From positions 1 through 64,000 of the forward strand of contig CALKXD010000003.1 in NCBI GenBank assembly GCA_938003855.1: a stretch of 64,000 bases of DNA, given 5' to 3'. Made by a program: the position numbers and the translations under genes. This DNA is from an uncultured Granulosicoccaceae bacterium (lineage in GTDB: Bacteria > Pseudomonadota > Gammaproteobacteria > Granulosicoccales > Granulosicoccaceae). Within the stretch, counting starts at the first letter, position 1. Each line of letters opens with the position of its first letter. Positions 1 through 64,000 of the stretch are shown here, piece after piece. Below the pieces are notes generated by a model. That model saw only the letters and a program-made list of their open reading frames with translations. It did no database searches and was not told the DNA's origin.

Positions 1-825
1 TGAAAATTGGTCAAATGGTGTCAATGGATTTTGCTTCAGTACTTCTTCAATTGATAAGCCTTTGTCGACTGAGGTTTTTACCGTCTCTTTAATCTCTTGC
101 AGCTGGGCTGCGGCGTTTATTAAGTCAGCCTTGCTTCCCAGTGGTCCATGGCCCGCAATTATTGAAGTCTCATCATTTGCGATCTCAGCGACCTTGAGCT
201 GCGCATCAATATAACCGTTAATATTCCCACCGTTGTCCAGGTCAATAAAAGGGAATATTCTGTTGAACAGCAGGTCGCCTGCATGAATGACATTTGCTTC
301 CACGAAATGCACAATTGTGTCACTTGCTGTATGGGCACTCGGGAAGTGTATTAAGTTTATGGTCTGACCATTAAGGTTGATGGTGGCTTTATTACTGAAG
401 GTGATGACCGGTAGTCCAGCCTTATCAAATGTGTCATCAGTAAGCAGGGCATGCCGGGTGTTTTCCTGTGCGATTATCGTTGTGCCTGCTTTTGAATAAC
501 TTGCGTGGCAACCGACATGATCCCCGTGCATATGTGTAGTGATCAGGTAGTCAACAGGGCCGCCTGCCAGTTTCTCCGTTGTTGATAAAGTGACGCTCTC
601 AGCCTTCTTCAATCCGCTGTCTATCAAAATGGTACCTTCCTCCCCGATCAGCATGCCGAGAGTTCCACCGGGATTGCCTTCGTCTACCTCAAGCGTGTAC
701 ACACCCTGTCCCAGATCTACCGCTTTCCATGAATCTTTACCAGTGGGTGGGCGCGATTTATCCGGGAACCCGCCACCTGACTGTCCGTGTAAAAATGACC
801 TGTCTGTTGGTGCCGGTTTATTCAC
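1..825 (-). CDS. MBL-fold metallo-hydrolase (C-terminus outside window)
   Basis: A zinc-dependent hydrolase of the metallo-beta-lactamase fold. The reading frame stays open from a GTG at 825 to the window edge (275 codons), so the C-terminus is missing. The metal-binding signature HMHGDH is visible about residue 101, followed by further typical motifs (HTASD, then HAGD). The start is chosen because GGAGG at 840-836 lies 10 nt upstream of the GTG; no ATG fits. The N-terminus has no clear signal peptide. The substrate cannot be told from sequence: the fold covers lactonases, thioesterases and beta-lactamases. It is followed upstream (same strand) by the membrane oxidoreductase at 915, with an 89-nt gap, so co-transcription is possible. 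Confidence 0.85.
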   Translation of the reverse strand, partial: MNKPAPTDRSFLHGQSGGGFPDKSRPPTGKDSWKAVDLGQGVYTLEVDEGNPGGTLGMLIGEEGTILIDSGLKKAESVTLSTTEKLAGGPVDYLITTHMHGDHVGCHASYSKAGTTIIAQENTRHALLTDDTFDKAGLPVITFSNKATINLNGQTINLIHFPSAHTASDTIVHFVEANVIHAGDLLFNRIFPFIDLDNGGNINGYIDAQLKVAEIANDETSIIAGHGPLGSKADLINAAAQLQEIKETVKTSVDKGLSIEEVLKQNPLTPFDQFS

Positions 826-914
826 TAGGTGCAGTCCTCCTTCCCCGGCAATTAGCCTGGAACTGAATTTATGTTTTGTCTCAAAAATACTTAACCGGAA
901 ATAGCTGGACGCTG

Positions 915-2174
915 TTAACGAAACTCGAATGCTTCAGTGTGAATCCGGGGGCGTGGAACGCCCTCTTTGTAGAGGTCTGCGCGTATTCCGTCGATCATCG
1001 GTTTCGGGCCGCACAAGAAGAAATCATAGGAGTTGAGTGGATCCGGTAGTTTTTTCTTCATGATATCAACGCGGGCGAAGCACCCTTGCTCTGAGTAGAT
1101 CGGCACGATAGAAACCTGCGGCAAGCTTGCAATTTTGCCGGTTAGTTCTTCCAGATAAAGTGCATCCTTTTGCTCTCTGGCGGCATAGAGCAGATAGATC
1201 TCCTTGTTGTTTTTATTGTCCATTGCTCGAATCATGGATAGAAATGGTGTAATGCCAATGCCTCCCGCCAGCCAGACTTGCCTGTCTCCTGCTTTTTCAT
1301 AATCAAATCGACCATAGGGTCCACGGATCAGGGCCTGTCTTCCGGGCTCCAGTTCTTCGCGGACCTTGCGGGTCCAGTCTCCGAGAACTTTCACCGTAAA
1401 ACGTAAGCGGTTTTCCTGTGGTGAGCTTGAAATGGTGAACGGGTGTGGTTCATCCCATCCGCTGCCCTCGATTTCCAAAAATGCAAATTGCCCCGGTTTA
1501 AATTCGGGCATTTTGTCTGTTGCTTTGAGAACCAGTTCAGTGGCACGTTCAAGGTTATTCACGGCTTCTATAGTGAAGGGAAGTGACGTTCGTTTGTTCA
1601 TTCCGAGGACGGTGTAAAAAGCGCAGGGCACCCCAATGACTACGGCGATTATCAATACGATGCCGGATGGGCTGGATAGCTGGAAAAAGAGACCCGGCGC
1701 GGTGAGGAAATGGCCGGTGGCCAGCAGGTACACCAGCACCATGCTTTTGTGTGTCGGGCGCCACCGCGAATAGCCAATCTTTCTGTTCAGAGCGAGGAAC
1801 AAACCAATCACCAGCAAAACCAATGCTATTTTTCCCAGTACCGCAGACGGAAATACAGAGTACAGATCGGGGTCAGCGTCCAGAGGCAGAGTTTTGGGCG
1901 CGCTAATCATGTGAATCAGTACCAGGATAGCGGCGAAAACACCTGCAACACGGTGGACCTGATACATTCTATCAAGGCCACCAAACCAGTCTTCAAGGTA
2001 ATTAAGTCTGGTCGACAGAACAATAGAAGTTGTCATCAGAAGAAATGCGGACCCTCCAATCATGGTGGGTATGATGGTTCTTGGGCTGTGTTCCGCAGGG
2101 GAAAATATAATGTGAGTGACAGCGAACAATAAAATTATTGAGGCGATTATATAGACACCACTACGACGTAACAT
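915..2174 (-). CDS. ferric-reductase-like transmembrane / FAD-NAD(P)H oxidoreductase
   Basis: A membrane flavocytochrome-type reductase of 419 aa that likely moves electrons from NAD(P)H through FAD to haem in the membrane. Residues 1-195 form about six membrane segments with paired histidines (HRVAG, IHMIS, HKSM, GHFL) placed as in the ferric-reductase-like domain. The C-terminal half has the FAD-binding HPFTISS motif, a ferredoxin-reductase domain with GPYGRF, the NAD-binding GGIGITPFL loop and a late FLCGPKPM. The ATG at 2174 is preferred over an in-frame TTG at 2186, because the TTG overlaps the GGAGG ribosome site five bases before the ATG. The electron acceptor (iron, oxygen or a partner protein) is not determinable. 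Confidence 0.87.
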   Translation of the reverse strand: MLRRSGVYIIASIILLFAVTHIIFSPAEHSPRTIIPTMIGGSAFLLMTTSIVLSTRLNYLEDWFGGLDRMYQVHRVAGVFAAILVLIHMISAPKTLPLDADPDLYSVFPSAVLGKIALVLLVIGLFLALNRKIGYSRWRPTHKSMVLVYLLATGHFLTAPGLFFQLSSPSGIVLIIAVVIGVPCAFYTVLGMNKRTSLPFTIEAVNNLERATELVLKATDKMPEFKPGQFAFLEIEGSGWDEPHPFTISSSPQENRLRFTVKVLGDWTRKVREELEPGRQALIRGPYGRFDYEKAGDRQVWLAGGIGITPFLSMIRAMDNKNNKEIYLLYAAREQKDALYLEELTGKIASLPQVSIVPIYSEQGCFARVDIMKKKLPDPLNSYDFFLCGPKPMIDGIRADLYKEGVPRPRIHTEAFEFR

Positions 2175-2332
2175 AACTGCCTCCAACAGTTGGATATCCG
2201 GGGCGCGTAAACTACCCGATTTGCCGGTGTGAAGGTAGTCTGAGTCTATACTTCACCGCAAATGCCGGTATCTCTGTTCAGTTTGCTTTTAGATTTGAGA
2301 GTGCTGAGTTCGGTTTAACTGAATAATTATGG

Positions 2333-2345
2333 TGACATATTGTCA
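2333..2345. promoter_or_regulatory. 13-bp palindrome in divergent promoter region (possible operator)
   Basis: TGACA-TAT-TGTCA is a perfect inverted repeat in the 315-nt region between the divergent genes at 2174 (minus) and 2490 (plus). Its size and place suit a dimeric repressor site, but no regulator gene sits beside it and no -35/-10 pair is clear. The rest of 2175-2489 holds no gene. Confidence 0.3.
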
Positions 2346-2489
2346 TGATGGTGTTGAAATGTCAAAATGCCTGTTTTTTTTCCGCACATTGCATCTATTC
2401 GCGTTGCAGTAACACTGTGTTTGATGGCGATGCGACGGGCGCAGGTCGATTAAGACCATCCAGGTAGAGAGAGCAGGGGAGTGTAAAAA

Positions 2490-2933
2490 ATGAAAATAGT
2501 CTTTAACGTACTGGCAATATGTGGCGCTGCGAGTTTTTGTGGCGTGATGCTCAGTATTGGTGTCACATTGGGTGGGTATTGGCGTAGCCTGCCGCCAGCA
2601 GAGTTCTTACGCTGGTTTGAAGCGAATAACCAGTTTGTTGCCCATTCGGTTCCTATAGTTGTGTTGCCTGCGATGGTGGGTCTGGCGGGCTCTATCTGGA
2701 TGTCACGAAGTACGCCATCTTTTGTGATTTGGGCGGTCAGCGGTGCTTTGCTTGTGGCAGTGCTGGTGCTTACTGTCGCCTATTTTGTACCGACTAACAG
2801 CGCGTTTGCCGGTGGCGATATTGAAGTGGAGGCAGTGGCAGCCAAACTAGACCAGTGGTTGAGGCTTCACATTATTCGGGTTGTTCTTGCACTGGCCTCA
2901 GCGGCGTTCGGGGTTATCGCACTGACCAGGTAA
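2490..2933 (+). CDS. DUF1772-like (anthrone oxygenase-like) membrane protein
   Basis: A 147-aa integral membrane protein with four hydrophobic segments (about residues 5-27, 53-72, 80-101 and 127-145). The fingerprint VPTNSAF followed by a DQWLRLHIIRV segment matches the DUF1772 family, some members of which are related to anthrone oxygenases. That family link is from general knowledge; no catalytic residue can be pointed to. The start is supported by GGGGAG eight bases upstream. It is divergent from the flavocytochrome gene and appears to be a single-gene unit. Function unknown. Confidence 0.8.
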   Translation: MKIVFNVLAICGAASFCGVMLSIGVTLGGYWRSLPPAEFLRWFEANNQFVAHSVPIVVLPAMVGLAGSIWMSRSTPSFVIWAVSGALLVAVLVLTVAYFVPTNSAFAGGDIEVEAVAAKLDQWLRLHIIRVVLALASAAFGVIALTR

Positions 2934-3280
2934 AGTTGGCCTGCTACCGTAGGTTTTAAGTTTGTTAATGTTTCGCGGCGCAAGGGCCGCATAATAAATA
3001 GGCGGTGCTGTAATGCCGGGATAACCCTGATGATAGCGGTGTCGGAGAACCTGCGTTATTGTCGTCCGACATGCTAGAAATTCAAGCGCCGGAACGGTGT
3101 TGGTTCGCTGGATTGTGCTAGTGGCAACGTTGCGACAGGTTAACTACATCCCGGCCAGAACCACCACCGGTGATTTTACCAAGCCGCTGTGGGGTGGTTG
3201 TGAGGGATAAGATAAACAACAGTGATCGCCAGCCAATGCCACGGTGCCAACGGCGCCACTATCTATCTGCAGGGGTATAA
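2934..3280. other. gene-free stretch
   Basis: About 350 bases between the DUF1772-like gene and the converging end of the MarR operon. No open frame with coding character or ribosome site, and no tRNA-like fold, was found. It contains several short GC-rich inverted segments but nothing assignable. Confidence 0.5.
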
Positions 3281-3303
3281 AAAAATCCCGTACTACCGGG
3301 GTA
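3281..3303 (-). terminator. rho-independent terminator overlapping the stop codon
   Basis: Read on the minus strand: CCCG, a six-base loop GTAGTA, CGGG, then A and seven T. The TAG stop codon of the upstream gene (3295-3293) lies inside the loop. The stem is short (4-5 bp), but the T-run and position at the end of the 5171-to-3293 operon support a terminator. Confidence 0.6.
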
Positions 3304-3721
3304 AAATGGCGACCGGCCCGATCTCAATGGACTGACAGGCGTCACTCTGATCAAAACCCGGCTGTTCACCTGATGCTTCAATGGCTTGCTCCATAACCGT
3401 GTTAATGCCTTTGATCACGACCAGTGCATTGTCTTTGGCTTCAGTTCGGGTGCTGCCCTCGACCACAATGAACAGACCCTCTTTCAGCTCACCCAGGTAA
3501 TGGACCCGGCTGATCAATCCCTCGTTTGCCTGTTTTTGAAGGTTTGAAATCCAGTGAGGGAAGCCTGCGTTGAATAATTCGGTGGAAATTTGCGGATGCC
3601 CGTCCGGTACAACGCATCGTACTAGAACCGTGCCTTCGGTAAATACAATTTCAGTTTCATCAGCGGCTTTGGCAGTGCCCAGTAGTGCCAGGGTCAAGAC
3701 GGCTAATACTCTTTTTTTCAT
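3293..3721 (-). CDS. small secreted protein, last gene of MarR/ABM operon
   Basis: A 142-aa protein I do not recognise. It starts with a classical signal peptide (MKKR, hydrophobic core, cleavage after TAKA), so the mature part of about 122 residues should be periplasmic. The mature part reads like a small mixed alpha/beta domain with two cysteines (in VRCVV and near the end, SDACQS) that could form a disulfide. The ATG at 3721 is preferred over a TTG at 3733 because the ATG opens the signal peptide directly. It is the last gene of the minus-strand unit headed by the MarR gene, and the stop codon sits within the terminator. Its neighbours suggest a part in the same stress or metabolite response, but this is inference. 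Confidence 0.7.
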   Translation of the reverse strand: MKKRVLAVLTLALLGTAKAADETEIVFTEGTVLVRCVVPDGHPQISTELFNAGFPHWISNLQKQANEGLISRVHYLGELKEGLFIVVEGSTRTEAKDNALVVIKGINTVMEQAIEASGEQPGFDQSDACQSIEIGPVAILPR

Positions 3722-3853
3722 AATCTCTCTCAAAGTGACGAAACACTAGAACGGTTGGCTTTTGAAATATGCAGACGGAGGGGTAGGAAGCCCCGTTAAA
3801 GATTATCCGTCTTTAGAAGATCGATCGAGGTACCCGTCTAGCGCGTGGTTAAA

Positions 3854-3891
3854 CGCCCTGGTTACCCTCGACCGCCCTGGTTACCTTCGAC
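3854..3891. repeat. two tandem 19-bp repeats
   Basis: Two head-to-tail copies of a 19-base unit beginning CGCCCTGGTTAC, differing at one position. They lie in the short gap between the secreted-protein gene and the first ABM gene. Probably replication slippage; no function assigned. Confidence 0.7.
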
Positions 3892-3926
3892 CGTCAGGGG
3901 CAGGGCTGTCTTTCGGTGTAATGGTT

Positions 3927-4289
3927 TTAGTCTTGTCGTATAACGGTAAACAGTGCCGGATTTGCCATTAGACCTGGTATTTTGGGTAAATCTACCTCTG
4001 TGCTCATTTTTTTCGAGGCTGTCAAAAAAGCCTCAGCGCTCTCCCACAAGGCTACATTGATCAATCGAAAACGCGCATTGTCTGTAATCGACTGATGCAG
4101 GCTGGTAGAAATGTAACCCGGTTGTGTTTGGAGAAAGTCTCTGGCCTGCTCCCAGAATGCGATGGTTTCATCAAGCTTATCTGCCGGTACTTCAAAGGGG
4201 TTTATCAGTGTGACCGCTTTGGTGGAGGCGAAAGCAGGGTTTACCAATGCAAGAAATGCGATGCAGATGAGCGTGTTTAATAATCTCAT
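3927..4289 (-). CDS. secreted antibiotic-biosynthesis-monooxygenase (ABM) fold protein
   Basis: A 120-aa protein with a signal peptide (cleavage near NPAFA, residue 21) followed by one ABM-type ferredoxin-like domain of about 98 residues. The core pattern, with FWEQARDFL, QPGYISTSLHQ and INVALWESAEAF, is the usual ABM signature. ABM domains act as small monooxygenases or haem-degrading enzymes, or simply bind small molecules; no substrate can be named. Export is unusual for this fold. It is 34 bases from the cytoplasmic paralogue at 4324 and shares its QPGYIST and WE(S/T)AE(A/S)F segments, so the pair arose by duplication plus gain of a signal sequence. Confidence 0.8.
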   Translation of the reverse strand: MRLLNTLICIAFLALVNPAFASTKAVTLINPFEVPADKLDETIAFWEQARDFLQTQPGYISTSLHQSITDNARFRLINVALWESAEAFLTASKKMSTEVDLPKIPGLMANPALFTVIRQD

Positions 4290-4323
4290 TGTGCGACCTC
4301 AGGTGGTTGAGAGTGCGATGTCT

Positions 4324-4695
4324 CTAGTCGACGCATATACCGGCTACGGCGAGTTTTTTGAATAGATGGGGTGAGGTTTGTGCGCTCTCCGGGTAAGCAC
4401 CAATGCGTTTCTGAAACTCGGGTTTTGCAAAGGCATTGCGAAAACTCTCTGCAGTTTCCCAGACGGCATAGTTGATAAACGTTGAACTACCGCCGATTCC
4501 TTTGTGTAGCTGAGTGGAAATGTAGCCGGGTTGCTCTCTCATGAAATTTGCGTCGTGAGACCAGGCGGCTACCAGTGCTTCTTCTTCAGCGGGATCCACG
4601 GTAAAAAGATTGATCAGAACAACTGATCCGTCTTCATTTGTTTGCATTTGATCCGACAGTGATACCGCATCATTCATTTCTTTGAAACCGGGCAT
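4324..4695 (-). CDS. ABM-family small monooxygenase-like protein
   Basis: A 123-aa cytoplasmic protein with a single antibiotic-biosynthesis-monooxygenase domain (about residues 22-110): VVLINLFTV, a central QPGYISTQLHKG segment and NYAVWETAESF. No signal peptide. It lies directly downstream of the MarR gene (17-nt gap) and before its secreted paralogue, in one minus-strand operon. Regulation by the adjacent MarR-type repressor is likely from context. A small-molecule stressor such as a quinone, phenol or antibiotic-like compound is plausible but unproven. Confidence 0.82.
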   Translation of the reverse strand: MPGFKEMNDAVSLSDQMQTNEDGSVVLINLFTVDPAEEEALVAAWSHDANFMREQPGYISTQLHKGIGGSSTFINYAVWETAESFRNAFAKPEFQKRIGAYPESAQTSPHLFKKLAVAGICVD

Positions 4696-4712
4696 TGCAA
4701 TTTTCCTTGGTT

Positions 4713-5171
4713 TTATAAATCAATATGTTCCGAGCGTTCACGGACAGACTTTAGAATCTTCAGGGTCTGTGTTAGCTGGCGCTCACCCAATCCATCCGCT
4801 ATTTTGTTTACCCAAACTGCCTGAGCCTTGTTGATTTCGTTCAGTACTTTGGCGCCCTGTTTCGTAATGGTGACCAACGGCGCACGCTTGTGATCGAGGT
4901 TGTCCTCCAGAGCAATCATACCGAGGCGATTCAGATCGTTGACGATGCGTTGTACTCCCTGGCGCGCCAGTCCCATCCGCCTTGCAATTTGAGCAACGGT
5001 AAGAGGCGTCCCTGCCAACTCAACAGCTCCCATAACCTGCCAGCGTGCGCTGGTCATGTTGTGCGGTTTGGTTAGCCGATTGCCAGCGACCAACATTTCG
5101 CCGTTCAATCGAAAAGTCTCTAGAATCAACTCGGTCAGGGCTTCTCCTGTTCGGGTCCTTTTCTCAATCAT
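4713..5171 (-). CDS. MarR-family transcriptional regulator
   Basis: A 152-aa DNA-binding regulator. The winged helix-turn-helix runs about residues 40-110: the recognition helix region is QIARRMGLARQGVQRIVNDL, and the wing is the DHKRAPLVTITKQG segment typical of MarR proteins. N- and C-terminal helices form the dimer interface. It is the first gene of the operon 5171-3293 with the two ABM proteins and the secreted protein, the usual arrangement for a self-regulating MarR repressor of a small detoxification operon. A weak GTCA-N6-TGAC repeat at 5200-5213 upstream could be its operator. The ligand is unknown. Confidence 0.92.
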   Translation of the reverse strand: MIEKRTRTGEALTELILETFRLNGEMLVAGNRLTKPHNMTSARWQVMGAVELAGTPLTVAQIARRMGLARQGVQRIVNDLNRLGMIALEDNLDHKRAPLVTITKQGAKVLNEINKAQAVWVNKIADGLGERQLTQTLKILKSVRERSEHIDL

Positions 5172-5670
5172 TAGTATGGTGCCTTAAAGGTAATATGTTG
5201 TCAAATGGGTGACTTGAGTATTGTGATAGGATGCAGCGGTTTTAAGCGGGCGCGGCCTGCTGTGGTGCTTGATTAACGGTGATTCTATGGCGTTGGCAGC
5301 ATGGCTGAAAACGCGCAAGCAGCCTTGAAATTCATGCAGTTAGCAGCGCTCAGTCACATTTTAACCTGTTTGATCAGGCAGTGTGCCTGAAACTCGGGTG
5401 GATTCTGATTGGCGGGTGTCACGGCCCGGTAAGTCGCCTGTGTGACTGAGGTCAACGGGTACATTCAGTGTACTGCGCCAAACTGCACTGCCTGCGGTGT
5501 CGGGCGGGTTGTTTTTCAATGAGGTGTTTCGATATGGGGTTGGGATCTGGCAGCATAGCGTTGGGGCTGAGAGGTGGGCTGGAAATAGCTGATACCCTGG
5601 TGAAGTGGCCGGCATTGGCGGGTATCGACCCGATGTCAGCGTTTAAACCGACCGTGTAAGGCGGCTTGTG
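5172..5670. other. intergenic region with MarR-operon promoter
   Basis: About 500 bases between the divergent MarR gene and the methyltransferase gene. It must hold the promoters of both. A 63-codon frame (5468-5659) is open, but it has no ribosome site and a cysteine-rich, unfamiliar product, so I do not call it a gene. A GTCA-N6-TGAC inverted repeat at 5200-5213 is the only candidate operator. Confidence 0.4.
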
Positions 5671-6402
5671 ATGTGTGGATTAACCAGACTTGAAAATCAC
5701 TATGTGGACCCTGTGCTGGCACGGGTCTACGACATTACCTGCGCCTGGGATGTTGATAGTGACTTTTATCTGTCTCTTGCCAATGCAGAATCGATGAAAA
5801 TTCTGGACATCGGTTGTGGCACCGGCACACTGTGCAATGCGCTGGCGGCCCGTAACCACCGGGTAATCGGGCTTGACCCTGCCGTTGAAATGCTGAGGCT
5901 CGCACGGCAGAAGGAGTACGGTGGGCGGGTAACCTGGCTGGAGGGTCGCGCACAGGACTTTGCTTTACAGCAACAGTTTGATCTCATTGTGATGACCGGC
6001 CATGCCTTTCAGTGCCTGACTGGCGATAATGATGTCAGTGCACTGTTTGGCTGCGTGCAACAACATCTGTCTGAATCGGGGCAATTTGTCTTTGAGTCAC
6101 GAAACCCGGCTATCGACTGGGTGTCGCGCTGGCAGGGCAGTAAAATAGCCTACGATACTTTCAGTGTGTCTATCGAGGTAGGCCATCGCAACGATGAGAC
6201 ACTCTCGTTTGTGCAGAGCTTCCATTTCGAAGATCAATGTCTGATTTCATCGTGTTTGTTGCGGTTTATGCAGTTGCAGGAGATCCATAATTTGTTGTGT
6301 GAATCCGGGCTGCAGTGCAGGAAGGTGTCAGGAGGGTGGGATGGCGACGCATTTGAAAACGACACATCGCTGGAGATGATTTTTCATGTGGAAAATAGAT
6401 AA
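5671..6402 (+). CDS. class I SAM-dependent methyltransferase
   Basis: A 243-aa protein with the Rossmann-like methyltransferase fold. Motif I is ILDIGCGTGTL (about residues 44-54), motif II is VIGLDPAVEML, and motif III includes FDLIVMTGHAFQCL, followed by the LSESGQFVFE strand. The fold resembles the Methyltransf_25 group. The substrate is not predictable; the C-terminal cap (about 130-243) is of the kind seen in small-molecule methyltransferases. GTG at 5668 and ATG at 5671 are adjacent alternatives with only a weak AAGG upstream. It stands alone, with long non-coding flanks. Confidence 0.85.
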   Translation: MCGLTRLENHYVDPVLARVYDITCAWDVDSDFYLSLANAESMKILDIGCGTGTLCNALAARNHRVIGLDPAVEMLRLARQKEYGGRVTWLEGRAQDFALQQQFDLIVMTGHAFQCLTGDNDVSALFGCVQQHLSESGQFVFESRNPAIDWVSRWQGSKIAYDTFSVSIEVGHRNDETLSFVQSFHFEDQCLISSCLLRFMQLQEIHNLLCESGLQCRKVSGGWDGDAFENDTSLEMIFHVENR

Positions 6403-7312
6403 TCCGGCTGTTCGGTGGGTCTGTCTGATGAACATTCTGTTCCGGCTTTTGTTTGCCACCGGCTAGTGATTGGACAAACACCTGGAAGACCTGATCGACT
6501 GCGTGATCGTAGCGGCACCATAACGTTTGGACCAAGCAAAGCACGTAAGCCATTAATGCTTCGGCACCGTGTCCCCGCTGTGCATAACCTGAACATCAAG
6601 CGGTCAACTGGCACACGGTGTTGTAGCCCCGGGGTCGCGTTGGCAGGACTGTAACCGGGTAATGTCGAAAGCGTTGCGGATTACCCGTTAGTCGTAACTG
6701 ATGAGAAGCCTGAGACGCGCCAGACGGCCCCGGAGTCGTTTTCAGGGTCGTCCGATTCAATCACGTAGAGTTCTGTGACTCTGATAGCCTTGCCAGTCCG
6801 CTCTACCGCTATTGCTCAAATCGGTTCTGTTGGCTTAGTCGGTTCCGGTTGCCGTTAAATAGGAAAATTCGCATCTATTTGGCTGGCCATGATGCCGCGT
6901 TGTATGCGCCAGCGCTACTTAAGATGGCAACATAGATAGAGTCGCAGGATTGTTTTTTTTAGTAACGCGTCCGCAATGAGCCCGGTTAGATTGTTGAGCA
7001 GGGCATTGCCACAAAATTTATTTTCGTATTGCAGAAGCAGGCATCCCGGTGCGTGTTGCCTGGCGGTTGACTCGATCGCTTTTAAACATGCATAACCGAG
7101 ACGGGTGTGCGTCAACGGGTCGCTGAAACCGTTGATGCTGACTTATCTAATTGAGAGCGCTCAAGTAGAACGGTGCACTGCCACCGTCATCATGATCAAA
7201 CGTAAATTAAGTAAGCTTGTGCTTTTCAGCGTATGATGTCGTGCATCACGCAGTGTGTACAGCGATGGTTTCTGTACGCTTGGGTTAATCACATAAACGA
7301 GGCTTGGTTTTA
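6403..7312. other. 0.9-kb stretch without a recognisable gene
   Basis: The longest gap in the window. Both strands were read. Several frames of 60-95 codons stay open, but they lack ribosome sites, have atypical composition (many Cys, Arg and Ser) and match nothing I know. The minus-strand frame 6915-7115 is leucine-rich near its end and could be a decayed gene remnant. The 3' end must hold the promoter of the SDR gene. No tRNA or terminator was identified. Confidence 0.45.
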
Positions 7313-8068
7313 ATGTCAGAACGAGGAATAGCGCTAATAACCGGTGGCGCTCAGGGTATCGGGTACGCCTGCGCCGAGGCGATAGCGGCGGACAGCGGAG
7401 CCAGAATTGTACTTGCCGATATCAACGCCGACGGCGTAGCAGCCGCTGCCGAACGGCTTGGCGGGGACACACTTGGGATAGCCTGTGATATGGCCGACCC
7501 TGATCAAATCTCGGCGCTCTTTGATCAGATAGAAGCAGAGGCAGGTGTCGTTACTACCTTGGTAAACAATGCGGGAATCGCTGCCCCATGTGACTTTCTC
7601 GAGGTCAGTCTGGAGCAATTTAGATCGGTAATTGACGTGAATTTAATCGGTACCTTCTGCGCATTGCAGCGTGCAGCAAAGAGTATGGTTGCGGCCGGTG
7701 TGAAGGGGAGCGTTGTGAATATGTCGTCGATTAATGCACTGGTTGCCATACCGGCTATCGCTGCCTATTGTGCGTCGAAAGGCGGGGTTATGCAGCTGAC
7801 CAAGTCCAGTTCTCTGGCATTAGCGCCTCATGGCATCCGGGTAAATGCCGTCGGTCCGGGATCAATAGATACCGAAATGATGGCCGGTGTTAATGCCAAC
7901 CCCGAGGCGATGAAAATGGTTATGTCCCGCACCCCGATGAAGCGAGTCGGCGACCCCAGCGAGATAGGCGACGTGGTGGCTTTTTTAGCCAGTGATAAAG
8001 CCAGCTATATTACCGGGGAGACGATTTATGTAGACGGCGGGCGACTTGGCATGAACTACGTGTGCTAG
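7313..8068 (+). CDS. short-chain dehydrogenase/reductase (SDR), classical type
   Basis: A 251-aa NAD(P)-dependent oxidoreductase. It shows the cofactor loop TGGAQGIG (residues 9-16), an acidic DIN after strand 2 that suggests NAD(H) preference, the NNAG motif, the active-site Ser in NMSSIN, and YCASK with the catalytic Tyr and Lys. The end carries TGETIYVDGG, typical of the classical 3-oxoacyl-reductase-like group. The ATG at 7313 is chosen over a TTG at 7304; GAGG lies about 10 bases upstream. The substrate (sugar, alcohol or oxoacyl) is undetermined. It stands alone, 340 bases from the convergent bisC-like gene. Confidence 0.92.
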   Translation: MSERGIALITGGAQGIGYACAEAIAADSGARIVLADINADGVAAAAERLGGDTLGIACDMADPDQISALFDQIEAEAGVVTTLVNNAGIAAPCDFLEVSLEQFRSVIDVNLIGTFCALQRAAKSMVAAGVKGSVVNMSSINALVAIPAIAAYCASKGGVMQLTKSSSLALAPHGIRVNAVGPGSIDTEMMAGVNANPEAMKMVMSRTPMKRVGDPSEIGDVVAFLASDKASYITGETIYVDGGRLGMNYVC

Positions 8069-8407
8069 CGTGACGTATCGCTGCGAGTTGTCATGTGTTG
8101 TGCGGCTTCGCTCATGCGTCGGGTTACCCGGTGGCTACTGACCAATTGTGCTGCGCTTGGCAGTAATCTCCTTTCGCTTGCAAGTGCCGGGGCTGTAGCG
8201 TGGGCGCACTGTTCTCTAGAGGGGGCGTGAAATTATCAATAATAGAAGTCTGAGTTGCCACGTACGCTGCTGCCACGCCTATGTGCCGGCTGTCCCGCGC
8301 GCTGCAGACGAATATTGCTGTGTGGTACAACTAAGCCGCTGGCGTGTGATTGGTCGGCGATAGTTTTATTTCCGTAGTATCCCGGCCGGTCTACCACGGG
8401 CGGTTTG
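8069..8407. other. intergenic region between convergent genes
   Basis: About 340 bases separating the converging SDR and bisC-like genes. Short open frames exist on the minus strand, but none has a ribosome site or a recognisable product. No hairpin followed by a T-run was found. Confidence 0.4.
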
Positions 8408-10750
8408 CTATATCGGCGGATCAAAAGCCGTTACCGGTGGGGCTTCGCCGGGCCATTTTTCTATGGCCACCAGCGCACTGTGCGAGGCTGGCCCCTGCGA
8501 TAACTGTGAGCTGCGGCGGTCGTGCGTGAGTACGTTGGGATTGCCATGTAAGTCGAGTGGTTTGTGGCCCGATTTATCGCCTGTGAGTGGTGTATGTTGC
8601 GGGTTGTACCAGGCACCGGTCCATAAAAACACCACGTCTTTTCTGACACTATCGGTTACTAGCGCACCGGCCAGGCACGCGCCTCTGTCGTTAAAAACTC
8701 TGACTATATCGCCGTCGTTAATTCTGTATTGGGCGGCATTGTCCGGGTGAATCAGTATTGGCTCGCGTCCCTGTATTTTACGGCTTTGGCTAAAACCCCC
8801 CTGATCCCACTGGCTGTGCAGCCGGGTTTCCGGCTGACCTGAAATAAGATGCAGCGGCCAGCGCTTTGCGGTTTCTGATCCGAGCCATTCCTGCGGCGGC
8901 AACCAACTCGCGTGGCCCGGGCAGTCATCGTAGTGGTAGCTGGCAATTTGCTTTGAATACAGCTCTATTCTGCCACTGGGGGTACTTAGCGAGTGCGTTA
9001 CGGGGTCGCTGCGAAATTCGGACAGGAAAGTCTGATCCGGTGACGGATCGGGGAACTCGATGATGTCGCCGTCGAGAAAAGCCTGCCACGCGGGCAGAGT
9101 GATGCCGGCTTCGGCTGCCGCCGGTTTCATGTCCTGCCACATTGACTGCAGCCACTCATCACTGGTTTTATTGTCGGTGAATTTGTCGGCAAAATTCAAT
9201 CGTTCGGCCAACGCTGCGTAGGTTTCGAATTCATCTCTGGCGTCACCGACCGGCGCAATGGCCTGCGGCATTGGAATCAGGGCGGTGTCTTGTGTGCCCG
9301 CGCCAAAGTCGGTTCGTTCCAGATTCGAGGTGGCTGGCAGAACAATGTCGGCGTGACGCGCTGTCGCAGTCCAGTTGATTTCATTGACGATAATAGTGTC
9401 CGGGGTTTGAAAGGCGTCAACCAGCCGGTTTAGATCCTGGTGGTGATGAAAGGGATTGCCACCGGCCCACCACATCAGTCGGGCTGTGGGGTAGCGGCGT
9501 TGCTCGCCGTTGTATTGGTAGGGCTGTCCGGGGTTGAGCAGCATGTCGGCGATAGCGGCGACAGGAATATAATCGGTCACCGGGTTTTCACCCTGCGGCA
9601 GAGAAGACCACCGCATTGGCCGGTCGCTGGTGCCGATGGCCGCATCAGCCCCATAGCCTATCCCGTAGCCACAGCCGGGTTGACCGATCTGACCGAGCAT
9701 AGCGGCAAGAGTTACCGTCATCCACAGTGGTTGCTCACCGGATTCTGCGCGTTGCAAACCTACCGCTGTACAAATCAGGGTGCGCTTGGCTGCCATGCGC
9801 CTTGCCAGTTGCACAATGGTTTGCGCGTCAATGCCGGACTGGCTGGCGGCCCACTGCGCATCTTTAACAGTGCCGTCGGCGCCACCAAGCAAATAGTCTT
9901 TTATCTGGGTGTATCCGGTGGTATGGCTTTGCAGGAATTGCAGATCGCACAGGTTTTCGTTAATCAGTGTGTGCGCCAGTCCCATCATGACGGCGGTGTC
10001 TGACCCGGGTATCGGTGGCAGCCAGCGCGCATTGAGGCTGGCGACTGCGTCGTCCTGCAGCGGGCTCAGATTTACAAACTCCACCCCGGCATCGGCGCAG
10101 GCTTGCATGTCGTCACGCAGCCGGTGTCTCGCCAGGCCACCACCGCCGACTTGTGCACTGCGGATTGATACGCCGCCAAACATCACTACCAGTTCGGTGT
10201 GTCTGGCGACTACCGTCCAGCGGGTTGCGTCTTTAATGTTCTGTCGATAGTTCCCGACTATATACGGCATCAGTACCAGTGCTGCGTTGTAGCTGTAATT
10301 GCCTTCGCTGCGCACAAAACCGCCGGCACAGTTAAGAAAGCGTTTTAGCTGGCTTTGCGCATGATGAAAACGTCCGGCACTGGCCCAGCCATAGGAGCCT
10401 GCGAATATCCCTTCATTGCCATAGGTGTCGATGGTGTGCTGTAGTTTCTCCGCGACCAGGTCGAGCGCGGTATCCCAGGAGACTTCGATAAACGACTCGC
10501 TGCCGCGTGCTTTAGTGTGGGGTGCCTGGCTGTTTTGCAGGTAGCTTTCGCGGATCGCCGGTTTGCGGATGCGGGCACTGCCAGTGACGCCGTCGACGTA
10601 GTTGGTATTGATCTGTGAAGGGTCGGCATCGAGCGGGTGTCCGTCGACGCGGGTTACCCGGCCATTATCGGTGGTGATCAGGCCGGCCCCCCAGTGACTA
10701 GAGGTCACGGTGGTTTTCGGGCTGTTGTTGTGGGTTTTTTTGTCAGGCAT
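8408..10750 (-). CDS. bisC: molybdopterin oxidoreductase, biotin sulfoxide reductase-like (BisC)
   Basis: A 780-aa molybdoenzyme of the DMSO-reductase superfamily that reduces S- or N-oxides. It starts with SSHWGAGL as in BisC. The molybdenum ligand is the Ser of the GSYGWASAG motif (about residue 118). It carries the VTLAAMLGQIG and WWAGGNPFHHHQD cofactor segments and a C-terminal molydopterin dinucleotide-binding domain (from about 630) ending in VTAFDPP. Length and end-to-end pattern match BisC. There is no twin-arginine signal and no iron-sulfur CxxC cluster at the N-terminus, so it should act in the cytoplasm, scavenging biotin sulfoxide or repairing methionine sulfoxide. No partner subunit is adjacent. 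A TMAO/DMSO-reductase role is the main alternative. Confidence 0.85.
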   Translation of the reverse strand: MPDKKTHNNSPKTTVTSSHWGAGLITTDNGRVTRVDGHPLDADPSQINTNYVDGVTGSARIRKPAIRESYLQNSQAPHTKARGSESFIEVSWDTALDLVAEKLQHTIDTYGNEGIFAGSYGWASAGRFHHAQSQLKRFLNCAGGFVRSEGNYSYNAALVLMPYIVGNYRQNIKDATRWTVVARHTELVVMFGGVSIRSAQVGGGGLARHRLRDDMQACADAGVEFVNLSPLQDDAVASLNARWLPPIPGSDTAVMMGLAHTLINENLCDLQFLQSHTTGYTQIKDYLLGGADGTVKDAQWAASQSGIDAQTIVQLARRMAAKRTLICTAVGLQRAESGEQPLWMTVTLAAMLGQIGQPGCGYGIGYGADAAIGTSDRPMRWSSLPQGENPVTDYIPVAAIADMLLNPGQPYQYNGEQRRYPTARLMWWAGGNPFHHHQDLNRLVDAFQTPDTIIVNEINWTATARHADIVLPATSNLERTDFGAGTQDTALIPMPQAIAPVGDARDEFETYAALAERLNFADKFTDNKTSDEWLQSMWQDMKPAAAEAGITLPAWQAFLDGDIIEFPDPSPDQTFLSEFRSDPVTHSLSTPSGRIELYSKQIASYHYDDCPGHASWLPPQEWLGSETAKRWPLHLISGQPETRLHSQWDQGGFSQSRKIQGREPILIHPDNAAQYRINDGDIVRVFNDRGACLAGALVTDSVRKDVVFLWTGAWYNPQHTPLTGDKSGHKPLDLHGNPNVLTHDRRSSQLSQGPASHSALVAIEKWPGEAPPVTAFDPPI

Positions 10751-10924
10751 GGTCGTCGGTTGGCGTGGGTCTTATCAGGGTGTTTACGCTGTTGTGGTAG
10801 CTGGTGCAAATTATTCTGTGTCGCACTTGGTGGCGTAAGGTTTTGCGTTACAGTCCGCGGTGTGTCGTTGACGCGTGCCAGGGTCTGCGATTTTTTGCAG
10901 GTGCGTTCTGTGGGGGTTAACAGT

Positions 10925-10937
10925 TTGCCTGAGGCAA
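10925..10937. promoter_or_regulatory. palindrome over a possible -35 upstream of the Nudix gene
   Basis: TTGCC-TGA-GGCAA is a perfect inverted repeat. A TATAGT lies 19 bases after the TTGCCT and about 20 bases before the Nudix start. Together they could be a promoter with an operator, but the spacer is longer than ideal. Confidence 0.3.
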
Positions 10938-10974
10938 CAGGGTAAGTACTATAGTTGTTTGACCGGGGAGTATC

Positions 10975-11403
10975 GTGGTGGTGGCAAAAAACAAACAGCA
11001 GCGGGTGTCGGCCTATGGCTTGGTCACCGACGCCGATAGAATATTACTTTGCCGGATATCACCGGTACTGCCGCGATGGGTCGGTCAGTGGACGCTGCCT
11101 GGCGGCGGCGTTGATTTTGGTGAGCATCCTGAGGACGCCCTGGTTCGCGAGGTAGAGGAAGAAACCGGTCTGTATGTCTCTGCCGGTGCGATTGAGACCG
11201 TCGATTCAATATTTGATCAATCCGGTGACGAACCGTTTCACGGCATCCGTCTGATTTACCGCGCACAGCAGGTTGGTGGACATCTGCGTGATGAAGCCGA
11301 CGGTACAACGGATCGCGCCTGCTGGTGGCGCAGAAATGAACTGGCCACACTGGCGTTGGTTGACATCGCACAAGCGGGTGTCGGGATTGCCTTTGCGGGC
11401 TAA
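10975..11403 (+). CDS. Nudix hydrolase
   Basis: A 142-aa pyrophosphohydrolase. The complete Nudix box GX5EX7REUXEEXGU is present from the GGG at about residue 43 to GLY at about 65, including the metal-binding REVEEETG. Family members cleave nucleoside diphosphates linked to another moiety; an ADP-ribose- or MutT-like substrate is possible but cannot be chosen. The start lies in a run of three GTG codons. The first (10975) follows GGGGAG by only four bases and the second by seven, so initiation could be at either. It stands alone, divergent from the bisC-like gene. Confidence 0.92.
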   Translation: MVVAKNKQQRVSAYGLVTDADRILLCRISPVLPRWVGQWTLPGGGVDFGEHPEDALVREVEEETGLYVSAGAIETVDSIFDQSGDEPFHGIRLIYRAQQVGGHLRDEADGTTDRACWWRRNELATLALVDIAQAGVGIAFAG

Positions 11404-11739
11404 CCCGAAAATGCGGTTGTCGCGCTGGAATCACGTTGTCAGCGCATCAGCCCGCTGGCGTGCCGGACTCCTGAAGGGGGCGGCGACAGGCCGTTTGGCG
11501 GCGCTTCACAGTCAGGGGGTTTCGATACATACTGTGGGGGCGGATAGCCACTTGCAGTGGTTGGTACTGTTACGCCACTGCATAGAGCAACCCGCAAACT
11601 TACATCAGCCCGTGGCGGTAGTCAGCGTGAGGCATTAACGTGCCTGTATGACCGTAACGCCAGGCGGATTCAGGGGCAGTATCGGTCCATTGACTGGTGG
11701 CCTCAGATCTCTGCAAACCAAACTCCAGGGAACTCAACC
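11404..11739. other. intergenic region
   Basis: About 335 bases between the Nudix gene and the secreted lectin-like gene. An open frame runs into the latter from 11557, but its first 61 codons precede the signal peptide and are not protein-like. No further gene seen. Confidence 0.4.
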
Positions 11740-12276
11740 ATGTATCGATGCAAATTTACATTCATAACGCTGGCGGTCTTTGTGGTGCTGGCAGCACCCG
11801 CCGCACTGCGTGCAGAGCCTCCGCAGATTCAAACCGAAGGAGCGGTGATTTATCTGGCCGACAACCTAAACGAAGAAGCTAAGCTCGGCTGGTGCATCGA
11901 TACCAGGGGCAGGGGCTTTAGCGAGTGGCTGCATGCTCACTCGTGCAAACCGTCGGGCGGCGATACCCAGTTTTTGTTTGACAGTGATCGTGGTGCAATA
12001 GAGTCAGTGGCGTTTCGTGGTAAGTGCATGACACTCAACGATCCGACCAGCGCCAACATTCCATTTGGCTTGCTCGATTGCCGCGATGATGATCTGGCAC
12101 AGCAGTTTGTCTACGATCAAAAAAGCATGGAGATTCGCCTGCAAAGTGATGTGTCCCGGTGTGTGACGGTGGCAGAAACAATCACCAAAGCCGGCCCGTT
12201 TCAATCGCGGGCGTTGGTGTTAGCAGCCTGTGCTGATCTGGCCGCGGGCTTCCGCCAATGGGTGGTGCGTCCGTAG
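11740..12276 (+). CDS. secreted ricin-B-like (beta-trefoil) protein
   Basis: A 178-aa exported protein. A signal peptide ends near ALRAEP (residue 24). The rest shows spaced Cys pairs (GWCID, SCKP, GKCMT, LDCRD, SRCVTV, AACAD) and the QQF / RQW positions expected of a three-fold beta-trefoil carbohydrate-binding domain. The trefoil call is from pattern only; the repeats are diverged. The ATG at 11740 is used because the signal peptide begins there, although the frame is open further upstream. It converges on the secreted protein gene at 12296, with a 19-base gap. Confidence 0.6.
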   Translation: MYRCKFTFITLAVFVVLAAPAALRAEPPQIQTEGAVIYLADNLNEEAKLGWCIDTRGRGFSEWLHAHSCKPSGGDTQFLFDSDRGAIESVAFRGKCMTLNDPTSANIPFGLLDCRDDDLAQQFVYDQKSMEIRLQSDVSRCVTVAETITKAGPFQSRALVLAACADLAAGFRQWVVRP

Positions 12277-12295
12277 CCGGCTCAGGCGTTGCTAT

Positions 12296-12817
12296 TTACA
12301 GGCATTGCGGTGCGGGCAGACGCAGCTTGCCGGTATTGTCAAACGCGCCGTTGAAGTCCGGGTTGTTTGCACTCTCAACAGTAACAGTACCGCCGCTGAT
12401 TTCGGCGCCACTGACCCGGATCATACCCAGTTCACTGACGGTCAGGGTGTCGTCGACATCGATTGTAAAGCTGGCCGATGCGGAGGGTTGCAGATTTCGA
12501 ACAACGATTGATAGCCTGTTGGCGCCATCATCGACGCCGGCTGACAGCAATGACAGCTCGCCACTTCGGATCTGAAATGGCTGAAAGACTTCAACCCCGG
12601 CACCGGTGGCCGTCGTGTCGAAGATCAAGCCGCCGGCACTGGCTGCCAGATCGATCGTCAGGGTGAATTCGGCCAGAGTGCACTCACTTTGGTTGGTGAC
12701 TGAAAACCAGTCTTTGGGCGCGCTCTCGACGAAGCGGATGTCGAGGCTGGCTGAAGCCTGCTGACAAAGAACGAGCAGAGCGGCGGCGATTGGCAGCAGG
12801 GGTAATTTGCGTTTCAT
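12296..12817 (-). CDS. secreted protein resembling 'aggregation factor core' family
   Basis: A 173-aa exported protein with a signal peptide (cleaved near ASAS, about residue 24). The mature part is beta-rich, with one N-terminal Cys (SECTL) and one near the end (PQCL). The run VRFVESAPKDWFSVTN-like start (here IRFVESAPKDWF), GLIFDTTATGAGVEVFQPF and IDVDDT recalls small bacterial proteins annotated as 'aggregation factor core'. That likeness is from memory and the function is unknown; calcium binding or surface attachment is only suggested by the name. ATG at 12817 is preferred over TTG at 12829. Confidence 0.6.
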   Translation of the reverse strand: MKRKLPLLPIAAALLVLCQQASASLDIRFVESAPKDWFSVTNQSECTLAEFTLTIDLAASAGGLIFDTTATGAGVEVFQPFQIRSGELSLLSAGVDDGANRLSIVVRNLQPSASASFTIDVDDTLTVSELGMIRVSGAEISGGTVTVESANNPDFNGAFDNTGKLRLPAPQCL

Positions 12818-13013
12818 GGTAAAATCCAAGTGGCTTAAAGTGACTACGGCATACTCGCACTTGCGGATTAGTCGCTCAGCGGTGAATGGATATTGGCTGT
12901 GGCCTTTGGCTGTTAACGGTCACTTATAAAACAGCCTTTTTCTGTCGCTTGTTGGCGGACAATGGGGTGGTTACACTGCGGGTTCAGCCAATAACGCAGG
13001 TCTTGCGCACTGT

Positions 13014-14045
13014 ATGAAAACTGTCTGCAGTTCTTTGCATCGAAAGCACTTTCCCACTGGTGAGTTGGCCGGGGGCGTGTTAGTTCGTCCCTACGAATGT
13101 CCGGAGCGCTGGGACTACATAGTGTCATCGCTGAAAAACAGCGGACATCACGCGTTGATTGAGCCGGATACACTCGATTTAACCTTGGTGAAGAAAGTTC
13201 ACACAGAAGCGTTTATTGACTTTTTGCAGGTGGCCTGGTCGCAGTGGGCAGAACTGGGGCTGGCAGGTGAGGCGATACCCACGGTGTTTCCGGCCAGGCG
13301 CATGCAGCAACGCGAACCGACCCATATCGATGGCAGGCTTGGCTATTATGCTATGGCGATTGAAACGGCGATTACCTCGGGTACCTGGCAGGCGGCAGTC
13401 AGCAGCGCTGCGTGTGCAGTAACAGCGCAGAAGCTTGTAACAGGCGGAGAGTCGATGGCTTTTTCGCTTTGTCGACCACCGGGGCATCATGCCGCCAGTG
13501 ATCTCTATGGCGGCTATTGCTTTTTGAACAATGCCGCCATAGCCGCGCAGGGGTTTCTCGATGATGGTGCCAGTCGCGTTGCCATTGTTGATGTGGATTT
13601 TCATCATGGCAATGGCACTCAGGATATATTTTATCAGCGCGATGATGTGCTGTTTATCTCCCTGCACGGTGAGCCGCAGCAAGCGTTTCCGCATTTTCTA
13701 GGTTATGCGGACGAGACCGGTGAAGGCGTTGGCGACGGCTACAATATAAACTACCCGATGTCGCCGGGCACCGGGTATTCACAATGGCGCGACGCATTGC
13801 GGCACGCACTGGATAACGTGCAGAAGTACGCACCCGATGCGCTGGTGGTGTCTCTTGGAGTCGACACCTTCGAAAAAGATCCAATCAGTTTTTTTAAACT
13901 TAAGAGTGATGACTTCACCGACTATGGGGCGATGATGGCCGGACTCGCTCTGCCAACCCTGTTTGTTATGGAGGGGGGCTATGCGGTTGAGGAAATCGGT
14001 GTTAATACCGTAAACGTACTCGATGGCTACCTGGCGGCCCGCTGA
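13014..14045 (+). CDS. histone deacetylase-family protein, acetylpolyamine amidohydrolase-like
   Basis: A 343-aa zinc amidohydrolase of the HDAC superfamily that removes acetyl groups from polyamines or related amides. It shows the RPPGHHA motif (residues 156-162, with the catalytic His pair), DVDFHHGNGTQ (zinc Asp and His), SLGVDTFEKDP (third zinc ligand) and the final EGGY loop. The N-terminal ECPERWDYI segment and length agree with bacterial acetylpolyamine aminohydrolases. No ribosome site is obvious before the ATG. It stands alone, though downstream amine-utilisation genes (14.9-22.9 kb) make a role in amine catabolism reasonable. Confidence 0.9.
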   Translation: MKTVCSSLHRKHFPTGELAGGVLVRPYECPERWDYIVSSLKNSGHHALIEPDTLDLTLVKKVHTEAFIDFLQVAWSQWAELGLAGEAIPTVFPARRMQQREPTHIDGRLGYYAMAIETAITSGTWQAAVSSAACAVTAQKLVTGGESMAFSLCRPPGHHAASDLYGGYCFLNNAAIAAQGFLDDGASRVAIVDVDFHHGNGTQDIFYQRDDVLFISLHGEPQQAFPHFLGYADETGEGVGDGYNINYPMSPGTGYSQWRDALRHALDNVQKYAPDALVVSLGVDTFEKDPISFFKLKSDDFTDYGAMMAGLALPTLFVMEGGYAVEEIGVNTVNVLDGYLAAR

Positions 14046-14225
14046 TCTTTTGTCAAAAACGCCGCACTGTTGGTTGCTGTGACTCTATTGCCGTTGCAGT
14101 AATAGAGGTTTCCTTTACGTGATGGCTGGCGGCATTCAGCGTGACAGTCGGGATTGATTGTCTGACGTTAACCTGCAAAGTAAAAATCAGCCGTGCAGGG
14201 CGGCGTTACCGGCTATACTGCGCGG

Positions 14226-14780
14226 ATGATATTTTCAAAAATTGCCAGATCGATCCTGCACAGTAAGGGCTGGAATGTGGTTGGAGACTACCCGACCCAT
14301 TTAAACAAGCTTGTGCTGGTTGCCGCGCCGCATACCTCGAACTGGGACTTTCCGCTTGGCGTGCTGGTGCGTGCAGCGATCAATGAGGATATCAAGTTTG
14401 TTGGCAAGGATACGTTGTTTAAGCCACCGTTAGGTTGGTTGCTCACGGCGATGGGCGGGGTCGGTGTTGACCGATCAAAGTCGAACAATTTTGTCGATGC
14501 GGTCGTGGATGAGTTTTCGCGCCGCGACAAATTTGCGATTTTATTTGCCGCAGAGGGGTCAAGAAGCAAGGTAGAAAATTTCAAAACCGGTTTCTATTAT
14601 ATTGCCAGTAAATCCCGCGTGCCGATCCTGCCCACTGTACTGAATTACAAGACCAGAGAATTCAGCTTCCGTGAACCGTTCTACCCGACAGAGGACGCAG
14701 CCGGGGATATCGCTGCCATTGAAGCGATGTTTGCCGGCGTTCAGGGGCGGCGGCCCGAACTCGGGTTTCGCTGCGACTAG
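14226..14780 (+). CDS. PlsC-like glycerolipid acyltransferase
   Basis: A 184-aa acyltransferase of the lysophosphatidic-acid acyltransferase superfamily. The family HX4D motif appears as HTSNWD (about residues 37-42), and the second block as AAEGSRSK (about 115-122). The short length and the GGVGVDRSKS segment fit the group of small 1-acylglycerol-3-phosphate acyltransferase-like proteins found singly in proteobacteria. It should act at the inner face of the membrane. The ATG at 14226 is chosen; an in-frame start at 14193 would add eleven unlikely residues. Confidence 0.85.
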   Translation: MIFSKIARSILHSKGWNVVGDYPTHLNKLVLVAAPHTSNWDFPLGVLVRAAINEDIKFVGKDTLFKPPLGWLLTAMGGVGVDRSKSNNFVDAVVDEFSRRDKFAILFAAEGSRSKVENFKTGFYYIASKSRVPILPTVLNYKTREFSFREPFYPTEDAAGDIAAIEAMFAGVQGRRPELGFRCD

Positions 14781-14952
14781 CCGGTGGCATCTATAAAGCA
14801 CGCAACCTTGTAGTAGTCGCCATGTGAATACCGCTGTTTGCTTCTGTAGTGACCGACCAGTGACCTAGCGCCAGCGCTGCCGAAGCGCTTATTCGGTTGT
14901 ATTCTACAATGGTCGGGGGCACACTGATAACAGGTGCATGCAGGCAGACCCG

Positions 14953-16494
14953 ATGACCATAAAAAAGCAATCAGTACGGACCCGACGCAGGGCCGGACGT
15001 ACCGGTCGCTCACAGAATCAACAGACGCGTTCGGCCTATATTAATCGGCAGATTGCACCGATAAATATACTGTCAGAAGAGGGGCTCGAAACTATCGAGC
15101 ACAACGCTGACTATATCCTGCAGGACACCGGCATGGAGTTCCACGACGACCCCGCTCTGCTGGAGGTTTTTCGACAGGCAGGCTGTGATGTCTCCGGTGT
15201 GCGGGTTCGCTTTGAGCCGGGCTTCTGTCGTAACACGATACAGGCAACTGCCCCGCGATCTTTCCTGCAGCACGCACGTAACCCGGCTAATACGGTAAAA
15301 CTCGGTGGCGATGCTACCGTGCTGTGCCCGTCGTGGGGGCCGCCGTTTGTGCATGATCTTGATCAGGGCAGGCGCTACGCCACCCATGATGACTTCATCC
15401 GCCTGGTCAAGTTACATCAGACGCTGCCGTGGTTGCATCACTCCGGTGGCGTCGTTTGCGAGCCGGTTGATCTGCCCGCCAACAAGCGCCACCTCGATAT
15501 GCTGTACGCTCACATACGCTGGTCAGACCGTGCCTTTATGGGGGCGTTTATAGGGGCGGAGCGTGCCGGTCACGCGCTCGATATGGCGCGGATCGTTTTT
15601 GGTGAATCATTCCTAGCCAGCAATGCCGTTTTATATTGTGTGTCAAATACCAACGCGCCACTGGTGATGGACGGCAATATGTCGGGCGCTCTGAAAACCT
15701 ATGCCAGAGCGGGTCAGCCGGTCGCCTGTACGCCGTGGGTACTGACCGGTGCCATGAGTCCGTGTACGGTGGCGGGCACGCTGGCGCAGGTGCTGGCCGA
15801 GGCACTGGCCTGTCTGACGCTGGTGCAGCTGATAAACCCCGGAGCCCCCTGTCTGATGGGTAGCTTTGCATCGACCATGTCTATGCAGACGGGGGCGCCT
15901 ACTTTTGGCTCGCCGGAGGCCGGCCAGATGGTGCTTGCCGCCGGCCAACTGGCTAGACGACTCGGTGTACCGCTGCATACCGTTGGTACGCTGTCGGCGT
16001 CTAAGGTACCCGATGCGCAGAGTCAGCAGGAAGCCACCTGGGGGTTGCTGATGTCTCTGTTTGGCGGTGCCAATCTGGTCAACCACGCGACCGGCTGGCT
16101 GGAGGGCGGGCTGGTGACAAGCTTCGAGAAAACCATTATCGACGCCGACTTGTGCGGCAAGCTGGCGCGCTTTTTTGAGGGTATCGATCTCAGCGAAAAC
16201 TCTCAGGCGATGGATGCCATCGCCAGTACCGGGCCCGGTCAGCATTTTCTGGGGGCCGAGCATACGCAGATGAACTTCCTGAGCGCGTTGTTTCGACCAC
16301 AGGCCGCAGATAATAATTCCTTTGAGCAGTGGCAGGCCGACGGTGCGCAGGATACTGCGCAGCGCGCTAATACGCTATGGAAAAAGCACTTGCAGGACTA
16401 CCGGGATCCGGGGCTCGACGCCGACATTGACGATGCCCTGCAAGCTTATATAGCGGCACGCAAAGCAGAAAAACCTGACGTCAATTATTATTGA
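14953..16494 (+). CDS. MttB-family (trimethylamine methyltransferase-like) protein, non-pyrrolysine
   Basis: A 513-aa TIM-barrel methyltransferase of the MttB superfamily. No in-frame UAG occurs, so it is of the type that lacks pyrrolysine, whose studied members demethylate quaternary amines such as glycine betaine, proline betaine or carnitine. Characteristic blocks include ILSEEGLETIEHNADYIL, DTGMEF and the central CVSNTNAPLVMD and TGAMSP segments. The N-terminus is basic (RTRRRAGRTGR). Starts at 14938 and 14953 are both possible; the second has GCAGG eight bases upstream. It is followed by two demethylating dehydrogenases and an aminotransferase. Studied MttB-type enzymes pass the methyl group to a corrinoid protein, and none is in the window. 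Confidence 0.88.
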   Translation: MTIKKQSVRTRRRAGRTGRSQNQQTRSAYINRQIAPINILSEEGLETIEHNADYILQDTGMEFHDDPALLEVFRQAGCDVSGVRVRFEPGFCRNTIQATAPRSFLQHARNPANTVKLGGDATVLCPSWGPPFVHDLDQGRRYATHDDFIRLVKLHQTLPWLHHSGGVVCEPVDLPANKRHLDMLYAHIRWSDRAFMGAFIGAERAGHALDMARIVFGESFLASNAVLYCVSNTNAPLVMDGNMSGALKTYARAGQPVACTPWVLTGAMSPCTVAGTLAQVLAEALACLTLVQLINPGAPCLMGSFASTMSMQTGAPTFGSPEAGQMVLAAGQLARRLGVPLHTVGTLSASKVPDAQSQQEATWGLLMSLFGGANLVNHATGWLEGGLVTSFEKTIIDADLCGKLARFFEGIDLSENSQAMDAIASTGPGQHFLGAEHTQMNFLSALFRPQAADNNSFEQWQADGAQDTAQRANTLWKKHLQDYRDPGLDADIDDALQAYIAARKAEKPDVNYY

Positions 16495-16514
16495 TTCGGT
16501 GGCTGTAGCCAGTC

Positions 16515-16536
16515 GTGTTGAGCGCCGCTCAAACAC
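16515..16536. terminator. hairpin after the MttB-family gene
   Basis: TTGAGC-GCC-GCTCAA (16518-16532), extended by GTG/CAC after one bulged A, lies 20 bases past the stop. There is no T-run, so this may end or stabilise transcripts. A second hairpin, GGCTGC-ATT-GCAGCC (16637-16651), lies farther into the same 285-base gap. Confidence 0.35.
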
Positions 16537-16779
16537 GCAGCTGTGTAGTATTTGAAACTTTGCTCTGTGGCTTATTGATCCAGTACACTGCAACACACAT
16601 TGTGATGTAGCAGCAGATAACTGTGTTGTCCGGCCTGGCTGCATTGCAGCCGGTGTTATAGTGTTTCCGTTAATCATTACCTGCGCAGGGTGACGTGTTG
16701 GTGCAGTGGCGGGCACAACAATCCAGTGTCTTTTTTATCGTGACTTCAGTAGTACCTGTCTATAGAGAGGAGCCATAGT

Positions 16780-19182
16780 TTGGGCCGTACCATAATCATT
16801 GGTGGAGGTGCTGTTGGACTGAGCGTTGCGTATCACCTGGGTGCTCGCGGATGCGATGACATCCTGCTGCTGGAGCGCAATCAATTAACATCCGGTACCA
16901 GCTGGCACGCTGCGGGTATCGTCGGCCCGCTGCGCGCAACCCCTAACATGACCCGACTGGCAATGTACGCCACTGAGTTGTTTCCGCAGCTGCAATCGAT
17001 CACCGGTCTGGCCACCGGTTATCGACAGACCGGTGGCTACTGGCTGGCACGTCGGCCGGAGCGAATGGATGAACTGCGGCGCATTGCCGCCCTTGGTCAG
17101 CATTTGGGTTTAACCGCAGAGATCATCACAGCGCAGACGGTTATGTCCGCCATGCCGATGCTGGATCTAGGTGATCATGCCGGTGCTATGTCGGTGGCGG
17201 AAGACGCCAGTATCAATCCGGTGGATCTGTGCATGGCCTATGCACGTGGCGCTAAAGACAGCGGTGCTGTTGTACGTGAAGACACCGCCGTTGCTGATAT
17301 CGTGGTTAGTCATGGAAGTGTCTCCGGCGTGCAGCTTGTCAGTGGCGAGACTCTTGACGCGACCCGGGTGGTCTTGTGTGCCGGGGCCTGGTCAAAACCG
17401 CTGGCCCGACGCGCGGGCCTTGCGCTGCCCCTGCAAGCGGTCGAACATATGTATGTCGTCACCGAACCGCTTGACGGGGTAGATGCTTCGTTTCCTGTGC
17501 TTCGTGATCTCGACACCGGCATTTATATCAAGGGTGATTCCGGTGGCAAGCTGGTGATCGGCGGCTTTGAACCGAATGCCAAGTGCTGGGACGCGTTTGC
17601 GTCAGAGGGCAGCCGTGCGTTTCTGGAACTCCCCGAAGACTGGGATCAGTTTCAGCCGTTTATGGATGCGGCGCTGGCACTGATGCCCGGGTTGCAAAGC
17701 GCTGGTGTGCAGCGCTTTATGAATGGCCCGGAGAGCTTTACCGCCGACACACGGCCGCTGGTCGGCGAAGCCCCCGGTATCGACGGCCTGTTTGTCGCCG
17801 CCGGAATGAATTCTGTGGGGGTGATGTCGTCGGCCGGTATAGGTCGGGTGCTGGCGGACTGGATCATCGATGGCGACCCGCCAATGGATTTGTGGGAGGT
17901 CGATATTGCCCGTGTCGATCCCGATACCGCCGGTGATCAGCATATGCAGCAGCGCATGCAGGAAGCCGTCGCAGACCTGTTTGCTATGCATTGGCCGTTC
18001 AAGCAACCCACAGCCGGTCGCGACTTGCGCAGGTCCTGCCTGCATCAGCAATGGCAGGCACAGGGGGCTGTGTTTGGTTTGACCGCAGGGTGGGAGCGCG
18101 GTCTGTGGTACGCAGCGGATAAGTTGCAGAGGGTATTGCCTTATTCTATAGAGGCGCAGCCGTGGCAGCCAATAGCCGAGCAGGAAGCCGCCCGTCTTGA
18201 GCGTGGTGCTTGCCTGATCGATCTGTCACCGTTGTCGAAATTTGATCTTACCGGGCCTGATGTCAGCGGGTTTCTACAGCAGTTAGTGTGCTCCGATATA
18301 GAGGTTGAACCGGGGCGCACTGTCTATACGCAGATACTGAATGAACGCGGCGGTATAGAGGCTGATGTCACTGTGACTCGCATCAGTGGCAGCCACTATA
18401 GAGTCTCGTCGGGTGCGGCCAGTCGCTGGCGTGACCTGCGCCTGCTTCGCAAATGCAGTCGCCACCATTCACTGACGATAACTGATGTTACGGAGAATGA
18501 AGCGGTCATTGGCGTGATGGGCGGCGGGGCAACATCCTTGCTGGCGTCATTGTCTGATCATGACTGGCGGAGTTTCCCGTTTGCAAGCAGTAGTATGGTC
18601 ACTGTGGCTGGCGTGTTGCTGCGTGCGACCCGGCTGAGCTTTGTCGGCGAGTGCGGCTGGGAGCTCAACGTTGAGCCCGGTCATGCGGTAACCGTGTTTG
18701 ATCAGTTGATTGTCGCAGGGGCCAGGCCGATGGGTCACTATGCGGTGGATGCCTGCCGTATAGAAAAAGGTTATCGGCACTGGGGGCATGATATCGGGCC
18801 TGAAGTGTCACCGCTGGTGGCCGGCCTGGGCTTCACCATAGACTGGTCTAAAAATTTCACTGGCCGGCAGGCACTATTGCATCAGCGTGAAGAGGGATGC
18901 CGACGGCGCCTGTGTCTGTTTGATGTCACTGGTGATCCGCTTATCCTGCACGACGAGCCAATCATTGAAAATGACAAAGTAGTCGGGTTGACAACCTCGG
19001 GTGCCAAAGGTGTGCGGATACCCAACACTCTGGCATTCGGCCTGATAAACATCGCCGCGCATGAGTCGCTGCAGCAAACGCAGCGGCGTCGTTTTTCAGT
19101 GCAAGTAGCCGGCAAGTTCTATCCTGCACGGTTGTTGCCGAATCCGCCGTTTGATCCCACCGCAAGCAGGATGCGTTCATGA
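16780..19182 (+). CDS. FAD-dependent demethylating dehydrogenase with GcvT domain (DMGDH/SarDH type) 1
   Basis: An 800-aa fusion enzyme of the dimethylglycine/sarcosine dehydrogenase family. It oxidises an N-methyl group and passes formaldehyde to tetrahydrofolate. Residues 1-380 are the DAO-type FAD domain (IIGGGAVG at 6-13; SWHAAG carries the His that holds FAD covalently in DMGDH). After a linker domain, residues about 440-700 form the GcvT folate domain and 700-790 its C-terminal barrel. A TTG start at 16780 is supported by GAGGAG seven bases upstream. It overlaps the next gene by ATGA, which means translational coupling. Substrate is inferred from context as a product of the MttB-family demethylase. 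Confidence 0.9.
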   Translation: MGRTIIIGGGAVGLSVAYHLGARGCDDILLLERNQLTSGTSWHAAGIVGPLRATPNMTRLAMYATELFPQLQSITGLATGYRQTGGYWLARRPERMDELRRIAALGQHLGLTAEIITAQTVMSAMPMLDLGDHAGAMSVAEDASINPVDLCMAYARGAKDSGAVVREDTAVADIVVSHGSVSGVQLVSGETLDATRVVLCAGAWSKPLARRAGLALPLQAVEHMYVVTEPLDGVDASFPVLRDLDTGIYIKGDSGGKLVIGGFEPNAKCWDAFASEGSRAFLELPEDWDQFQPFMDAALALMPGLQSAGVQRFMNGPESFTADTRPLVGEAPGIDGLFVAAGMNSVGVMSSAGIGRVLADWIIDGDPPMDLWEVDIARVDPDTAGDQHMQQRMQEAVADLFAMHWPFKQPTAGRDLRRSCLHQQWQAQGAVFGLTAGWERGLWYAADKLQRVLPYSIEAQPWQPIAEQEAARLERGACLIDLSPLSKFDLTGPDVSGFLQQLVCSDIEVEPGRTVYTQILNERGGIEADVTVTRISGSHYRVSSGAASRWRDLRLLRKCSRHHSLTITDVTENEAVIGVMGGGATSLLASLSDHDWRSFPFASSSMVTVAGVLLRATRLSFVGECGWELNVEPGHAVTVFDQLIVAGARPMGHYAVDACRIEKGYRHWGHDIGPEVSPLVAGLGFTIDWSKNFTGRQALLHQREEGCRRRLCLFDVTGDPLILHDEPIIENDKVVGLTTSGAKGVRIPNTLAFGLINIAAHESLQQTQRRRFSVQVAGKFYPARLLPNPPFDPTASRMRS

Positions 19183-21599
19183 TTAATGCACAAGTAGTTA
19201 TTATCGGCGGCGGTGTGATGGGTGTGTCTTTGTGTTATCACCTGGCGAAAGCCGGCTGGACTGATATCGTGCTGGTGGAGAAAAATGATTTAACGCATGG
19301 CTCTACCTGGCATGCCGCAGGGCTTTGTACCCACTTTGCACACAACGCGACAATACAGGCACTGCGCGCAAGCTCGGTTCGGTTGTATCGTGATGTACTG
19401 CCCGAAGACACTGGCCACAGTTGCGGCTTTCATCGCTCCGGGGCCATGCGTGTCACACGCAGTAAAGAGCGCATGGATGAATTCAAACATGTGGCCGGTT
19501 TATCAGCTTTTACCGGGTTTCCACTTGAAGTACTGACCCCTGAGCGCATTCACCAGCTTTATCCACTGGCGACGCTGGACGGCTTGCTGGGCGGTATCTA
19601 TGAGCCGGATGACGGGCATGTTGATCCAACGCTCGCAACGCAGGCGATGGCTAAAATGGCTGTGCACTATGGGGCCGGTATTGTTCGCTATAACGCGGTA
19701 CATAGTATTCAGCGGCAAGCGTCAGGCTGGCTTGTCGACACAGAAAAAGAAACTTACCAGTGCAAGCATGTCGTTAATGCTGCGGGCACCTGGGGCTGGG
19801 AGATCGGACAGATGATGGGCATTGATCTGCCAGTGGTGCCGGTGCTGCATCAATACCTGGTGACTGACAGTACGCCATCGATTGTCGCGAGGCAGCAGGC
19901 GGGCCTGCCCGAGTTACCCATTATTCGCGACCCCGAAGAAAGCTGGTATGTGCGACAGGAGCGCGATGGATTTATTCTGGGGCCCTACGAAAAACAAGCG
20001 CAGGTGTGGTCGGTAGACGGCGTGCCAGCGGCGTTCGGTGCCGAATTACTGCCAGCTGATCTGGATCGGCTCGAGCCGATTATAGAGGCGGCGATGGCCC
20101 GCATTCCTGCGCTGGCGGATGCCGGTGTAAAAACCGTCGTTAACGGACCGATTACCTTCACGCCCGACGCCAATCCGCTGATCGGGCCGGTGCATCAATT
20201 GCCCGATGCCTGGTTGCTGACTGGTTCCTCGATGGGAATCATGGAAGGTGGTGGCGCCGGTTGGTTTCTAGCGCACTGGATGACTCAGGGAGCGCCGCCG
20301 CTTGATGCGCTGGCGATAGACAGCCGTCGATTCGGCCGATGGGCCGATCGTGACTACCGCATTAACAAAGCCATAGAGTGCTTTGGTCTGCAGTTTGGCA
20401 TACATTATCCCTACGAGGAGCGGCCGGTAGCACGTGATAAGCGCAAGTCACCGCTGCATGATCTCATGTTGCAGCGTGGTGCGGTGATGGGCGCGGCCTA
20501 TGGCTGGGAGCGGCCGAACTGGTTTTCAGCCAATGCGTCGGACAGCAACGTCGACAGCTTCGGCAGGACCAACTGGTTTGACGCGGTAGGCAGAGAGGTT
20601 GCTACCGTGACCACCGCAGTGGCGATGGCCGATCTTTCGGTGTTTTCCAAGTTCCGCGTTAGCGGACTGCAAACCGGACAGTTTATGGATCATCTCGGCG
20701 CTAACAGCAAGCCTGTGCCTGGCCGGATCGGGCTGCTGCACTGCCTGACACCCGTGGGTGGTGTGCTTGCAGAATTCAGCGTGTCGATGATCTCCCCTGA
20801 CGAGGCCTACCTGACATCGGCTGCCGCCGCCGAGGAGATCAACCTTGATCTGCTAACCCGCGAGGCGCAGAGCCTTGATGTGCAGGTTGAAAACCTCACT
20901 GATGATCTGGCGGTGATCGGGTTGATGGGGCCGCATGCGCGTGATGTGCTGCAGCCACTCACCACCTGTGATCTCAATGCCGACTTGCCCTGGCTCGGCT
21001 GTCGGCGCATCAAGGTGGCGGGGATAGAGGCGCTGGCCTTGCGGGTATCGTACATCGGTGAATCCGGTTGGGAGTTGCATCTGTCTGCGCCCGATGCGGT
21101 TACGGTGTTTATGGCATTGGAAGAATCCGGCAAAAAATACCGGCTGGGTTTTTACGGCGCCTACGCGGCAAACTCTATGCGTCTTGAAAAAGGCTATCGT
21201 GCCTGGGGCAGTGATCTGACCACCGAGCGCAGTCCTTTTGAAAGTGGTGTCGGGCGGTTTGTAGACGATAACAGCAGATCATTCACCGGCAGTGACGCGC
21301 TGCGACAACGACAGCATGCAGCTGACTGCTGGCAGCATGTACTGCTGGAGATTGAAACCGATCAGACTGACGCCTTTTATAATCACCCTGTGATGGCCGA
21401 TGGTCGCGTTGTCGGTATAGTGACGTCCGGTGCCTTTGGTCACCGCTGTCGCTGCTCGCTGGCGATGGCGTATTTGCGTGAACCTCTCAGTGAGCAGGCA
21501 GCGACAGCGCTGACTGTTTCTATTCTCGGTGAGCCGTACGTCGCTAAAGTACTGGATTTGCCACCTTTTGATCCGCACAATGATCGTCTTAAATCCTGA
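19179..21599 (+). CDS. FAD-dependent demethylating dehydrogenase with GcvT domain (DMGDH/SarDH type) 2
   Basis: An 806-aa paralogue of the preceding enzyme with the same order: FAD domain with IIGGGVMG and STWHAAG (covalent FAD His), middle domain, GcvT folate-binding domain (about 450-700) and C-terminal barrel. The two are clearly diverged, so sequential steps on different N-methyl substrates are more likely than redundancy. For example one could act on dimethylglycine and the other on sarcosine. The ATG overlaps the stop of the upstream gene. The aminotransferase gene follows after 12 bases. Electrons would leave through an ETF, which is not encoded here. Confidence 0.9.
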   Translation: MINAQVVIIGGGVMGVSLCYHLAKAGWTDIVLVEKNDLTHGSTWHAAGLCTHFAHNATIQALRASSVRLYRDVLPEDTGHSCGFHRSGAMRVTRSKERMDEFKHVAGLSAFTGFPLEVLTPERIHQLYPLATLDGLLGGIYEPDDGHVDPTLATQAMAKMAVHYGAGIVRYNAVHSIQRQASGWLVDTEKETYQCKHVVNAAGTWGWEIGQMMGIDLPVVPVLHQYLVTDSTPSIVARQQAGLPELPIIRDPEESWYVRQERDGFILGPYEKQAQVWSVDGVPAAFGAELLPADLDRLEPIIEAAMARIPALADAGVKTVVNGPITFTPDANPLIGPVHQLPDAWLLTGSSMGIMEGGGAGWFLAHWMTQGAPPLDALAIDSRRFGRWADRDYRINKAIECFGLQFGIHYPYEERPVARDKRKSPLHDLMLQRGAVMGAAYGWERPNWFSANASDSNVDSFGRTNWFDAVGREVATVTTAVAMADLSVFSKFRVSGLQTGQFMDHLGANSKPVPGRIGLLHCLTPVGGVLAEFSVSMISPDEAYLTSAAAAEEINLDLLTREAQSLDVQVENLTDDLAVIGLMGPHARDVLQPLTTCDLNADLPWLGCRRIKVAGIEALALRVSYIGESGWELHLSAPDAVTVFMALEESGKKYRLGFYGAYAANSMRLEKGYRAWGSDLTTERSPFESGVGRFVDDNSRSFTGSDALRQRQHAADCWQHVLLEIETDQTDAFYNHPVMADGRVVGIVTSGAFGHRCRCSLAMAYLREPLSEQAATALTVSILGEPYVAKVLDLPPFDPHNDRLKS

Positions 21600-21611
21600 C
21601 GCGAGAGAACC

Positions 21612-22922
21612 ATGAGTTCACCCACAGCGCTTCCGGTCGATTGGTCTGCTGCGGCAATAACCAAACGGCGCGACACCTTTTACGCAGCGTCGCAAAGTAA
21701 ATTTGTGCCATTTGCAGAGCCGATAATTTTCAAGCGCGGTTCGATGCAGTATCTGTGGGATGTCGACGATCGAAAATATATTGATTTACTGGGCATGAAT
21801 GTCTGTATATCGGTAGGCCATTCGCACCCGGTGGTGGTGGCAGCGGCCATGCAACAAGCGCAGGATCTGACCCACTGTACCACCATGTTTTACCACCCGG
21901 TGCCTGCCCATCTGGCAGAAGAACTGGCGGCTACTCTGCCGGACAGCGATGACTGGGTCGTGCACTTTACCAACTCGGGTGCCGAGGCGATTGACCTGGC
22001 CATGACGATGGCACGCGGGTATACCGGCAACCTTGACTTACTTGCCTTGCGCACGGCCTACCACGGCCCGACCGCCGCTGCGCAGTCGGTAACCGGCATC
22101 GCCGGATGGCGTCATGCCGGCTTGCCCGGCAACGTGGCGTTTGTTGCCGACCCGAATCAGTACCGTGGCATATTTGGTGAAGGCACAGAGCCTTACCTCG
22201 ACGAAATAGATCGCACTATTGCCACCAGTACAACGGGTCGCATCGCCGGTATGTTAATCGAGAGCATTCAAGGCTACGGTGGTGTGGTAGAGATGCCGCC
22301 TGGCTATCTGGCCGGTGCAGCTGAGCGCGTGCGTGCGGCGGGTGGCTTGTATATTGCCGATGAAGTGCAGTCTGGCTTTGGTCGCACCGGTGAGCACTTC
22401 TGGGGCTTTCAGGCGCATGATGTGGTACCCGATATAATCGTCTGTGCCAAGGGTATGGGCAACGGATTTCCGATCGCCGCGGTCATTGCCCGCAAACAGG
22501 TCGCGCAGCCGATGGCGGAAAAATTCATGTTCCATACCTATGGTGCCAACCCCACCAGCTGTGCTGCGGCACGCGCAGTACTGCAAGTGATCAGAGAAGA
22601 AAACCTGCAGGACAATGCACAGCGTGTCGGTTCTGCACTGCTAGAGCGGTTGCAGCAGCTGCAATCGCGGCACCAATCTATTGGTGACGTGCGAGGTCGT
22701 GGCCTGATGTTGGCTATCGAGTTGGTGGAAAACCGGCAAAGCAAAGCGCCGGATAAAACTGTTGCGGCGGCGGTGTTTGAGAAGTGTCGGGAGCAGGGCC
22801 TGATTTTATCGAAATCCGGCCCCGGTCAGTCCTGCCTTCGTATGGTGCCGCCACTGTGTCTGTCAATGGACGATGTAGACATTGTCGGCGATAAGCTGGA
22901 CGCAGCGTTCGCCTCTCTCTAG
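21612..22922 (+). CDS. class III (PLP) aminotransferase, AGXT2-like
   Basis: A 436-aa pyridoxal-phosphate enzyme of aminotransferase class III. Visible marks are the NSGAEAIDLA phosphate-binding region (about residue 118), the FIADEVQ-type motif (here YIADEVQSGFGRTG) and the Schiff-base Lys in CAKGMGNGFP. The overall pattern resembles alanine-glyoxylate aminotransferase 2 and related omega-amino-acid transaminases. It is the last gene of the amine operon. A role in turning the glycine or amino-acid end product into an oxo acid, or in using glyoxylate, is inferred from position. GAGAG precedes the ATG. Confidence 0.9.
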   Translation: MSSPTALPVDWSAAAITKRRDTFYAASQSKFVPFAEPIIFKRGSMQYLWDVDDRKYIDLLGMNVCISVGHSHPVVVAAAMQQAQDLTHCTTMFYHPVPAHLAEELAATLPDSDDWVVHFTNSGAEAIDLAMTMARGYTGNLDLLALRTAYHGPTAAAQSVTGIAGWRHAGLPGNVAFVADPNQYRGIFGEGTEPYLDEIDRTIATSTTGRIAGMLIESIQGYGGVVEMPPGYLAGAAERVRAAGGLYIADEVQSGFGRTGEHFWGFQAHDVVPDIIVCAKGMGNGFPIAAVIARKQVAQPMAEKFMFHTYGANPTSCAAARAVLQVIREENLQDNAQRVGSALLERLQQLQSRHQSIGDVRGRGLMLAIELVENRQSKAPDKTVAAAVFEKCREQGLILSKSGPGQSCLRMVPPLCLSMDDVDIVGDKLDAAFASL

Positions 22923-22948
22923 ATCAATGCTCAATCGCGTAGACGTCA

Positions 22949-23725
22949 ATGAATCAAAACAACACAGTGGTTAGGTCGGGCCGGCGGTGGGTGGCCATGT
23001 CGGTGGTTGCAGGGTGGTGGTTCAGCGCTTGTGTGCAGGCCGGGTCTGCGCAGATTGAGTATCGACAGAACAGCGACTATACCACTGAGCGCAATCTGCT
23101 GATTGAAACGGCGATTCTCGATGACGCTGTGGCGTTCATCAATGATTTATTCACCCTTGAGCAGAATATAAAAATAGTTGTCGGGACCGACGATGGTCCA
23201 TTGTACGATCCGTCGCTCAGTGAAATCCAGATTCCCTATCACTTCTATACCGAAATAATTGACCGCTATGGCGATATAGATAATCGTGAGGACGAGCAGG
23301 AAATATTCGCCAATGATGCGATGTTGCACACCTTGTTTCACGAGCTAGGTCATGCACTGACGGATCAGCTCGATATCCCTATCGTCGGTAAGGAAGAAGA
23401 TGCCGTCGACGGGCTGGCCAATGTGCTGTTGCTCGAATACTATGACGAAGGCGCTGAAATGGCTCGTCATGCGGCGGAATTATTTGCCCTGGAAGGTGAG
23501 GAGCGTGGTGAACTAAGCGATGCAGATTTCTGGGACGAACACAGCCTCGATGAGCAGCGCTATTTCAGTACGCTGTGTCACGTCTACGGCAGTGATCCTG
23601 ATCGATTCAATGACCTCGGAGACGAACTGGGGTTCTCTGATGATCGCAGGGAAATCTGCGAAGAAACCTACACCCGACTTGTCAGTGACTGGGTAACACT
23701 GCTGGGTCCGGCTCTGAAACACTGA
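22949..23725 (+). CDS. secreted putative metallopeptidase, DUF4344-like
   Basis: A 258-aa exported protein with a zinc-protease signature: HELGHAL (about residues 130-136) followed by GKEEDAVDG, which together characterise the DUF4344 metallopeptidase family. A long N-region (RSGRRW) and hydrophobic core end near VQAGSA, so the mature enzyme is periplasmic or secreted. It is strongly acidic. It follows the aminotransferase by 26 bases and may be co-transcribed, but its role in that pathway is unclear. It ends six bases from the convergent gene at 23732. ATG at 22949 lacks a clear ribosome site; ATG at 22997 is an alternative. Confidence 0.8.
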   Translation: MNQNNTVVRSGRRWVAMSVVAGWWFSACVQAGSAQIEYRQNSDYTTERNLLIETAILDDAVAFINDLFTLEQNIKIVVGTDDGPLYDPSLSEIQIPYHFYTEIIDRYGDIDNREDEQEIFANDAMLHTLFHELGHALTDQLDIPIVGKEEDAVDGLANVLLLEYYDEGAEMARHAAELFALEGEERGELSDADFWDEHSLDEQRYFSTLCHVYGSDPDRFNDLGDELGFSDDRREICEETYTRLVSDWVTLLGPALKH

Positions 23726-23731
23726 GTACGG

Positions 23732-24118
23732 CTATTTTTTATTCATCAGGACCAGGGCAATATCTCTGATGTCAAACACCAGTGAAACAGCGATAGTGGC
23801 CAGCAGCATCACTATCCAGAGGCTGAATGGTCGCGGCAGTTTAAATTCGCTGCTCGGGATCACCATCAATAAAATATAAACGGCAAGCGGGCCCCACATT
23901 ATCAAGTGGCCAATCCCGATCAGATACGGCTCGGCGGTAATATCAAAGACCAGCCATGAGGCCAGCGCCGATAATATAAATGCAGCCAGTGCCAGGCGGG
24001 CGGCAACATGCTTCCAGACAAAAAGCAGCGAAGCCGCGAATATGAACACCATCCAGTTCATCCACATTTTGACAGTGGCTGAGGTAACCGCGTCAACGGC
24101 CTGAGTCATTGCGTCCAT
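23732..24118 (-). CDS. four-helix membrane protein of unknown function
   Basis: A 128-aa protein I cannot assign to a family. It has four hydrophobic stretches (about residues 19-36, 41-60, 64-86 and 98-120) with little loop between them. The W-rich first helix (WMNWMVFIF) is the only notable motif. The start is well supported by AAGGAG eight bases before the ATG. It is convergent with the metallopeptidase gene, six bases away, and divergent from the GDPD gene. Confidence 0.75.
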   Translation of the reverse strand: MDAMTQAVDAVTSATVKMWMNWMVFIFAASLLFVWKHVAARLALAAFILSALASWLVFDITAEPYLIGIGHLIMWGPLAVYILLMVIPSSEFKLPRPFSLWIVMLLATIAVSLVFDIRDIALVLMNKK

Positions 24119-24223
24119 GCAGGGGGCTCCTTAAGGTGATGAAGCAAGGCGTGCGCTGAAGTTTACCATTGATCGAAATCAGAACCGCATAGCGACGTTT
24201 AAGCGCCACCGGCGGGTTTGTTA

Positions 24224-24253
24224 TTGGTGCGCGTCACCGCGACGCGTTATAGT
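24224..24253 (+). promoter_or_regulatory. candidate sigma-70 promoter of the GDPD gene
   Basis: TTGGTG (24224-24229) and TATAGT (24248-24253) with an 18-base spacer. The spacer contains the inverted repeat GCGTC-ACCGC-GACGC. The start codon lies 30 bases downstream. Not a PHO-box match. Confidence 0.45.
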
Positions 24254-24282
24254 GAAGGATCGCATCTTCGGGGGGTACTATC

Positions 24283-25509
24283 ATGGTGCAGCATTTTCTC
24301 GTCCGCGCCGCCATTGTGGTCGCGGCATCAGTAGGCCTGCAAGCGGCTCAAGCGGCATCAGACGGTACATTGGCCGTCGGCGCGCGACCACTGCAATTGC
24401 TGAACTCACTGAGCGACGGACCGCTAAAATCAACGCTTGAGGCGTGCCGCGCAAACCCGGTGGCCCGCACCGAGTTTTCTATCGGTCATCGTGGTGCGCC
24501 GCTGAAGTATCCCGAGCACACCCGCGAAAGCTATCTGGCCGCCGCTGAAATGGGGGCCGGAATCATCGAGTGCGACGTGACTTTTACCAGCGACAAAGCA
24601 CTGGTTTGCCGGCATTCGCAGTGTGATTTACACACCACCACCAATATTCTGCAAACGCCGCTGGCGCAGTCCTGTTCGGTGCCGCCCGATGCCGGTAGCA
24701 GTACCCCGTATAAAGACGTTCAGTGTTGTACCAGCGATATAACCCTTGAAGAATTCAAATCACTGAGGGGCAAAGTCGATAGCGGCAACAAGGACGCCGC
24801 AACGCTTGAACACTATTTTTCGCTGGCAGGCACGGCAAAGGCTGATTTGCAAGGGGTGACCGGCACTTTGCTGACCCATCGGGAAAGCATAGAGCTATTT
24901 CGTTCACTTGGTGTCAAGATGATTCCTGAGCTCAAGGCGCCACAGGTGCCGATGCCGTTTGCAGACGGATATTCTCAGGAGGACTACGCGCAGGCACTTG
25001 TCGACGAGTATCTGGCTGCCGGTGTTGATCCTGCCGACGTATTTCTACAGAGCTTCGACCTCAATGATGTACACTATTGGCTCAGCGAAGCCCCCGGGTT
25101 CGGGCGGCAGGCGGCATGGCTGGACAGCCGTTACCGTGATCGCAGTTTTAACGCGGAGGACGCGGCAACCTGGAAACCCTCGATGACCGACCTGGCCGAA
25201 AGCGGGGTAAATATTCTGGCTCCACCGCTGTGGATGCTGCTTACACTCGACGGCGACGCAATCGTCCCGTCCGCCTACGCTGTGGCTGCGCAGGCGGCCG
25301 GTCTTGATCTTATAACCTGGACTCTTGAGCGTTCCGGATCATTAGAAAACGGAGGAGGGTGGTACCATCAGTCGGTTAAAGACGCCATCACACAGGATGG
25401 AGACGTCTACGCTGTGCTCGATGTGCTTGCCCGGGAAGTCAAGGTTCGCGGGGTCTTTAGTGACTGGCCGGCAACAACGACTTATTATGCCAACTGCCAG
25501 GGGTTGTAG
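24283..25509 (+). CDS. periplasmic glycerophosphodiester phosphodiesterase (GDPD)
   Basis: A 408-aa exported enzyme that splits glycerophosphodiesters into glycerol-3-phosphate and an alcohol. A signal peptide ends near LQAAQA (about residue 24). The catalytic hallmark IGHRGAP...EHTRESY (about residues 67-81) is followed by [10 protein letters not shown] with metal-binding acidic residues and by CRHSQCD. Later blocks ([18 protein letters not shown]) also fit GDPD. It has more Cys than cytoplasmic UgpQ proteins, in keeping with the periplasm. It lies just upstream of ugpB, so product and transporter match. Transcription probably starts at its own promoter, 24224-24253. Confidence 0.88.
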
Positions 25510-25722
25510 GGCCGGGGTTGTAATAACCAGGCGGCAGTCGACGGCGCTCCCTGACACTGCCCGATAAAAAATTATTTGTTAATTCCCCGTGTAGGAACAA
25601 GTTATCAGTATTTGTTTGGTAGACTGTCACAGGGCGGTAAAGCTGAAGCGCCTAACGGTGTGCAATGTTGCGTTCAGTGGCAGCCACATTATTTAAAAAT
25701 AAAGCAAACGGAGAAATCAATA

Positions 25723-27018
25723 GTGAATATAAAAGCACTTGCAGCTGGCCTGGTTTTCGGTGCCAGTACGCTAATGAGCACCTCGGTGCTGTCTGCGACC
25801 GAGATTCAATGGTGGCATGCGATGGGCGGCCGTCTGGGTGAGGTGGTCAATGAAATCGCCGAGAAATACAACGCCAGTCAGTCTGACGTGGTTGTTGTGC
25901 CGACTTACAAAGGCGGTTACGAAGACACCATGACAGCCGGCATTGCGGCTTTTCGGGCGAAAGAGCAGCCGCACGTGATTCAGATCTTTGATGCCGGTGC
26001 AGCCACCATTATCAATGCAAAAGGTGCCACGGTACCGGTTGCTGACCTCATGAAAGATTTCAACATCGAAGATTACATTCCCGGTGTGCGATATTTCTAT
26101 GCCGACTCTGACGGCAAAATGATCGGTCTGCCGTTTAACTCTTCAACACCGCTGCTCTACTATAACAAAGATGCTTTTGCCGAAGCCGGACTCGAAAACC
26201 CACCTAAAACCTGGGAAGAATTCGAAGCCATGGCGCCCAAGCTGAAAGAAGCCGGGTACATTGCGCTGGCGCAAAGCCACAGCCCGTGGATTTTCTCCGA
26301 GAACTTCCACAGCCGCCACAACATTCAACTGGCCACTGGTAACAACGGCTACGATTCAACAGACGTCAAGATTCTCTACAACAACGACCACATGAAAATG
26401 CACTGGTCAAAAGTGAAAGAATGGCTTGATGCCGGATACTACGGTTTCTACGGTCGTGCCTGGGGCGACAATCAAGATGCTTTCGTGCAGAAAAAAGTCG
26501 CTATGTGGCTTGGTTCGTCGGGCTCGTTTGGTGGTCTGACTAAATCTGCCGAGTTCGAATTCGGTGCGACATTCCTGCCGTACTGGGAGAGCATTGTCAA
26601 AGAACCTAAAGGTACTTTCATCGGCGGCGCTGCACTGTTTGCCATGTCGGGCCATTCAGATGAAGAGTACGCCGCTGTTGCTGATTTCTTCGACTACATG
26701 ACTGCCTCTGACAACCAGGTGTTCTGGCACAAAGAAACCGGCTATGTGCCTATCACCAGCGAAGCCTATGCTGCAGCGAAAGACGACGGCTACTACGAGA
26801 GCACCCCTGATGCAGAAATCGGTATCCTGCAGTTGAGCCAGGAAGGTGGCGAGTGGACCAAAGGCTATCGACTCGGCTACTACGTGCAGATCCGTGATGT
26901 CATGTACAAGCACTTTGATGACATCTTCTCTGGCTCTGCCAGTGTCGATGACGCGTTTGCTGCGATGGAAACTGAATCCAACGCCCTGCTGAAACGCTTT
27001 AGCGATACCTATAAGTAA
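25723..27018 (+). CDS. ugpB: sn-glycerol-3-phosphate ABC transporter, substrate-binding protein UgpB
   Basis: A 431-aa periplasmic binding protein of the extracellular solute-binding family 1. The signal peptide (VNIKALAAGLVFGAS, cleaved near VLSA) is followed by IQWWHAMGG, VVPTYKGGYEDTMTAG and FNSSTPLLYYNKD, which align by eye with E. coli UgpB. The GTG start at 25723 is set by GGAG nine bases upstream; the frame is open earlier, but the preceding 49 codons do not look like protein. Codon choice is strongly biased (GAA, AAA, GGT), suggesting high expression. A stable hairpin follows the stop. Confidence 0.93.
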   Translation: MNIKALAAGLVFGASTLMSTSVLSATEIQWWHAMGGRLGEVVNEIAEKYNASQSDVVVVPTYKGGYEDTMTAGIAAFRAKEQPHVIQIFDAGAATIINAKGATVPVADLMKDFNIEDYIPGVRYFYADSDGKMIGLPFNSSTPLLYYNKDAFAEAGLENPPKTWEEFEAMAPKLKEAGYIALAQSHSPWIFSENFHSRHNIQLATGNNGYDSTDVKILYNNDHMKMHWSKVKEWLDAGYYGFYGRAWGDNQDAFVQKKVAMWLGSSGSFGGLTKSAEFEFGATFLPYWESIVKEPKGTFIGGAALFAMSGHSDEEYAAVADFFDYMTASDNQVFWHKETGYVPITSEAYAAAKDDGYYESTPDAEIGILQLSQEGGEWTKGYRLGYYVQIRDVMYKHFDDIFSGSASVDDAFAAMETESNALLKRFSDTYK

Positions 27019-27037
27019 CCAGCCTTAGAGCTGAATG

Positions 27038-27065
27038 TCCGTGGCGGCGATCCCGCCGCCACGGA
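27038..27065 (+). terminator. 12-bp perfect hairpin between ugpB and ugpA
   Basis: TCCGTGGCGGCG, loop ATCC, CGCCGCCACGGA: a perfect 12-bp GC-rich stem with no T-run after it. It most likely stabilises the ugpB message or partly stops transcription, so that the binding protein exceeds the membrane parts. This arrangement is common after binding-protein genes. Confidence 0.7.
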
Positions 27066-27096
27066 TCGACGATCTGGTTCCCTACGGAAAGCCTGA

Positions 27097-27975
27097 ATGA
27101 AGCGCGTTCAGTTTGAGCACAGCACGATTCCCTATCTGTTTGTCGCTCCGCAAATAGCGATAATAGTGATATTTTTCCTGTGGCCCGCAGCGCAGGCGAT
27201 CTATCAATCGTTTCTGCTCGAAGATGCGTTCGGGTTATCGACCCAGTTTGTCTGGTTTAGAAACTACCAGGACACCATCTTCAGCCCGTCCTGGTTGCAG
27301 GCGGCCGGCTTCACGGCAATTTTCGCCACACTGGTTACTTTTCTTTCACTGGGGTTTGCGCTATTACTTGCGGTGAAAGCCAACGAGGTAATCCGTGGCG
27401 CCAGTACCTATAAGACCACCTTGATGTGGGCCTATGCTATTGCACCTCCGGTGGCGGGTCTGATGGGGAATCTGATGTTCAATCCCCTGATCGGTGATCT
27501 CTACAAATTTTTTAACGTGATTGGCTGGGACTTCAACCACAAGCTTGACTCTTTCGATGCGGGTTTTGTGGTGGTGTTGATATCGGTCTGGAAGCAGGTC
27601 AGCGTTAACTTTATATTTTTCCTATCGGGCTTGCAGAGTATTCCTAATTCGGTAAATGAAGCCTCTATGATGGATTGCCGAAGCCCCACCCGACGCTTCT
27701 GGACCATTACCTTCCCACTGCTGGCACCGACCACTTTTTTCCTGATGGTGATTAACATCACCTACGCATTTTTTGAAACATTCGGCATCATTGATACCAC
27801 CACCCGGGGCGCTCCGGGCGGGGCCACCAACACGTTGGTATTTAAAGTCTTTCAAGATGGGTTCAGAGGCGCTGATCTGGGTGGCTCATCGGCGCAGTCG
27901 GTCGTACTGATGATTCTGGTGCTTGCACTGACAGTAATCCAGTTTCGATTTATAGAACGCAAAGTGCACTACTAG
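27097..27975 (+). CDS. ugpA: glycerol-3-phosphate ABC transporter permease UgpA
   Basis: A 292-aa inner-membrane permease with six hydrophobic segments starting at IPYLFVAPQIAIIVIFFLW. The cytoplasmic coupling loop reads NEASMMDCRSPTRRFWTITFPLL, a slightly degenerate EAA motif in which the usual ID-GA becomes MDCRS. It pairs with UgpE in the channel and takes substrate from UgpB. GGAAAG lies before the ATG. The gene sits between the ugpB hairpin and a small ORF ahead of ugpE. Confidence 0.93.
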   Translation: MKRVQFEHSTIPYLFVAPQIAIIVIFFLWPAAQAIYQSFLLEDAFGLSTQFVWFRNYQDTIFSPSWLQAAGFTAIFATLVTFLSLGFALLLAVKANEVIRGASTYKTTLMWAYAIAPPVAGLMGNLMFNPLIGDLYKFFNVIGWDFNHKLDSFDAGFVVVLISVWKQVSVNFIFFLSGLQSIPNSVNEASMMDCRSPTRRFWTITFPLLAPTTFFLMVINITYAFFETFGIIDTTTRGAPGGATNTLVFKVFQDGFRGADLGGSSAQSVVLMILVLALTVIQFRFIERKVHY

Positions 27976-27989
27976 GAGGCTGTCCGGAA

Positions 27990-28118
27990 ATGAATGATCT
28001 ACTGCGGAAGCGATCTGTCAGGTTACTAGTGCGATCAGCCCCGGGTTGCTTGCCAGGCTTGTGTCACGGCTCTACGGCGGGTCTAGTGCCGGCGCTTAAC
28101 ATCCGGAGCCTGAAATGA
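27990..28118 (+). CDS. 42-codon small ORF coupled to ugpE
   Basis: ATG at 27990 is preceded by AGGAGG ten bases upstream. It encodes 42 residues rich in Arg and Leu (MNDLLRKRSVRLL at the start, no membrane segment), and its TGA overlaps the ugpE ATG in ATGA. The ribosome site and coupling speak for translation. A leader peptide that couples or tunes ugpE translation is one possibility. The other is simply a spacer that happens to be open, since ugpE has its own GGAG six bases before its start. I recognise no homologue. Confidence 0.45.
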   Translation: MNDLLRKRSVRLLVRSAPGCLPGLCHGSTAGLVPALNIRSLK

Positions 28119-28969
28119 GCAACTGGAACTGGCGGCTGATTACTACCCATGCCATTTTGATCATCGGTGTGCTGTTTATGAGTTTGCCGGTCTGGGTTGC
28201 CTTCGCGACATCAACCCATGCGCCGGAAACCATACTGCGGGACGGTCTGCAGATTTGGCCGGGCGGACATTTTTTCGAGACCTACCGGGAAGTGCTGATT
28301 GTTGATGGCGGCGTGATGAAGTCAGTGCTTGGCACCACCATGTTAAAAAACAGCATGATTCTAGGTATCGGCTTTGCGATTGGTAAAGTGATCGTTTCCA
28401 TGCTGGCGGCTTACGCTATTGTTTATTTCCGCTTCCGCCTGGCAGTGCCGCTGTTCTGGATTATCTTCATGACCCTGTTGCTGCCACTTGAGGTGCGTAT
28501 TATACCCTCCTATGAGGTGGTCGCCGGTCTGGGCTTGCTCGACACACACTTCGGCTTGATCGTACCGCTGATCGCCTCGGCAACCGGGACATTTTTTTTC
28601 CGGCAGTTTTTCCGCTCGGTACCCGATGAACTACTGGAAGCAGCGCGTCTCGACGGGGCTACTGCGTGGGGCTTTTTTGTCGATATCCTTATCCCGTTGT
28701 CAAAGACGATGATCGCGGCAATCCTGATTATTATGTTTGTGGTCGGCTGGAATCAATATCTCTGGCCATTGATCATGACGACCAAAGAAGAAAACTACAC
28801 GCTTGTTATCGGCATAAAGCAGATCTATCAGATTCTGGCCGAAGGTGGCGAGTTACCGCAGTATCAGAAAGCATTTGCACTGACTATTCTGGCGACGTTT
28901 CCGCCTGTGCTTGTTGTGCTGGTGTTTCAGAACTGGTTTGTGAAAGGTCTGGTGGAGAGCGAAAAATAA
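28115..28969 (+). CDS. ugpE: glycerol-3-phosphate ABC transporter permease UgpE
   Basis: A 284-aa inner-membrane permease with six hydrophobic segments. The EAA coupling loop [17 protein letters not shown] is intact, with the following ILIPLSKT. The [11 protein letters not shown] segment in the fifth helix is characteristic of UgpE and MalG-type permeases. GGAG is six bases before the ATG. It overlaps the small ORF (ATGA) at its start, and its TAA shares one base with the ugpC ATG, so it is tightly coupled on both sides. Confidence 0.93.
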
Positions 28970-30045
28970 TGGCCAACGTGCAACTGAATGGTGTACGAAA
29001 GACCTACCCCAATGGTGCAATAGCGGTGCGCGGTGTCGATATGACTATCGACGATGGCGAGTTTATTGTTTTTGTCGGGCCGTCCGGTTGTGGTAAGTCC
29101 ACGTTGCTGCGAATGATAGCGGGGCTCGAGAAAATAACCGAAGGCGATATCAAAATTGATGATCGCCAGATAAACGACGTCTCTCCCGCCGACCGCGATG
29201 TTGCCATGGTTTTCCAGAACTATGCTTTGTACCCCCATATGACAGTGCGTGGCAATATGTCATACGGATTGAAAAACCGGGGTATGCCCAAAGCCGAAAT
29301 AACCAAAAAAGTGGAAGAGGCAGCAAGTTTGCTGCGGATTGGTGATTTCCTTGACCGGCAACCTAATCAGTTGTCGGGAGGGCAGCGTCAGCGTGTGGCA
29401 ATGGGGCGGGCAATTGTGCGCGAGCCCAAAGTGTTTTTGTTCGACGAGCCATTGTCAAACCTTGATGCCAAGCTGCGCGTGCAGATGCGTATTGAGATTA
29501 AGCGCCTGCAACGCCGTTTGAACGTTACCAGTATTTACGTCACGCACGATCAAACCGAGGCGATGACGCTCGCCGATCGGCTTGCCGTTATTAACGATGG
29601 AAAAATCGAGCAGATGGGGTCACCCATCGAACTCTATAAAAACCCCGCAACGCTTTTTGTCGCATCGTTCATTGGTTCGCCACAGGTGAACCGGCTTCCG
29701 GTAACCTTTGACGGTCAGAATCTGGTCAACGGGGATCTTGTCATACCGGGTTTCACCGGTCTTCCTCAGAAGACCAGGCTGGTGCTGGGCATTCGTCCGG
29801 ATGATCTTCATCAGTCCGGCGACGGGCAGTTTACATTGCGTGTTGATATCGTCGAGCAACACGGTGCCGATAATCTGATCTACGGTGCCTTGCGTGGCAC
29901 TGAAGAAAATGACGCAGATGATGCCGAGTTTTGCTTTAAGACCGATCACAGTCTGCTACCGGCACTGGAGACTACACTGCAGCTAGGATTTGATACTGAG
30001 CGGGCAATGGTGTTTGAGCAGGAATCCGGTCAGCGCCTGTTGTAG
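28969..30045 (+). CDS. ugpC: glycerol-3-phosphate ABC transporter ATPase UgpC
   Basis: A 358-aa ATPase that drives the UgpAE channel. It has Walker [10 protein letters not shown] (about residues 37-45), a Q-loop in [11 protein letters not shown], signature [14 protein letters not shown], Walker [13 protein letters not shown] and the switch His in YVTHDQTEA. The C-terminal 120 residues form the TOBE/regulatory domain of the CUT1 sugar-transporter family. The ATG is fixed by the one-base overlap with the ugpE stop; the frame is open further upstream only because it runs through ugpE. Confidence 0.95.
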
Positions 30046-30071
30046 TAAGTTACCTTGCAGAGCAGTTATTA

Positions 30072-30908
30072 GTGCAGGCTGTTACCGGATACAGTTTAGT
30101 CAGGCGTTGCATCAGTCACCTTATCCTGCTGTGCGGCGTAGTGATTATGCTGGCGCCTGTTGTACTGATTGTGCTTTCGTCCACCCATACAACGCAAACA
30201 TTACAGCAACAGGGCTTGCAGTGGGTCTGGGGAGATCAGGCGCTACAGAATTACTCGCGGGTGCTTGCTTTTGAGGCGGGTTTTTTTGATCAGGTCACGC
30301 CATTGGCGATGCTGCAGAACTCCCTGATCGTAGCACTTGGCGTTGCCACTCTCACTACACTGTTTTCTTTGTTGACGGCTTACGCCATTGTGTTTTTCGA
30401 GATGCCACTGGCTAAGTGGGTGTTCTGGCTGGTACTTATGACGCTGTTGTTCCCACTGGAATCCCGATTTATTACTACCTTTCAGATCACCGCTTTGCTT
30501 GGTTTGATCAATACCCATGTGGGAATAATTCTGCCGGTGCTGGCTGCTGCGCTGGGCACTTTCTTTTTCAGGCAGTACTTTTTAACGCTACCGAAGTACC
30601 TGATTGAAGCGGCAATTCTCGATGGTGCAGGCCCCTGGAAATTTCTGGTAGATATTATTCTGCCATTGTCTTTCTCGCGTGCCGGTGCAATCTTTGTTAT
30701 TGCATTTATGATTGGCTGGAATCAATACTTGTGGCCCCTGATGATAAGCACCGATGATTCCCTGTACACACTGGTCAGAGGGATTCGCCTGATCGGTCAG
30801 GAGTCCGGTCCCGGTATGGCATTGGTGGTGATAACGATTCTGCCGCCGTTTGTTCTGCTGCTGGTGTTTCAGCGTTGGTTCTACGGCGCGCTATCCAGCC
30901 GTGTATAG
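30072..30908 (+). CDS. second UgpE-like permease
   Basis: A 278-aa permease paralogous to UgpE. It shares the SSTHTTQTL / STHAPETIL start region, the loop YLIEAAILDGAGPWKFLVDIILPLS, FFFRQ(Y/F)F and the hallmark [11 protein letters not shown], but much of the rest has diverged. All six membrane segments and the EAA loop are intact, so it looks functional. It begins with GTG 26 bases after ugpC, with only a weak ribosome site, and ends the operon. There is no matching second ugpA. It may be an alternative subunit that alters substrate choice; redundancy is equally possible. Confidence 0.82.
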   Translation: MQAVTGYSLVRRCISHLILLCGVVIMLAPVVLIVLSSTHTTQTLQQQGLQWVWGDQALQNYSRVLAFEAGFFDQVTPLAMLQNSLIVALGVATLTTLFSLLTAYAIVFFEMPLAKWVFWLVLMTLLFPLESRFITTFQITALLGLINTHVGIILPVLAAALGTFFFRQYFLTLPKYLIEAAILDGAGPWKFLVDIILPLSFSRAGAIFVIAFMIGWNQYLWPLMISTDDSLYTLVRGIRLIGQESGPGMALVVITILPPFVLLLVFQRWFYGALSSRV

Positions 30909-30971
30909 AGCCGTTCTGTTCAGGCTTTGCGTGTTGCAGCGTCGCCGTACCGTGCCGGTGACACGGGCTTG

Positions 30972-31430
30972 CTAGGGTAGTTTTAGTTTCATGCCTTCGT
31001 GGCTGGCTATAAACCCAAGCCGCTGATAGAACTGGATCGCCTCCGGGCGGCTTTTATCGGAGGTAAGCTGGATCATAGCGACCCCTTTGGCCTTTGCCCG
31101 TTCTATAGCCCAGTCAAACAGAGCGGCCCCCAAACCTTTACCGCGCCAGTCACTGTGCACCCGCACCCCTTCGATCAGGCAGCGCCATGATCCGGTGTGA
31201 GTGAGGTACGGTATGTAGGTAAGCTGCAGCAAACCGATAATTGCGGTGCCACTGTCGATGACGATTAGTTCGTTGTTCGGGTCTGCCGCAATAGCGTTGA
31301 AGGCCGTGTTGTAGCTTTCGTTCAACGGCTCGGACAGGTCTTCGCGCTGTCGGCCAAGTGCATCGTCGGCCAGCAGTGCCACAATAGCAGGTAGATCTGT
31401 AAATTCGGCGATTCGGTAAACGGGAGTCAT
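30972..31430 (-). CDS. GNAT-family N-acetyltransferase
   Basis: A 152-aa acetyl-CoA-dependent transferase. The acetyl-CoA loop is RGKGLGAALFDWAI (about residues 94-107), preceded by the VRVHSDW strand and followed by AIQFYQRLGFIAS, all standard for GNAT. The acceptor is unknown. GGAA lies before the ATG. It converges with the ugp operon, 63 bases away. Confidence 0.9.
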   Translation of the reverse strand: MTPVYRIAEFTDLPAIVALLADDALGRQREDLSEPLNESYNTAFNAIAADPNNELIVIDSGTAIIGLLQLTYIPYLTHTGSWRCLIEGVRVHSDWRGKGLGAALFDWAIERAKAKGVAMIQLTSDKSRPEAIQFYQRLGFIASHEGMKLKLP

Positions 31431-31778
31431 GTGTTTTTCCTGAACGCGATGTCGCGAAAATGCCGGCCGGACGGCGACGGGACCGGGTCAGTCTAGCACG
31501 GTGTCAGCGCTGTGGATTGTCGGGCTGGCAGCGTTACAGAAAGTCTGATGACGCTGGTGTTTCTGCTGGCACAGCGTATTTTAAATCCGCTGCCGGTTGC
31601 TGCTTGCGTGACTGCAGAGTATTTTTTACTACGCTTTATTGCGCCATCGTGTTATCAATTGCTGAACGATAGCGGGACTCCCGGGTTTGTTTGTCACCGT
31701 GAGAACCCGATCGGCGGACACCATCAATCCGCCTGCAGCAAAGCGCGCCTTTTTAATGCCGACTGATCAGTGAGACTT
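31431..31778. other. intergenic region with an uncertain hydrophobic frame
   Basis: About 350 bases between the divergent acetyltransferase and desaturase genes. A frame at 31512-31766 holds a hydrophobic stretch (VFLLAQRILNPLPV) but has no ribosome site and loses protein character at its end. It may be a decayed fragment. Confidence 0.35.
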
Positions 31779-32834
31779 ATGCGGGACTACACCATGGAGG
31801 GCAGCAGTGCCAGGCAGGCTGTCGACAGCGGCCTGGCGTCGGCGCGCTGGTACCAGAGCCCGATTGATCGTGACACACTCAATGCTCTGGCACAGAAACG
31901 CGACTGGCCCGCGATCCGCGATACCCTGATCTGGCTAGCGTCGATGGTGCTGTGTGCTGTGCTGGTCATTCAATGGTGGCCTTCATGGCAGGCTGTATTC
32001 CCGTTGATGATCTACGGTGTGTTGTACGGTTCTGCCAGTGATTCGCGCTGGCATGAGTGTGGCCATAATACGGCGTTTAAAACACCGTGGATGAACCGGG
32101 TCGTGTACCAGATTGCCTGCTTCATGATTATGCGAAATCCAGTGTCATGGCGCTGGAGCCATACACGTCATCATCTGAATACCATACTGGTGGGTCGCGA
32201 TCCTGAAATAGCATTGATGAGGCCGCCGGATGTACTGCATGTCTGCCTCAATTTTCTGGGGCTTGTCGATGCGTACCACGCCGTGCGTTTGATGTTTCAA
32301 AATGCGTTTGGCAGGCTGGGTAGCTCAGAGCAAACTTATGTCCCTGAGCGGGAAGCGGCAATGGCCTTTCGCATCGCACGAATCTGGTTGCTGGTGTACG
32401 CGGGTGTCTGCCTTGCGGCCGTTGTGACCTCGTCACTGCTGCCGCTGCTGCTTGTTGGCACGCCGCGCTTGTATGGCGCCTGGCATCATGTGCTGACGGG
32501 CCTGTTACAACACGGTGGTCTGGCAGACAACGTTACTGATTATCGCCTCAATACTCGTACCGTCTACATGAACCGCGTCAGTCGTTTTATCTATTGGAAC
32601 ATGAACTATCACCTGGAGCACCATATGTACCCCAGGGTGCCGTATCACGCTTTGCCTGAATTGCACAAAATACTGCAGCCTGATATGCCGCAACCGTGCA
32701 CGTCGATTCTGGCGGGGTACCGGCAGATGCTGCCTGTGTTGTGGCGGCAGCTGAAAAATGAACAGATCTACTTGCAGCGGCCTCTGCCAAATACAGCAAG
32801 CCCGTATGTGACGCAGGTCGGTAACGGCGACTGA
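31779..32834 (+). CDS. membrane fatty-acid-desaturase-family protein (MocD-like)
   Basis: A 351-aa integral membrane di-iron enzyme. The three histidine boxes are present: HECGH (about residue 91), HTRHH (about 128) and HLEHH (about 274), with membrane helices between. The stretch SDSRWHECGH and the MIMRNP...WRWSHTRHH spacing resemble desaturase-like hydroxylases annotated as MocD, but this is recollection. It could act on a fatty acyl chain or a small hydrocarbon. Starts at 31770 (GTG), 31779 and 31794 are all possible and none has a good ribosome site. No ferredoxin or reductase is next to it. Confidence 0.85.
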   Translation: MRDYTMEGSSARQAVDSGLASARWYQSPIDRDTLNALAQKRDWPAIRDTLIWLASMVLCAVLVIQWWPSWQAVFPLMIYGVLYGSASDSRWHECGHNTAFKTPWMNRVVYQIACFMIMRNPVSWRWSHTRHHLNTILVGRDPEIALMRPPDVLHVCLNFLGLVDAYHAVRLMFQNAFGRLGSSEQTYVPEREAAMAFRIARIWLLVYAGVCLAAVVTSSLLPLLLVGTPRLYGAWHHVLTGLLQHGGLADNVTDYRLNTRTVYMNRVSRFIYWNMNYHLEHHMYPRVPYHALPELHKILQPDMPQPCTSILAGYRQMLPVLWRQLKNEQIYLQRPLPNTASPYVTQVGNGD

Positions 32835-32888
32835 CCGGGGGGGCGGTCTGTGCGCGTTAAAGAACGCCGTGCTGGCTGGTTATCTGAA

Positions 32889-32915
32889 CCCCGGCCTGTT
32901 TCACAAAGACCGGGG
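32889..32915. terminator. hairpin between convergent genes
   Basis: CCCCGG, 15-base loop, CCGGGG, with CT/AG able to extend the stem after one mismatch. It lies between the ends of the desaturase and PCu(A)C genes and could serve both directions. No T-run, so weak support. Confidence 0.35.
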
Positions 32916-32979
32916 CGATGACACTTACCAATCGCCAGAGCACACGGACGGGGCGCTCTGATAAACCGTGTTTCCCCGG

Positions 32980-33507
32980 CTAGTTGGATTTCTTGTGGTG
33001 GTCGTGTTTCATTTTTTTGTCCGAATGATCCATAGCGCCGTGAGATTTTTCACCCAGTGCCATAATCTCCATCGTTACCTCAACAACCCCGGCTTTTTCA
33101 AACTCAAAAGTTGCTGTGGTTTGCTCGCCGGCCATCAGTTGCTGATTGATTTGCATGTACATCATGTGCAGACCACCGGGTTTCAGGGTTACTTCTGCAC
33201 CGGCCGGAATTTCCAGCCCTGCCTCGAGGTGCTGCATTTTCATGACGTCACCCTGCATCGACATTTCGTGAACTTCAGTGATGGTGGCGAACACTGCACT
33301 GCCACCAATCAATCGGTCAGCGGTGTCACCATCATTGCGAATGACAGCATAGCCGGCGGCTGTTCTAGCGCCAGGTGGTGTCGCGCGAGTGTGTGGGTTT
33401 GCTACGGTAAGGTCGCCGATAGCGTAGTCTGCAGCGCTGGCAGTTGCCTGAAGCAGTACTGTGGATAAAAAGAGTAGCGATGAAGTACAAAGTAGCTTTA
33501 GTGACAT
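32980..33507 (-). CDS. periplasmic copper chaperone, PCu(A)C family
   Basis: A 175-aa exported protein. A signal peptide ends near TASAA (about residue 26). The copper site pattern is seen: VHEMSMQGDVMKM, then, about 30 residues later, GGLHMMYM. These supply the His and Met ligands of PCu(A)C proteins, which deliver Cu(I) to the Cu-A or Cu-B centres of cytochrome oxidases. The C-terminal tail is His/Lys/Met-rich (KKMKHDHHKK) and could bind extra copper. The family places it in the periplasm. A FNR-type site 90 bases upstream suggests control by oxygen. A DUF2946-like protein lies upstream on the same strand. Confidence 0.9.
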   Translation of the reverse strand: MSLKLLCTSSLLFLSTVLLQATASAADYAIGDLTVANPHTRATPPGARTAAGYAVIRNDGDTADRLIGGSAVFATITEVHEMSMQGDVMKMQHLEAGLEIPAGAEVTLKPGGLHMMYMQINQQLMAGEQTTATFEFEKAGVVEVTMEIMALGEKSHGAMDHSDKKMKHDHHKKSN

Positions 33508-33597
33508 GGTTGTTTGGCCTTTCTAGAGTGCACAGAGCTGCGCGTGCAGCGCTGCACTAAAAAATTAGTCTGCGAAAATAATGCTAGCCGCGTTTGA

Positions 33598-33611
33598 TTG
33601 ACGCGGATCAA
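33598..33611 (-). promoter_or_regulatory. FNR/Anr-type box upstream of the PCu(A)C gene
   Basis: TTGAC-GCGG-ATCAA matches the FNR/Anr consensus TTGAT-N4-ATCAA at nine of ten fixed positions. It lies 90 bases upstream of the PCu(A)C start, in the 179-base gap. A TATTTT follows on the minus strand, although at 17 bases from the box it is closer than in a standard class II promoter. Control of copper delivery to an oxidase by low oxygen would be sensible; this is inference. Confidence 0.55.
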
Positions 33612-33686
33612 TGCTGCCGGTTTTGGATTGTGTAATCTGTACGGATAGCGAGATTTACCCGTGCGTGGGGATCCCGGGCGCGGGTA

Positions 33687-34034
33687 TCAGGGCGCGCGGG
33701 CCTGAAAACCGACGGTCGCCGATGCCATCACGGCCGTATTAACGTGTGTGGTCCGGAGCCGGTTGGTCAAAACCCGTGAGCCCGGCCAGCCTTCTGTCGT
33801 CGGCGTAGCGTCTGCTGAACTGGTACACAGCACACAACTTGCGCAGCCGGACTGCAGTGCCGTGGTTGAGCTGTTCGGGTCTTCTGGAATTGGCAGCCTC
33901 ATCAGGCGACCGGTGCAGCTGAGGGTCCAGACGCCGGTGGCCAGGTGGCTGACTTGCGCGATGACCGGCCGTACCACACTGAATGACAGGGCAATAAGCA
34001 GGTACAGCGTCAAATGTTGCAGTCGCTTGTGCAT
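33687..34034 (-). CDS. small Cys-containing exported protein, DUF2946-like
   Basis: A 115-aa protein with an N-terminal hydrophobic segment (LTLYLLIALSFSVV), perhaps a signal anchor, then an LSCTGRLMRLP segment and a CASCVLC cluster in the middle. This layout, next to a PCu(A)C gene, fits the DUF2946 proteins often found with copper-handling genes. The assignment is tentative, because the sequence beyond the cysteines is low in recognisable features. The CxxCxxC-like cluster may bind metal. Confidence 0.55.
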   Translation of the reverse strand: MHKRLQHLTLYLLIALSFSVVRPVIAQVSHLATGVWTLSCTGRLMRLPIPEDPNSSTTALQSGCASCVLCTSSADATPTTEGWPGSRVLTNRLRTTHVNTAVMASATVGFQARAP

Positions 34035-34231
34035 TATCGGTGTGCGGAATACCAGTGGTTTGTCTGCCTGCTGTAGCGGCGATGATGGTCGTCGCAGCGA
34101 GGGCGGCGATCAGGGTGACTGAATGATCGGTCGTTTTTCACGATTTTGCAAAGAATAAAGTGAGATTAGTAGATCGAAACTCAGGCGTCAGCCATACTTA
34201 CTGATTCAATTTTATTGGTCCAGGTAATTCT

Positions 34232-35317
34232 TTGGAACTGATCAACGATACGGTGTTGGGTAAAAGCCTGAGACTTGAAGCCACCATGGCTGGATGGCAG
34301 CAGTTACTCTGGGATGGTCAGTTGGTGTCTATGAGAGCCGCCAGCCCGGATACCCCGGAACAGATTCAGCACACCTTCGATCTGCCGGATGAGTCAGGCG
34401 CTGTTGTGCCCTGTCAGCTCAATATGTCACTGCGATGGCTGCCGATGGAACTGGACTACCAGATACTGGCTCGCGGTGAGGTTCTGCAGTCGAGCAGCGT
34501 GACTGAAAAAGATCTCGCAAAAACCACACCGGGCGAGACAATTCCGATGCGCCGGCAGTTCAGTGTGATCGGGCTGGTGTCGCTTGGGCTGAAGCTGCTG
34601 AAAAGCGCCAAGGCGATCAAGGTGCTGCTGGTGGGGGCCAGTCTGGCGGCGTATTCATGGTTGTTTTCGTTTCAATTTGCTCTGCTGCTGCTGTTGTGCC
34701 TGGTCATTCACGAGTACGGTCATATTCGTGCCATGAAATACTTCGGTCTCAAGACTAAGGGCATCTACCTGATTCCGTTTGTCGGCGGGTTAGCGGTTGG
34801 CGAGAACCGTCTCAATACGCGTTGGCAGAATGTGGTGATCTCGATCATGGGGCCTGTGTTCGGTTTGTTTCTGTCGGTGGCATCGCTGTTGTTGTTTTAT
34901 ATCACAGGTGAAGTGATATTTGCCGGACTGGCGGCTTTTAACGCGCTGCTGAATCTGTTTAATCTGTTACCCATCCTGCCACTTGATGGCGGCCATATTT
35001 TAAAATCGATTGCGTTTTCAATGCACAGTGCTGTGGGGCTGGTGTTGTGTATCGCCGGTGCTTTGCTGGGCGTGGTTTTAAGCTACACGTTTGGTCTGGC
35101 ACTGTTGGGGTTTTTGCTGCTGGTTGGCAGTGGTGAAATACTGCTGGAGTGGCGCATGCGTCATCATAGTTTGCTGTTGCCTCTCGACCGTTACGGTCAG
35201 ATCTTCTCTGCGGTCTGGTACATACTGGTTGTTCTCGGACTCATTGGTGTGATTTACATCGTCGCTTCAAGCGGTGATGCAGTCCTGGGACTGCCGCTGG
35301 AAATTCTGAAAAGCTGA
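34232..35317 (+). CDS. M50-family (site-2-protease-like) membrane metalloprotease
   Basis: A 361-aa protein with a soluble N-terminal domain of about 110 residues, then about six membrane helices. The zinc site HEYGH (about residue 161) lies in a membrane segment, and the third ligand is in LPLDGGHILK (about 251), the NPDG-like motif of M50 proteases. It probably cleaves substrates within the membrane; the target is unknown. The TTG at 34232 is the only start that keeps the whole N-terminal domain; an ATG 18 codons on is the alternative. A strong hairpin follows the stop. It appears monocistronic. Confidence 0.88.
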   Translation: MELINDTVLGKSLRLEATMAGWQQLLWDGQLVSMRAASPDTPEQIQHTFDLPDESGAVVPCQLNMSLRWLPMELDYQILARGEVLQSSSVTEKDLAKTTPGETIPMRRQFSVIGLVSLGLKLLKSAKAIKVLLVGASLAAYSWLFSFQFALLLLLCLVIHEYGHIRAMKYFGLKTKGIYLIPFVGGLAVGENRLNTRWQNVVISIMGPVFGLFLSVASLLLFYITGEVIFAGLAAFNALLNLFNLLPILPLDGGHILKSIAFSMHSAVGLVLCIAGALLGVVLSYTFGLALLGFLLLVGSGEILLEWRMRHHSLLLPLDRYGQIFSAVWYILVVLGLIGVIYIVASSGDAVLGLPLEILKS

Positions 35318-35342
35318 TTCGCTTTTATTCAATGCAAACCCC

Positions 35343-35380
35343 GTTGCCGCGCGGCACCCTCAGTGGTGCGTAGCGGCAAC
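35343..35380 (+). terminator. compound hairpin after the M50 protease gene
   Basis: GTTGCCGC pairs with GCGGCAAC. Inside it, GCACC pairs with GGTGC around a CTCAGT loop, with 3x3 internal loop bases between the stems. It starts 26 bases past the stop codon. No T-run follows, so a rho-assisted stop or a processed 3' end is more likely than a simple intrinsic terminator. Confidence 0.5.
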
Positions 35381-35499
35381 TGCGGTGCGTTCCAGACAAA
35401 TCAGTAAGGAATCGAAATGTTCGGCGCAAGCGGGCATCTTTTCCGGGATATCTACTATTACTTAAAGGGAGATTCAACAAGGACGGAGACACGTTCGCA

Positions 35500-36594
35500 A
35501 TGCAGCTTCCCGATCTACCCTTTTACCGGTGCCTGTTTTTAGTCTGGCTGCTGGTGATGTTGAGCGCCTGCGGTGGTGGTGCCTCGATCACTGAACGTGC
35601 TGCAACCGGCTCATCTGCAGATACGGTACAACTGGATCAAGCATCGGCACCCGCACCCGCACCCGCACCCGCACCTGTAGCCGCTGCCAGCAGTCCGTCT
35701 GCCGACGCCTCTGCGGAGCCTTTGGTGGAACCCGCTCTAAGTGTCAGCGTTCCCGCTCAGAGCGATACCTCTGGTGATATTGCACCTGTAGCGACCCCTG
35801 AGCCGCAGCCAGAACCTGTGCCGTTTTCGCTAACCCCGCCGCCGGCCGACACGCTGTTTGCGCCAGTACCCGCCGCAGAAAGGCAGTATCGCGTTGCGGA
35901 TATTACCGATTTAATTCTGGTGACCGGCCAATCTAATGCACTGGGGGCGGATACCGATTACGACCCGACGCTGGATAGCCCTGATAAGCAGGTATTTGCG
36001 TTTACTAATGATGGCTGGCAGGTGGCCGATCTGCATCAGGTGTGGGATCTCAACTGGTTTCCGCGTGGCAACCCCGGTGATTCACCAAGTAACAATTTTG
36101 CACTGCACTTTGGCAAGCAAATCGCCAGTCGCTCACCGGACATGGTGGTCGGGGTGATACTGGTCACGGCCCCCGGCACCAGTATCGAGCACTGGCAGCA
36201 CGGTGGTGATTTTTACACCCATCTGCAAAGCAAAGTGGTCAGTGCTATCAATCAGACCCCGCATAAAAGCGGACTTGATGGCATCCTCTGGCATCAGGGT
36301 GAAAATGATGCCGGTGACAGCGCTTACGGCGGGAAGCTCGATGCCTTGATCGCGCGCTTTCGAAGCGAAAACTGGTTCAGTGCTGACCGGCCGTTTATCT
36401 GTGGAGAGACGGCAGAATTTGACGTTGTAAATCGTCAGTTGATGGCGCTCAACAGCAACGGGGATATCTGGAGTGCCTGTGTCCGATCAACCAATCTGCA
36501 TACGCAGTCAGACGGATTTCATTTCAGTGCCGCCGGACTGCGAGAGTTGGGCCGCCGCTATGCCGAAAAATATATAGAGATGCGCGGGCGCTGA
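35500..36594 (+). CDS. lipoprotein with SASA-type (sialate O-acetylesterase-like) esterase domain
   Basis: A 364-aa predicted lipoprotein. A lipobox LSAC ends the signal peptide at about residue 24, followed by a low-complexity linker with five Ala-Pro dipeptides and many Pro, Ser and Ala (to about residue 125). The C-terminal domain carries GQSNALG (catalytic Ser), WHQGENDAG and DGFHF (catalytic Asp/His), typical of the SASA / carbohydrate esterase 6 SGNH-like fold. It would deacetylate a glycan at the cell surface or in the periplasm. The linker suggests reach across the envelope. GGAG lies 11 bases before the ATG. Confidence 0.85.
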   Translation: MQLPDLPFYRCLFLVWLLVMLSACGGGASITERAATGSSADTVQLDQASAPAPAPAPAPVAAASSPSADASAEPLVEPALSVSVPAQSDTSGDIAPVATPEPQPEPVPFSLTPPPADTLFAPVPAAERQYRVADITDLILVTGQSNALGADTDYDPTLDSPDKQVFAFTNDGWQVADLHQVWDLNWFPRGNPGDSPSNNFALHFGKQIASRSPDMVVGVILVTAPGTSIEHWQHGGDFYTHLQSKVVSAINQTPHKSGLDGILWHQGENDAGDSAYGGKLDALIARFRSENWFSADRPFICGETAEFDVVNRQLMALNSNGDIWSACVRSTNLHTQSDGFHFSAAGLRELGRRYAEKYIEMRGR

Positions 36595-36619
36595 TGCACG
36601 CGAGGCCGGAAGCCGGGCG

Positions 36620-37234
36620 CTATATCAGTTGGCGCAAGTGATTCAGTGTTACGTCGGCGTTGTTGTGGTCCAGCGCTACGCGTTGTGCATTGCCATCACT
36701 GACTAAGGCCAGCGACGGAAAGCCCTGCATCCCCAGCGACCGGCATTGTTCCATCTGGCGGTTGTGTTCTGCTCGTACGTCGTCGCTGTGTAACGCCGCA
36801 GCAAATGCCTCCGGGTCCAGCGCAAGTGATTCTGCCAGCGCAATCAGCGTGCTGTCGTCGGACGGGTTCTGCGCATCGAGATAATACGCCTGTTGAATGG
36901 CCGCGCTCATGCGGGCCGAGCACCCCGGCTGCTGTTGCCCGGCTACGATCATTGCCCGGCACGCGGGCCAGGTGGATCGGCGAGGTGTGCAGTCAGTCCA
37001 GAAGTCAAAATTGAATTGTGTGCCGGGGACGTGCGACATGATCTGCCGCCATATTCCTTGCAAATGTTGCTGCAACGGCTCTGGCATAGGCTCGGCGCTG
37101 TCCGGTGCAAGACCGCCAAGCAGTGTGCGAACGGCTAGACCGGTGGGTAGCTCGCGTTGAATTTTTTCCCAGCTCGGAGCAAATGCCCAGCACCAGCTGC
37201 ACATCGGGTCATGTGCGTAGACGAGTTCTTTCAA
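36620..37234 (-). CDS. DsbA-family thiol oxidoreductase-like protein
   Basis: A 204-aa protein with a thioredoxin-fold active site CSWC (residues 12-15) right after the first strand, and the helical insert and cis-Pro region (GMQGFPSLALV, about 170-180) of DsbA/FrnE-type proteins. No signal peptide is present, so it should be cytoplasmic, possibly a FrnE-like isomerase or a GST-like enzyme. The start is a TTG at 37234 with no good ribosome site, but any later start would remove the active site. It is convergent with the esterase gene, 25 bases away. Confidence 0.85.
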   Translation of the reverse strand: MKELVYAHDPMCSWCWAFAPSWEKIQRELPTGLAVRTLLGGLAPDSAEPMPEPLQQHLQGIWRQIMSHVPGTQFNFDFWTDCTPRRSTWPACRAMIVAGQQQPGCSARMSAAIQQAYYLDAQNPSDDSTLIALAESLALDPEAFAAALHSDDVRAEHNRQMEQCRSLGMQGFPSLALVSDGNAQRVALDHNNADVTLNHLRQLI

Positions 37235-37329
37235 GAGGGTTCTCTGCAGGGTGATGCCTCGAGGTGCATCGGCTGATGGCGATCGGGTTCAAGCCCGAAA
37301 AGTCAGTCAAAGGAGATATCAGTAAGCAC

Positions 37330-37361
37330 TGGCCGACCCGTGTCGGATCCGGGGCCGGCCA
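37330..37361 (-). terminator. hairpin after the DUF937 gene
   Basis: TGGCCG/CGGCCA outer arms and CCCG/CGGG inner arms, located 17-48 bases past the stop at 37378 on the minus strand. No T-run follows. Confidence 0.35.
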
Positions 37362-37377
37362 GGGCAGTCAGTGTCTT

Positions 37378-37974
37378 TTAGCGAAACGCAACCTTTACCG
37401 CCATGCTGAGCAGGTCGTCGACAATCGAACCGTCTTTGTCGGCGTCTAGAAATGATTCCAGCATGCCCCGGTTTTTATTCGCAGCGACGCCTGAGCTGAA
37501 TATATCGTTATTGCTGTTGCCACCGAAAATGCCGCCGCCGGATGATTTACTGCCACCACCGAGAAACTTTTTACCCAGTGAGCTCATGACCAGTGTGGCC
37601 AGAATTGGCAGAGCTTTTTTAAGCAGTGTGGCGGATAGACCGGATTGCTGAGCACCATAGTTAGCGACATTGCGACTGACGTCCTTGCTGCCGAATATAT
37701 GGCCGAGAATCGCGTTGCCGTCCTGTGTGGTGGATGACTGCCCGAGGGAGGCCGGGTTGTCGAGATAGGACGAATGATTGCCCTTGGTCAGAGCACCGAT
37801 CAGATTATCCAGGCCGCTGTCTGTTTTTGCATTATTTTGCAGGCCGCGTGCTAGTGATGGAATCAGTTGTCCAGCGGCAGTGCGGGCTTCAGTTTCGCCA
37901 ACGCCTAGTTGCCGGGCCAGTTCTGAAACAACGTGCTGGCTATCGTTGCCAAGTAGTGAATCAAGTAAGCTCAT
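37378..37974 (-). CDS. DUF937 protein
   Basis: A 198-aa protein starting MSLLDSLLG. The family core is seen at residues 10-130: ARQLGVGETEARTAAGQLIPSLARGL, then AILGHIFGSKDVSRNVANYGAQQSGLS and LLKKALPILATLVM. A glycine/serine/asparagine-rich linker precedes a short C-terminal segment, DKDGSIVDDLLSM. The DKDGS may be a degenerate Ca-binding loop. Function of DUF937 proteins is not established. The ATG at 37974 is chosen over 31 further upstream codons that are not protein-like. Confidence 0.85.
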   Translation of the reverse strand: MSLLDSLLGNDSQHVVSELARQLGVGETEARTAAGQLIPSLARGLQNNAKTDSGLDNLIGALTKGNHSSYLDNPASLGQSSTTQDGNAILGHIFGSKDVSRNVANYGAQQSGLSATLLKKALPILATLVMSSLGKKFLGGGSKSSGGGIFGGNSNNDIFSSGVAANKNRGMLESFLDADKDGSIVDDLLSMAVKVAFR

Positions 37975-38386
37975 TTGCGATGTCCGTTTGAGTGAGGCCG
38001 GGTGTGTGTGGCGTGGCAGTGATTCGCCGTGCGGGCTCCCGGTTTGATGAGTAATGGTGTCTGGCACCGATAAGGCAAGTGGTGCAAGCGCCGCGATAAT
38101 TCCCTGTGCGTTATTAAGTTTAACCGAAGACAGCCTGCCATGTGCGAAGCGTGCGCACGGAATGACCGCCGCGCTTAAGTATTAGTGAAAGCCCCGAAAA
38201 CACTGCCTGGCAGTAGTGTTCCGTCGCCGGAGTCGAGGTGGTTTTTGTTGGTAGATCAGCCGCAGGCGAGGCTCTAAATACGGCGTTGGAACAGCACAGT
38301 CGCGGCCGAATCAGCGCGCTGAGGCGCGCTGACAATTTACGCTTTGTTGCAAACGGCGGTGTAGGTTGCCGGCGTCAGAGGTCTGG
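37975..38386. other. intergenic region
   Basis: About 410 bases between the DUF937 and peroxiredoxin genes, both on the minus strand. No ribosome site or coding frame found. It must contain the DUF937 promoter. Confidence 0.4.
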
Positions 38387-38869
38387 TCAGCCCAGTTGCT
38401 CGAGAATTTTCTCTGCGGAGCTAACTTCGTAAACAGGACCATCTTCGACATTCAAATGGCTGATTTTACCGTCGTCAACGATCATTGAAAATCGCTGTGA
38501 GCGGATACCAAGCCCACGTTCGATGAGGTCAAGTTCCAGGCCCAGTGCTTTGACCCAGGTGCCGCTGCCGTCGGCCGCCATCAGCAGGTGTTCGGCATTT
38601 TGGGTTTTACCCCAGGCACCCATGACAAAGGGATCGTTGACTGAAACACAGACTATCCGGTCAACGCCCTTCGCCTGTATTTTATCGGCATTGGCGATAA
38701 AACTTGGCAGGTGTGATTCGGAGCAGGTGGGCGTAAATGCGCCGGGTACGCCGAAAACAACGATTTTTTTGCCGTTGAACAACTCATCGGTGCTGATGCC
38801 GTCGGGGCCTTTGTCGCCCATAAATCCAAGGTTGCCCGATGGAATGGTATCGCCAACTTTTACTGTCAT
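38387..38869 (-). CDS. peroxiredoxin, Prx5/AhpC-TSA (redoxin) type
   Basis: A 160-aa thiol peroxidase. The peroxidatic Cys is in PGAFTPTCSESHLP (about residue 48), the signature of the Prx5 group; a second Cys (RIVCVSV, about 73) lies in the position usual for that group. The enzyme reduces peroxides with thioredoxin or glutaredoxin. The ATG at 38869 begins MTVKVGDTIP as in close relatives; upstream in-frame codons are not conserved-looking. It stands alone. Confidence 0.93.
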   Translation of the reverse strand: MTVKVGDTIPSGNLGFMGDKGPDGISTDELFNGKKIVVFGVPGAFTPTCSESHLPSFIANADKIQAKGVDRIVCVSVNDPFVMGAWGKTQNAEHLLMAADGSGTWVKALGLELDLIERGLGIRSQRFSMIVDDGKISHLNVEDGPVYEVSSAEKILEQLG

Positions 38870-39087
38870 AGTGATTCTCGCAGGGTGGTTGTGGAGCGAA
38901 ATGGAAACACAACAGGGCGGGTGCGTAAAGTGATTTATATCCATTGAGCCAGCACGCTGTCAGCGCGTTAGCGCGTGATCATTGTGAATCGATAGATCAG
39001 CGATCGCCGTTGACCGTACGGCAGTGACGCCAGTGGTCAGTGCCGACGACTACCGGCCAGCGCAGGACCACGTCGGCCGGTGCCGGA

Positions 39088-40257
39088 TCAGAGCTCGAGA
39101 AGTTCCTGCAGCTTGGCACGCTGCGCGTAGCCGTCCTGATAGCCAAGCTCGATCAGGTCACGGGCAAAGGCGGCATCGAACAACAGGTAGCTGGTTAGCG
39201 GACGACCTTCTTTGGTCATTGCCCCGAGACCGCTGAGCAGAATACGCATAGACCGCGGGAATGATTTAATGTGCTTGGCGACGATCTCACGAATATCGAC
39301 ACTCGGCGAGATCACCAGAAACTCAATCGGCCGCAACAGTGCGTCATCGTGCTGGAAGCTTTGGCGCTTTGATTCCGATAGCGCAAAGTTAATCCGGTTA
39401 AGGCGTTCGATATCGGAATCAAGCCGGTCGATAAACAGCGTATCGAACATATAGCCGGCAATCTGCCCCAGATTCGGATATACCGGCGCGCGGGCCGGGA
39501 CATCGTCGATCACCGGGTTGCGCACACTGATGATCAGCAACTTATTTGCGCCCAGGTGCAGCGCCGGGCTCAGCGGGGCTGCTTCCCGCATTGAACCGTC
39601 ACCGTAGTACTCGTTGCCAAGCTTGATTGCCGGAAACACCACCGGTATCGCGATTGAAGCCATAAAGTGATCGAGCCGCAGACGGGCCGGCGTGCCCACG
39701 CGACGTGTGCGTTGCCAGGGCGTCAGTCCGTCAGCGCCTTCAAAGTAGGTGACCGAAGCGCCGCGACCGTACGATGAGGCGGTAATGCCCAGCGCGCGTA
39801 ATTGTCCGGCCTGTACGCACTGACGCATGCGTGCCAGGTTGACGTGATGCTCGATCAGCGAGCGCAATGGTGTGTTGTCGAGCAATGACTCCGGTTGCGA
39901 GTTTGACTTACCGCCACTGGCGAATGACCAGATCCACCGGGCACCGGTGCGGGTGGCGGTTTTCGCATCGGTGCGAACGACCATATCCATGTGCAGATTC
40001 TCCCACATGCCCAGCAACCGGCCCATACCGTCGCTGAAATCGCCCGATCGGCTGGCGATCATGCCGGCATTGAGCGACCCGGCCGAGGTGCCGGTCACCA
40101 CCGGGAAGGGCGAAGGCGCCCCGGTTGGCAGTAGCTCTTCAACGGCTTTGAGCACGCCGACCTGATAGGCGTTGCGTGCACCGCCGCCAGGTAGAATCAG
40201 GCCTTTGGTTTGCGGTTCCGGCGAGGTTTTTTTCGCGAACCAGTGTTGGATACCCAT
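39088..40257 (-). CDS. patatin-like phospholipase
   Basis: A 389-aa lipid acyl hydrolase. The oxyanion loop GGGARNAYQVGVL (about residues 23-35), the nucleophile Ser in GTSAGS (about 55-60) and the catalytic Asp in YYGDGSMRE (DG-S rather than the common DGG/DGA) make a complete Ser-Asp dyad. It has no signal peptide. It resembles the cytoplasmic patatin proteins of gammaproteobacteria. Substrate and product are unknown. Confidence 0.88.
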   Translation of the reverse strand: MGIQHWFAKKTSPEPQTKGLILPGGGARNAYQVGVLKAVEELLPTGAPSPFPVVTGTSAGSLNAGMIASRSGDFSDGMGRLLGMWENLHMDMVVRTDAKTATRTGARWIWSFASGGKSNSQPESLLDNTPLRSLIEHHVNLARMRQCVQAGQLRALGITASSYGRGASVTYFEGADGLTPWQRTRRVGTPARLRLDHFMASIAIPVVFPAIKLGNEYYGDGSMREAAPLSPALHLGANKLLIISVRNPVIDDVPARAPVYPNLGQIAGYMFDTLFIDRLDSDIERLNRINFALSESKRQSFQHDDALLRPIEFLVISPSVDIREIVAKHIKSFPRSMRILLSGLGAMTKEGRPLTSYLLFDAAFARDLIELGYQDGYAQRAKLQELLEL

Positions 40258-40431
40258 AGAGATGTGTTCGGCGACCTGTGTGGTTACTATAGGCGCGAAA
40301 GCGCGCCGGCAGGATTGAATCAGCGGTGCAGGATACCAAGGGATGCAGTCTCTGCACAGTACGACCAGGTTAGTGCAACCCCGGGTGGTAGGGCGCGATG
40401 CTGAACGTCGTCGGGCTTGTGCCGGATGCTG

Positions 40432-40644
40432 CTATTTCTGCGCTGATTTTAGCTGCATTGACTGAAACAGATCGCGCTTGGCGACTTCGACGTTCTGCAA
40501 CGTCGCACTGACATCCTGCCAGGTTACCTGCGCGGCCTGCTGAGCGCTGCGGTGCTTGTAGCCAGCCAACGCGATAATCACCCCGATGGCGAACAACCCG
40601 ATGACGATCTTGCGCCCCGGGTTCTGGTGATCAGCTGTCTGCAT
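40432..40644 (-). CDS. small single-pass membrane protein
   Basis: A 70-aa protein with one hydrophobic helix (about residues 14-31, IVIGLFAIGVIIALAGY) followed by a polar helix likely to face the periplasm. The start MQTADHQN at 40644 is supported by GGAG ten bases upstream and lies inside the end of the upstream gene (14-base overlap), so the two are translated together. No family recognised; probably a partner of the coiled-coil protein at 40631. Confidence 0.7.
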   Translation of the reverse strand: MQTADHQNPGRKIVIGLFAIGVIIALAGYKHRSAQQAAQVTWQDVSATLQNVEVAKRDLFQSMQLKSAQK

Positions 40645-41470
40645 TGCTGAAAAACTCCTGCCGTCCAATCTCGTTGACTATCTGGTCGACTTCGCGCCAG
40701 CTGGCGGCAAGGTCGATCAGTGAGCTTTCGATACCACCGAGCGCCTGCAGATCACTGAGTGCCAGACGGACATTATTTCTAAGCTTGGCGGTATTGGCGG
40801 CTTCACGGTACACCTGTGCGTTTTTCTCCAGCACAAACAACACATAATCTACGCGCTCGGTACTGATTTTAAGCGTAGCCAGCAGACGCGCCTGGGCGCG
40901 TTCGAAGCGTTGCCAGATATCGATTTGCGCTTGCAGTGAATGCAGCACACTCTGATTGGCGTTGATGGTTATCTGGTGACGATCACGCTCAATGCTGCTT
41001 GCTGCGGTCGGAAGGGCGCGTTTGGCCCGGTCGAGCTCTATGGTTTTTTCTGCGATGCGACGGTCGATCTCGGCGATTGCGGCGCGGGTTTCATGGCGCT
41101 TTCCGTTGAGCTCGTGGGTGCTCTTGTCGGTGTAGCGGGAATAATCACGGCGCATCGAGGCGGCGTCTTCAAAGTTGGCGGCGATCCGGTCGAGCTCAAC
41201 CGACAGCTCTGCGATGATGTCGTCCATGTGCGCGGCTTGCTCGACACGTAGTTTCAACTGCTGGAATGCCAGCAGGTTGCTTTCCAGAAGCGCATGTGTG
41301 GTGGCTGCACCGATTCGCTGTGACTCTGACACGGTGTCGAGCAGAAATTGCTTGATCGATACAAACTGCTCCGGCAGATCCGCCTCGGCGGCGACCGGTG
41401 CGGTAGTCCAAAGACACAATGCCAGCGCAACGCTTTGCAAGTATCTGTTCTGGGGTGTGCTGGCCCTCAT
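40631..41470 (-). CDS. exported coiled-coil protein of unknown function
   Basis: A 279-aa protein with an N-terminal signal peptide (hydrophobic core LQSVALALCLW, cleaved near APVAAEA) and then almost entirely helical, heptad-rich sequence (about 50-260), including RHETRAAIAEIDRRIAEKTIEL. It should be periplasmic and may assemble as a long coiled coil. It forms a two-gene unit with the overlapping membrane protein at 40432. GGGGA precedes the ATG. I recognise no family. It is divergent from argS. Confidence 0.72.
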   Translation of the reverse strand: MRASTPQNRYLQSVALALCLWTTAPVAAEADLPEQFVSIKQFLLDTVSESQRIGAATTHALLESNLLAFQQLKLRVEQAAHMDDIIAELSVELDRIAANFEDAASMRRDYSRYTDKSTHELNGKRHETRAAIAEIDRRIAEKTIELDRAKRALPTAASSIERDRHQITINANQSVLHSLQAQIDIWQRFERAQARLLATLKISTERVDYVLFVLEKNAQVYREAANTAKLRNNVRLALSDLQALGGIESSLIDLAASWREVDQIVNEIGRQEFFSNADS

Positions 41471-41651
41471 TTCTATCCCCGATATCTCTTTATTATTTTT
41501 GTGACGCTGCCGATTCTCTGCCGGTAGCCGTCGAGGATAACGGCTAACGCCGAAATTTCTTTACGGATAATTGCCGAGTGCAACCATAGCGGACGACACA
41601 AACCGGCGTTGTGAATTACAATACCGGGTTACTGAACGACTAATGTGCCGA

Positions 41652-43604
41652 ATGAACGCCCTAGAAGAAATTAAAAGCCGCTTTGCTGTTGCTCTGGCAG
41701 AGATCACCGATCAGCCCGAACCGCTGCTCGCCATGATCCGCCCGACACAGGATGGAAAGTTCGGTGACTACCAGGCCAATTGCGCTATGCCTCTGGCAAA
41801 GCTACTTGGCAAGCCACCTCGGGATATCGCCGCCGACCTGGTCGCCGCGGTTGATCTATCCGCCATCTGTGAAAAAATCGATGTCGCCGGGCCGGGCTTT
41901 ATTAACCTGACCCTCAAAGACACCTGGCTTACCGGGCAATTGGCGAAGGCATTACCGGACGAGCGACTTGGCGTGGCCGCGACTGACTCACCGCGCACGG
42001 TGGTGGTTGATTATTCGTCACCCAACGTGGCCAAGCCGATGCATGTTGGACATATCCGCTCGACGGTCATTGGAGCGGCGCTGGCGAATATACATCGCTA
42101 CCTCGGCCATCAGGTCATTACTGATAATCACCTCGGCGACTGGGGCACCCAGTTTGGCATGATTATCTACGGCTATAAGCACTTCGTCGATGCAGATGCC
42201 TACCGGCAGAATCCGGTGGCTGAGCTTAGTCGCCTGTATAAATACGTGCGTGTACTGATGGATTATCACGCAGCCGTGCGCAAACTGCCTGAAGCCCGCG
42301 AAGCGCTCGAGAAAATGCAGCTGGCACTGACGCGGGTCTCGGCAACCGGGACCACCGACAAAGCGCAGGCAAAGAAACAGAAAAAAGACATCGCCCGCCT
42401 GAATGAAAAAATTACCGCTCAGACCGACGTCATCAACGGACTTGGCGGCACTATTGACAAAGTATCGGCCGACGACGCCCTGCTTGCCGCCGCCAATGCC
42501 CATGCCGGTGTTGAACAGGCGGTGCTTGATGAAACCGTCAAGCTACACGCCGGTGATGAACAAAATCGCCAGTACTGGGATGAATTTCTACCCTATTGCC
42601 TCGATGACATAAACCGCCTCTACACCCGGCTTGGCGTAAGCTTCGATTATATTCTCGGTGAAAGTTTCTATCACGATCAACTCGGTCCGGTGGTTGACGA
42701 ATTTCTGCAACGCGAGCTGGCGCGTGAGAGCGACGGTGCCATTTGCGTATTCCTCGACGGCTATGAGGCGCCGATGATTATTCGCAAGAAGGACGGTGCC
42801 TATCTTTACCCGACCACCGATCTGGCGACCATACAGCACCGTGTCGCAGAGTGGCAGGCCGATGCCATGCTGTATGTGGTGGATCATCGTCAGGGCGATC
42901 ACTTCGACAAGTTATTTGATGCCGCAAAACTTTGGGGCTATACCGATGTTGAAATGACTCACGTCAGCTTCGGTACCGTGTTGGGCGACGACGGCACACC
43001 GTTTAAAACCCGGGCTGGTGATACCGTCGGACTCGAGGGGCTGCTCGATGAGGCCGAGTCCCGCGCACTTGCCGTTGCGATAGAACAGAACCCGAACCTT
43101 GAAGCCAGTCGCCAGAAAGAGATTGGCCGGGTGGTTGGTATTGGCGCATTAAAATACGCTGATCTGTCGCAGAACCGTTCGTCTGATTACAAATTCAGCT
43201 ACGATAAAATGCTTGCGCTGCGCGGTAACACGGCGACCTACCTGCAATACGCCAATGCGCGCGTACACGGCATATTACGCAACATGAATGTCACAGCCGA
43301 ATCGCTTAGAGCGCACCCGGGAGAGTTTGTTTTTTCCGGTGCTGTAGAACGTCAGCTGGCCGTACAGCTGCTGCAATTCAGTGAAGTCCTTGACGATGTT
43401 CTGGTCGACTACAAGCCCAATTTGCTATGCAACTATCTGTTCGATCTCGCCCAGGTGTTTGCGCGGTTTTTTGATCAGTGTCCGGTCAGGGATGCGGGCT
43501 CGGATGAACTGCAACTCAGCCGCCTGCAGCTGTGTGATCTGACAGCAAGAACGCTGACCACCGGTCTCGGCTTGCTTGGGATTGAAGCGCTGGATCGAAT
43601 CTAG
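41652..43604 (+). CDS. argS: arginyl-tRNA synthetase with an internal insertion
   Basis: A 650-aa class I enzyme that charges tRNA-Arg. HIGH appears as MHVGH (in NVAKPMHVGHIRSTV, about residues 130-145), and the DALR anticodon-binding domain is at the C-terminus (TARTLTTGLGLLGIEALDRI end). The KMSKS loop is degenerate: GTPFKTRAG near residue 450. The usual bacterial length is about 550-590. The extra length lies at about residues 205-290 as a Lys/Ala-rich, probably coiled-coil insertion (TTDKAQAKKQKKDIARLNEK). ATG 41652 and 41643 are alternatives; earlier in-frame codons look non-coding. It is followed by a 340-base gap and ppk1. Confidence 0.95.
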   Translation: MNALEEIKSRFAVALAEITDQPEPLLAMIRPTQDGKFGDYQANCAMPLAKLLGKPPRDIAADLVAAVDLSAICEKIDVAGPGFINLTLKDTWLTGQLAKALPDERLGVAATDSPRTVVVDYSSPNVAKPMHVGHIRSTVIGAALANIHRYLGHQVITDNHLGDWGTQFGMIIYGYKHFVDADAYRQNPVAELSRLYKYVRVLMDYHAAVRKLPEAREALEKMQLALTRVSATGTTDKAQAKKQKKDIARLNEKITAQTDVINGLGGTIDKVSADDALLAAANAHAGVEQAVLDETVKLHAGDEQNRQYWDEFLPYCLDDINRLYTRLGVSFDYILGESFYHDQLGPVVDEFLQRELARESDGAICVFLDGYEAPMIIRKKDGAYLYPTTDLATIQHRVAEWQADAMLYVVDHRQGDHFDKLFDAAKLWGYTDVEMTHVSFGTVLGDDGTPFKTRAGDTVGLEGLLDEAESRALAVAIEQNPNLEASRQKEIGRVVGIGALKYADLSQNRSSDYKFSYDKMLALRGNTATYLQYANARVHGILRNMNVTAESLRAHPGEFVFSGAVERQLAVQLLQFSEVLDDVLVDYKPNLLCNYLFDLAQVFARFFDQCPVRDAGSDELQLSRLQLCDLTARTLTTGLGLLGIEALDRI

Positions 43605-43944
43605 CTGGCGCTTGTCGGGCCTGTCTCCGGGCCGGGCAGTTGATCCTCTGCGGGGCACACCAGCGCCAGACGATAGCCCCTATGTCTTGCCGGTGAGGGC
43701 CTTGCCGCTGAGGGCGTTGTCTGTGAGCAGGCGTCGCAGAGTTGGCAGGCATCAACACCGTTGGTCCTGCGGTGCCGGCAATCGATGGCGGCGAAGGCTG
43801 GAACCGGGTCGCACGGTGTGCGCAGTTGGTCAGGGGCCGTCGATAGCATGGCCGCCGGTCATGCGGTTGTGGCGTCCGGGTCATTTCACTGCTATTTGAT
43901 ATAGTACGTTTAAGTACATCACGACCCCAGAGAGCACCACCCCG
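43605..43944. other. gap between argS and ppk1
   Basis: About 340 bases with short GC-rich direct repeats (GCCGGTGAGGGC / GCCGCTGAGGGC at about 43690-43720). No gene seen. The ppk1 promoter is presumably near the AT-rich patch at 43890-43915. Confidence 0.4.
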
Positions 43945-46002
43945 TTGGATCCGAAATCGTACATCAATCGCGAGTTGAGTTTCCTCGAGTTTAATCGCCG
44001 GGTGTTGTTGCTTGCGTTTGATGAACAGATCCCGTTGCTGGAGCGGTTGCGCTATCTGTGCATTTGCAGCAGCAACCTCGATGAATTTTTTGAAGTCCGG
44101 GTGGCGGGCCTGCAACAGCAATTAGCTGGTCGGTTTGCCGGTACCGGGCCGGATAAGCTGACTCCCGAAGAGCAGCTGACTAAAATTGCTAAAAGCGCCA
44201 AGTTTCAGGTCAAGCATCAGTATCGCTTGCTAAACCGGCGTTTGCTTCCGGCGCTGCAGAAAAGCGGCGTAGAGTTTCTTTCACCCGGGTCCGGCTGGAC
44301 CCCCGGGATCATCGCCTGGGCGACTGACTATTTCGACAGAGAACTGCTACCGGTATTGAGTCCGCTGGGTCTGGACCGTGCCCATCCGTTTCCACTGTTG
44401 ATGAATAAAAGCCTGAATTTTATCGTCAATCTAAAAGGTAAGGATGCGTTCGGTCGTGACACCAGTCTGGCGGTGGTGCGCGCCCCGCGATCACTGCCTC
44501 GAATTATCCGGGTGCCGGCAGAGTTCGGGCGTGGTGATAAATTTGTTTTTCTGTCGACCATGATCGAGCAGAATATCGAGCGCTTGTTCCATGGCTTGCG
44601 AGTGGAGGGTACTTATCAATTCCGTGTCACGCGCAACAGTGATCTCTACCTTGAAGATGAAGACGCCGCCGATTTGCGCCTGGCCTTGCAGGATGAATTA
44701 AGTACCCGGAATTTTGGCGAAGCGGTCAGGCTTGAGGTTGATGCCGGGTGTCCCGATTCTATCGTGCAGTTTCTCTTGCAGGAATTCCGGTTGCGGGCGC
44801 GCGACCTGTTTTGCTGCGATGGTCCGGTTAATCTGAGTCGTCTGCAGAGTCTGCCTGACATGGTAGAACGGCCGGACCTGGAGTTTCCGGCGTTTGTTTC
44901 CAGAACACCGAAAAGCCTCGCTGCTGATCGCGATTTATTTGCTCGAATCCGTCGAGCCGATGTATTGCTGCATTACCCCTATGAATCAAGTTCTCCGGTA
45001 GTGAACCTGTTGCGCAAAGCCGCCAGAGATGAAAAAGTACTGGCGATCAAGCAGACGTTGTACCGCACCGGAACCGAGTCGGTCTACGTCGACGCGCTGC
45101 TGGAGGCGGCTGCCAACGGCAAGGATGTCACCGTAGTTATAGAATTGCGGGCACGCTTTGATGAAGAGGCCAATATAGAACTGGCTAGGCGTCTGCAGCG
45201 CGAGGGTGTGCAGGTGGTTTACGGGGTGGTGGGTATTAAAGCGCACGCCAAAATGACGCTGATCGTGCGCCGCGAAGACGACCGTCTGATACGCTACGCC
45301 AATGTGTCTACCGGTAATTACCATACCCGCACCGCCAGAGTCTATACCGACATCAGTCTGCTGACGATAGATGAAGGTATTACGCATGATGTGCAAAACG
45401 TGTTTAATCAATTGTCCGGACTGGGTAAAGTGCCGCAAATGCAGGCTTGTCTGCATTCGCCGTTCACGTTGCATAAGACACTGATGCGGTTAATAGAAGA
45501 GCAGGCCGACCTGGCATCTGCCGGGAAGCCTTCCGGTATCAAGGCAAGAATGAACTCCCTGAGTGAAGCGAAACTGGTGCGTGCCCTCTATCGGGCCTCG
45601 CAGGCCGGTGTAAAAGTTCAGTTGGTGGTACGCGGCATCTGCATACTGAAGCCGGGTATCAAGGGGGTGTCAGACAATATCAGTGTGTGCTCGGTGGTGG
45701 GTCGTTTTCTGGAACACTCCAGAGTTTTTGCTTTTGGCGCAGACGGTAAAGAACAAGTGTATCTATCGAGTGCCGACTGGATGCCGCGCAATATGTTTCA
45801 TCGGGTTGAACTTGCGGTGCCGGTGATTGACGCGAAACTTCGTGCGCGGGTGATCAGTGAAACACTGACTCAGCACCTTGAGGATAATCGCTTCAGCTGG
45901 GAGTTGCTCAGTAGTGGCAAGTATCGACGCAAGCGGGTACCCGGAGAGCGTTTTTCGGTACAGCAGAATTTACTCAAGGTATTGAACCTCGACAAAAAAT
46001 AG
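43945..46002 (+). CDS. ppk1: polyphosphate kinase 1
   Basis: A 685-aa enzyme that makes polyphosphate from ATP. The start YINRELSFLEFNRRVL and SNLDEFFEVRVAG are diagnostic of the N-terminal domain. The phosphorylated His is in GIKAHAKMTLIVRR (about residue 433), followed by NVSTGNYHTRTARVYTDISLL; the second domain ends with MPRNMFHRVE. Length matches the family. The TTG at 43945 is the only start that keeps the conserved N-terminus; the ribosome site is weak (AGAG). No ppx is adjacent. Confidence 0.95.
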   Translation: MDPKSYINRELSFLEFNRRVLLLAFDEQIPLLERLRYLCICSSNLDEFFEVRVAGLQQQLAGRFAGTGPDKLTPEEQLTKIAKSAKFQVKHQYRLLNRRLLPALQKSGVEFLSPGSGWTPGIIAWATDYFDRELLPVLSPLGLDRAHPFPLLMNKSLNFIVNLKGKDAFGRDTSLAVVRAPRSLPRIIRVPAEFGRGDKFVFLSTMIEQNIERLFHGLRVEGTYQFRVTRNSDLYLEDEDAADLRLALQDELSTRNFGEAVRLEVDAGCPDSIVQFLLQEFRLRARDLFCCDGPVNLSRLQSLPDMVERPDLEFPAFVSRTPKSLAADRDLFARIRRADVLLHYPYESSSPVVNLLRKAARDEKVLAIKQTLYRTGTESVYVDALLEAAANGKDVTVVIELRARFDEEANIELARRLQREGVQVVYGVVGIKAHAKMTLIVRREDDRLIRYANVSTGNYHTRTARVYTDISLLTIDEGITHDVQNVFNQLSGLGKVPQMQACLHSPFTLHKTLMRLIEEQADLASAGKPSGIKARMNSLSEAKLVRALYRASQAGVKVQLVVRGICILKPGIKGVSDNISVCSVVGRFLEHSRVFAFGADGKEQVYLSSADWMPRNMFHRVELAVPVIDAKLRARVISETLTQHLEDNRFSWELLSSGKYRRKRVPGERFSVQQNLLKVLNLDKK

Positions 46003-46447
46003 ACTGATCAGCGCCGGTGCGTTAACAAACGTTGCCTAAAAAAACCTTAGTAATCGCGCAGGCTCGCGCTGTAGTGTTTCAGCGTCCGGAACTCATCGAC
46101 TATCAGCGGTGTGTTAGCAATACGATGATGCACATATTTACTGGCGCATCGTACACAAGTATGACACGGTGATTCACGGGGTACCTGCACGCCGGGCCCG
46201 GGGGCAGGTTTGGGGCGATAGCCCTGTGGTGATTCGCGGGTGGCAGGGGATTTGTCGCGAGCCACAACAGCATGATTGTCTGACCCCCGTCAGTTGTACT
46301 GGCAAGCCTATTGCGAATAGTTATGGAAGGTGCATCCGGATGCCTGCAGGATTCCGGTGAGATCCGTGCATAGACTGCCTGAATCTCTATTTAAAACAAT
46401 GGATTAAAGCTTCAGAGCAGAGTACTGTCATGGATGACAACTAGGCC
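46003..46447. other. upstream region of the first giant protein gene
   Basis: About 445 bases after ppk1. Contains the near-repeat GTGATTCACGGGG / GTGATTCGCGGG (46170-46240) and a GC-rich patch CCGGGCCCGGGG. No gene and no recognisable cyclic-di-GMP riboswitch was found. It likely holds the promoter of the giant gene. Confidence 0.4.
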
Positions 46448-49400
46448 GTGTCGAATAATAGCCTCCAGCGTTATGCAAGGACACAACCATGCATCGAGGT
46501 ACTTGAGGGCAGGGTGCTCTATTCGGCAGATCTGCCCGGGATTCTGCCAGTCGGTGATGCTGATGTCGCAGACAACTCAGTGCTGGACGCGTTTTTTCCC
46601 GATCAGTCCGATGTAACCCATTCGATTGACGGTGCGGGGGAAAACAGCAGCGAAATCGTGTTTATCGACACCCGCATCGCCGGCTATCAGACGCTGCTGC
46701 AAGACATTGAGCGCATGCCCCGGGTGAATTCAGTGCATCTCATCAGCGCTGACGAGGATGGCCTGTCCGTTGTCACCGGGGTGCTGTCCGGCTATCGTGA
46801 CCTGTCGGCGGTGCATATATTAAGTCACGGCACTGATGCCAGTCTCGCTCTCGGCACGGCGGTGCTTGATACCGAATCTGTCAGTCAGCGACAACAAGAT
46901 CTGGCCGTCTGGGGCGGCGCTATGGCTGAGTCAGGTGATCTGCTGTTCTACGGTTGCCAGCTGGCCGCCAGTGACAACGGCAGATCATTGATTAGTGAAA
47001 TCAGCCGGTCTACCGATGCTGATGTGGCAGCCAGCACCGACGCTACCGGACACCGGCTCTACAGCGCTGATTGGGATCTTGAGCACCACGCAGGTGATGT
47101 GCAGACGCAGTCGCTGATCAGCCGTGCCACTGCGAATGACTGGCAGGTGCTGCTGTCGGTGATCAATGTGACCACTACAGACGATATCGTCGATGCGGCA
47201 GCAGTTGATCTATTGTCCGTTGCCACACTAATCAGCAACCCGGGGCCGGACGGTTTCATTTCACTTCGTGAGGCGATCATTGCCACCGAAGCTGATGCCG
47301 GCGCCGACGAGATTCGTCTCGCGGCAGAGACCTATATATTATCGATCGCCGGCAACGGGGTTGATGGTGATCTGGATATCACCGGTGATCTGACGATTCG
47401 CGGTCAGGGGGCGCTTGGTACCACGATTGATGGCAACCGTATTGATCGCGTTTTTGACGTCAGCACCGGGGTGGTTGAGATTGACGCGCTGACCATCACT
47501 GGTGGTAAGAGCGACAACGGTGAAGAGGCTGGTGGCATTCGCCTTGATGGTGGCACGCTGACACTGAACGACATAACCTTTGACAGCAATACTTCCACCA
47601 ACAAACATGGTGGCGCATTGCACGTGGAAAATGGAACCCTGTTTGTCTATGACTCGCTGTTCGTAAACAACATCGCTGATCCGGACACAGCACCATCCTA
47701 CCGCGATGGTGGTGCTATCTATAACGAGGGCGTAGCCACTCTGGAGCGTGTTACTTTTGATTCGAATATGGGCGATAAGGGCGGAGCGATCCACAACCAT
47801 GGCACACTGACACTGACTGATGTGGCTTTCTATAATAATTCGGCGTCGTTTGCCGGCGGCGCAATTGATAATCATCGCGGTGGTACAGTCATACTGGATC
47901 GAGTCACCTTTGAGGCCAACACCAGTTCCGGTCAGGGTGGTGCGATGCGCACGGATGGTCCCACCAGCTTTGATGCGGTGACGCTCAGTGGCAATATTGC
48001 GGCAGGAGACGGGGGAGCACTTAAAGTAATGAGCGGCGGCACCGTCGATATCTCACACAGTACCTTTGTTGCCAACATCTCATCCGCAACGGGTGGGGCG
48101 ATTAGCAGCGACAGTAACAATGTGACTCTGGCAAGCTCACTTTTCGCTGATAATATTGCCGCGGTCGCAAGTGATGCGATTGATGGCACAATTACCTCGA
48201 CGGGCTTTAATATTGTAGACGATGCAGGCTACGCCGCAGGCATTGCAACGGATCTGATCGGTATTGATCCCCTGCCGGGTCCGTTGCAAAACAATGGCGG
48301 TTATGTGAAAACACATGCCGTCTCAACGGGCAGTGCTGCTGTAAATGCCGGTGGCGGATTGGTGGGTGTTGATGCAACTGGACTGACGCAGGATGATCTC
48401 CCGGATATAGGAGCGCATGAGTCGCGCAGTGGTTATTTACTGCCTAAGCTGTACTGGACTGACCTTACCGAGAAGATAATCTACCGCGCCAATGAAGACG
48501 GCAGTGCGGTGCAGGCAATAGTTAATACGACAGAGACCCCGTTTGATATAGAAGTCGATTTGGGCGGCGGCCGGATATACTGGGTTGAGGCCGATGGAGA
48601 CTACTCTGCAAATGGCCGACTCGGCAGTCTGATGACTGCCGGTCTTGATGGCTCCAACGCTACAGCACTTGCGACTAGCTTGCTGTATCCTACGGGTCTG
48701 GCGCTTGATGTGGCCGGAGGGTATGTATACGTCACTCTGGACTCGACCACGGTTAACGATTTTCCAGGGCCCTATATAAATAGTATTGTGCGATATAATC
48801 TGGATGGCTCCAACAAAACCATCATTGCGAGCGGTGCCTTCACTGACCCGGTGTCTGATCGCATTGTCGCACCAACAGATATAGAGTACGACGCCGGCTC
48901 ACAGCGACTGTACTGGACCGATAGAGGCCGGTATATATTTCCATCGATGGTCGGTGAGGAAATAAAACTAATAGATCTTTCGGCTGGCAGCACGCAGGTT
49001 CAGGTTATTGGTAAGCCTGCTGTTACTGCCCATGCGCCGTATGGAATCACCCTGTTGCCGGGCGGGGAGGAACTCTACTGGGCAAACTCGCAAGGTATCA
49101 GCTACCTGGACTATCGTTCAGGTTCTGCCGTTGAAAGCCACAGCGCTGTGGTTTCCGGATCATCGGTCTATGGCGTGCAATATCATCAGGAGAACAATAC
49201 GCTCTACCTGACAGATCATTCAGGCACTATACGCAGTATCAGCGCTGATCTTTCGACTAATACCATATTGCTGAGCGGGCTGGTTGACCCCACCGCCATT
49301 GCCGTGGCGACCCCCCGGGTGGTTGGTCTTGCACCGGTGCTCGAAACCAACACTGGTGTTACTGTACTTGAAGGCGGGAGCACTCAGATAAGCAGTGCGG

Positions 49401-52400
49401 TGCTCAATACCACTGATGCAGATACCGCCGCTTCCGATTTGCTCTATACCGTAGTGACGGCACCGGTAAATGGACGCCTGCTCGATAGCGGCGGGGTTCC
49501 CGTATCAATGTTCACACAGTTGAATATCGATGCTGGAACTATAAGTTACCAGCACTTTGGTGATGAAAATACCGGGGACACTTTTACCTTCACGGTGGGT
49601 GATGATGCCACTACATTATCGGCAGCCACGCTGACCATAGTGGTCACTCCGCAGAATGACGCGCCGGTTGCCGTGCCAGACAGCTATGTGCTCAATGAGG
49701 GTGAGTCACAGATACTCGATCTGAGTGACAATGACAGTGATGTTGACGATGGACTTGACCCAGCCTCGATCGCTGTCAGCGGTGGCCCCCTGAATGGTGC
49801 GGTGGTTGTCCACAGCAACGGCACAGTCACCTACCAGCACTCGGGCACCGAGACAGTCAATGACAGCTTTACCTATACTATAGATGACCTCGGCGGGTTG
49901 TCCTCGAGTCCGGTGATTGTGTCGCTGACGATTACACCGGTGAATGACGCCCCGGTCGCTGTGGCAGACAGTTACACCATCAATGAAGGAGGTTTTTCAA
50001 CTTTAAATGTCAGCCTGAACGACAGCGACGATGACGATGGGCTTGACCCTGCCAGCATAGATGTTACCGTAGCACCGGTGCATGGTGCAGTAAACCCGAA
50101 CCTTGATGGTACAGTCACCTACACACATGACGGCTCTGAGTCAGTCACGGACAGCTTTACTTACACCATTGCTGATTTATCCGGCCAATTATCTGATCCC
50201 GTGACGGTATCGCTCACTATAACTCCGCAAAACGATGCGCCGCTAGCAATCGCAGACAGTTTTTCGGTAGACGAGGGTGCCGCCGATACCGTTAATCTGA
50301 TCACCAACGACGTCGATGCTGACGACGGACTTGATCCGGTCAGTCTGGCTATTACGGTAAACCCGCTGTATGGCACAGTGACGGTCAATGGCGATGGTAC
50401 CGTAACCTACACCCACAATGGCTCAGAGACACTGACTGACAGTTTTCGCTATACGCTCAGGGATAACACCGGTGCAATATCGAATCAGGCCACCGTGTCG
50501 CTGACGATCAATGCAGTGAATGACGCGCCCACGGCTGTCCCTGAGAACTACACGGTCAATGAGGGGGCATCCGCTACCCTGGCCATCCTGTCCAATGATT
50601 CAGATGCAGATGACGGTATTGATGTTTCGACGCTGGCCATTACCCGTAATCCGGTCAATGGCACACTTGTGGTAAATGCCGCCGGCACTGTGAGCTACCT
50701 GCACGATGGTTCGGAAACACTGGCTGATAACTTCAGCTACAGCGTTGATGACTTCAGTGGTGCAACATCAAATACGGTGACAGTATTACTGACGATCAGC
50801 CCGCGTAATGACGCGCCGGTTGCGTTAACTGATGTGGCCACCGTGAATGAGGGAGCGGCGGCGGCCATTGATGTTGCTGCAAACGACACCGACTCCGATG
50901 ACGGGCTTGATCCGGGAAGCCTTATTATCACCAGTGCGCCGTCGCATGGTACGGCGGTACCCGCCAGCGATGGTGCAGTGATGTATACCCACGATGGTTC
51001 GGAAACCCATACTGATAGCTTTACCTACACGATTGATGATAACAGCGCGACAACGTCAAACCCGGCGCTCGTAAGCGTTGTGATAACACCGCAAAACGAC
51101 CCCCCGGTTGCAGTCGCCGACAGATTTGTCGTTAATGAAGGAGAGGTATCCCGGCTGGAATTGCTTAGCAACGATAGCGACGCGGACGACGGGCTGGATA
51201 GCAGCAGTGTGCTCATAGTGCAGGCACCGGCAAACGGCGCCGTTGTTGTGTATCCGGATGGTAGCGTTGACTATACGCATGATGGATCCGAAACACTGGC
51301 CGATACTTTCAGCTACACCATTGCCGATCTCAGTGCGGCGGTGTCAGGTGCGGTTGAGGTGGCGCTTGATATCACCGCACAGAATGACGCCCCGATTGCC
51401 GTCAATGATAACTATAGTGTTGCTGAAGGCGGCAGTGCCGTTTTTGATGTCGCCGGAAATGACACCGATGCGGATGACGGTCTGGATCTGTCCAGCATCG
51501 CAGTAACAACACCGCCAGCCAACGGGGTGATCAATGTAACGTCTGATGGATCGCTTGTTTATATCCATGATGGTGGAGAAACAACAGCTGACAGTTTTGC
51601 CTATACCATTGATGATTTAAGCGGTGTGACCGCCGCGCCAGCGGCAGTGGCAATTACGGTATCGCCGCAAAATGATCCGCCGCAAGCACGCTCAGACAGT
51701 TTTACCGTATCCGAACATAGCAATACGGTTCTGGATCTGGCTGCAAACGATACAGACCCTGACGACGGGCTGGATTTCGGTAGTATCGAAATTACCCTCG
51801 CACCTGACTATGGCACATTGATAACCGGCACAGATGGAACCGTGGAGTATCGCCATGACGGCGCAGAGCAACCCGCTGATCAGTTTGCCTATAGTATTCG
51901 GGACAGGGCGGGTGTGGTTTCCAGTCCGGTTACTGTCGGGCTGACGATCACGCCGGTAAATGATCCCCCGGTTGCGATGGCAGAGAGCTATACCGTCAAT
52001 GAAGGCTCAACGCTAATGGCTGATCTGGCCGCCAATGACAGTGATGCTGAAAATGGTTTAAAGCTCGATAGTATAAGTATTGTCAGTCCACCGGTTAACG
52101 GCGACCTGATACTAAATACGGATGGCACGGTTGATTATCGCCATGATGGTTCAGAGACGCTTACCGATAGCTTCAGTTACACCATAGGCGACTATGACGG
52201 TGCAGAGTCTAATCTTGTTACCGTGTCTCTGACGATAACCCCGGTCAATGATGTACCTTTGGCAGTGCCGGAGCAATTCAGCGTTGATGAAGGGTCGACC
52301 ACCACACTTAATCTGGCGATAAATGATCGAGATGATGATGACGGGCTGGACTTCAGCAGTATCCGGTTTCTGCAATCACCGGCGAACGGCGAAGTGATTG

Positions 52401-53797
52401 CCAATGGTGACGGCACGGTAAATTATTTGCACGATAGCTCCGAAACACTCGAGGATCGCTTTAGCTATACCATCGATGATGTCACGGGAGCGTCTTCTGC
52501 AGAGGTGACAGTGCTGCTGTCTGTTGTGCCCGTTAACGATGCGCCTGTCGCACAGGTCGATCAGTACCGGATCGATGAAGGCGCCGCCGCTCGACTTAAC
52601 ATACTGCACAACGACTCCGATGCCGATGACGGGCTCGATACCGCCACCGTAGTGATCGGGCAGTTTCCCGATAACGGCACCACAGTGATTAATCCGGATG
52701 GTTCTGTCGATTACCGGCACGATGGCTCCGAGACATTGCGGGACAGCTTTAGCTATAGCGTCGACGATAACAACGGTGAGCCTTCAAATGTCGTGATTGT
52801 GGATCTTACGATCAATCCGAAGAACGATTCACCGGTTCTGGCTGTGCCGCCGCAATCGGGGCTGACACTGGCATCCCCGTTTTTAACCTTGCCTGCCGAT
52901 ACCTTCACGGACGCAGAAGCGGATGACCTTGTCTATACGGCGACGCTAGTCTCCGGTGAGGCATTACCGGACTGGATATCCTTCAATGCTGAGACACTAA
53001 CCTTTAGTGTGCAATCTGTACTGGCGTCTGACCTGGCGATTAACGTTCTGCTGGTAGCAACTGACCCTGCAGGTGCGTCGGTCAGCACCGAGTTATCCTT
53101 TCGTACCCAGCCGGTATTCGCGAGTGCGCTAGCCACTGAGCCCTTTAGCGTGTTGTATCCGACGGCACAGCAAAGAACCGAAAATACCATGTCCTTAAGC
53201 AGGGAGGCGCTGCAGCAAAGCCGCTCGGGACCTGACGCCCACACATTCACCGAAGAAAACAGCGTGGTCTCCAGAGCAATAGATCCGTCGAGTTTGTCTC
53301 TAAGTCTGGGGGAGGTAACAATAACTCCATCAGCGGCAGACTATTCCGCGGGTGCCGCGACCAGTGTTAAGCAGCACAAGCGACCGGTCAATGTTATTCC
53401 GCTGGATAATGTTGTTGAATTCAATCCCGGGATCTTTGTCAGTCTGGCCCGGTCTATGGAGGGGATACAGCAACAGCTAACAGAGGATTCCAGGCAGCCA
53501 GTTCTCAACCTGGTTACTACATCAGCGGCTGCAGTGTCAGGTTTATCGGTAGGCTATGTCATCTGGCTGTTGCGTGGTGGCGTGCTGCTGGCCAGTTCTA
53601 TAGCATCACTGCCGGCGTGGAGGCTTATAGATCCATTGCCGGTTCTTGATTCATTGAATAAAAACGAGTCTGACCGCGATGCCGAATCTCTACAGTCCAT
53701 GGTAGAGGATCAGCAATCCCACCATCCTGCTAAAGACTCCATCACCACTGATGCTGATAGCGGAAACAGACGCCGGGCAGGTGGCTTTGCTGGTTAA
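46448..53797 (+). CDS. giant LEPR-XLL surface protein (DUF4347, beta-helix, cadherin-like repeats)
   Basis: A 2449-aa modular protein, probably exported and adhesive. In order: LEPR-XLL motif (CIEVLEGRVLYSAD, residues 15-28); DUF4347 domain (about 68-225, with HILSHGT and FYGCQLA); a CSLREA-like start (ISLREAI) of a right-handed beta-helix with GGAI repeats (about 265-640); YWTD-type propeller repeats (about 666-955); one diverged cadherin-like unit (about 960-1069); 11 regular 96-residue units (1070-2125); a dystroglycan-type cadherin domain (about 2126-2230); and a hydrophobic segment (2360-2390, GYVIWLLRGGVLLASS) before a polar tail. Asp-rich NDSDADDGLD loops suggest calcium binding. GTG at 46448 directly follows an in-frame stop, so no earlier start exists. 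No classical signal peptide. Confidence 0.88.
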   Translation: MSNNSLQRYARTQPCIEVLEGRVLYSADLPGILPVGDADVADNSVLDAFFPDQSDVTHSIDGAGENSSEIVFIDTRIAGYQTLLQDIERMPRVNSVHLISADEDGLSVVTGVLSGYRDLSAVHILSHGTDASLALGTAVLDTESVSQRQQDLAVWGGAMAESGDLLFYGCQLAASDNGRSLISEISRSTDADVAASTDATGHRLYSADWDLEHHAGDVQTQSLISRATANDWQVLLSVINVTTTDDIVDAAAVDLLSVATLISNPGPDGFISLREAIIATEADAGADEIRLAAETYILSIAGNGVDGDLDITGDLTIRGQGALGTTIDGNRIDRVFDVSTGVVEIDALTITGGKSDNGEEAGGIRLDGGTLTLNDITFDSNTSTNKHGGALHVENGTLFVYDSLFVNNIADPDTAPSYRDGGAIYNEGVATLERVTFDSNMGDKGGAIHNHGTLTLTDVAFYNNSASFAGGAIDNHRGGTVILDRVTFEANTSSGQGGAMRTDGPTSFDAVTLSGNIAAGDGGALKVMSGGTVDISHSTFVANISSATGGAISSDSNNVTLASSLFADNIAAVASDAIDGTITSTGFNIVDDAGYAAGIATDLIGIDPLPGPLQNNGGYVKTHAVSTGSAAVNAGGGLVGVDATGLTQDDLPDIGAHESRSGYLLPKLYWTDLTEKIIYRANEDGSAVQAIVNTTETPFDIEVDLGGGRIYWVEADGDYSANGRLGSLMTAGLDGSNATALATSLLYPTGLALDVAGGYVYVTLDSTTVNDFPGPYINSIVRYNLDGSNKTIIASGAFTDPVSDRIVAPTDIEYDAGSQRLYWTDRGRYIFPSMVGEEIKLIDLSAGSTQVQVIGKPAVTAHAPYGITLLPGGEELYWANSQGISYLDYRSGSAVESHSAVVSGSSVYGVQYHQENNTLYLTDHSGTIRSISADLSTNTILLSGLVDPTAIAVATPRVVGLAPVLETNTGVTVLEGGSTQISSAVLNTTDADTAASDLLYTVVTAPVNGRLLDSGGVPVSMFTQLNIDAGTISYQHFGDENTGDTFTFTVGDDATTLSAATLTIVVTPQNDAPVAVPDSYVLNEGESQILDLSDNDSDVDDGLDPASIAVSGGPLNGAVVVHSNGTVTYQHSGTETVNDSFTYTIDDLGGLSSSPVIVSLTITPVNDAPVAVADSYTINEGGFSTLNVSLNDSDDDDGLDPASIDVTVAPVHGAVNPNLDGTVTYTHDGSESVTDSFTYTIADLSGQLSDPVTVSLTITPQNDAPLAIADSFSVDEGAADTVNLITNDVDADDGLDPVSLAITVNPLYGTVTVNGDGTVTYTHNGSETLTDSFRYTLRDNTGAISNQATVSLTINAVNDAPTAVPENYTVNEGASATLAILSNDSDADDGIDVSTLAITRNPVNGTLVVNAAGTVSYLHDGSETLADNFSYSVDDFSGATSNTVTVLLTISPRNDAPVALTDVATVNEGAAAAIDVAANDTDSDDGLDPGSLIITSAPSHGTAVPASDGAVMYTHDGSETHTDSFTYTIDDNSATTSNPALVSVVITPQNDPPVAVADRFVVNEGEVSRLELLSNDSDADDGLDSSSVLIVQAPANGAVVVYPDGSVDYTHDGSETLADTFSYTIADLSAAVSGAVEVALDITAQNDAPIAVNDNYSVAEGGSAVFDVAGNDTDADDGLDLSSIAVTTPPANGVINVTSDGSLVYIHDGGETTADSFAYTIDDLSGVTAAPAAVAITVSPQNDPPQARSDSFTVSEHSNTVLDLAANDTDPDDGLDFGSIEITLAPDYGTLITGTDGTVEYRHDGAEQPADQFAYSIRDRAGVVSSPVTVGLTITPVNDPPVAMAESYTVNEGSTLMADLAANDSDAENGLKLDSISIVSPPVNGDLILNTDGTVDYRHDGSETLTDSFSYTIGDYDGAESNLVTVSLTITPVNDVPLAVPEQFSVDEGSTTTLNLAINDRDDDDGLDFSSIRFLQSPANGEVIANGDGTVNYLHDSSETLEDRFSYTIDDVTGASSAEVTVLLSVVPVNDAPVAQVDQYRIDEGAAARLNILHNDSDADDGLDTATVVIGQFPDNGTTVINPDGSVDYRHDGSETLRDSFSYSVDDNNGEPSNVVIVDLTINPKNDSPVLAVPPQSGLTLASPFLTLPADTFTDAEADDLVYTATLVSGEALPDWISFNAETLTFSVQSVLASDLAINVLLVATDPAGASVSTELSFRTQPVFASALATEPFSVLYPTAQQRTENTMSLSREALQQSRSGPDAHTFTEENSVVSRAIDPSSLSLSLGEVTITPSAADYSAGAATSVKQHKRPVNVIPLDNVVEFNPGIFVSLARSMEGIQQQLTEDSRQPVLNLVTTSAAAVSGLSVGYVIWLLRGGVLLASSIASLPAWRLIDPLPVLDSLNKNESDRDAESLQSMVEDQQSHHPAKDSITTDADSGNRRRAGGFAG
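49655..52822 (+). repeat. 11 tandem 288-bp (96-residue) cadherin-like units
   Basis: Eleven consecutive units, each beginning with NDxP and each exactly 96 codons long with no insertions or deletions (11 x 288 = 3168 bases). Shared positions: NDxPxA start, NEG, ND(S/T)DxDDGLD, GTVxYxHDGSETxxDSFxY and a closing LTI. DNA copies are well diverged, so the array is old or under strong length constraint. Confidence 0.95.
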
Positions 53798-53868
53798 GTG
53801 ACAAGCACCGGAGTCAGAGTTTTGGTGATTCGGCTGTGCAGTAGACTGCCTGGTCTGGCACAGGTGGG

Positions 53869-54024
53869 TTACAGGGTTTTTGCCCAGTAAAAAATTGCCC
53901 CGAACAGCAAAACAACCGGAATCATTTTCAGGCCGAAAATAGCGGCGTCCAGTGTGAAGAATAAAGCCGGGTAACGGGGGTCATAGCGCCGTTTGAAGCG
54001 GCGATATCGCGAGCGGATTGTCAT
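53869..54024 (-). CDS. 51-residue membrane protein
   Basis: A 51-aa frame: basic N-terminus (MTIRSRYRRFKRRYDPRYP) then one long hydrophobic helix (about residues 21-47, including LKMIPVVLLFGAIFYWA). AGGA lies nine bases before the ATG. The charged start followed by a helix is the usual shape of a small inner-membrane protein. It lies on the opposite strand just past the end of the first giant gene, 72 bases away. No family recognised; it is too short to confirm from composition alone. Confidence 0.6.
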   Translation of the reverse strand: MTIRSRYRRFKRRYDPRYPALFFTLDAAIFGLKMIPVVLLFGAIFYWAKTL

Positions 54025-54334
54025 CTTGATTCATCCTTGATTTGTGCAGCGATTACGGGTTGCCGTGGTGCCGCTAATCCCTGCGGTTGCTGGTCAGAAT
54101 GTAGCCGCAGCAGCAGTTGCCCGGCATCTGGGCACTAGTTAGCAAAACTTGCTACCTAAGCTACCCTAATTTGGGAATGATAACACAATTTTTAACAATT
54201 CATTTGTTGCTGTTTCACACTTAAATATATCTAAAAGTGTTGTATCCAGTGCTTTCTAGAGCTATTTGTTATCACTGGTGAGCTGCTCACCCGATACCAG
54301 GTGGTTCGGGTGGCCAGGCGTTGGATGCAGAGGG
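54025..54334. promoter_or_regulatory. AT-rich gap with inverted repeats
   Basis: The stretch 54130-54260 is clearly AT-rich against its surroundings. It holds ACACTT-N12-AAGTGT (54217-54240). GGTGAGC-T-GCTCACC (54277-54291) is a perfect palindrome just past the end of the GcvT-family gene. The gap probably carries the promoter of the 51-residue protein and a stop signal for the GcvT-family gene. Confidence 0.35.
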
Positions 54335-55519
54335 CTATGTGCGCTCTGGAATATCAATTCGCTTGCCGCGTGGTATTTCGGCAAGCTGATCATAGAATGG
54401 CATATCAACCAGCTCGCCCTCATGTATCGAGCCGTCACTGCAACCAATGCTGACGCTGTTACCCGACACCTGGCCGGTGTTTGTAAATCGGACAATGCCG
54501 ATTCCATAACCTAGAAATGGCGACGTTGCACCAGCCGTGACTGTCCCGATGACGGTGTCATTCAGTGTGACGGGGGCGCCGATCAACGGCTCACCGGTAG
54601 TGCACCTGACACCAAACAACCTCGATACTTTTGCAGCGGCGGCCAATGATGCCTTGCCGATGAAGTCCCCTTTATCTGCATCTACAAATCTCCCCAGGCC
54701 AACGTCATAGGGGGTGGTGGTATGGTCAAAGTCCGACCCGGCGTTAAGGATGCCAGCTTCTATCCGTCTGATGTTCATTGCATCCAACCCGAATATCTCC
54801 AGGCCGTAAGGCTCGCCTGCCTCCTGCAGATGTTGCCAGATCGCGTTGGCGTCGTGATGTGGTTCGGTGTAGAACTCAAAGCCCAGTTCATTGGTGTAGC
54901 CGGTGCGGGAAATGACTAGTTCCTGACCGCCAAAGTTGACCCGGGCAATGGCAAAATAACCAAACGGTTCCGGCAGATTGCCGCCGTTTGCAGCGGCCAG
55001 AATCTTCAGCGAGTTGGGGCCCTGTACCTGTGAGACATACACGCGCGGGTCGGAGATCTGCACATCCAGTCCAGCCGCATGAGCACGTGCCCAGCTGTAG
55101 AAATCACCGTCGGCCTGCGCGTACCAGAATTTCTCTTCAGAGAGGCGCAGCAGGATGCCATCAACGATCAGACCGCCGTCTTCATAACAGGCAATACCGT
55201 AACCGCACCGTCCGACTTTTATCCGGGTGATGTCTTTGGTAAAGAGCTTGTCGAGCAGGCGCTCAGCATCGGGTCCGTCAAACTGTAGCGGAAACTCACC
55301 GGTATTAAGCAATGCTGCCTTCTGACGCAGCAGCCAATAGCTGTCTTCGGTCGACTTTGTATCGAAGCAGCAGGCCATGTGACGACGGTTGTAGACGCAG
55401 TAACGGGGTCCCATCGGGCGTTCAATTTCGTGGTAAGGGTGGCGGGACAAGCTATAGTCCCAACCGGCACCGGGAATACTTGATACTAAATCCCTTGTCT
55501 TTCCGTCACTTGAGTTCAT
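54335..55519 (-). CDS. GcvT-family aminomethyltransferase-like protein
   Basis: A 394-aa folate-dependent protein of the glycine-cleavage T family. The GCV_T domain (about residues 40-290) carries KDITRIKVGRCGYGIACYEDGG, then QGPNSLKIL and RTGYTNELGFEFY, and the C-terminal barrel follows (about 300-385). It stands free of any FAD domain and of gcvH or gcvP. It is therefore likelier to be a specialised demethylase or aminomethyltransferase than the glycine-cleavage T-protein. ATG at 55519 has GGGG upstream; the frame is open 19 codons earlier. It is divergent from a GcvA-like LysR regulator, which probably controls it. Confidence 0.85.
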   Translation of the reverse strand: MNSSDGKTRDLVSSIPGAGWDYSLSRHPYHEIERPMGPRYCVYNRRHMACCFDTKSTEDSYWLLRQKAALLNTGEFPLQFDGPDAERLLDKLFTKDITRIKVGRCGYGIACYEDGGLIVDGILLRLSEEKFWYAQADGDFYSWARAHAAGLDVQISDPRVYVSQVQGPNSLKILAAANGGNLPEPFGYFAIARVNFGGQELVISRTGYTNELGFEFYTEPHHDANAIWQHLQEAGEPYGLEIFGLDAMNIRRIEAGILNAGSDFDHTTTPYDVGLGRFVDADKGDFIGKASLAAAAKVSRLFGVRCTTGEPLIGAPVTLNDTVIGTVTAGATSPFLGYGIGIVRFTNTGQVSGNSVSIGCSDGSIHEGELVDMPFYDQLAEIPRGKRIDIPERT

Positions 55520-55660
55520 TGTGTTTCCCCGATTGAAATTTTGCATGGTCCGCGCGCGCATCCGGCCTGTGAGCACGTATGTCAGGTCGTAGTATCCCCT
55601 AAAGCTGGATGTAAATTTCGCATTTGATCTGCCTCCAGGGGTTAGATAAAGTTACTTTCC

Positions 55661-56593
55661 ATGAGTCATCCTTTTCCTTCTCTAAATGCGCTGCGTGCGT
55701 TCGAAGCGCTTTCCCGCCATCTGCATTATCCGTCGGCCGCCGAAGAATTGAACGTCAGTCCTGCAGCGGTCAAGCAACTCGTCAGCAAACTCGAAAGTCT
55801 GATCGGGGCGCGCCTGGTCGAACGTCGGGGCAGAGGGTTGGTCATTACGCCCGTCGGCATGGCAGGTCTGGAGGATCTCGGCGGCGCCATGACCCTGATG
55901 ACCTCGTCTGTCCAGAAGATGCGAGAGCCGGATCGGTCAAGGCGGTTGATTGTCTCGGTGGAGGCATCAATGGCCACTACCTGGCTGGTACCGAAACTGG
56001 TGGAATTCAGATCCCGTCATCCACAGATTAATGTGTTGATTGACTCCTCACAGGAGGTTGTTGATCTGCGCCGCAGTGATGTCGACGTTGCCATTCGCTA
56101 CGGCGTTGAAAGCGAGCGGTCTCTGGTGGTGAATCGTCTCTTTGAAGATCGGATTTTCCCGGTATGCAGTCCGGCTTTTGCCAATGGCCCGGTTCGTCTG
56201 GAGTCCCTGACTGATCTCTCGGCCGTACCGTTGATACATTGGGACCTTGCAAAAATGACCTGGGCGCGAACCACAAAAAAATGGTTTAACTGGCAGAGCT
56301 GGTTATCGCATGTTGGTGCAGCGTCGATCGCCACCGATAAGGGGTTATATTTCAGTGACTATGGGCTGGCTGTGCAAGCGGCCATAGCAAGCCAGGGCAT
56401 TGTACTGGCCAGTTGGCCGATTTTGAAAGATGTGATTGATGCGGGACTGCTGGTGCAGCCATTTGCCGAAGAAGTCGTCACCGATATAGGTTATGACGTC
56501 GCCACTACCGAATATGCCCGGCAGCGCCCGGAAGTCGATGTATTTGTCTCCTGGATAATGGAAACCTCAAAGCAAACAGACGTCAGCCTTTGA
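55661..56593 (+). CDS. LysR-family transcriptional regulator, GcvA-like
   Basis: A 310-aa regulator. The N-terminal helix-turn-helix (about residues 7-66: SLNALRAFEALSRH, SAAEELNVSPAAVKQLVSKLE) has the GcvA-type start. The substrate-binding domain (about 93-300) includes VDVAIRYG and YFSDYGLAVQAAIASQGIVLA. It lies back to back with the GcvT-family gene, 141 bases apart, the standard layout for a LysR activator and its target. The ligand is presumably an amino acid or methylated amine. The ribosome site is not clear. Confidence 0.92.
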   Translation: MSHPFPSLNALRAFEALSRHLHYPSAAEELNVSPAAVKQLVSKLESLIGARLVERRGRGLVITPVGMAGLEDLGGAMTLMTSSVQKMREPDRSRRLIVSVEASMATTWLVPKLVEFRSRHPQINVLIDSSQEVVDLRRSDVDVAIRYGVESERSLVVNRLFEDRIFPVCSPAFANGPVRLESLTDLSAVPLIHWDLAKMTWARTTKKWFNWQSWLSHVGAASIATDKGLYFSDYGLAVQAAIASQGIVLASWPILKDVIDAGLLVQPFAEEVVTDIGYDVATTEYARQRPEVDVFVSWIMETSKQTDVSL

Positions 56594-57219
56594 ACGGCGT
56601 AGCACACGTGTCAGGCAATCTGCGACGCTATTAGATTTATTGTTCATAAGGTCAGGCCAGTTGCGGTTCGATTCGACCTATGACGACACCGGATGCGTTG
56701 TGGTAACGGGTAGGAAATGACCCACCGAACCCGCTAATAGACAATCCTGCGTGTGAGCCGACACCATAGAGACGTACCGGTTAGTACGACGCCGCTGTGC
56801 GTCTGGTCGACAAGTAATGGTTTTCTTTTATCGATTCCACTGATTAGCAGTGTTCCGCCTGCCATGGCCGGCAGCACCAGTGTGCTGCCAGCCGATGTCC
56901 CGGCTGTACCGGTTTAAAGGGATACTGCATGATTGAGTTTACTGTCAATTCGTTGGCGGCCGCCAGTTGAGTAACTAGTAGCAAAGTCATCAAAATTGAT
57001 TGATTTTAGGGGTGTTTGGCCGATGGGAAATAAGTAACAGAAGGATACCGGAGGCTTAGAGGGGTTCCCCCGGGTCAGCGTTCTGTCCCTGGTTAAACCG
57101 TGGTTCTACAGAGTATTTCCCGTAGCGTGAAATTGTGGCCAGTGATCGGCAGTTTTGTAGACAGGAGCGTCAACCTCCGCAGCAGTAGGAATTCGAATCT
57201 AACATCGGAAGGTAACTCT
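56594..57219. other. structured gene-free region upstream of the second giant gene
   Basis: About 625 bases. It holds two consecutive hairpins: GGCAGCAC-CAGT-GTGCTGCC (56870-56889) and AGCCG-ATGTCC-CGGCT (56890-56905). Also present are the palindromes GGCGGCCGCC (56955-56964) and ATCAA-AA-TTGAT (56989-57000). No gene. The layout looks like a regulated long leader, but no known riboswitch is recognisable. Confidence 0.4.
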
Positions 57220-60200
57220 GTGGGCGTGCACCTCGAGTTGCTGGAAAACAGGGTTTTGTATTCCGCCGACATTCTGAGTGGCACCGTCATTGTGGATGCG
57301 GCTGCCGATGATCTACTTTTGCCGGATGAAGATAATCAGACGCAGCGCAACCGCAGCGGTGATCCTGCCGTGCAGCCGGTTCCCCCGACTGACCCGGTTG
57401 CAAACGAAATTCTTGCCTCTGATCTCGCAGTGATCGGGTCGTTTATCGGCGGGCCGGATGCCGAGCACCTGTCTGATGCAACGCCGAAAGCCAGCGCTGA
57501 GGATACCGCCCGCAGAACTGTCATGGCGGCGGCGAATCAAGCGCCGACACTCACCGGCCTGCCAGTCAGTGCCCCGGTCTATACCGAAGCGGGTGCCGGC
57601 GTGCCGGTCGGGCCGTCGCTGACAGCGTTTGATCCGGACCTTGATGTAGTAAACAGCTATAGCGGTTTTGAAGTCACTTTGCACAGAAGCGGGGCCCCCA
57701 ACGGCACCGATATTTTTGACCTGGGTAGTTATGCCAGCGGGTCTGATGTTGTCTATGCAGGCAGCGGTGGCGCGACGATTGGAACAATTATCCAGAATAG
57801 CGGTGGCACCTTGCAGATTCAGTTCAACGCGGCGGCAACCAGTGATGCGGTTAGCGATACCCTTAGAGCCATAGCGTACAGTAACACTGCGGTGACTGAT
57901 GCCCAGTCACACATTGACCTGCAGTGGACTCTGGACGATAACAACAGTGGCGCGCAGGGCAGCGGCGGCGCGGCAAGCGTGAGTTACACCACCGGCATTG
58001 ATATCGTCCCGGCGTTTCTTGTGGTGAATGACGATGATCTGGGTAACATCCTGGCTGGCACAGCGACGACGATCGATTATGCCGATCTGCTGGATAACGA
58101 TACCGGTCTGAGTGCTCCCGGCGCTGTTATTACCGATGTCACAAACCCGACCATTGGCAGCCTGACCGATACCGGGTCGGGCTTTAGTTTTGCCAGCGCC
58201 GCAGGTGATAGCGGCCCGGTGACGTTCGACTACGATGTGATGACGGGTAACCCCGACCTCATCAGTCAGTGGGGGCTGACTGACGGTGCCAGCGATGACT
58301 CCGGTAACAACAACGGGTCTGTTGTCACTGACAGTCCACCCAATGACCTGACATTCGATGGCGATGACTATGCCGTGATACCGAACTTTGACTACCCGGC
58401 ACATTTTACGGTGAGTCTGGATTTCAAGGTGAACAGCCTCAACAACAGTCTCGAAGAAACCCTGTTTGCCCAGGGAGATTATAAAAAGAAAAACTCCCTG
58501 CACATATGGATAGCAGGCGATAACGCCGACACTGGAGCATTTCAAAATCAGTTAATTACAGACATCAGAGATGATAATGACTCCGGCAGTGGATATAACG
58601 GCCATACAATAGATGTTTCTTCCTTTTCCGGCGATGGACTCTGGCACAACTATACGATTGTTGTTGAAGAAGGGGTGGGGACGACGATCTACCTTGACGG
58701 CGTCGATCAACTGGCGTCCACAGCAAACCATGGCGAGAAAGCGTTTTCCCCGACTGCCGATATCCATATCGGGGTAGACGCCAGTGAAGGGGGTTTTGAT
58801 TATCACCTGACCAATCACGAAATACGAGACGTGAGGGTGAGTGACGGGTTTGATGCAACTCATCTTCAAAACAATACCGTCAATGAATATGGCACAGCAA
58901 CAGCAACGCTCAACCTGCGCAACGAAGAGGTACTGGCTGCCAACAATACTATTGGCGTGCTGGAAGATCAGCGCAAGCTGGTAACCAATCTTGACCTGCG
59001 GGCCACAGATGCCGATGACGGCCCGGCCGCATTGATCTACCAGATAACAGACGTACCGGATTTTGGTGCTCTGTTACTTAATGGCACTCAGCTCGCGCAC
59101 GGTGAATCGTTTACTCAATTAGATATAGACAGTAATAATCTGGAGTATCATCATCAGGGTGATGAAACAGCCACATCAGATACCCTGGCGATTCGATTGG
59201 ACGATGGACTGGGCACACACACCAACGCTACTGTGGCTTTTTCGCTTTCGCCGGTCAACGACGCACCCGTTCTGACTGACGGCGTTCTTGCCGATATCGA
59301 CGAAGACACGGTATCACCCGGCGGGGCCACTATAGACTCTATATTTACCGGCAGCTTCTCTGATCCTGACAGTGATTTTTATGGTGTGGCGATTGCCGCC
59401 GATGTTGCCGGGGCTGAAGGCAGCTGGCAGTATTCCACCGATAACGGATCGAGCTGGTTTGCGGTGGGCCCGGTCGATACCCATTCAGCCCTGGTACTCG
59501 CTAAGGCCGCGCTGATGCGGTTTGTCCCGGCGGCGAATTTCAATGGCAGTATTCCTGCGCTGACCGTGTATGGCATCGATGATAGCTATGCAGGGGCTGC
59601 GACTAACCAGGGTAGCCGGGCTACCGCCGATGCCGCCACGCGTGGCGGCAATGCGCCTCTATCGCTGGCGGGATCGACAATACAGTCATCGGTACTCAGC
59701 GTTAATGATCTGCCAACCCTCGGCAATGGAGCACTGGCAGATATCCCCGAAGACTCAACTACCCCTGCAGGCGCGCTGATCAGCGATATATTTAGCGGTC
59801 AGTTCTCGGATGTAGACAGTGGCTTTGCCGGTATCGCGATCTCGTCCACCAGTGCGGCGGCTAATGAAGGTGACTGGCAGTATTCCCTGGACGCAAGCGT
59901 TACCTGGAACAGTGTCGCACCGGTCAGCGCAGGTGACGCGTTGTTCCTGAGCACCACAACGCTGCTTCGATTCATGCCTGCGCCCGACTACCATGGCGCA
60001 TACCCGACACTTGATGTTTATGCTGTTGATGATTCGCTTGCCATCAGCATGACCAGCGTCGGTGCACGGCAGACAGCGGACATTACCGCACCCGTCAATA
60101 CATCGGTATTATCGCTTCTGCCCTCGACGATTAGCGGTGATGTCACCAGTGTTTTTGACCCGCCCTACAATTCAGGGGCATTGCCGGCGTCGGCAACGGT

Positions 60201-63200
60201 TACCGAGGATATCTATAGTGCTATTGATCTGTCCGGTGTTGTTGTTGAGCAGGAGGATCACGCTGGATCAATGACGCTTGAGATTGCCACCGTCAATGGA
60301 AGCTTAAGCGGGCGAAACGATCTTCCCGCCAGTATCAGTAATAGCGGCGGCACCCTTCAGATTACCGGTGACGCTACGTCGATCAATGATTATTTAAGTC
60401 ATGGTGCGATAAGATACGTTCATGCTAATGCGCATCATCACGGCAACGCTTCGGATACCATTACCGTTACGCTCACGTATGGGTCAGGTAACAGCGTTCT
60501 ATTTGGGTCTTTCCCGGTAGATATAGTAAACGTTAATGATGCACCGGTCGGTGGCAACTCTACCACCACAATTATAGAGGACACGCCGTATCTGATGTCT
60601 GTGCCGGATTTTGTCTATACAGACCCGGCAGATGGCGACGATCTGCTGGCCGTGCATATTGTGGCGGCTCCGGATCACGGAGCGCTGGTGTTGGATGGCT
60701 CTGTTGTCACCGACGGGCAGATCATCAGTGTTGCGGATATTCAGGCCGATAAACTGTGGTTGACGTCAGAGCCGGATGCCGATGGTGGCAACTATGATGT
60801 GATTACCTATCGTGTGCAGGACGATGGCGATACGCTGAATGGCGGCGACGACCTCAGTGACGCACAGGCGACCATGACTATAGATATCAGTGGCGTAAAT
60901 GATGCGCCGCTGGTGAGCGGGTTTAACGGGCCGCCAACGGTTGTCAATGAAGACACCATGGTACAAATTACTGCCGCGATGCTCGCATCCCAGGTGAATC
61001 ACAGCGATGCCGAGGATGGTCAGACGGCGCAATTCCGGGTGGTTGCACCGGTGTCCGGCACATTGCTCATCGGTGCGGACTCAGCCGGCGCCAGTCCTTA
61101 TAGGATTGGCGTCAATGAGGTCGTCGACTCGTCGCGGCATGCCTACTGGCAGGCCGATGCAAATGCCTTTGGTGTGCTGAGTGCATTTTCGGTGCATGCC
61201 GTTGACAGCAGCGCGGTGGAATCCGTAAACAGCGCCGGGGTACTGATTGATGTGCAGCCGGTAAATGATCCGCCAGTGCTGTCCGGTTATGCGGCGCCAC
61301 TGATTACCGGTAGTGAAGATACCTTGCTTACGGTCACCATTGCTGACTTACAAGCGATGAGCAGCGATGTCGAAGATATCTCAGTGGCGGCTATGCAGAT
61401 ACAGTCCGTTGATTCCGGTACGTTGCTTATCGGTGCGAATGCCTCTGTGGCTACCGTATTTGATGCCGTATCCAACAACACCATCGATGCATCCAGTAGC
61501 GGTTACTGGCTCCCCGATCCCAACGCTAATGGAGTGCTCAGTGCTTTCAGAATGCGCGGTGTTGACACCGGTGGTGAAATCTCGGTCGCCACTGAGACAG
61601 TACTCGCAACGGTTTCTGCGCTGAATGACCCACCGGTACTGGCCGGTTATGGCGCGGCGCTGAAGATTACCGACGAAGATACCGTGGTGCCATTGACACT
61701 CGCTGATCTGCAGGCAGGCAGCAGCGATGTGGAAGACGTATCATTGCAGGGTCTGGTGGTGCAGGACGTGCGCAGTGGGTCGCTATTTATCGGGGCAGAC
61801 CAGGCGTCTGCCGTGGCGTACCTTGCCGGTGTTAACGATACCGTCGACGCCCTGGACACCGCCTATTGGACACCGGACGCTGACATCTCCGGTACCCTGT
61901 CCGCATTTTCAGTTCGCGGTATAGATTCAAGCGACGAGCTATCTGTCACCACAGAGACGGTGCTTATCTCCGTCACTGCTGTTAATGATGCCCCGGTTCT
62001 AGCAGGCTATGGCAGCGCGATAGCAACCACCGATGAGGACACGGCTGTTCAGTTATCGCTGGCTGATCTTCAGGCTGGCAGCAGTGATACTGAAGATAAC
62101 ACGCTCAGTGGATTGGTTGTGCAGAGTGTATTGTCCGGTTCACTATCGATAGGTGCGGAGGTAAGTTCAGCCACACCGTTTGTGCCGGTAACCAACGACA
62201 CGATCAATGCGACAAACAGTGCGTGGTGGCTACCCGACGCCGACATCAATGGAGACATTGCAGCCTTCGACATACGCGGTATCGACAGTGACGGGGCGGC
62301 CTCTGCGGATGTGGCATCTGTCATTGTAGCGGTCGACGCAGTCAATGATGTGCCGGTGTTGCAGCCGGCGAGTGCGCCTGTCGCATCTGTCCTTGAAGAT
62401 GCCACCGTCGAGATCACACCGGGGTTGCTTATTGCAGCCTTTAATGCAACAGATGTCGACGGTAGCATCGACGCTTTCACTGTAGACGATGTGTTGTCGG
62501 GGACGCTCAGCCTTGGCGCAGATGAGGCGTCGGCTACCCCCTGGCAGGCGACAGCCAACGACACTATCAGTGCTGCAAATAAGGCTTACTGGACCCCGCC
62601 GTCAAATGCTGCTGCATCTGCTGTCAGCGCGTTTACGGTGAGTGCCGTTGATAATGCCGGTGCCACCTCGCTTGCATCTGCGGGTGTCGATGTCGAGGTT
62701 AATCCAGTCAATGATCCACCCACGGCACTGGACACTGACGCGGTAGCGTCGTCCCGTCAGGCCTATTATTTCGACCGTACAGATTTCGGGTTCGACGATC
62801 CGGTGGAAAATCACTTACTGTCTGCCATTGTGATTAATGACCTGCCGGACAGTGGGCGTTTGCTGTATCAGGGCGCCCCCGTGGTGACCGGACAGGAAAT
62901 TCCGCTGGCTACGCTGCACCAGTTGCACTTTATTCCAGTGGCGGGACTGGCAACTACCGCGCAGCTTGGTTTTTCTGTACGCGATGATGGCGGGACTCAA
63001 GACGGCGGTATTGATCTATCCTCAAACAACGCCTTTGTCAGGTTGACTATTAGCAATTCAGATCTGCCACCGGTACCGGTGGTTGTGCAGCCGGACTTCC
63101 AGGTGCACGAAAACAGTGCTGCCGGTACCGTGATCGGCCAACTCGACTACACCGATCCGGACCCCGTGTTAACGCTGGTTGAGGACGGAGACTTCGCGTC

Positions 63201-64000
63201 AGCCCCTCGACCTCACGCCAGTTATAATCAATATTATTCTGACGGTTCCGGCTTCGGCTCGGTGTTGGGCGGCTGGACCGTTGTGACGGGCTCTGTCGAT
63301 CTTCGGGGGAGCTCGTGGGTTAATGGACCGGCCGGTGGAATCGCCGTGGACCTGAATGGCGATGAGCCCGGTGCAATCGAACAGGTGATCGATACCGTGC
63401 CCGGCGGCCGGTATAATCTGTCGGTGCAGCTGTCGGGTAACTTCCAGGCTTCGAGCCCTGGTGATATCGCTACCGTCGTGATCACGGCAGGCGCTGAGCT
63501 ACAGCAATTCGATGTTGTGATGCCGGCCGGGTGGTCGACGTCGGATCCACACTGGCAGCAGGTGCAATTACCGTTTACGGCAACCGCAGACACGACTACT
63601 GTTGGCTTTTCTTCCAGTATGCCGGGCAACCGTGGTCCGTTGATTGCCGATGTGCTGGTGCTTGATGCGCTAAACTACGAGCTCGCCGGCGTCGACAGTC
63701 CTTTTAACATCACCGCTGATGGCAGTTTGTATTTCAATAGTGGTAGCCTCAATTATGAAGCGGCTGCCAGTCACGATGTTGATATAAATGTAACGGAGGC
63801 CGATGGTCTCTCTACGCGGCTGACGGTTGCCGTAGAAATCCTTGATGTCAATGAAAGCCCTGATCTAATACAGAACTCTGCAGTGCAGGCTATCGTTGGT
63901 CAAGCTGTCGTTATAGACTCCGCGTATCTGCTGGCGACAGATGTCGATGCTGCAGATCAGTCGGCGGATTCACGGTCCTACACACTGACGTCGCTTCCGG
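57220..64000 (+). CDS. second giant LEPR-XLL surface protein (3' end outside window)
   Basis: At least 2260 aa, cut by the window edge. In order: LEPR-XLL motif (HLELLENRVLYSAD) at the very start; beta-sandwich region; LamG/concanavalin-like domain (about 347-548); cadherin-like units; two copies of a 149-residue type unit (59257-60114, ADI(D/P)ED start); a run of five 120-122-residue units (60898-62709); a choice-of-anchor-C-like module (about 1985-2150, GSVDLRGSSW then VDLNGDEPGAIEQVI); and a cadherin domain (about 2160-2215). GTG at 57220 is chosen because AGG lies seven bases upstream; the frame is open from 57097 with other GTG/TTG options. It contains no DUF4347. Confidence 0.87.
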   Translation, partial: MGVHLELLENRVLYSADILSGTVIVDAAADDLLLPDEDNQTQRNRSGDPAVQPVPPTDPVANEILASDLAVIGSFIGGPDAEHLSDATPKASAEDTARRTVMAAANQAPTLTGLPVSAPVYTEAGAGVPVGPSLTAFDPDLDVVNSYSGFEVTLHRSGAPNGTDIFDLGSYASGSDVVYAGSGGATIGTIIQNSGGTLQIQFNAAATSDAVSDTLRAIAYSNTAVTDAQSHIDLQWTLDDNNSGAQGSGGAASVSYTTGIDIVPAFLVVNDDDLGNILAGTATTIDYADLLDNDTGLSAPGAVITDVTNPTIGSLTDTGSGFSFASAAGDSGPVTFDYDVMTGNPDLISQWGLTDGASDDSGNNNGSVVTDSPPNDLTFDGDDYAVIPNFDYPAHFTVSLDFKVNSLNNSLEETLFAQGDYKKKNSLHIWIAGDNADTGAFQNQLITDIRDDNDSGSGYNGHTIDVSSFSGDGLWHNYTIVVEEGVGTTIYLDGVDQLASTANHGEKAFSPTADIHIGVDASEGGFDYHLTNHEIRDVRVSDGFDATHLQNNTVNEYGTATATLNLRNEEVLAANNTIGVLEDQRKLVTNLDLRATDADDGPAALIYQITDVPDFGALLLNGTQLAHGESFTQLDIDSNNLEYHHQGDETATSDTLAIRLDDGLGTHTNATVAFSLSPVNDAPVLTDGVLADIDEDTVSPGGATIDSIFTGSFSDPDSDFYGVAIAADVAGAEGSWQYSTDNGSSWFAVGPVDTHSALVLAKAALMRFVPAANFNGSIPALTVYGIDDSYAGAATNQGSRATADAATRGGNAPLSLAGSTIQSSVLSVNDLPTLGNGALADIPEDSTTPAGALISDIFSGQFSDVDSGFAGIAISSTSAAANEGDWQYSLDASVTWNSVAPVSAGDALFLSTTTLLRFMPAPDYHGAYPTLDVYAVDDSLAISMTSVGARQTADITAPVNTSVLSLLPSTISGDVTSVFDPPYNSGALPASATVTEDIYSAIDLSGVVVEQEDHAGSMTLEIATVNGSLSGRNDLPASISNSGGTLQITGDATSINDYLSHGAIRYVHANAHHHGNASDTITVTLTYGSGNSVLFGSFPVDIVNVNDAPVGGNSTTTIIEDTPYLMSVPDFVYTDPADGDDLLAVHIVAAPDHGALVLDGSVVTDGQIISVADIQADKLWLTSEPDADGGNYDVITYRVQDDGDTLNGGDDLSDAQATMTIDISGVNDAPLVSGFNGPPTVVNEDTMVQITAAMLASQVNHSDAEDGQTAQFRVVAPVSGTLLIGADSAGASPYRIGVNEVVDSSRHAYWQADANAFGVLSAFSVHAVDSSAVESVNSAGVLIDVQPVNDPPVLSGYAAPLITGSEDTLLTVTIADLQAMSSDVEDISVAAMQIQSVDSGTLLIGANASVATVFDAVSNNTIDASSSGYWLPDPNANGVLSAFRMRGVDTGGEISVATETVLATVSALNDPPVLAGYGAALKITDEDTVVPLTLADLQAGSSDVEDVSLQGLVVQDVRSGSLFIGADQASAVAYLAGVNDTVDALDTAYWTPDADISGTLSAFSVRGIDSSDELSVTTETVLISVTAVNDAPVLAGYGSAIATTDEDTAVQLSLADLQAGSSDTEDNTLSGLVVQSVLSGSLSIGAEVSSATPFVPVTNDTINATNSAWWLPDADINGDIAAFDIRGIDSDGAASADVASVIVAVDAVNDVPVLQPASAPVASVLEDATVEITPGLLIAAFNATDVDGSIDAFTVDDVLSGTLSLGADEASATPWQATANDTISAANKAYWTPPSNAAASAVSAFTVSAVDNAGATSLASAGVDVEVNPVNDPPTALDTDAVASSRQAYYFDRTDFGFDDPVENHLLSAIVINDLPDSGRLLYQGAPVVTGQEIPLATLHQLHFIPVAGLATTAQLGFSVRDDGGTQDGGIDLSSNNAFVRLTISNSDLPPVPVVVQPDFQVHENSAAGTVIGQLDYTDPDPVLTLVEDGDFASAPRPHASYNQYYSDGSGFGSVLGGWTVVTGSVDLRGSSWVNGPAGGIAVDLNGDEPGAIEQVIDTVPGGRYNLSVQLSGNFQASSPGDIATVVITAGAELQQFDVVMPAGWSTSDPHWQQVQLPFTATADTTTVGFSSSMPGNRGPLIADVLVLDALNYELAGVDSPFNITADGSLYFNSGSLNYEAAASHDVDINVTEADGLSTRLTVAVEILDVNESPDLIQNSAVQAIVGQAVVIDSAYLLATDVDAADQSADSRSYTLTSLP
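60898..62709 (+). repeat. five tandem 120-122-residue units
   Basis: Units start with ND(A/P/V)P at 60898, 61264, 61624, 61984 and 62344, the last ending at 62709 (lengths 366, 360, 360, 360 and 366 bases). Shared marks: EDT, a DVED-type acidic loop, SG(T/S)L(L/F/S)IGA, a Trp before a D-containing turn, and SAFxxxxVD. The middle three are closest to each other. Confidence 0.9.

Follow-up and report, generated by a model that had tools for sequence, protein, structure and literature searches.

Two giant repeat proteins at the locus

The window analyzed here, a 64,000-nt stretch of DNA from an uncultured Granulosicoccaceae bacterium, carries two genes for giant proteins in the same orientation (Table 1). 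Two further genes lie between them, one on the minus strand (54335-55576), which looks like an aminomethyltransferase-type protein, and one on the plus strand (55661-56593), which by its sequence looks like a LysR regulator. Both giants carry at their N-termini the LEPR-XLL motif, which marks some of the largest known bacterial proteins, and both scored above the curated cut-off of the NF012209 model. The first-pass annotation had described giant 1 as a protein with LEPR-XLL but no normal signal peptide, ending in a hydrophobic segment ahead of a polar tail. The motif was recovered by NF012209, and the N-terminus showed no 19-residue hydrophobic peak in hydropathy analysis, consistent with the absence of an ordinary signal peptide. 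The hydrophobic stretch (TTSAAAVSGLSVGYVIWLLRGGVLLASSIASLPAWRLIDPLPVL) was found in the position described, near residues 2355-2400, and the tail that follows it is acidic. Reading past position 64000, we located the stop of giant 2 near 66148, where the full frame ends ...GYLVMLARGGLLLSSVLSSLPAWRWVDPVPVLQSFGDEHDDDQGESLQSIVH. The same C-terminal segment is present there (contig positions 65908-66150), with 44% identity to the end of giant 1.

Behind LEPR-XLL, giant 1 contains a DUF4347 domain with an invariant His (in SHG) and Cys (in GC) in the alignment columns. The AF2 model of this domain was good, and its top PDB match in a Foldseek search was 9qpe_G (E 3.7e-5), a DUF4347-named protein of the Hcp3-Tce1 type VI complex, followed by weaker matches to legumain and caspases. 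The predicted fold suggests that DUF4347 may act as a self-cleaving protease. The SHG motif was seen in 15 of the 20 module proteins checked, and DUF4347 was not evident in all of them.

Table 1. Positions of the two giant genes and of their domains and motifs within the window
Feature	Position	Strand	Description and basis
Giant protein 1	46448..53797	+	2449 aa; LEPR-XLL, DUF4347, tandem-95/cadherin-like repeats, C-terminal module
LEPR-XLL motif, giant 1, CIEVLEGRVLYSADL	46490..46546	+	NF012209, 17.4 bits (curated cut-off 17)
DUF4347 domain, giant 1	46655..47155	+	Pfam PF14252, E 2e-45; invariant columns; AF2 and Foldseek; caspase-like fold
Helix before the membrane segment (module part 1)	53426..53485	+	AF2 helix 32-51, pLDDT about 80
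Hydrophobic helix of 33 residues around a central RGG, predicted membrane anchor	53510..53608	+	AF2 helix 60-92; hydropathy
Conserved PAWxxhDPLPVL block	53612..53647	+	Conserved columns in 73 sequences
Acidic tail with short conserved (D/E)SLxSMV(E) helix	53681..53716	+	Alignments and AF2
Giant protein 2	57100..63999	+	3017-codon frame, stop beyond the window; N- and C-terminal modules as in giant 1
LEPR-XLL motif, giant 2, LELLENRVLYSADIL	57229..57285	+	NF012209, 25.1 bits (cut-off 17)

A conserved C-terminal module

The last ~95 residues of giant 1 match five other proteins of the same genome, giant 2 among them, with E values from 8e-21 to 3e-16; the matches to a further two are weak. A profile built from the host copies recovered all eight (E 1e-28 or better). 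Two copies in the host genome (G000), on contigs C231 (end of L018, in a frame of 8811 residues) and C104 (L019, 7032-7886), form a divergent subtype, VTVGALTWALRGGALFTSLMAASPIWASVDPTRIY; they were kept as such, as their core can be aligned with the other copies. A scan of GTDB species genomes, seeded with five closer sequences, confirmed 105 further matches, and 79 loci were kept. The loci, among which Granulosicoccaceae are over-represented, fall in Gammaproteobacteria (many Granulosicoccaceae, also Amphritea, Marinobacter, and Saccharophagus), Betaproteobacteria (Aquabacterium, Thiobacillus, Rubrivivax), Deltaproteobacteria-labelled bins, Nitrospirota, Planctomycetaceae, and Myxococcota. 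The module was detected in 5 of 143 sampled genomes and, when the class was sampled more broadly, in 23 of 369 genomes. No plasmid-borne relatives of it were found. In whole-genome scans it terminates repeat-protein frames that are long or truncated by a contig boundary, and does not occur in ordinary cytoplasmic proteins.

The consensus reads GLSVGYVIWLhR[GS]GxLhxS...SLPAWxxhDPLxhL, followed by an acidic tail with a terminal ESLxSMV. Across 73 sequences P94 and W96 are invariant, and A95, D100, P101, and L105 are conserved in at least 90%. None of the Pfam or NCBIfam models covers the module in these 73 sequences, and a named sorting signal from either collection was rejected for want of a match. 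We also rejected a generic hydrophobic tail, given the conservation across phyla and the invariant G, R, G, P, and W. The C-terminal module is real and previously unnamed.

When the 73 sequences were supplied to AF2, residues 60-92 of the 154-residue C-terminus were modeled as one unbroken helix (core pLDDT 86-90), with low confidence beyond it. A helical hairpin was considered as well, but the model gives a single continuous helix. In 67 of the 73 homologues the net charge of the 21 residues preceding RGG is zero, and the tail after the helix has a mean net charge of -5.8. Judging from the model and from hydropathy, the 33-residue helix is probably a transmembrane anchor, and the Arg at the inner face together with the charge pattern would fit an N-out, C-in orientation. 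An Arg and two Gly in the middle of the helix are, however, unusual for a simple anchor.

Pairing of the C-terminal module with LEPR-XLL

A LEPR-XLL-like motif lies near the N-terminus in 32 of the 33 complete module frames (600 aa or longer), as against 4 of the 349 other frames (300 aa or longer) from the same loci. The regular expression was relaxed once variants such as AEPRLLLSAD and LEPRILFDGAA had been seen, and the 32/33 is descriptive rather than the outcome of a blind test. Nine frames of the host genome passed the NF012209 cut-off. Six of these have the C-terminal module as well, and the remaining three run into a contig end. The two host module frames without an NF012209 match (C214 and C104) sit at contig ends.

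The first-pass annotation had taken the two end motifs for a dedicated pair. This holds in one direction, from the module to LEPR-XLL, and the neighbouring giant 2 conforms to it; in the other direction it fails, since LEPR-XLL giants occur with other C-termini too, beside the same M50-HlyD machinery described below. The latter proteins indicate that export does not depend on the module. Furthermore, a Vibrio LEPR-XLL protein is reported to have an RTX C-terminus (PMC10868602), so that LEPR-XLL alone is not diagnostic of a route. Giants beside the M50-HlyD cluster at three loci of other genomes (L141 3-6485, L146 3-4958, and L149 11182-17001) end with a short hydrophobic stretch followed by basic residues, e.g., LLGVAAVTAAGLGRAQLNWR; such ends are possibly a second C-terminal type.

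A sensor kinase accompanies the C-terminal module

Seventy-one module loci extend far enough to be judged, and in 57 of them the next same-strand neighbour of the giant gene encodes a sensor hybrid kinase (PAS, HisKA, HATPase, REC, Hpt). This kinase gene often overlaps the giant gene or starts within ~80 bp of it. A REC-GGDEF-EAL gene follows the kinase in 36 of 40 cases (first count). The sensor region of the kinase is conserved (LSxxxxxAxGLxS...GLxPD...). A profile of this region detected it in 5 of 143 sampled genomes, which are exactly the five with the module; two of them, the host genome and G081, had contributed to the profile, and the other three (G009, G052, and G094) had not. The kinase was also present in all 14 genomes that had been picked mostly for a listed giant lacking an adjacent kinase.

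On host contig C147 (L136 14082-17345) one copy of the sensor region is joined to PAS-GGDEF-EAL rather than to a kinase, the sensor being kept and the output swapped. This fusion adjoins a second GAF-HlyD/M50-HlyD/HlyD cluster.

A secretion-like gene cluster accompanies LEPR-XLL

LEPR-XLL genes keep company with a cluster that encodes a PqqD-M50-HlyD fusion, a GAF-HlyD protein, an HlyD protein and, often, a short SecA-like ATPase. On host contig C116 the order is GAF-HlyD-type, M50-HlyD, HlyD, LEPR-XLL giant with the module, kinase, and REC-GGDEF-EAL. Just upstream of the C116 cluster lies a gene on the minus strand (L050 580-3096) for an 839-residue protein, which we judged from its sequence to be kelch/galactose-oxidase-like. 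In another genome (G053), genes for a TolC-type protein, HlyD, a LEPR-XLL giant, GAF-HlyD, M50-HlyD, and the SecA-like protein form one contiguous same-strand run, and the giant in this run has no module.

PqqD-M50-HlyD was found in 49 of 50 module genomes, several of which had supplied seed sequences, vs. 16 of 138 sampled genomes without the module (Fisher p 6e-30). It occurs in 21 of the 143 sampled genomes: 11 of the 13 with LEPR-XLL vs. 10 of the 130 others (p 3e-9). At a threshold of at least 500 bits, picked after the data had been seen, the counts are 11/13 vs. 1/130. LEPR-XLL thus tracks the export-like cluster and the C-terminal module tracks the kinase; genes that follow both motifs, for which the first-pass annotation had advised looking, do exist, a different set for each. 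This dissociation suggests a division of labour, in which LEPR-XLL would be the export signal while the C-terminal helix and tail would provide the anchor and the signal to the kinase.

The M50 part of the fusion is of the site-2 protease type by its motifs. Its metalloprotease motifs are intact (HExxH in 13/13 and NPLxxxDG in 12/13 members), and H, E, H, N, P, D, and G are invariant in the alignment. The N-terminus of the fusion is related to RRE/PqqD-like domains by sequence profile (PDB 3g2b, E 9e-7; the leader-binding TfuB1, E 0.004), and PF05402 matched 3 of 10 members. The short SecA-like protein (~660 aa) contains SecA_DEAD, preprotein-binding, and P-loop domains, while a scaffold/wing domain was not reported in the domain scan. 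Nine of the sampled genomes have its gene; M50-HlyD is present in each of them and directly adjacent in 8. Among the 50 module genomes, about 29 have the gene. In G147, G166, G171, and G184, the genomes of the Planctomycetaceae and Fuerstiella loci, M50-HlyD is not its immediate neighbour, in contrast to most Proteobacteria. We rejected a universal short SecA, as no such gene was found in the genome of the window and roughly 20 of the 50 genomes with the module lack it.

The chief alternative to an anchor is that the helix is a cleavable, sortase-type sorting signal. The M50 part of PqqD-M50-HlyD would then cut it inside the membrane, in RGG or close by, as rhombosortase does with GlyGly-CTERM, and the giant would be released or handed over. 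The intact M50 motifs, the helix-weakening GG inside the hydrophobic segment, the presence of the protease in nearly every module genome, and the ratio of many substrates to few enzymes (8 module proteins and 2 M50-HlyD in the host genome) would all agree with it. On the other hand, PqqD-M50-HlyD tracks LEPR-XLL, also where the module was not detected (e.g., G053, G071, G077, G090, G106, G107, and G119), and the tail past the helix is conserved in sequence, unlike a basic cluster that is discarded. We regard cleavage of this kind as unlikely.

It could be argued, too, that the helix is an ordinary stop-transfer segment reached after Sec export, and that the PqqD-M50-HlyD/SecA-like cluster serves other cargo, such as small modified peptides, its proximity reflecting nothing more than gene clustering. 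Among named families, the M50 part is closest to the peptide-maturation proteases of daptides and YydH/LiaK, which speaks for such cargo. Yet the cross-phylum conservation of the module far exceeds that of a generic transmembrane helix, the co-occurrence persists genome-wide where the genes are unlinked, and the N-terminus has no Sec-type hydrophobic stretch, which makes this explanation quite improbable.

A type I origin, with the C-terminus as the uncleaved signal of an ABC-dependent system and LEPR-XLL as a LapA-like retention plug, would account for the HlyD and TolC-type partners, the adjacent c-di-GMP proteins, which recall LapA biology, and the RTX end reported for the Vibrio protein. 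However, the conserved annotated neighbours include no ABC transporter gene (an unlinked one may lie elsewhere in the genome), and RTX and type I C-terminal models matched neither the 73 C-termini nor the two window giants, giant 2 being scanned to the end of the window. In addition, type I signals do not resemble a hydrophobic helix of 33 residues, and we give this origin very little credence.

A putative export-and-anchor system

Returning to the anchor, we lean towards the reading that the C-terminal segment both anchors its protein in the membrane and acts as a signalling tail, and that these giants, a class of probably adhesive surface proteins, are served by an export machinery of their own and linked to c-di-GMP. 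From the genome context we infer export, topology, peptide recognition, and the link to signalling, which could be arranged as follows. The LEPR-XLL peptide would be recognized by the PqqD/RRE-like domain of PqqD-M50-HlyD in the inner membrane. The giant chain would then be pushed through a conduit made up of PqqD-M50-HlyD, GAF-HlyD, HlyD, and a TolC-type channel; the short SecA-like ATPase may serve as the motor in many species, and another one, perhaps the main SecA, elsewhere, including the host genome. The C-terminal helix would halt the transfer, leaving the repeats outside and the Arg and the acidic ESLxSMV tail on the cytoplasmic side, from where the dedicated sensor kinase, in most cases together with the REC-GGDEF-EAL protein, would link the anchored state to c-di-GMP. 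The absence of the short SecA-like gene from the host genome and from many other module genomes counts against this arrangement.

More tentatively, and with somewhat less than even confidence, we propose that these parts make up a new type of Gram-negative secretion, in which a PqqD/RRE-read LEPR-XLL leader, M50-HlyD and, in many lineages, a truncated SecA would lead to an HlyD/TolC exit, and retention by the helix would be read by the kinase and the c-di-GMP enzyme. The open-access papers searched gave no description of such a system (M50 with HlyD, SecA-like with HlyD, LEPR-XLL, DUF4347, and giant genes were covered) and no export route for LEPR-XLL proteins. The suggestion of the first-pass annotation that the end motifs could mark an undescribed export or anchoring route is supported, with export and anchoring themselves inferred. 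Neither outcome that it named as a refutation, a segment missing from the neighbour and other LEPR-XLL proteins or one common in unrelated cytoplasmic proteins, was observed. With the genes that travel with LEPR-XLL proteins now named, the question of their export is directly testable. If the SecA-like/M50-HlyD reading is true, a tripartite exporter is spread across several phyla, and to our knowledge no numbered secretion system uses the motor and membrane part as proposed here.

Comparison with known systems

The described element closest at hand is the LEPR-XLL domain itself, the N-terminal motif of both window giants. Its model, NF012209, covers 24 N-terminal positions only, and comes without the C-terminal partner, the kinase, and the export cluster.

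In GlyGly-CTERM/rhombosortase and MYXO-CTERM/myxosortase systems, C-terminal hydrophobic signals on many surface proteins are served by few dedicated membrane proteases (PMC3237569, PMC11980579). The module resembles these in its hydrophobic C-terminal segment, its candidate membrane protease partner, and the many-to-few relation. It differs in that the candidate protease is neither a rhomboid nor a myxosortase but the M50-HlyD fusion, in that GG lies inside the helix and no GG or Cys signature precedes it, and in that the tail is acidic and conserved, with no basic cluster, on proteins without an ordinary signal peptide. In agreement with this, no named C-terminal sorting-signal model (NCBIfam, with GlyGly-CTERM tested) matched the 73 module sequences.

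With type I and LapA-type giant adhesins the system shares giant repeat proteins, HlyD adaptors, a TolC-type channel, and c-di-GMP neighbours. In contrast to these, the cluster has the SecA-like ATPase and PqqD-M50-HlyD in place of an ABC transporter, and the substrate combines an N-terminal motif with a C-terminal membrane helix. The M50 core is homologous to the intramembrane metalloproteases of daptides (NF041824, 168 bits) and YydH-LiaK (NF058609, 54 bits), but the scores are far under the cut-offs of 300 and 225, an HlyD domain is fused to it, and the substrates are presumably giant proteins.

Finally, the accessory SecA2 of Gram-positive bacteria is likewise a second SecA-like ATPase with an apparently special substrate class. 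The short SecA-like protein scored 290-480 bits against the SecA2 models, under all of their curated cut-offs (725-1100 bits). Unlike SecA2, it is about 660 aa long and has no reported scaffold/wing domain, and its gene adjoins those for HlyD in double-membraned bacteria.
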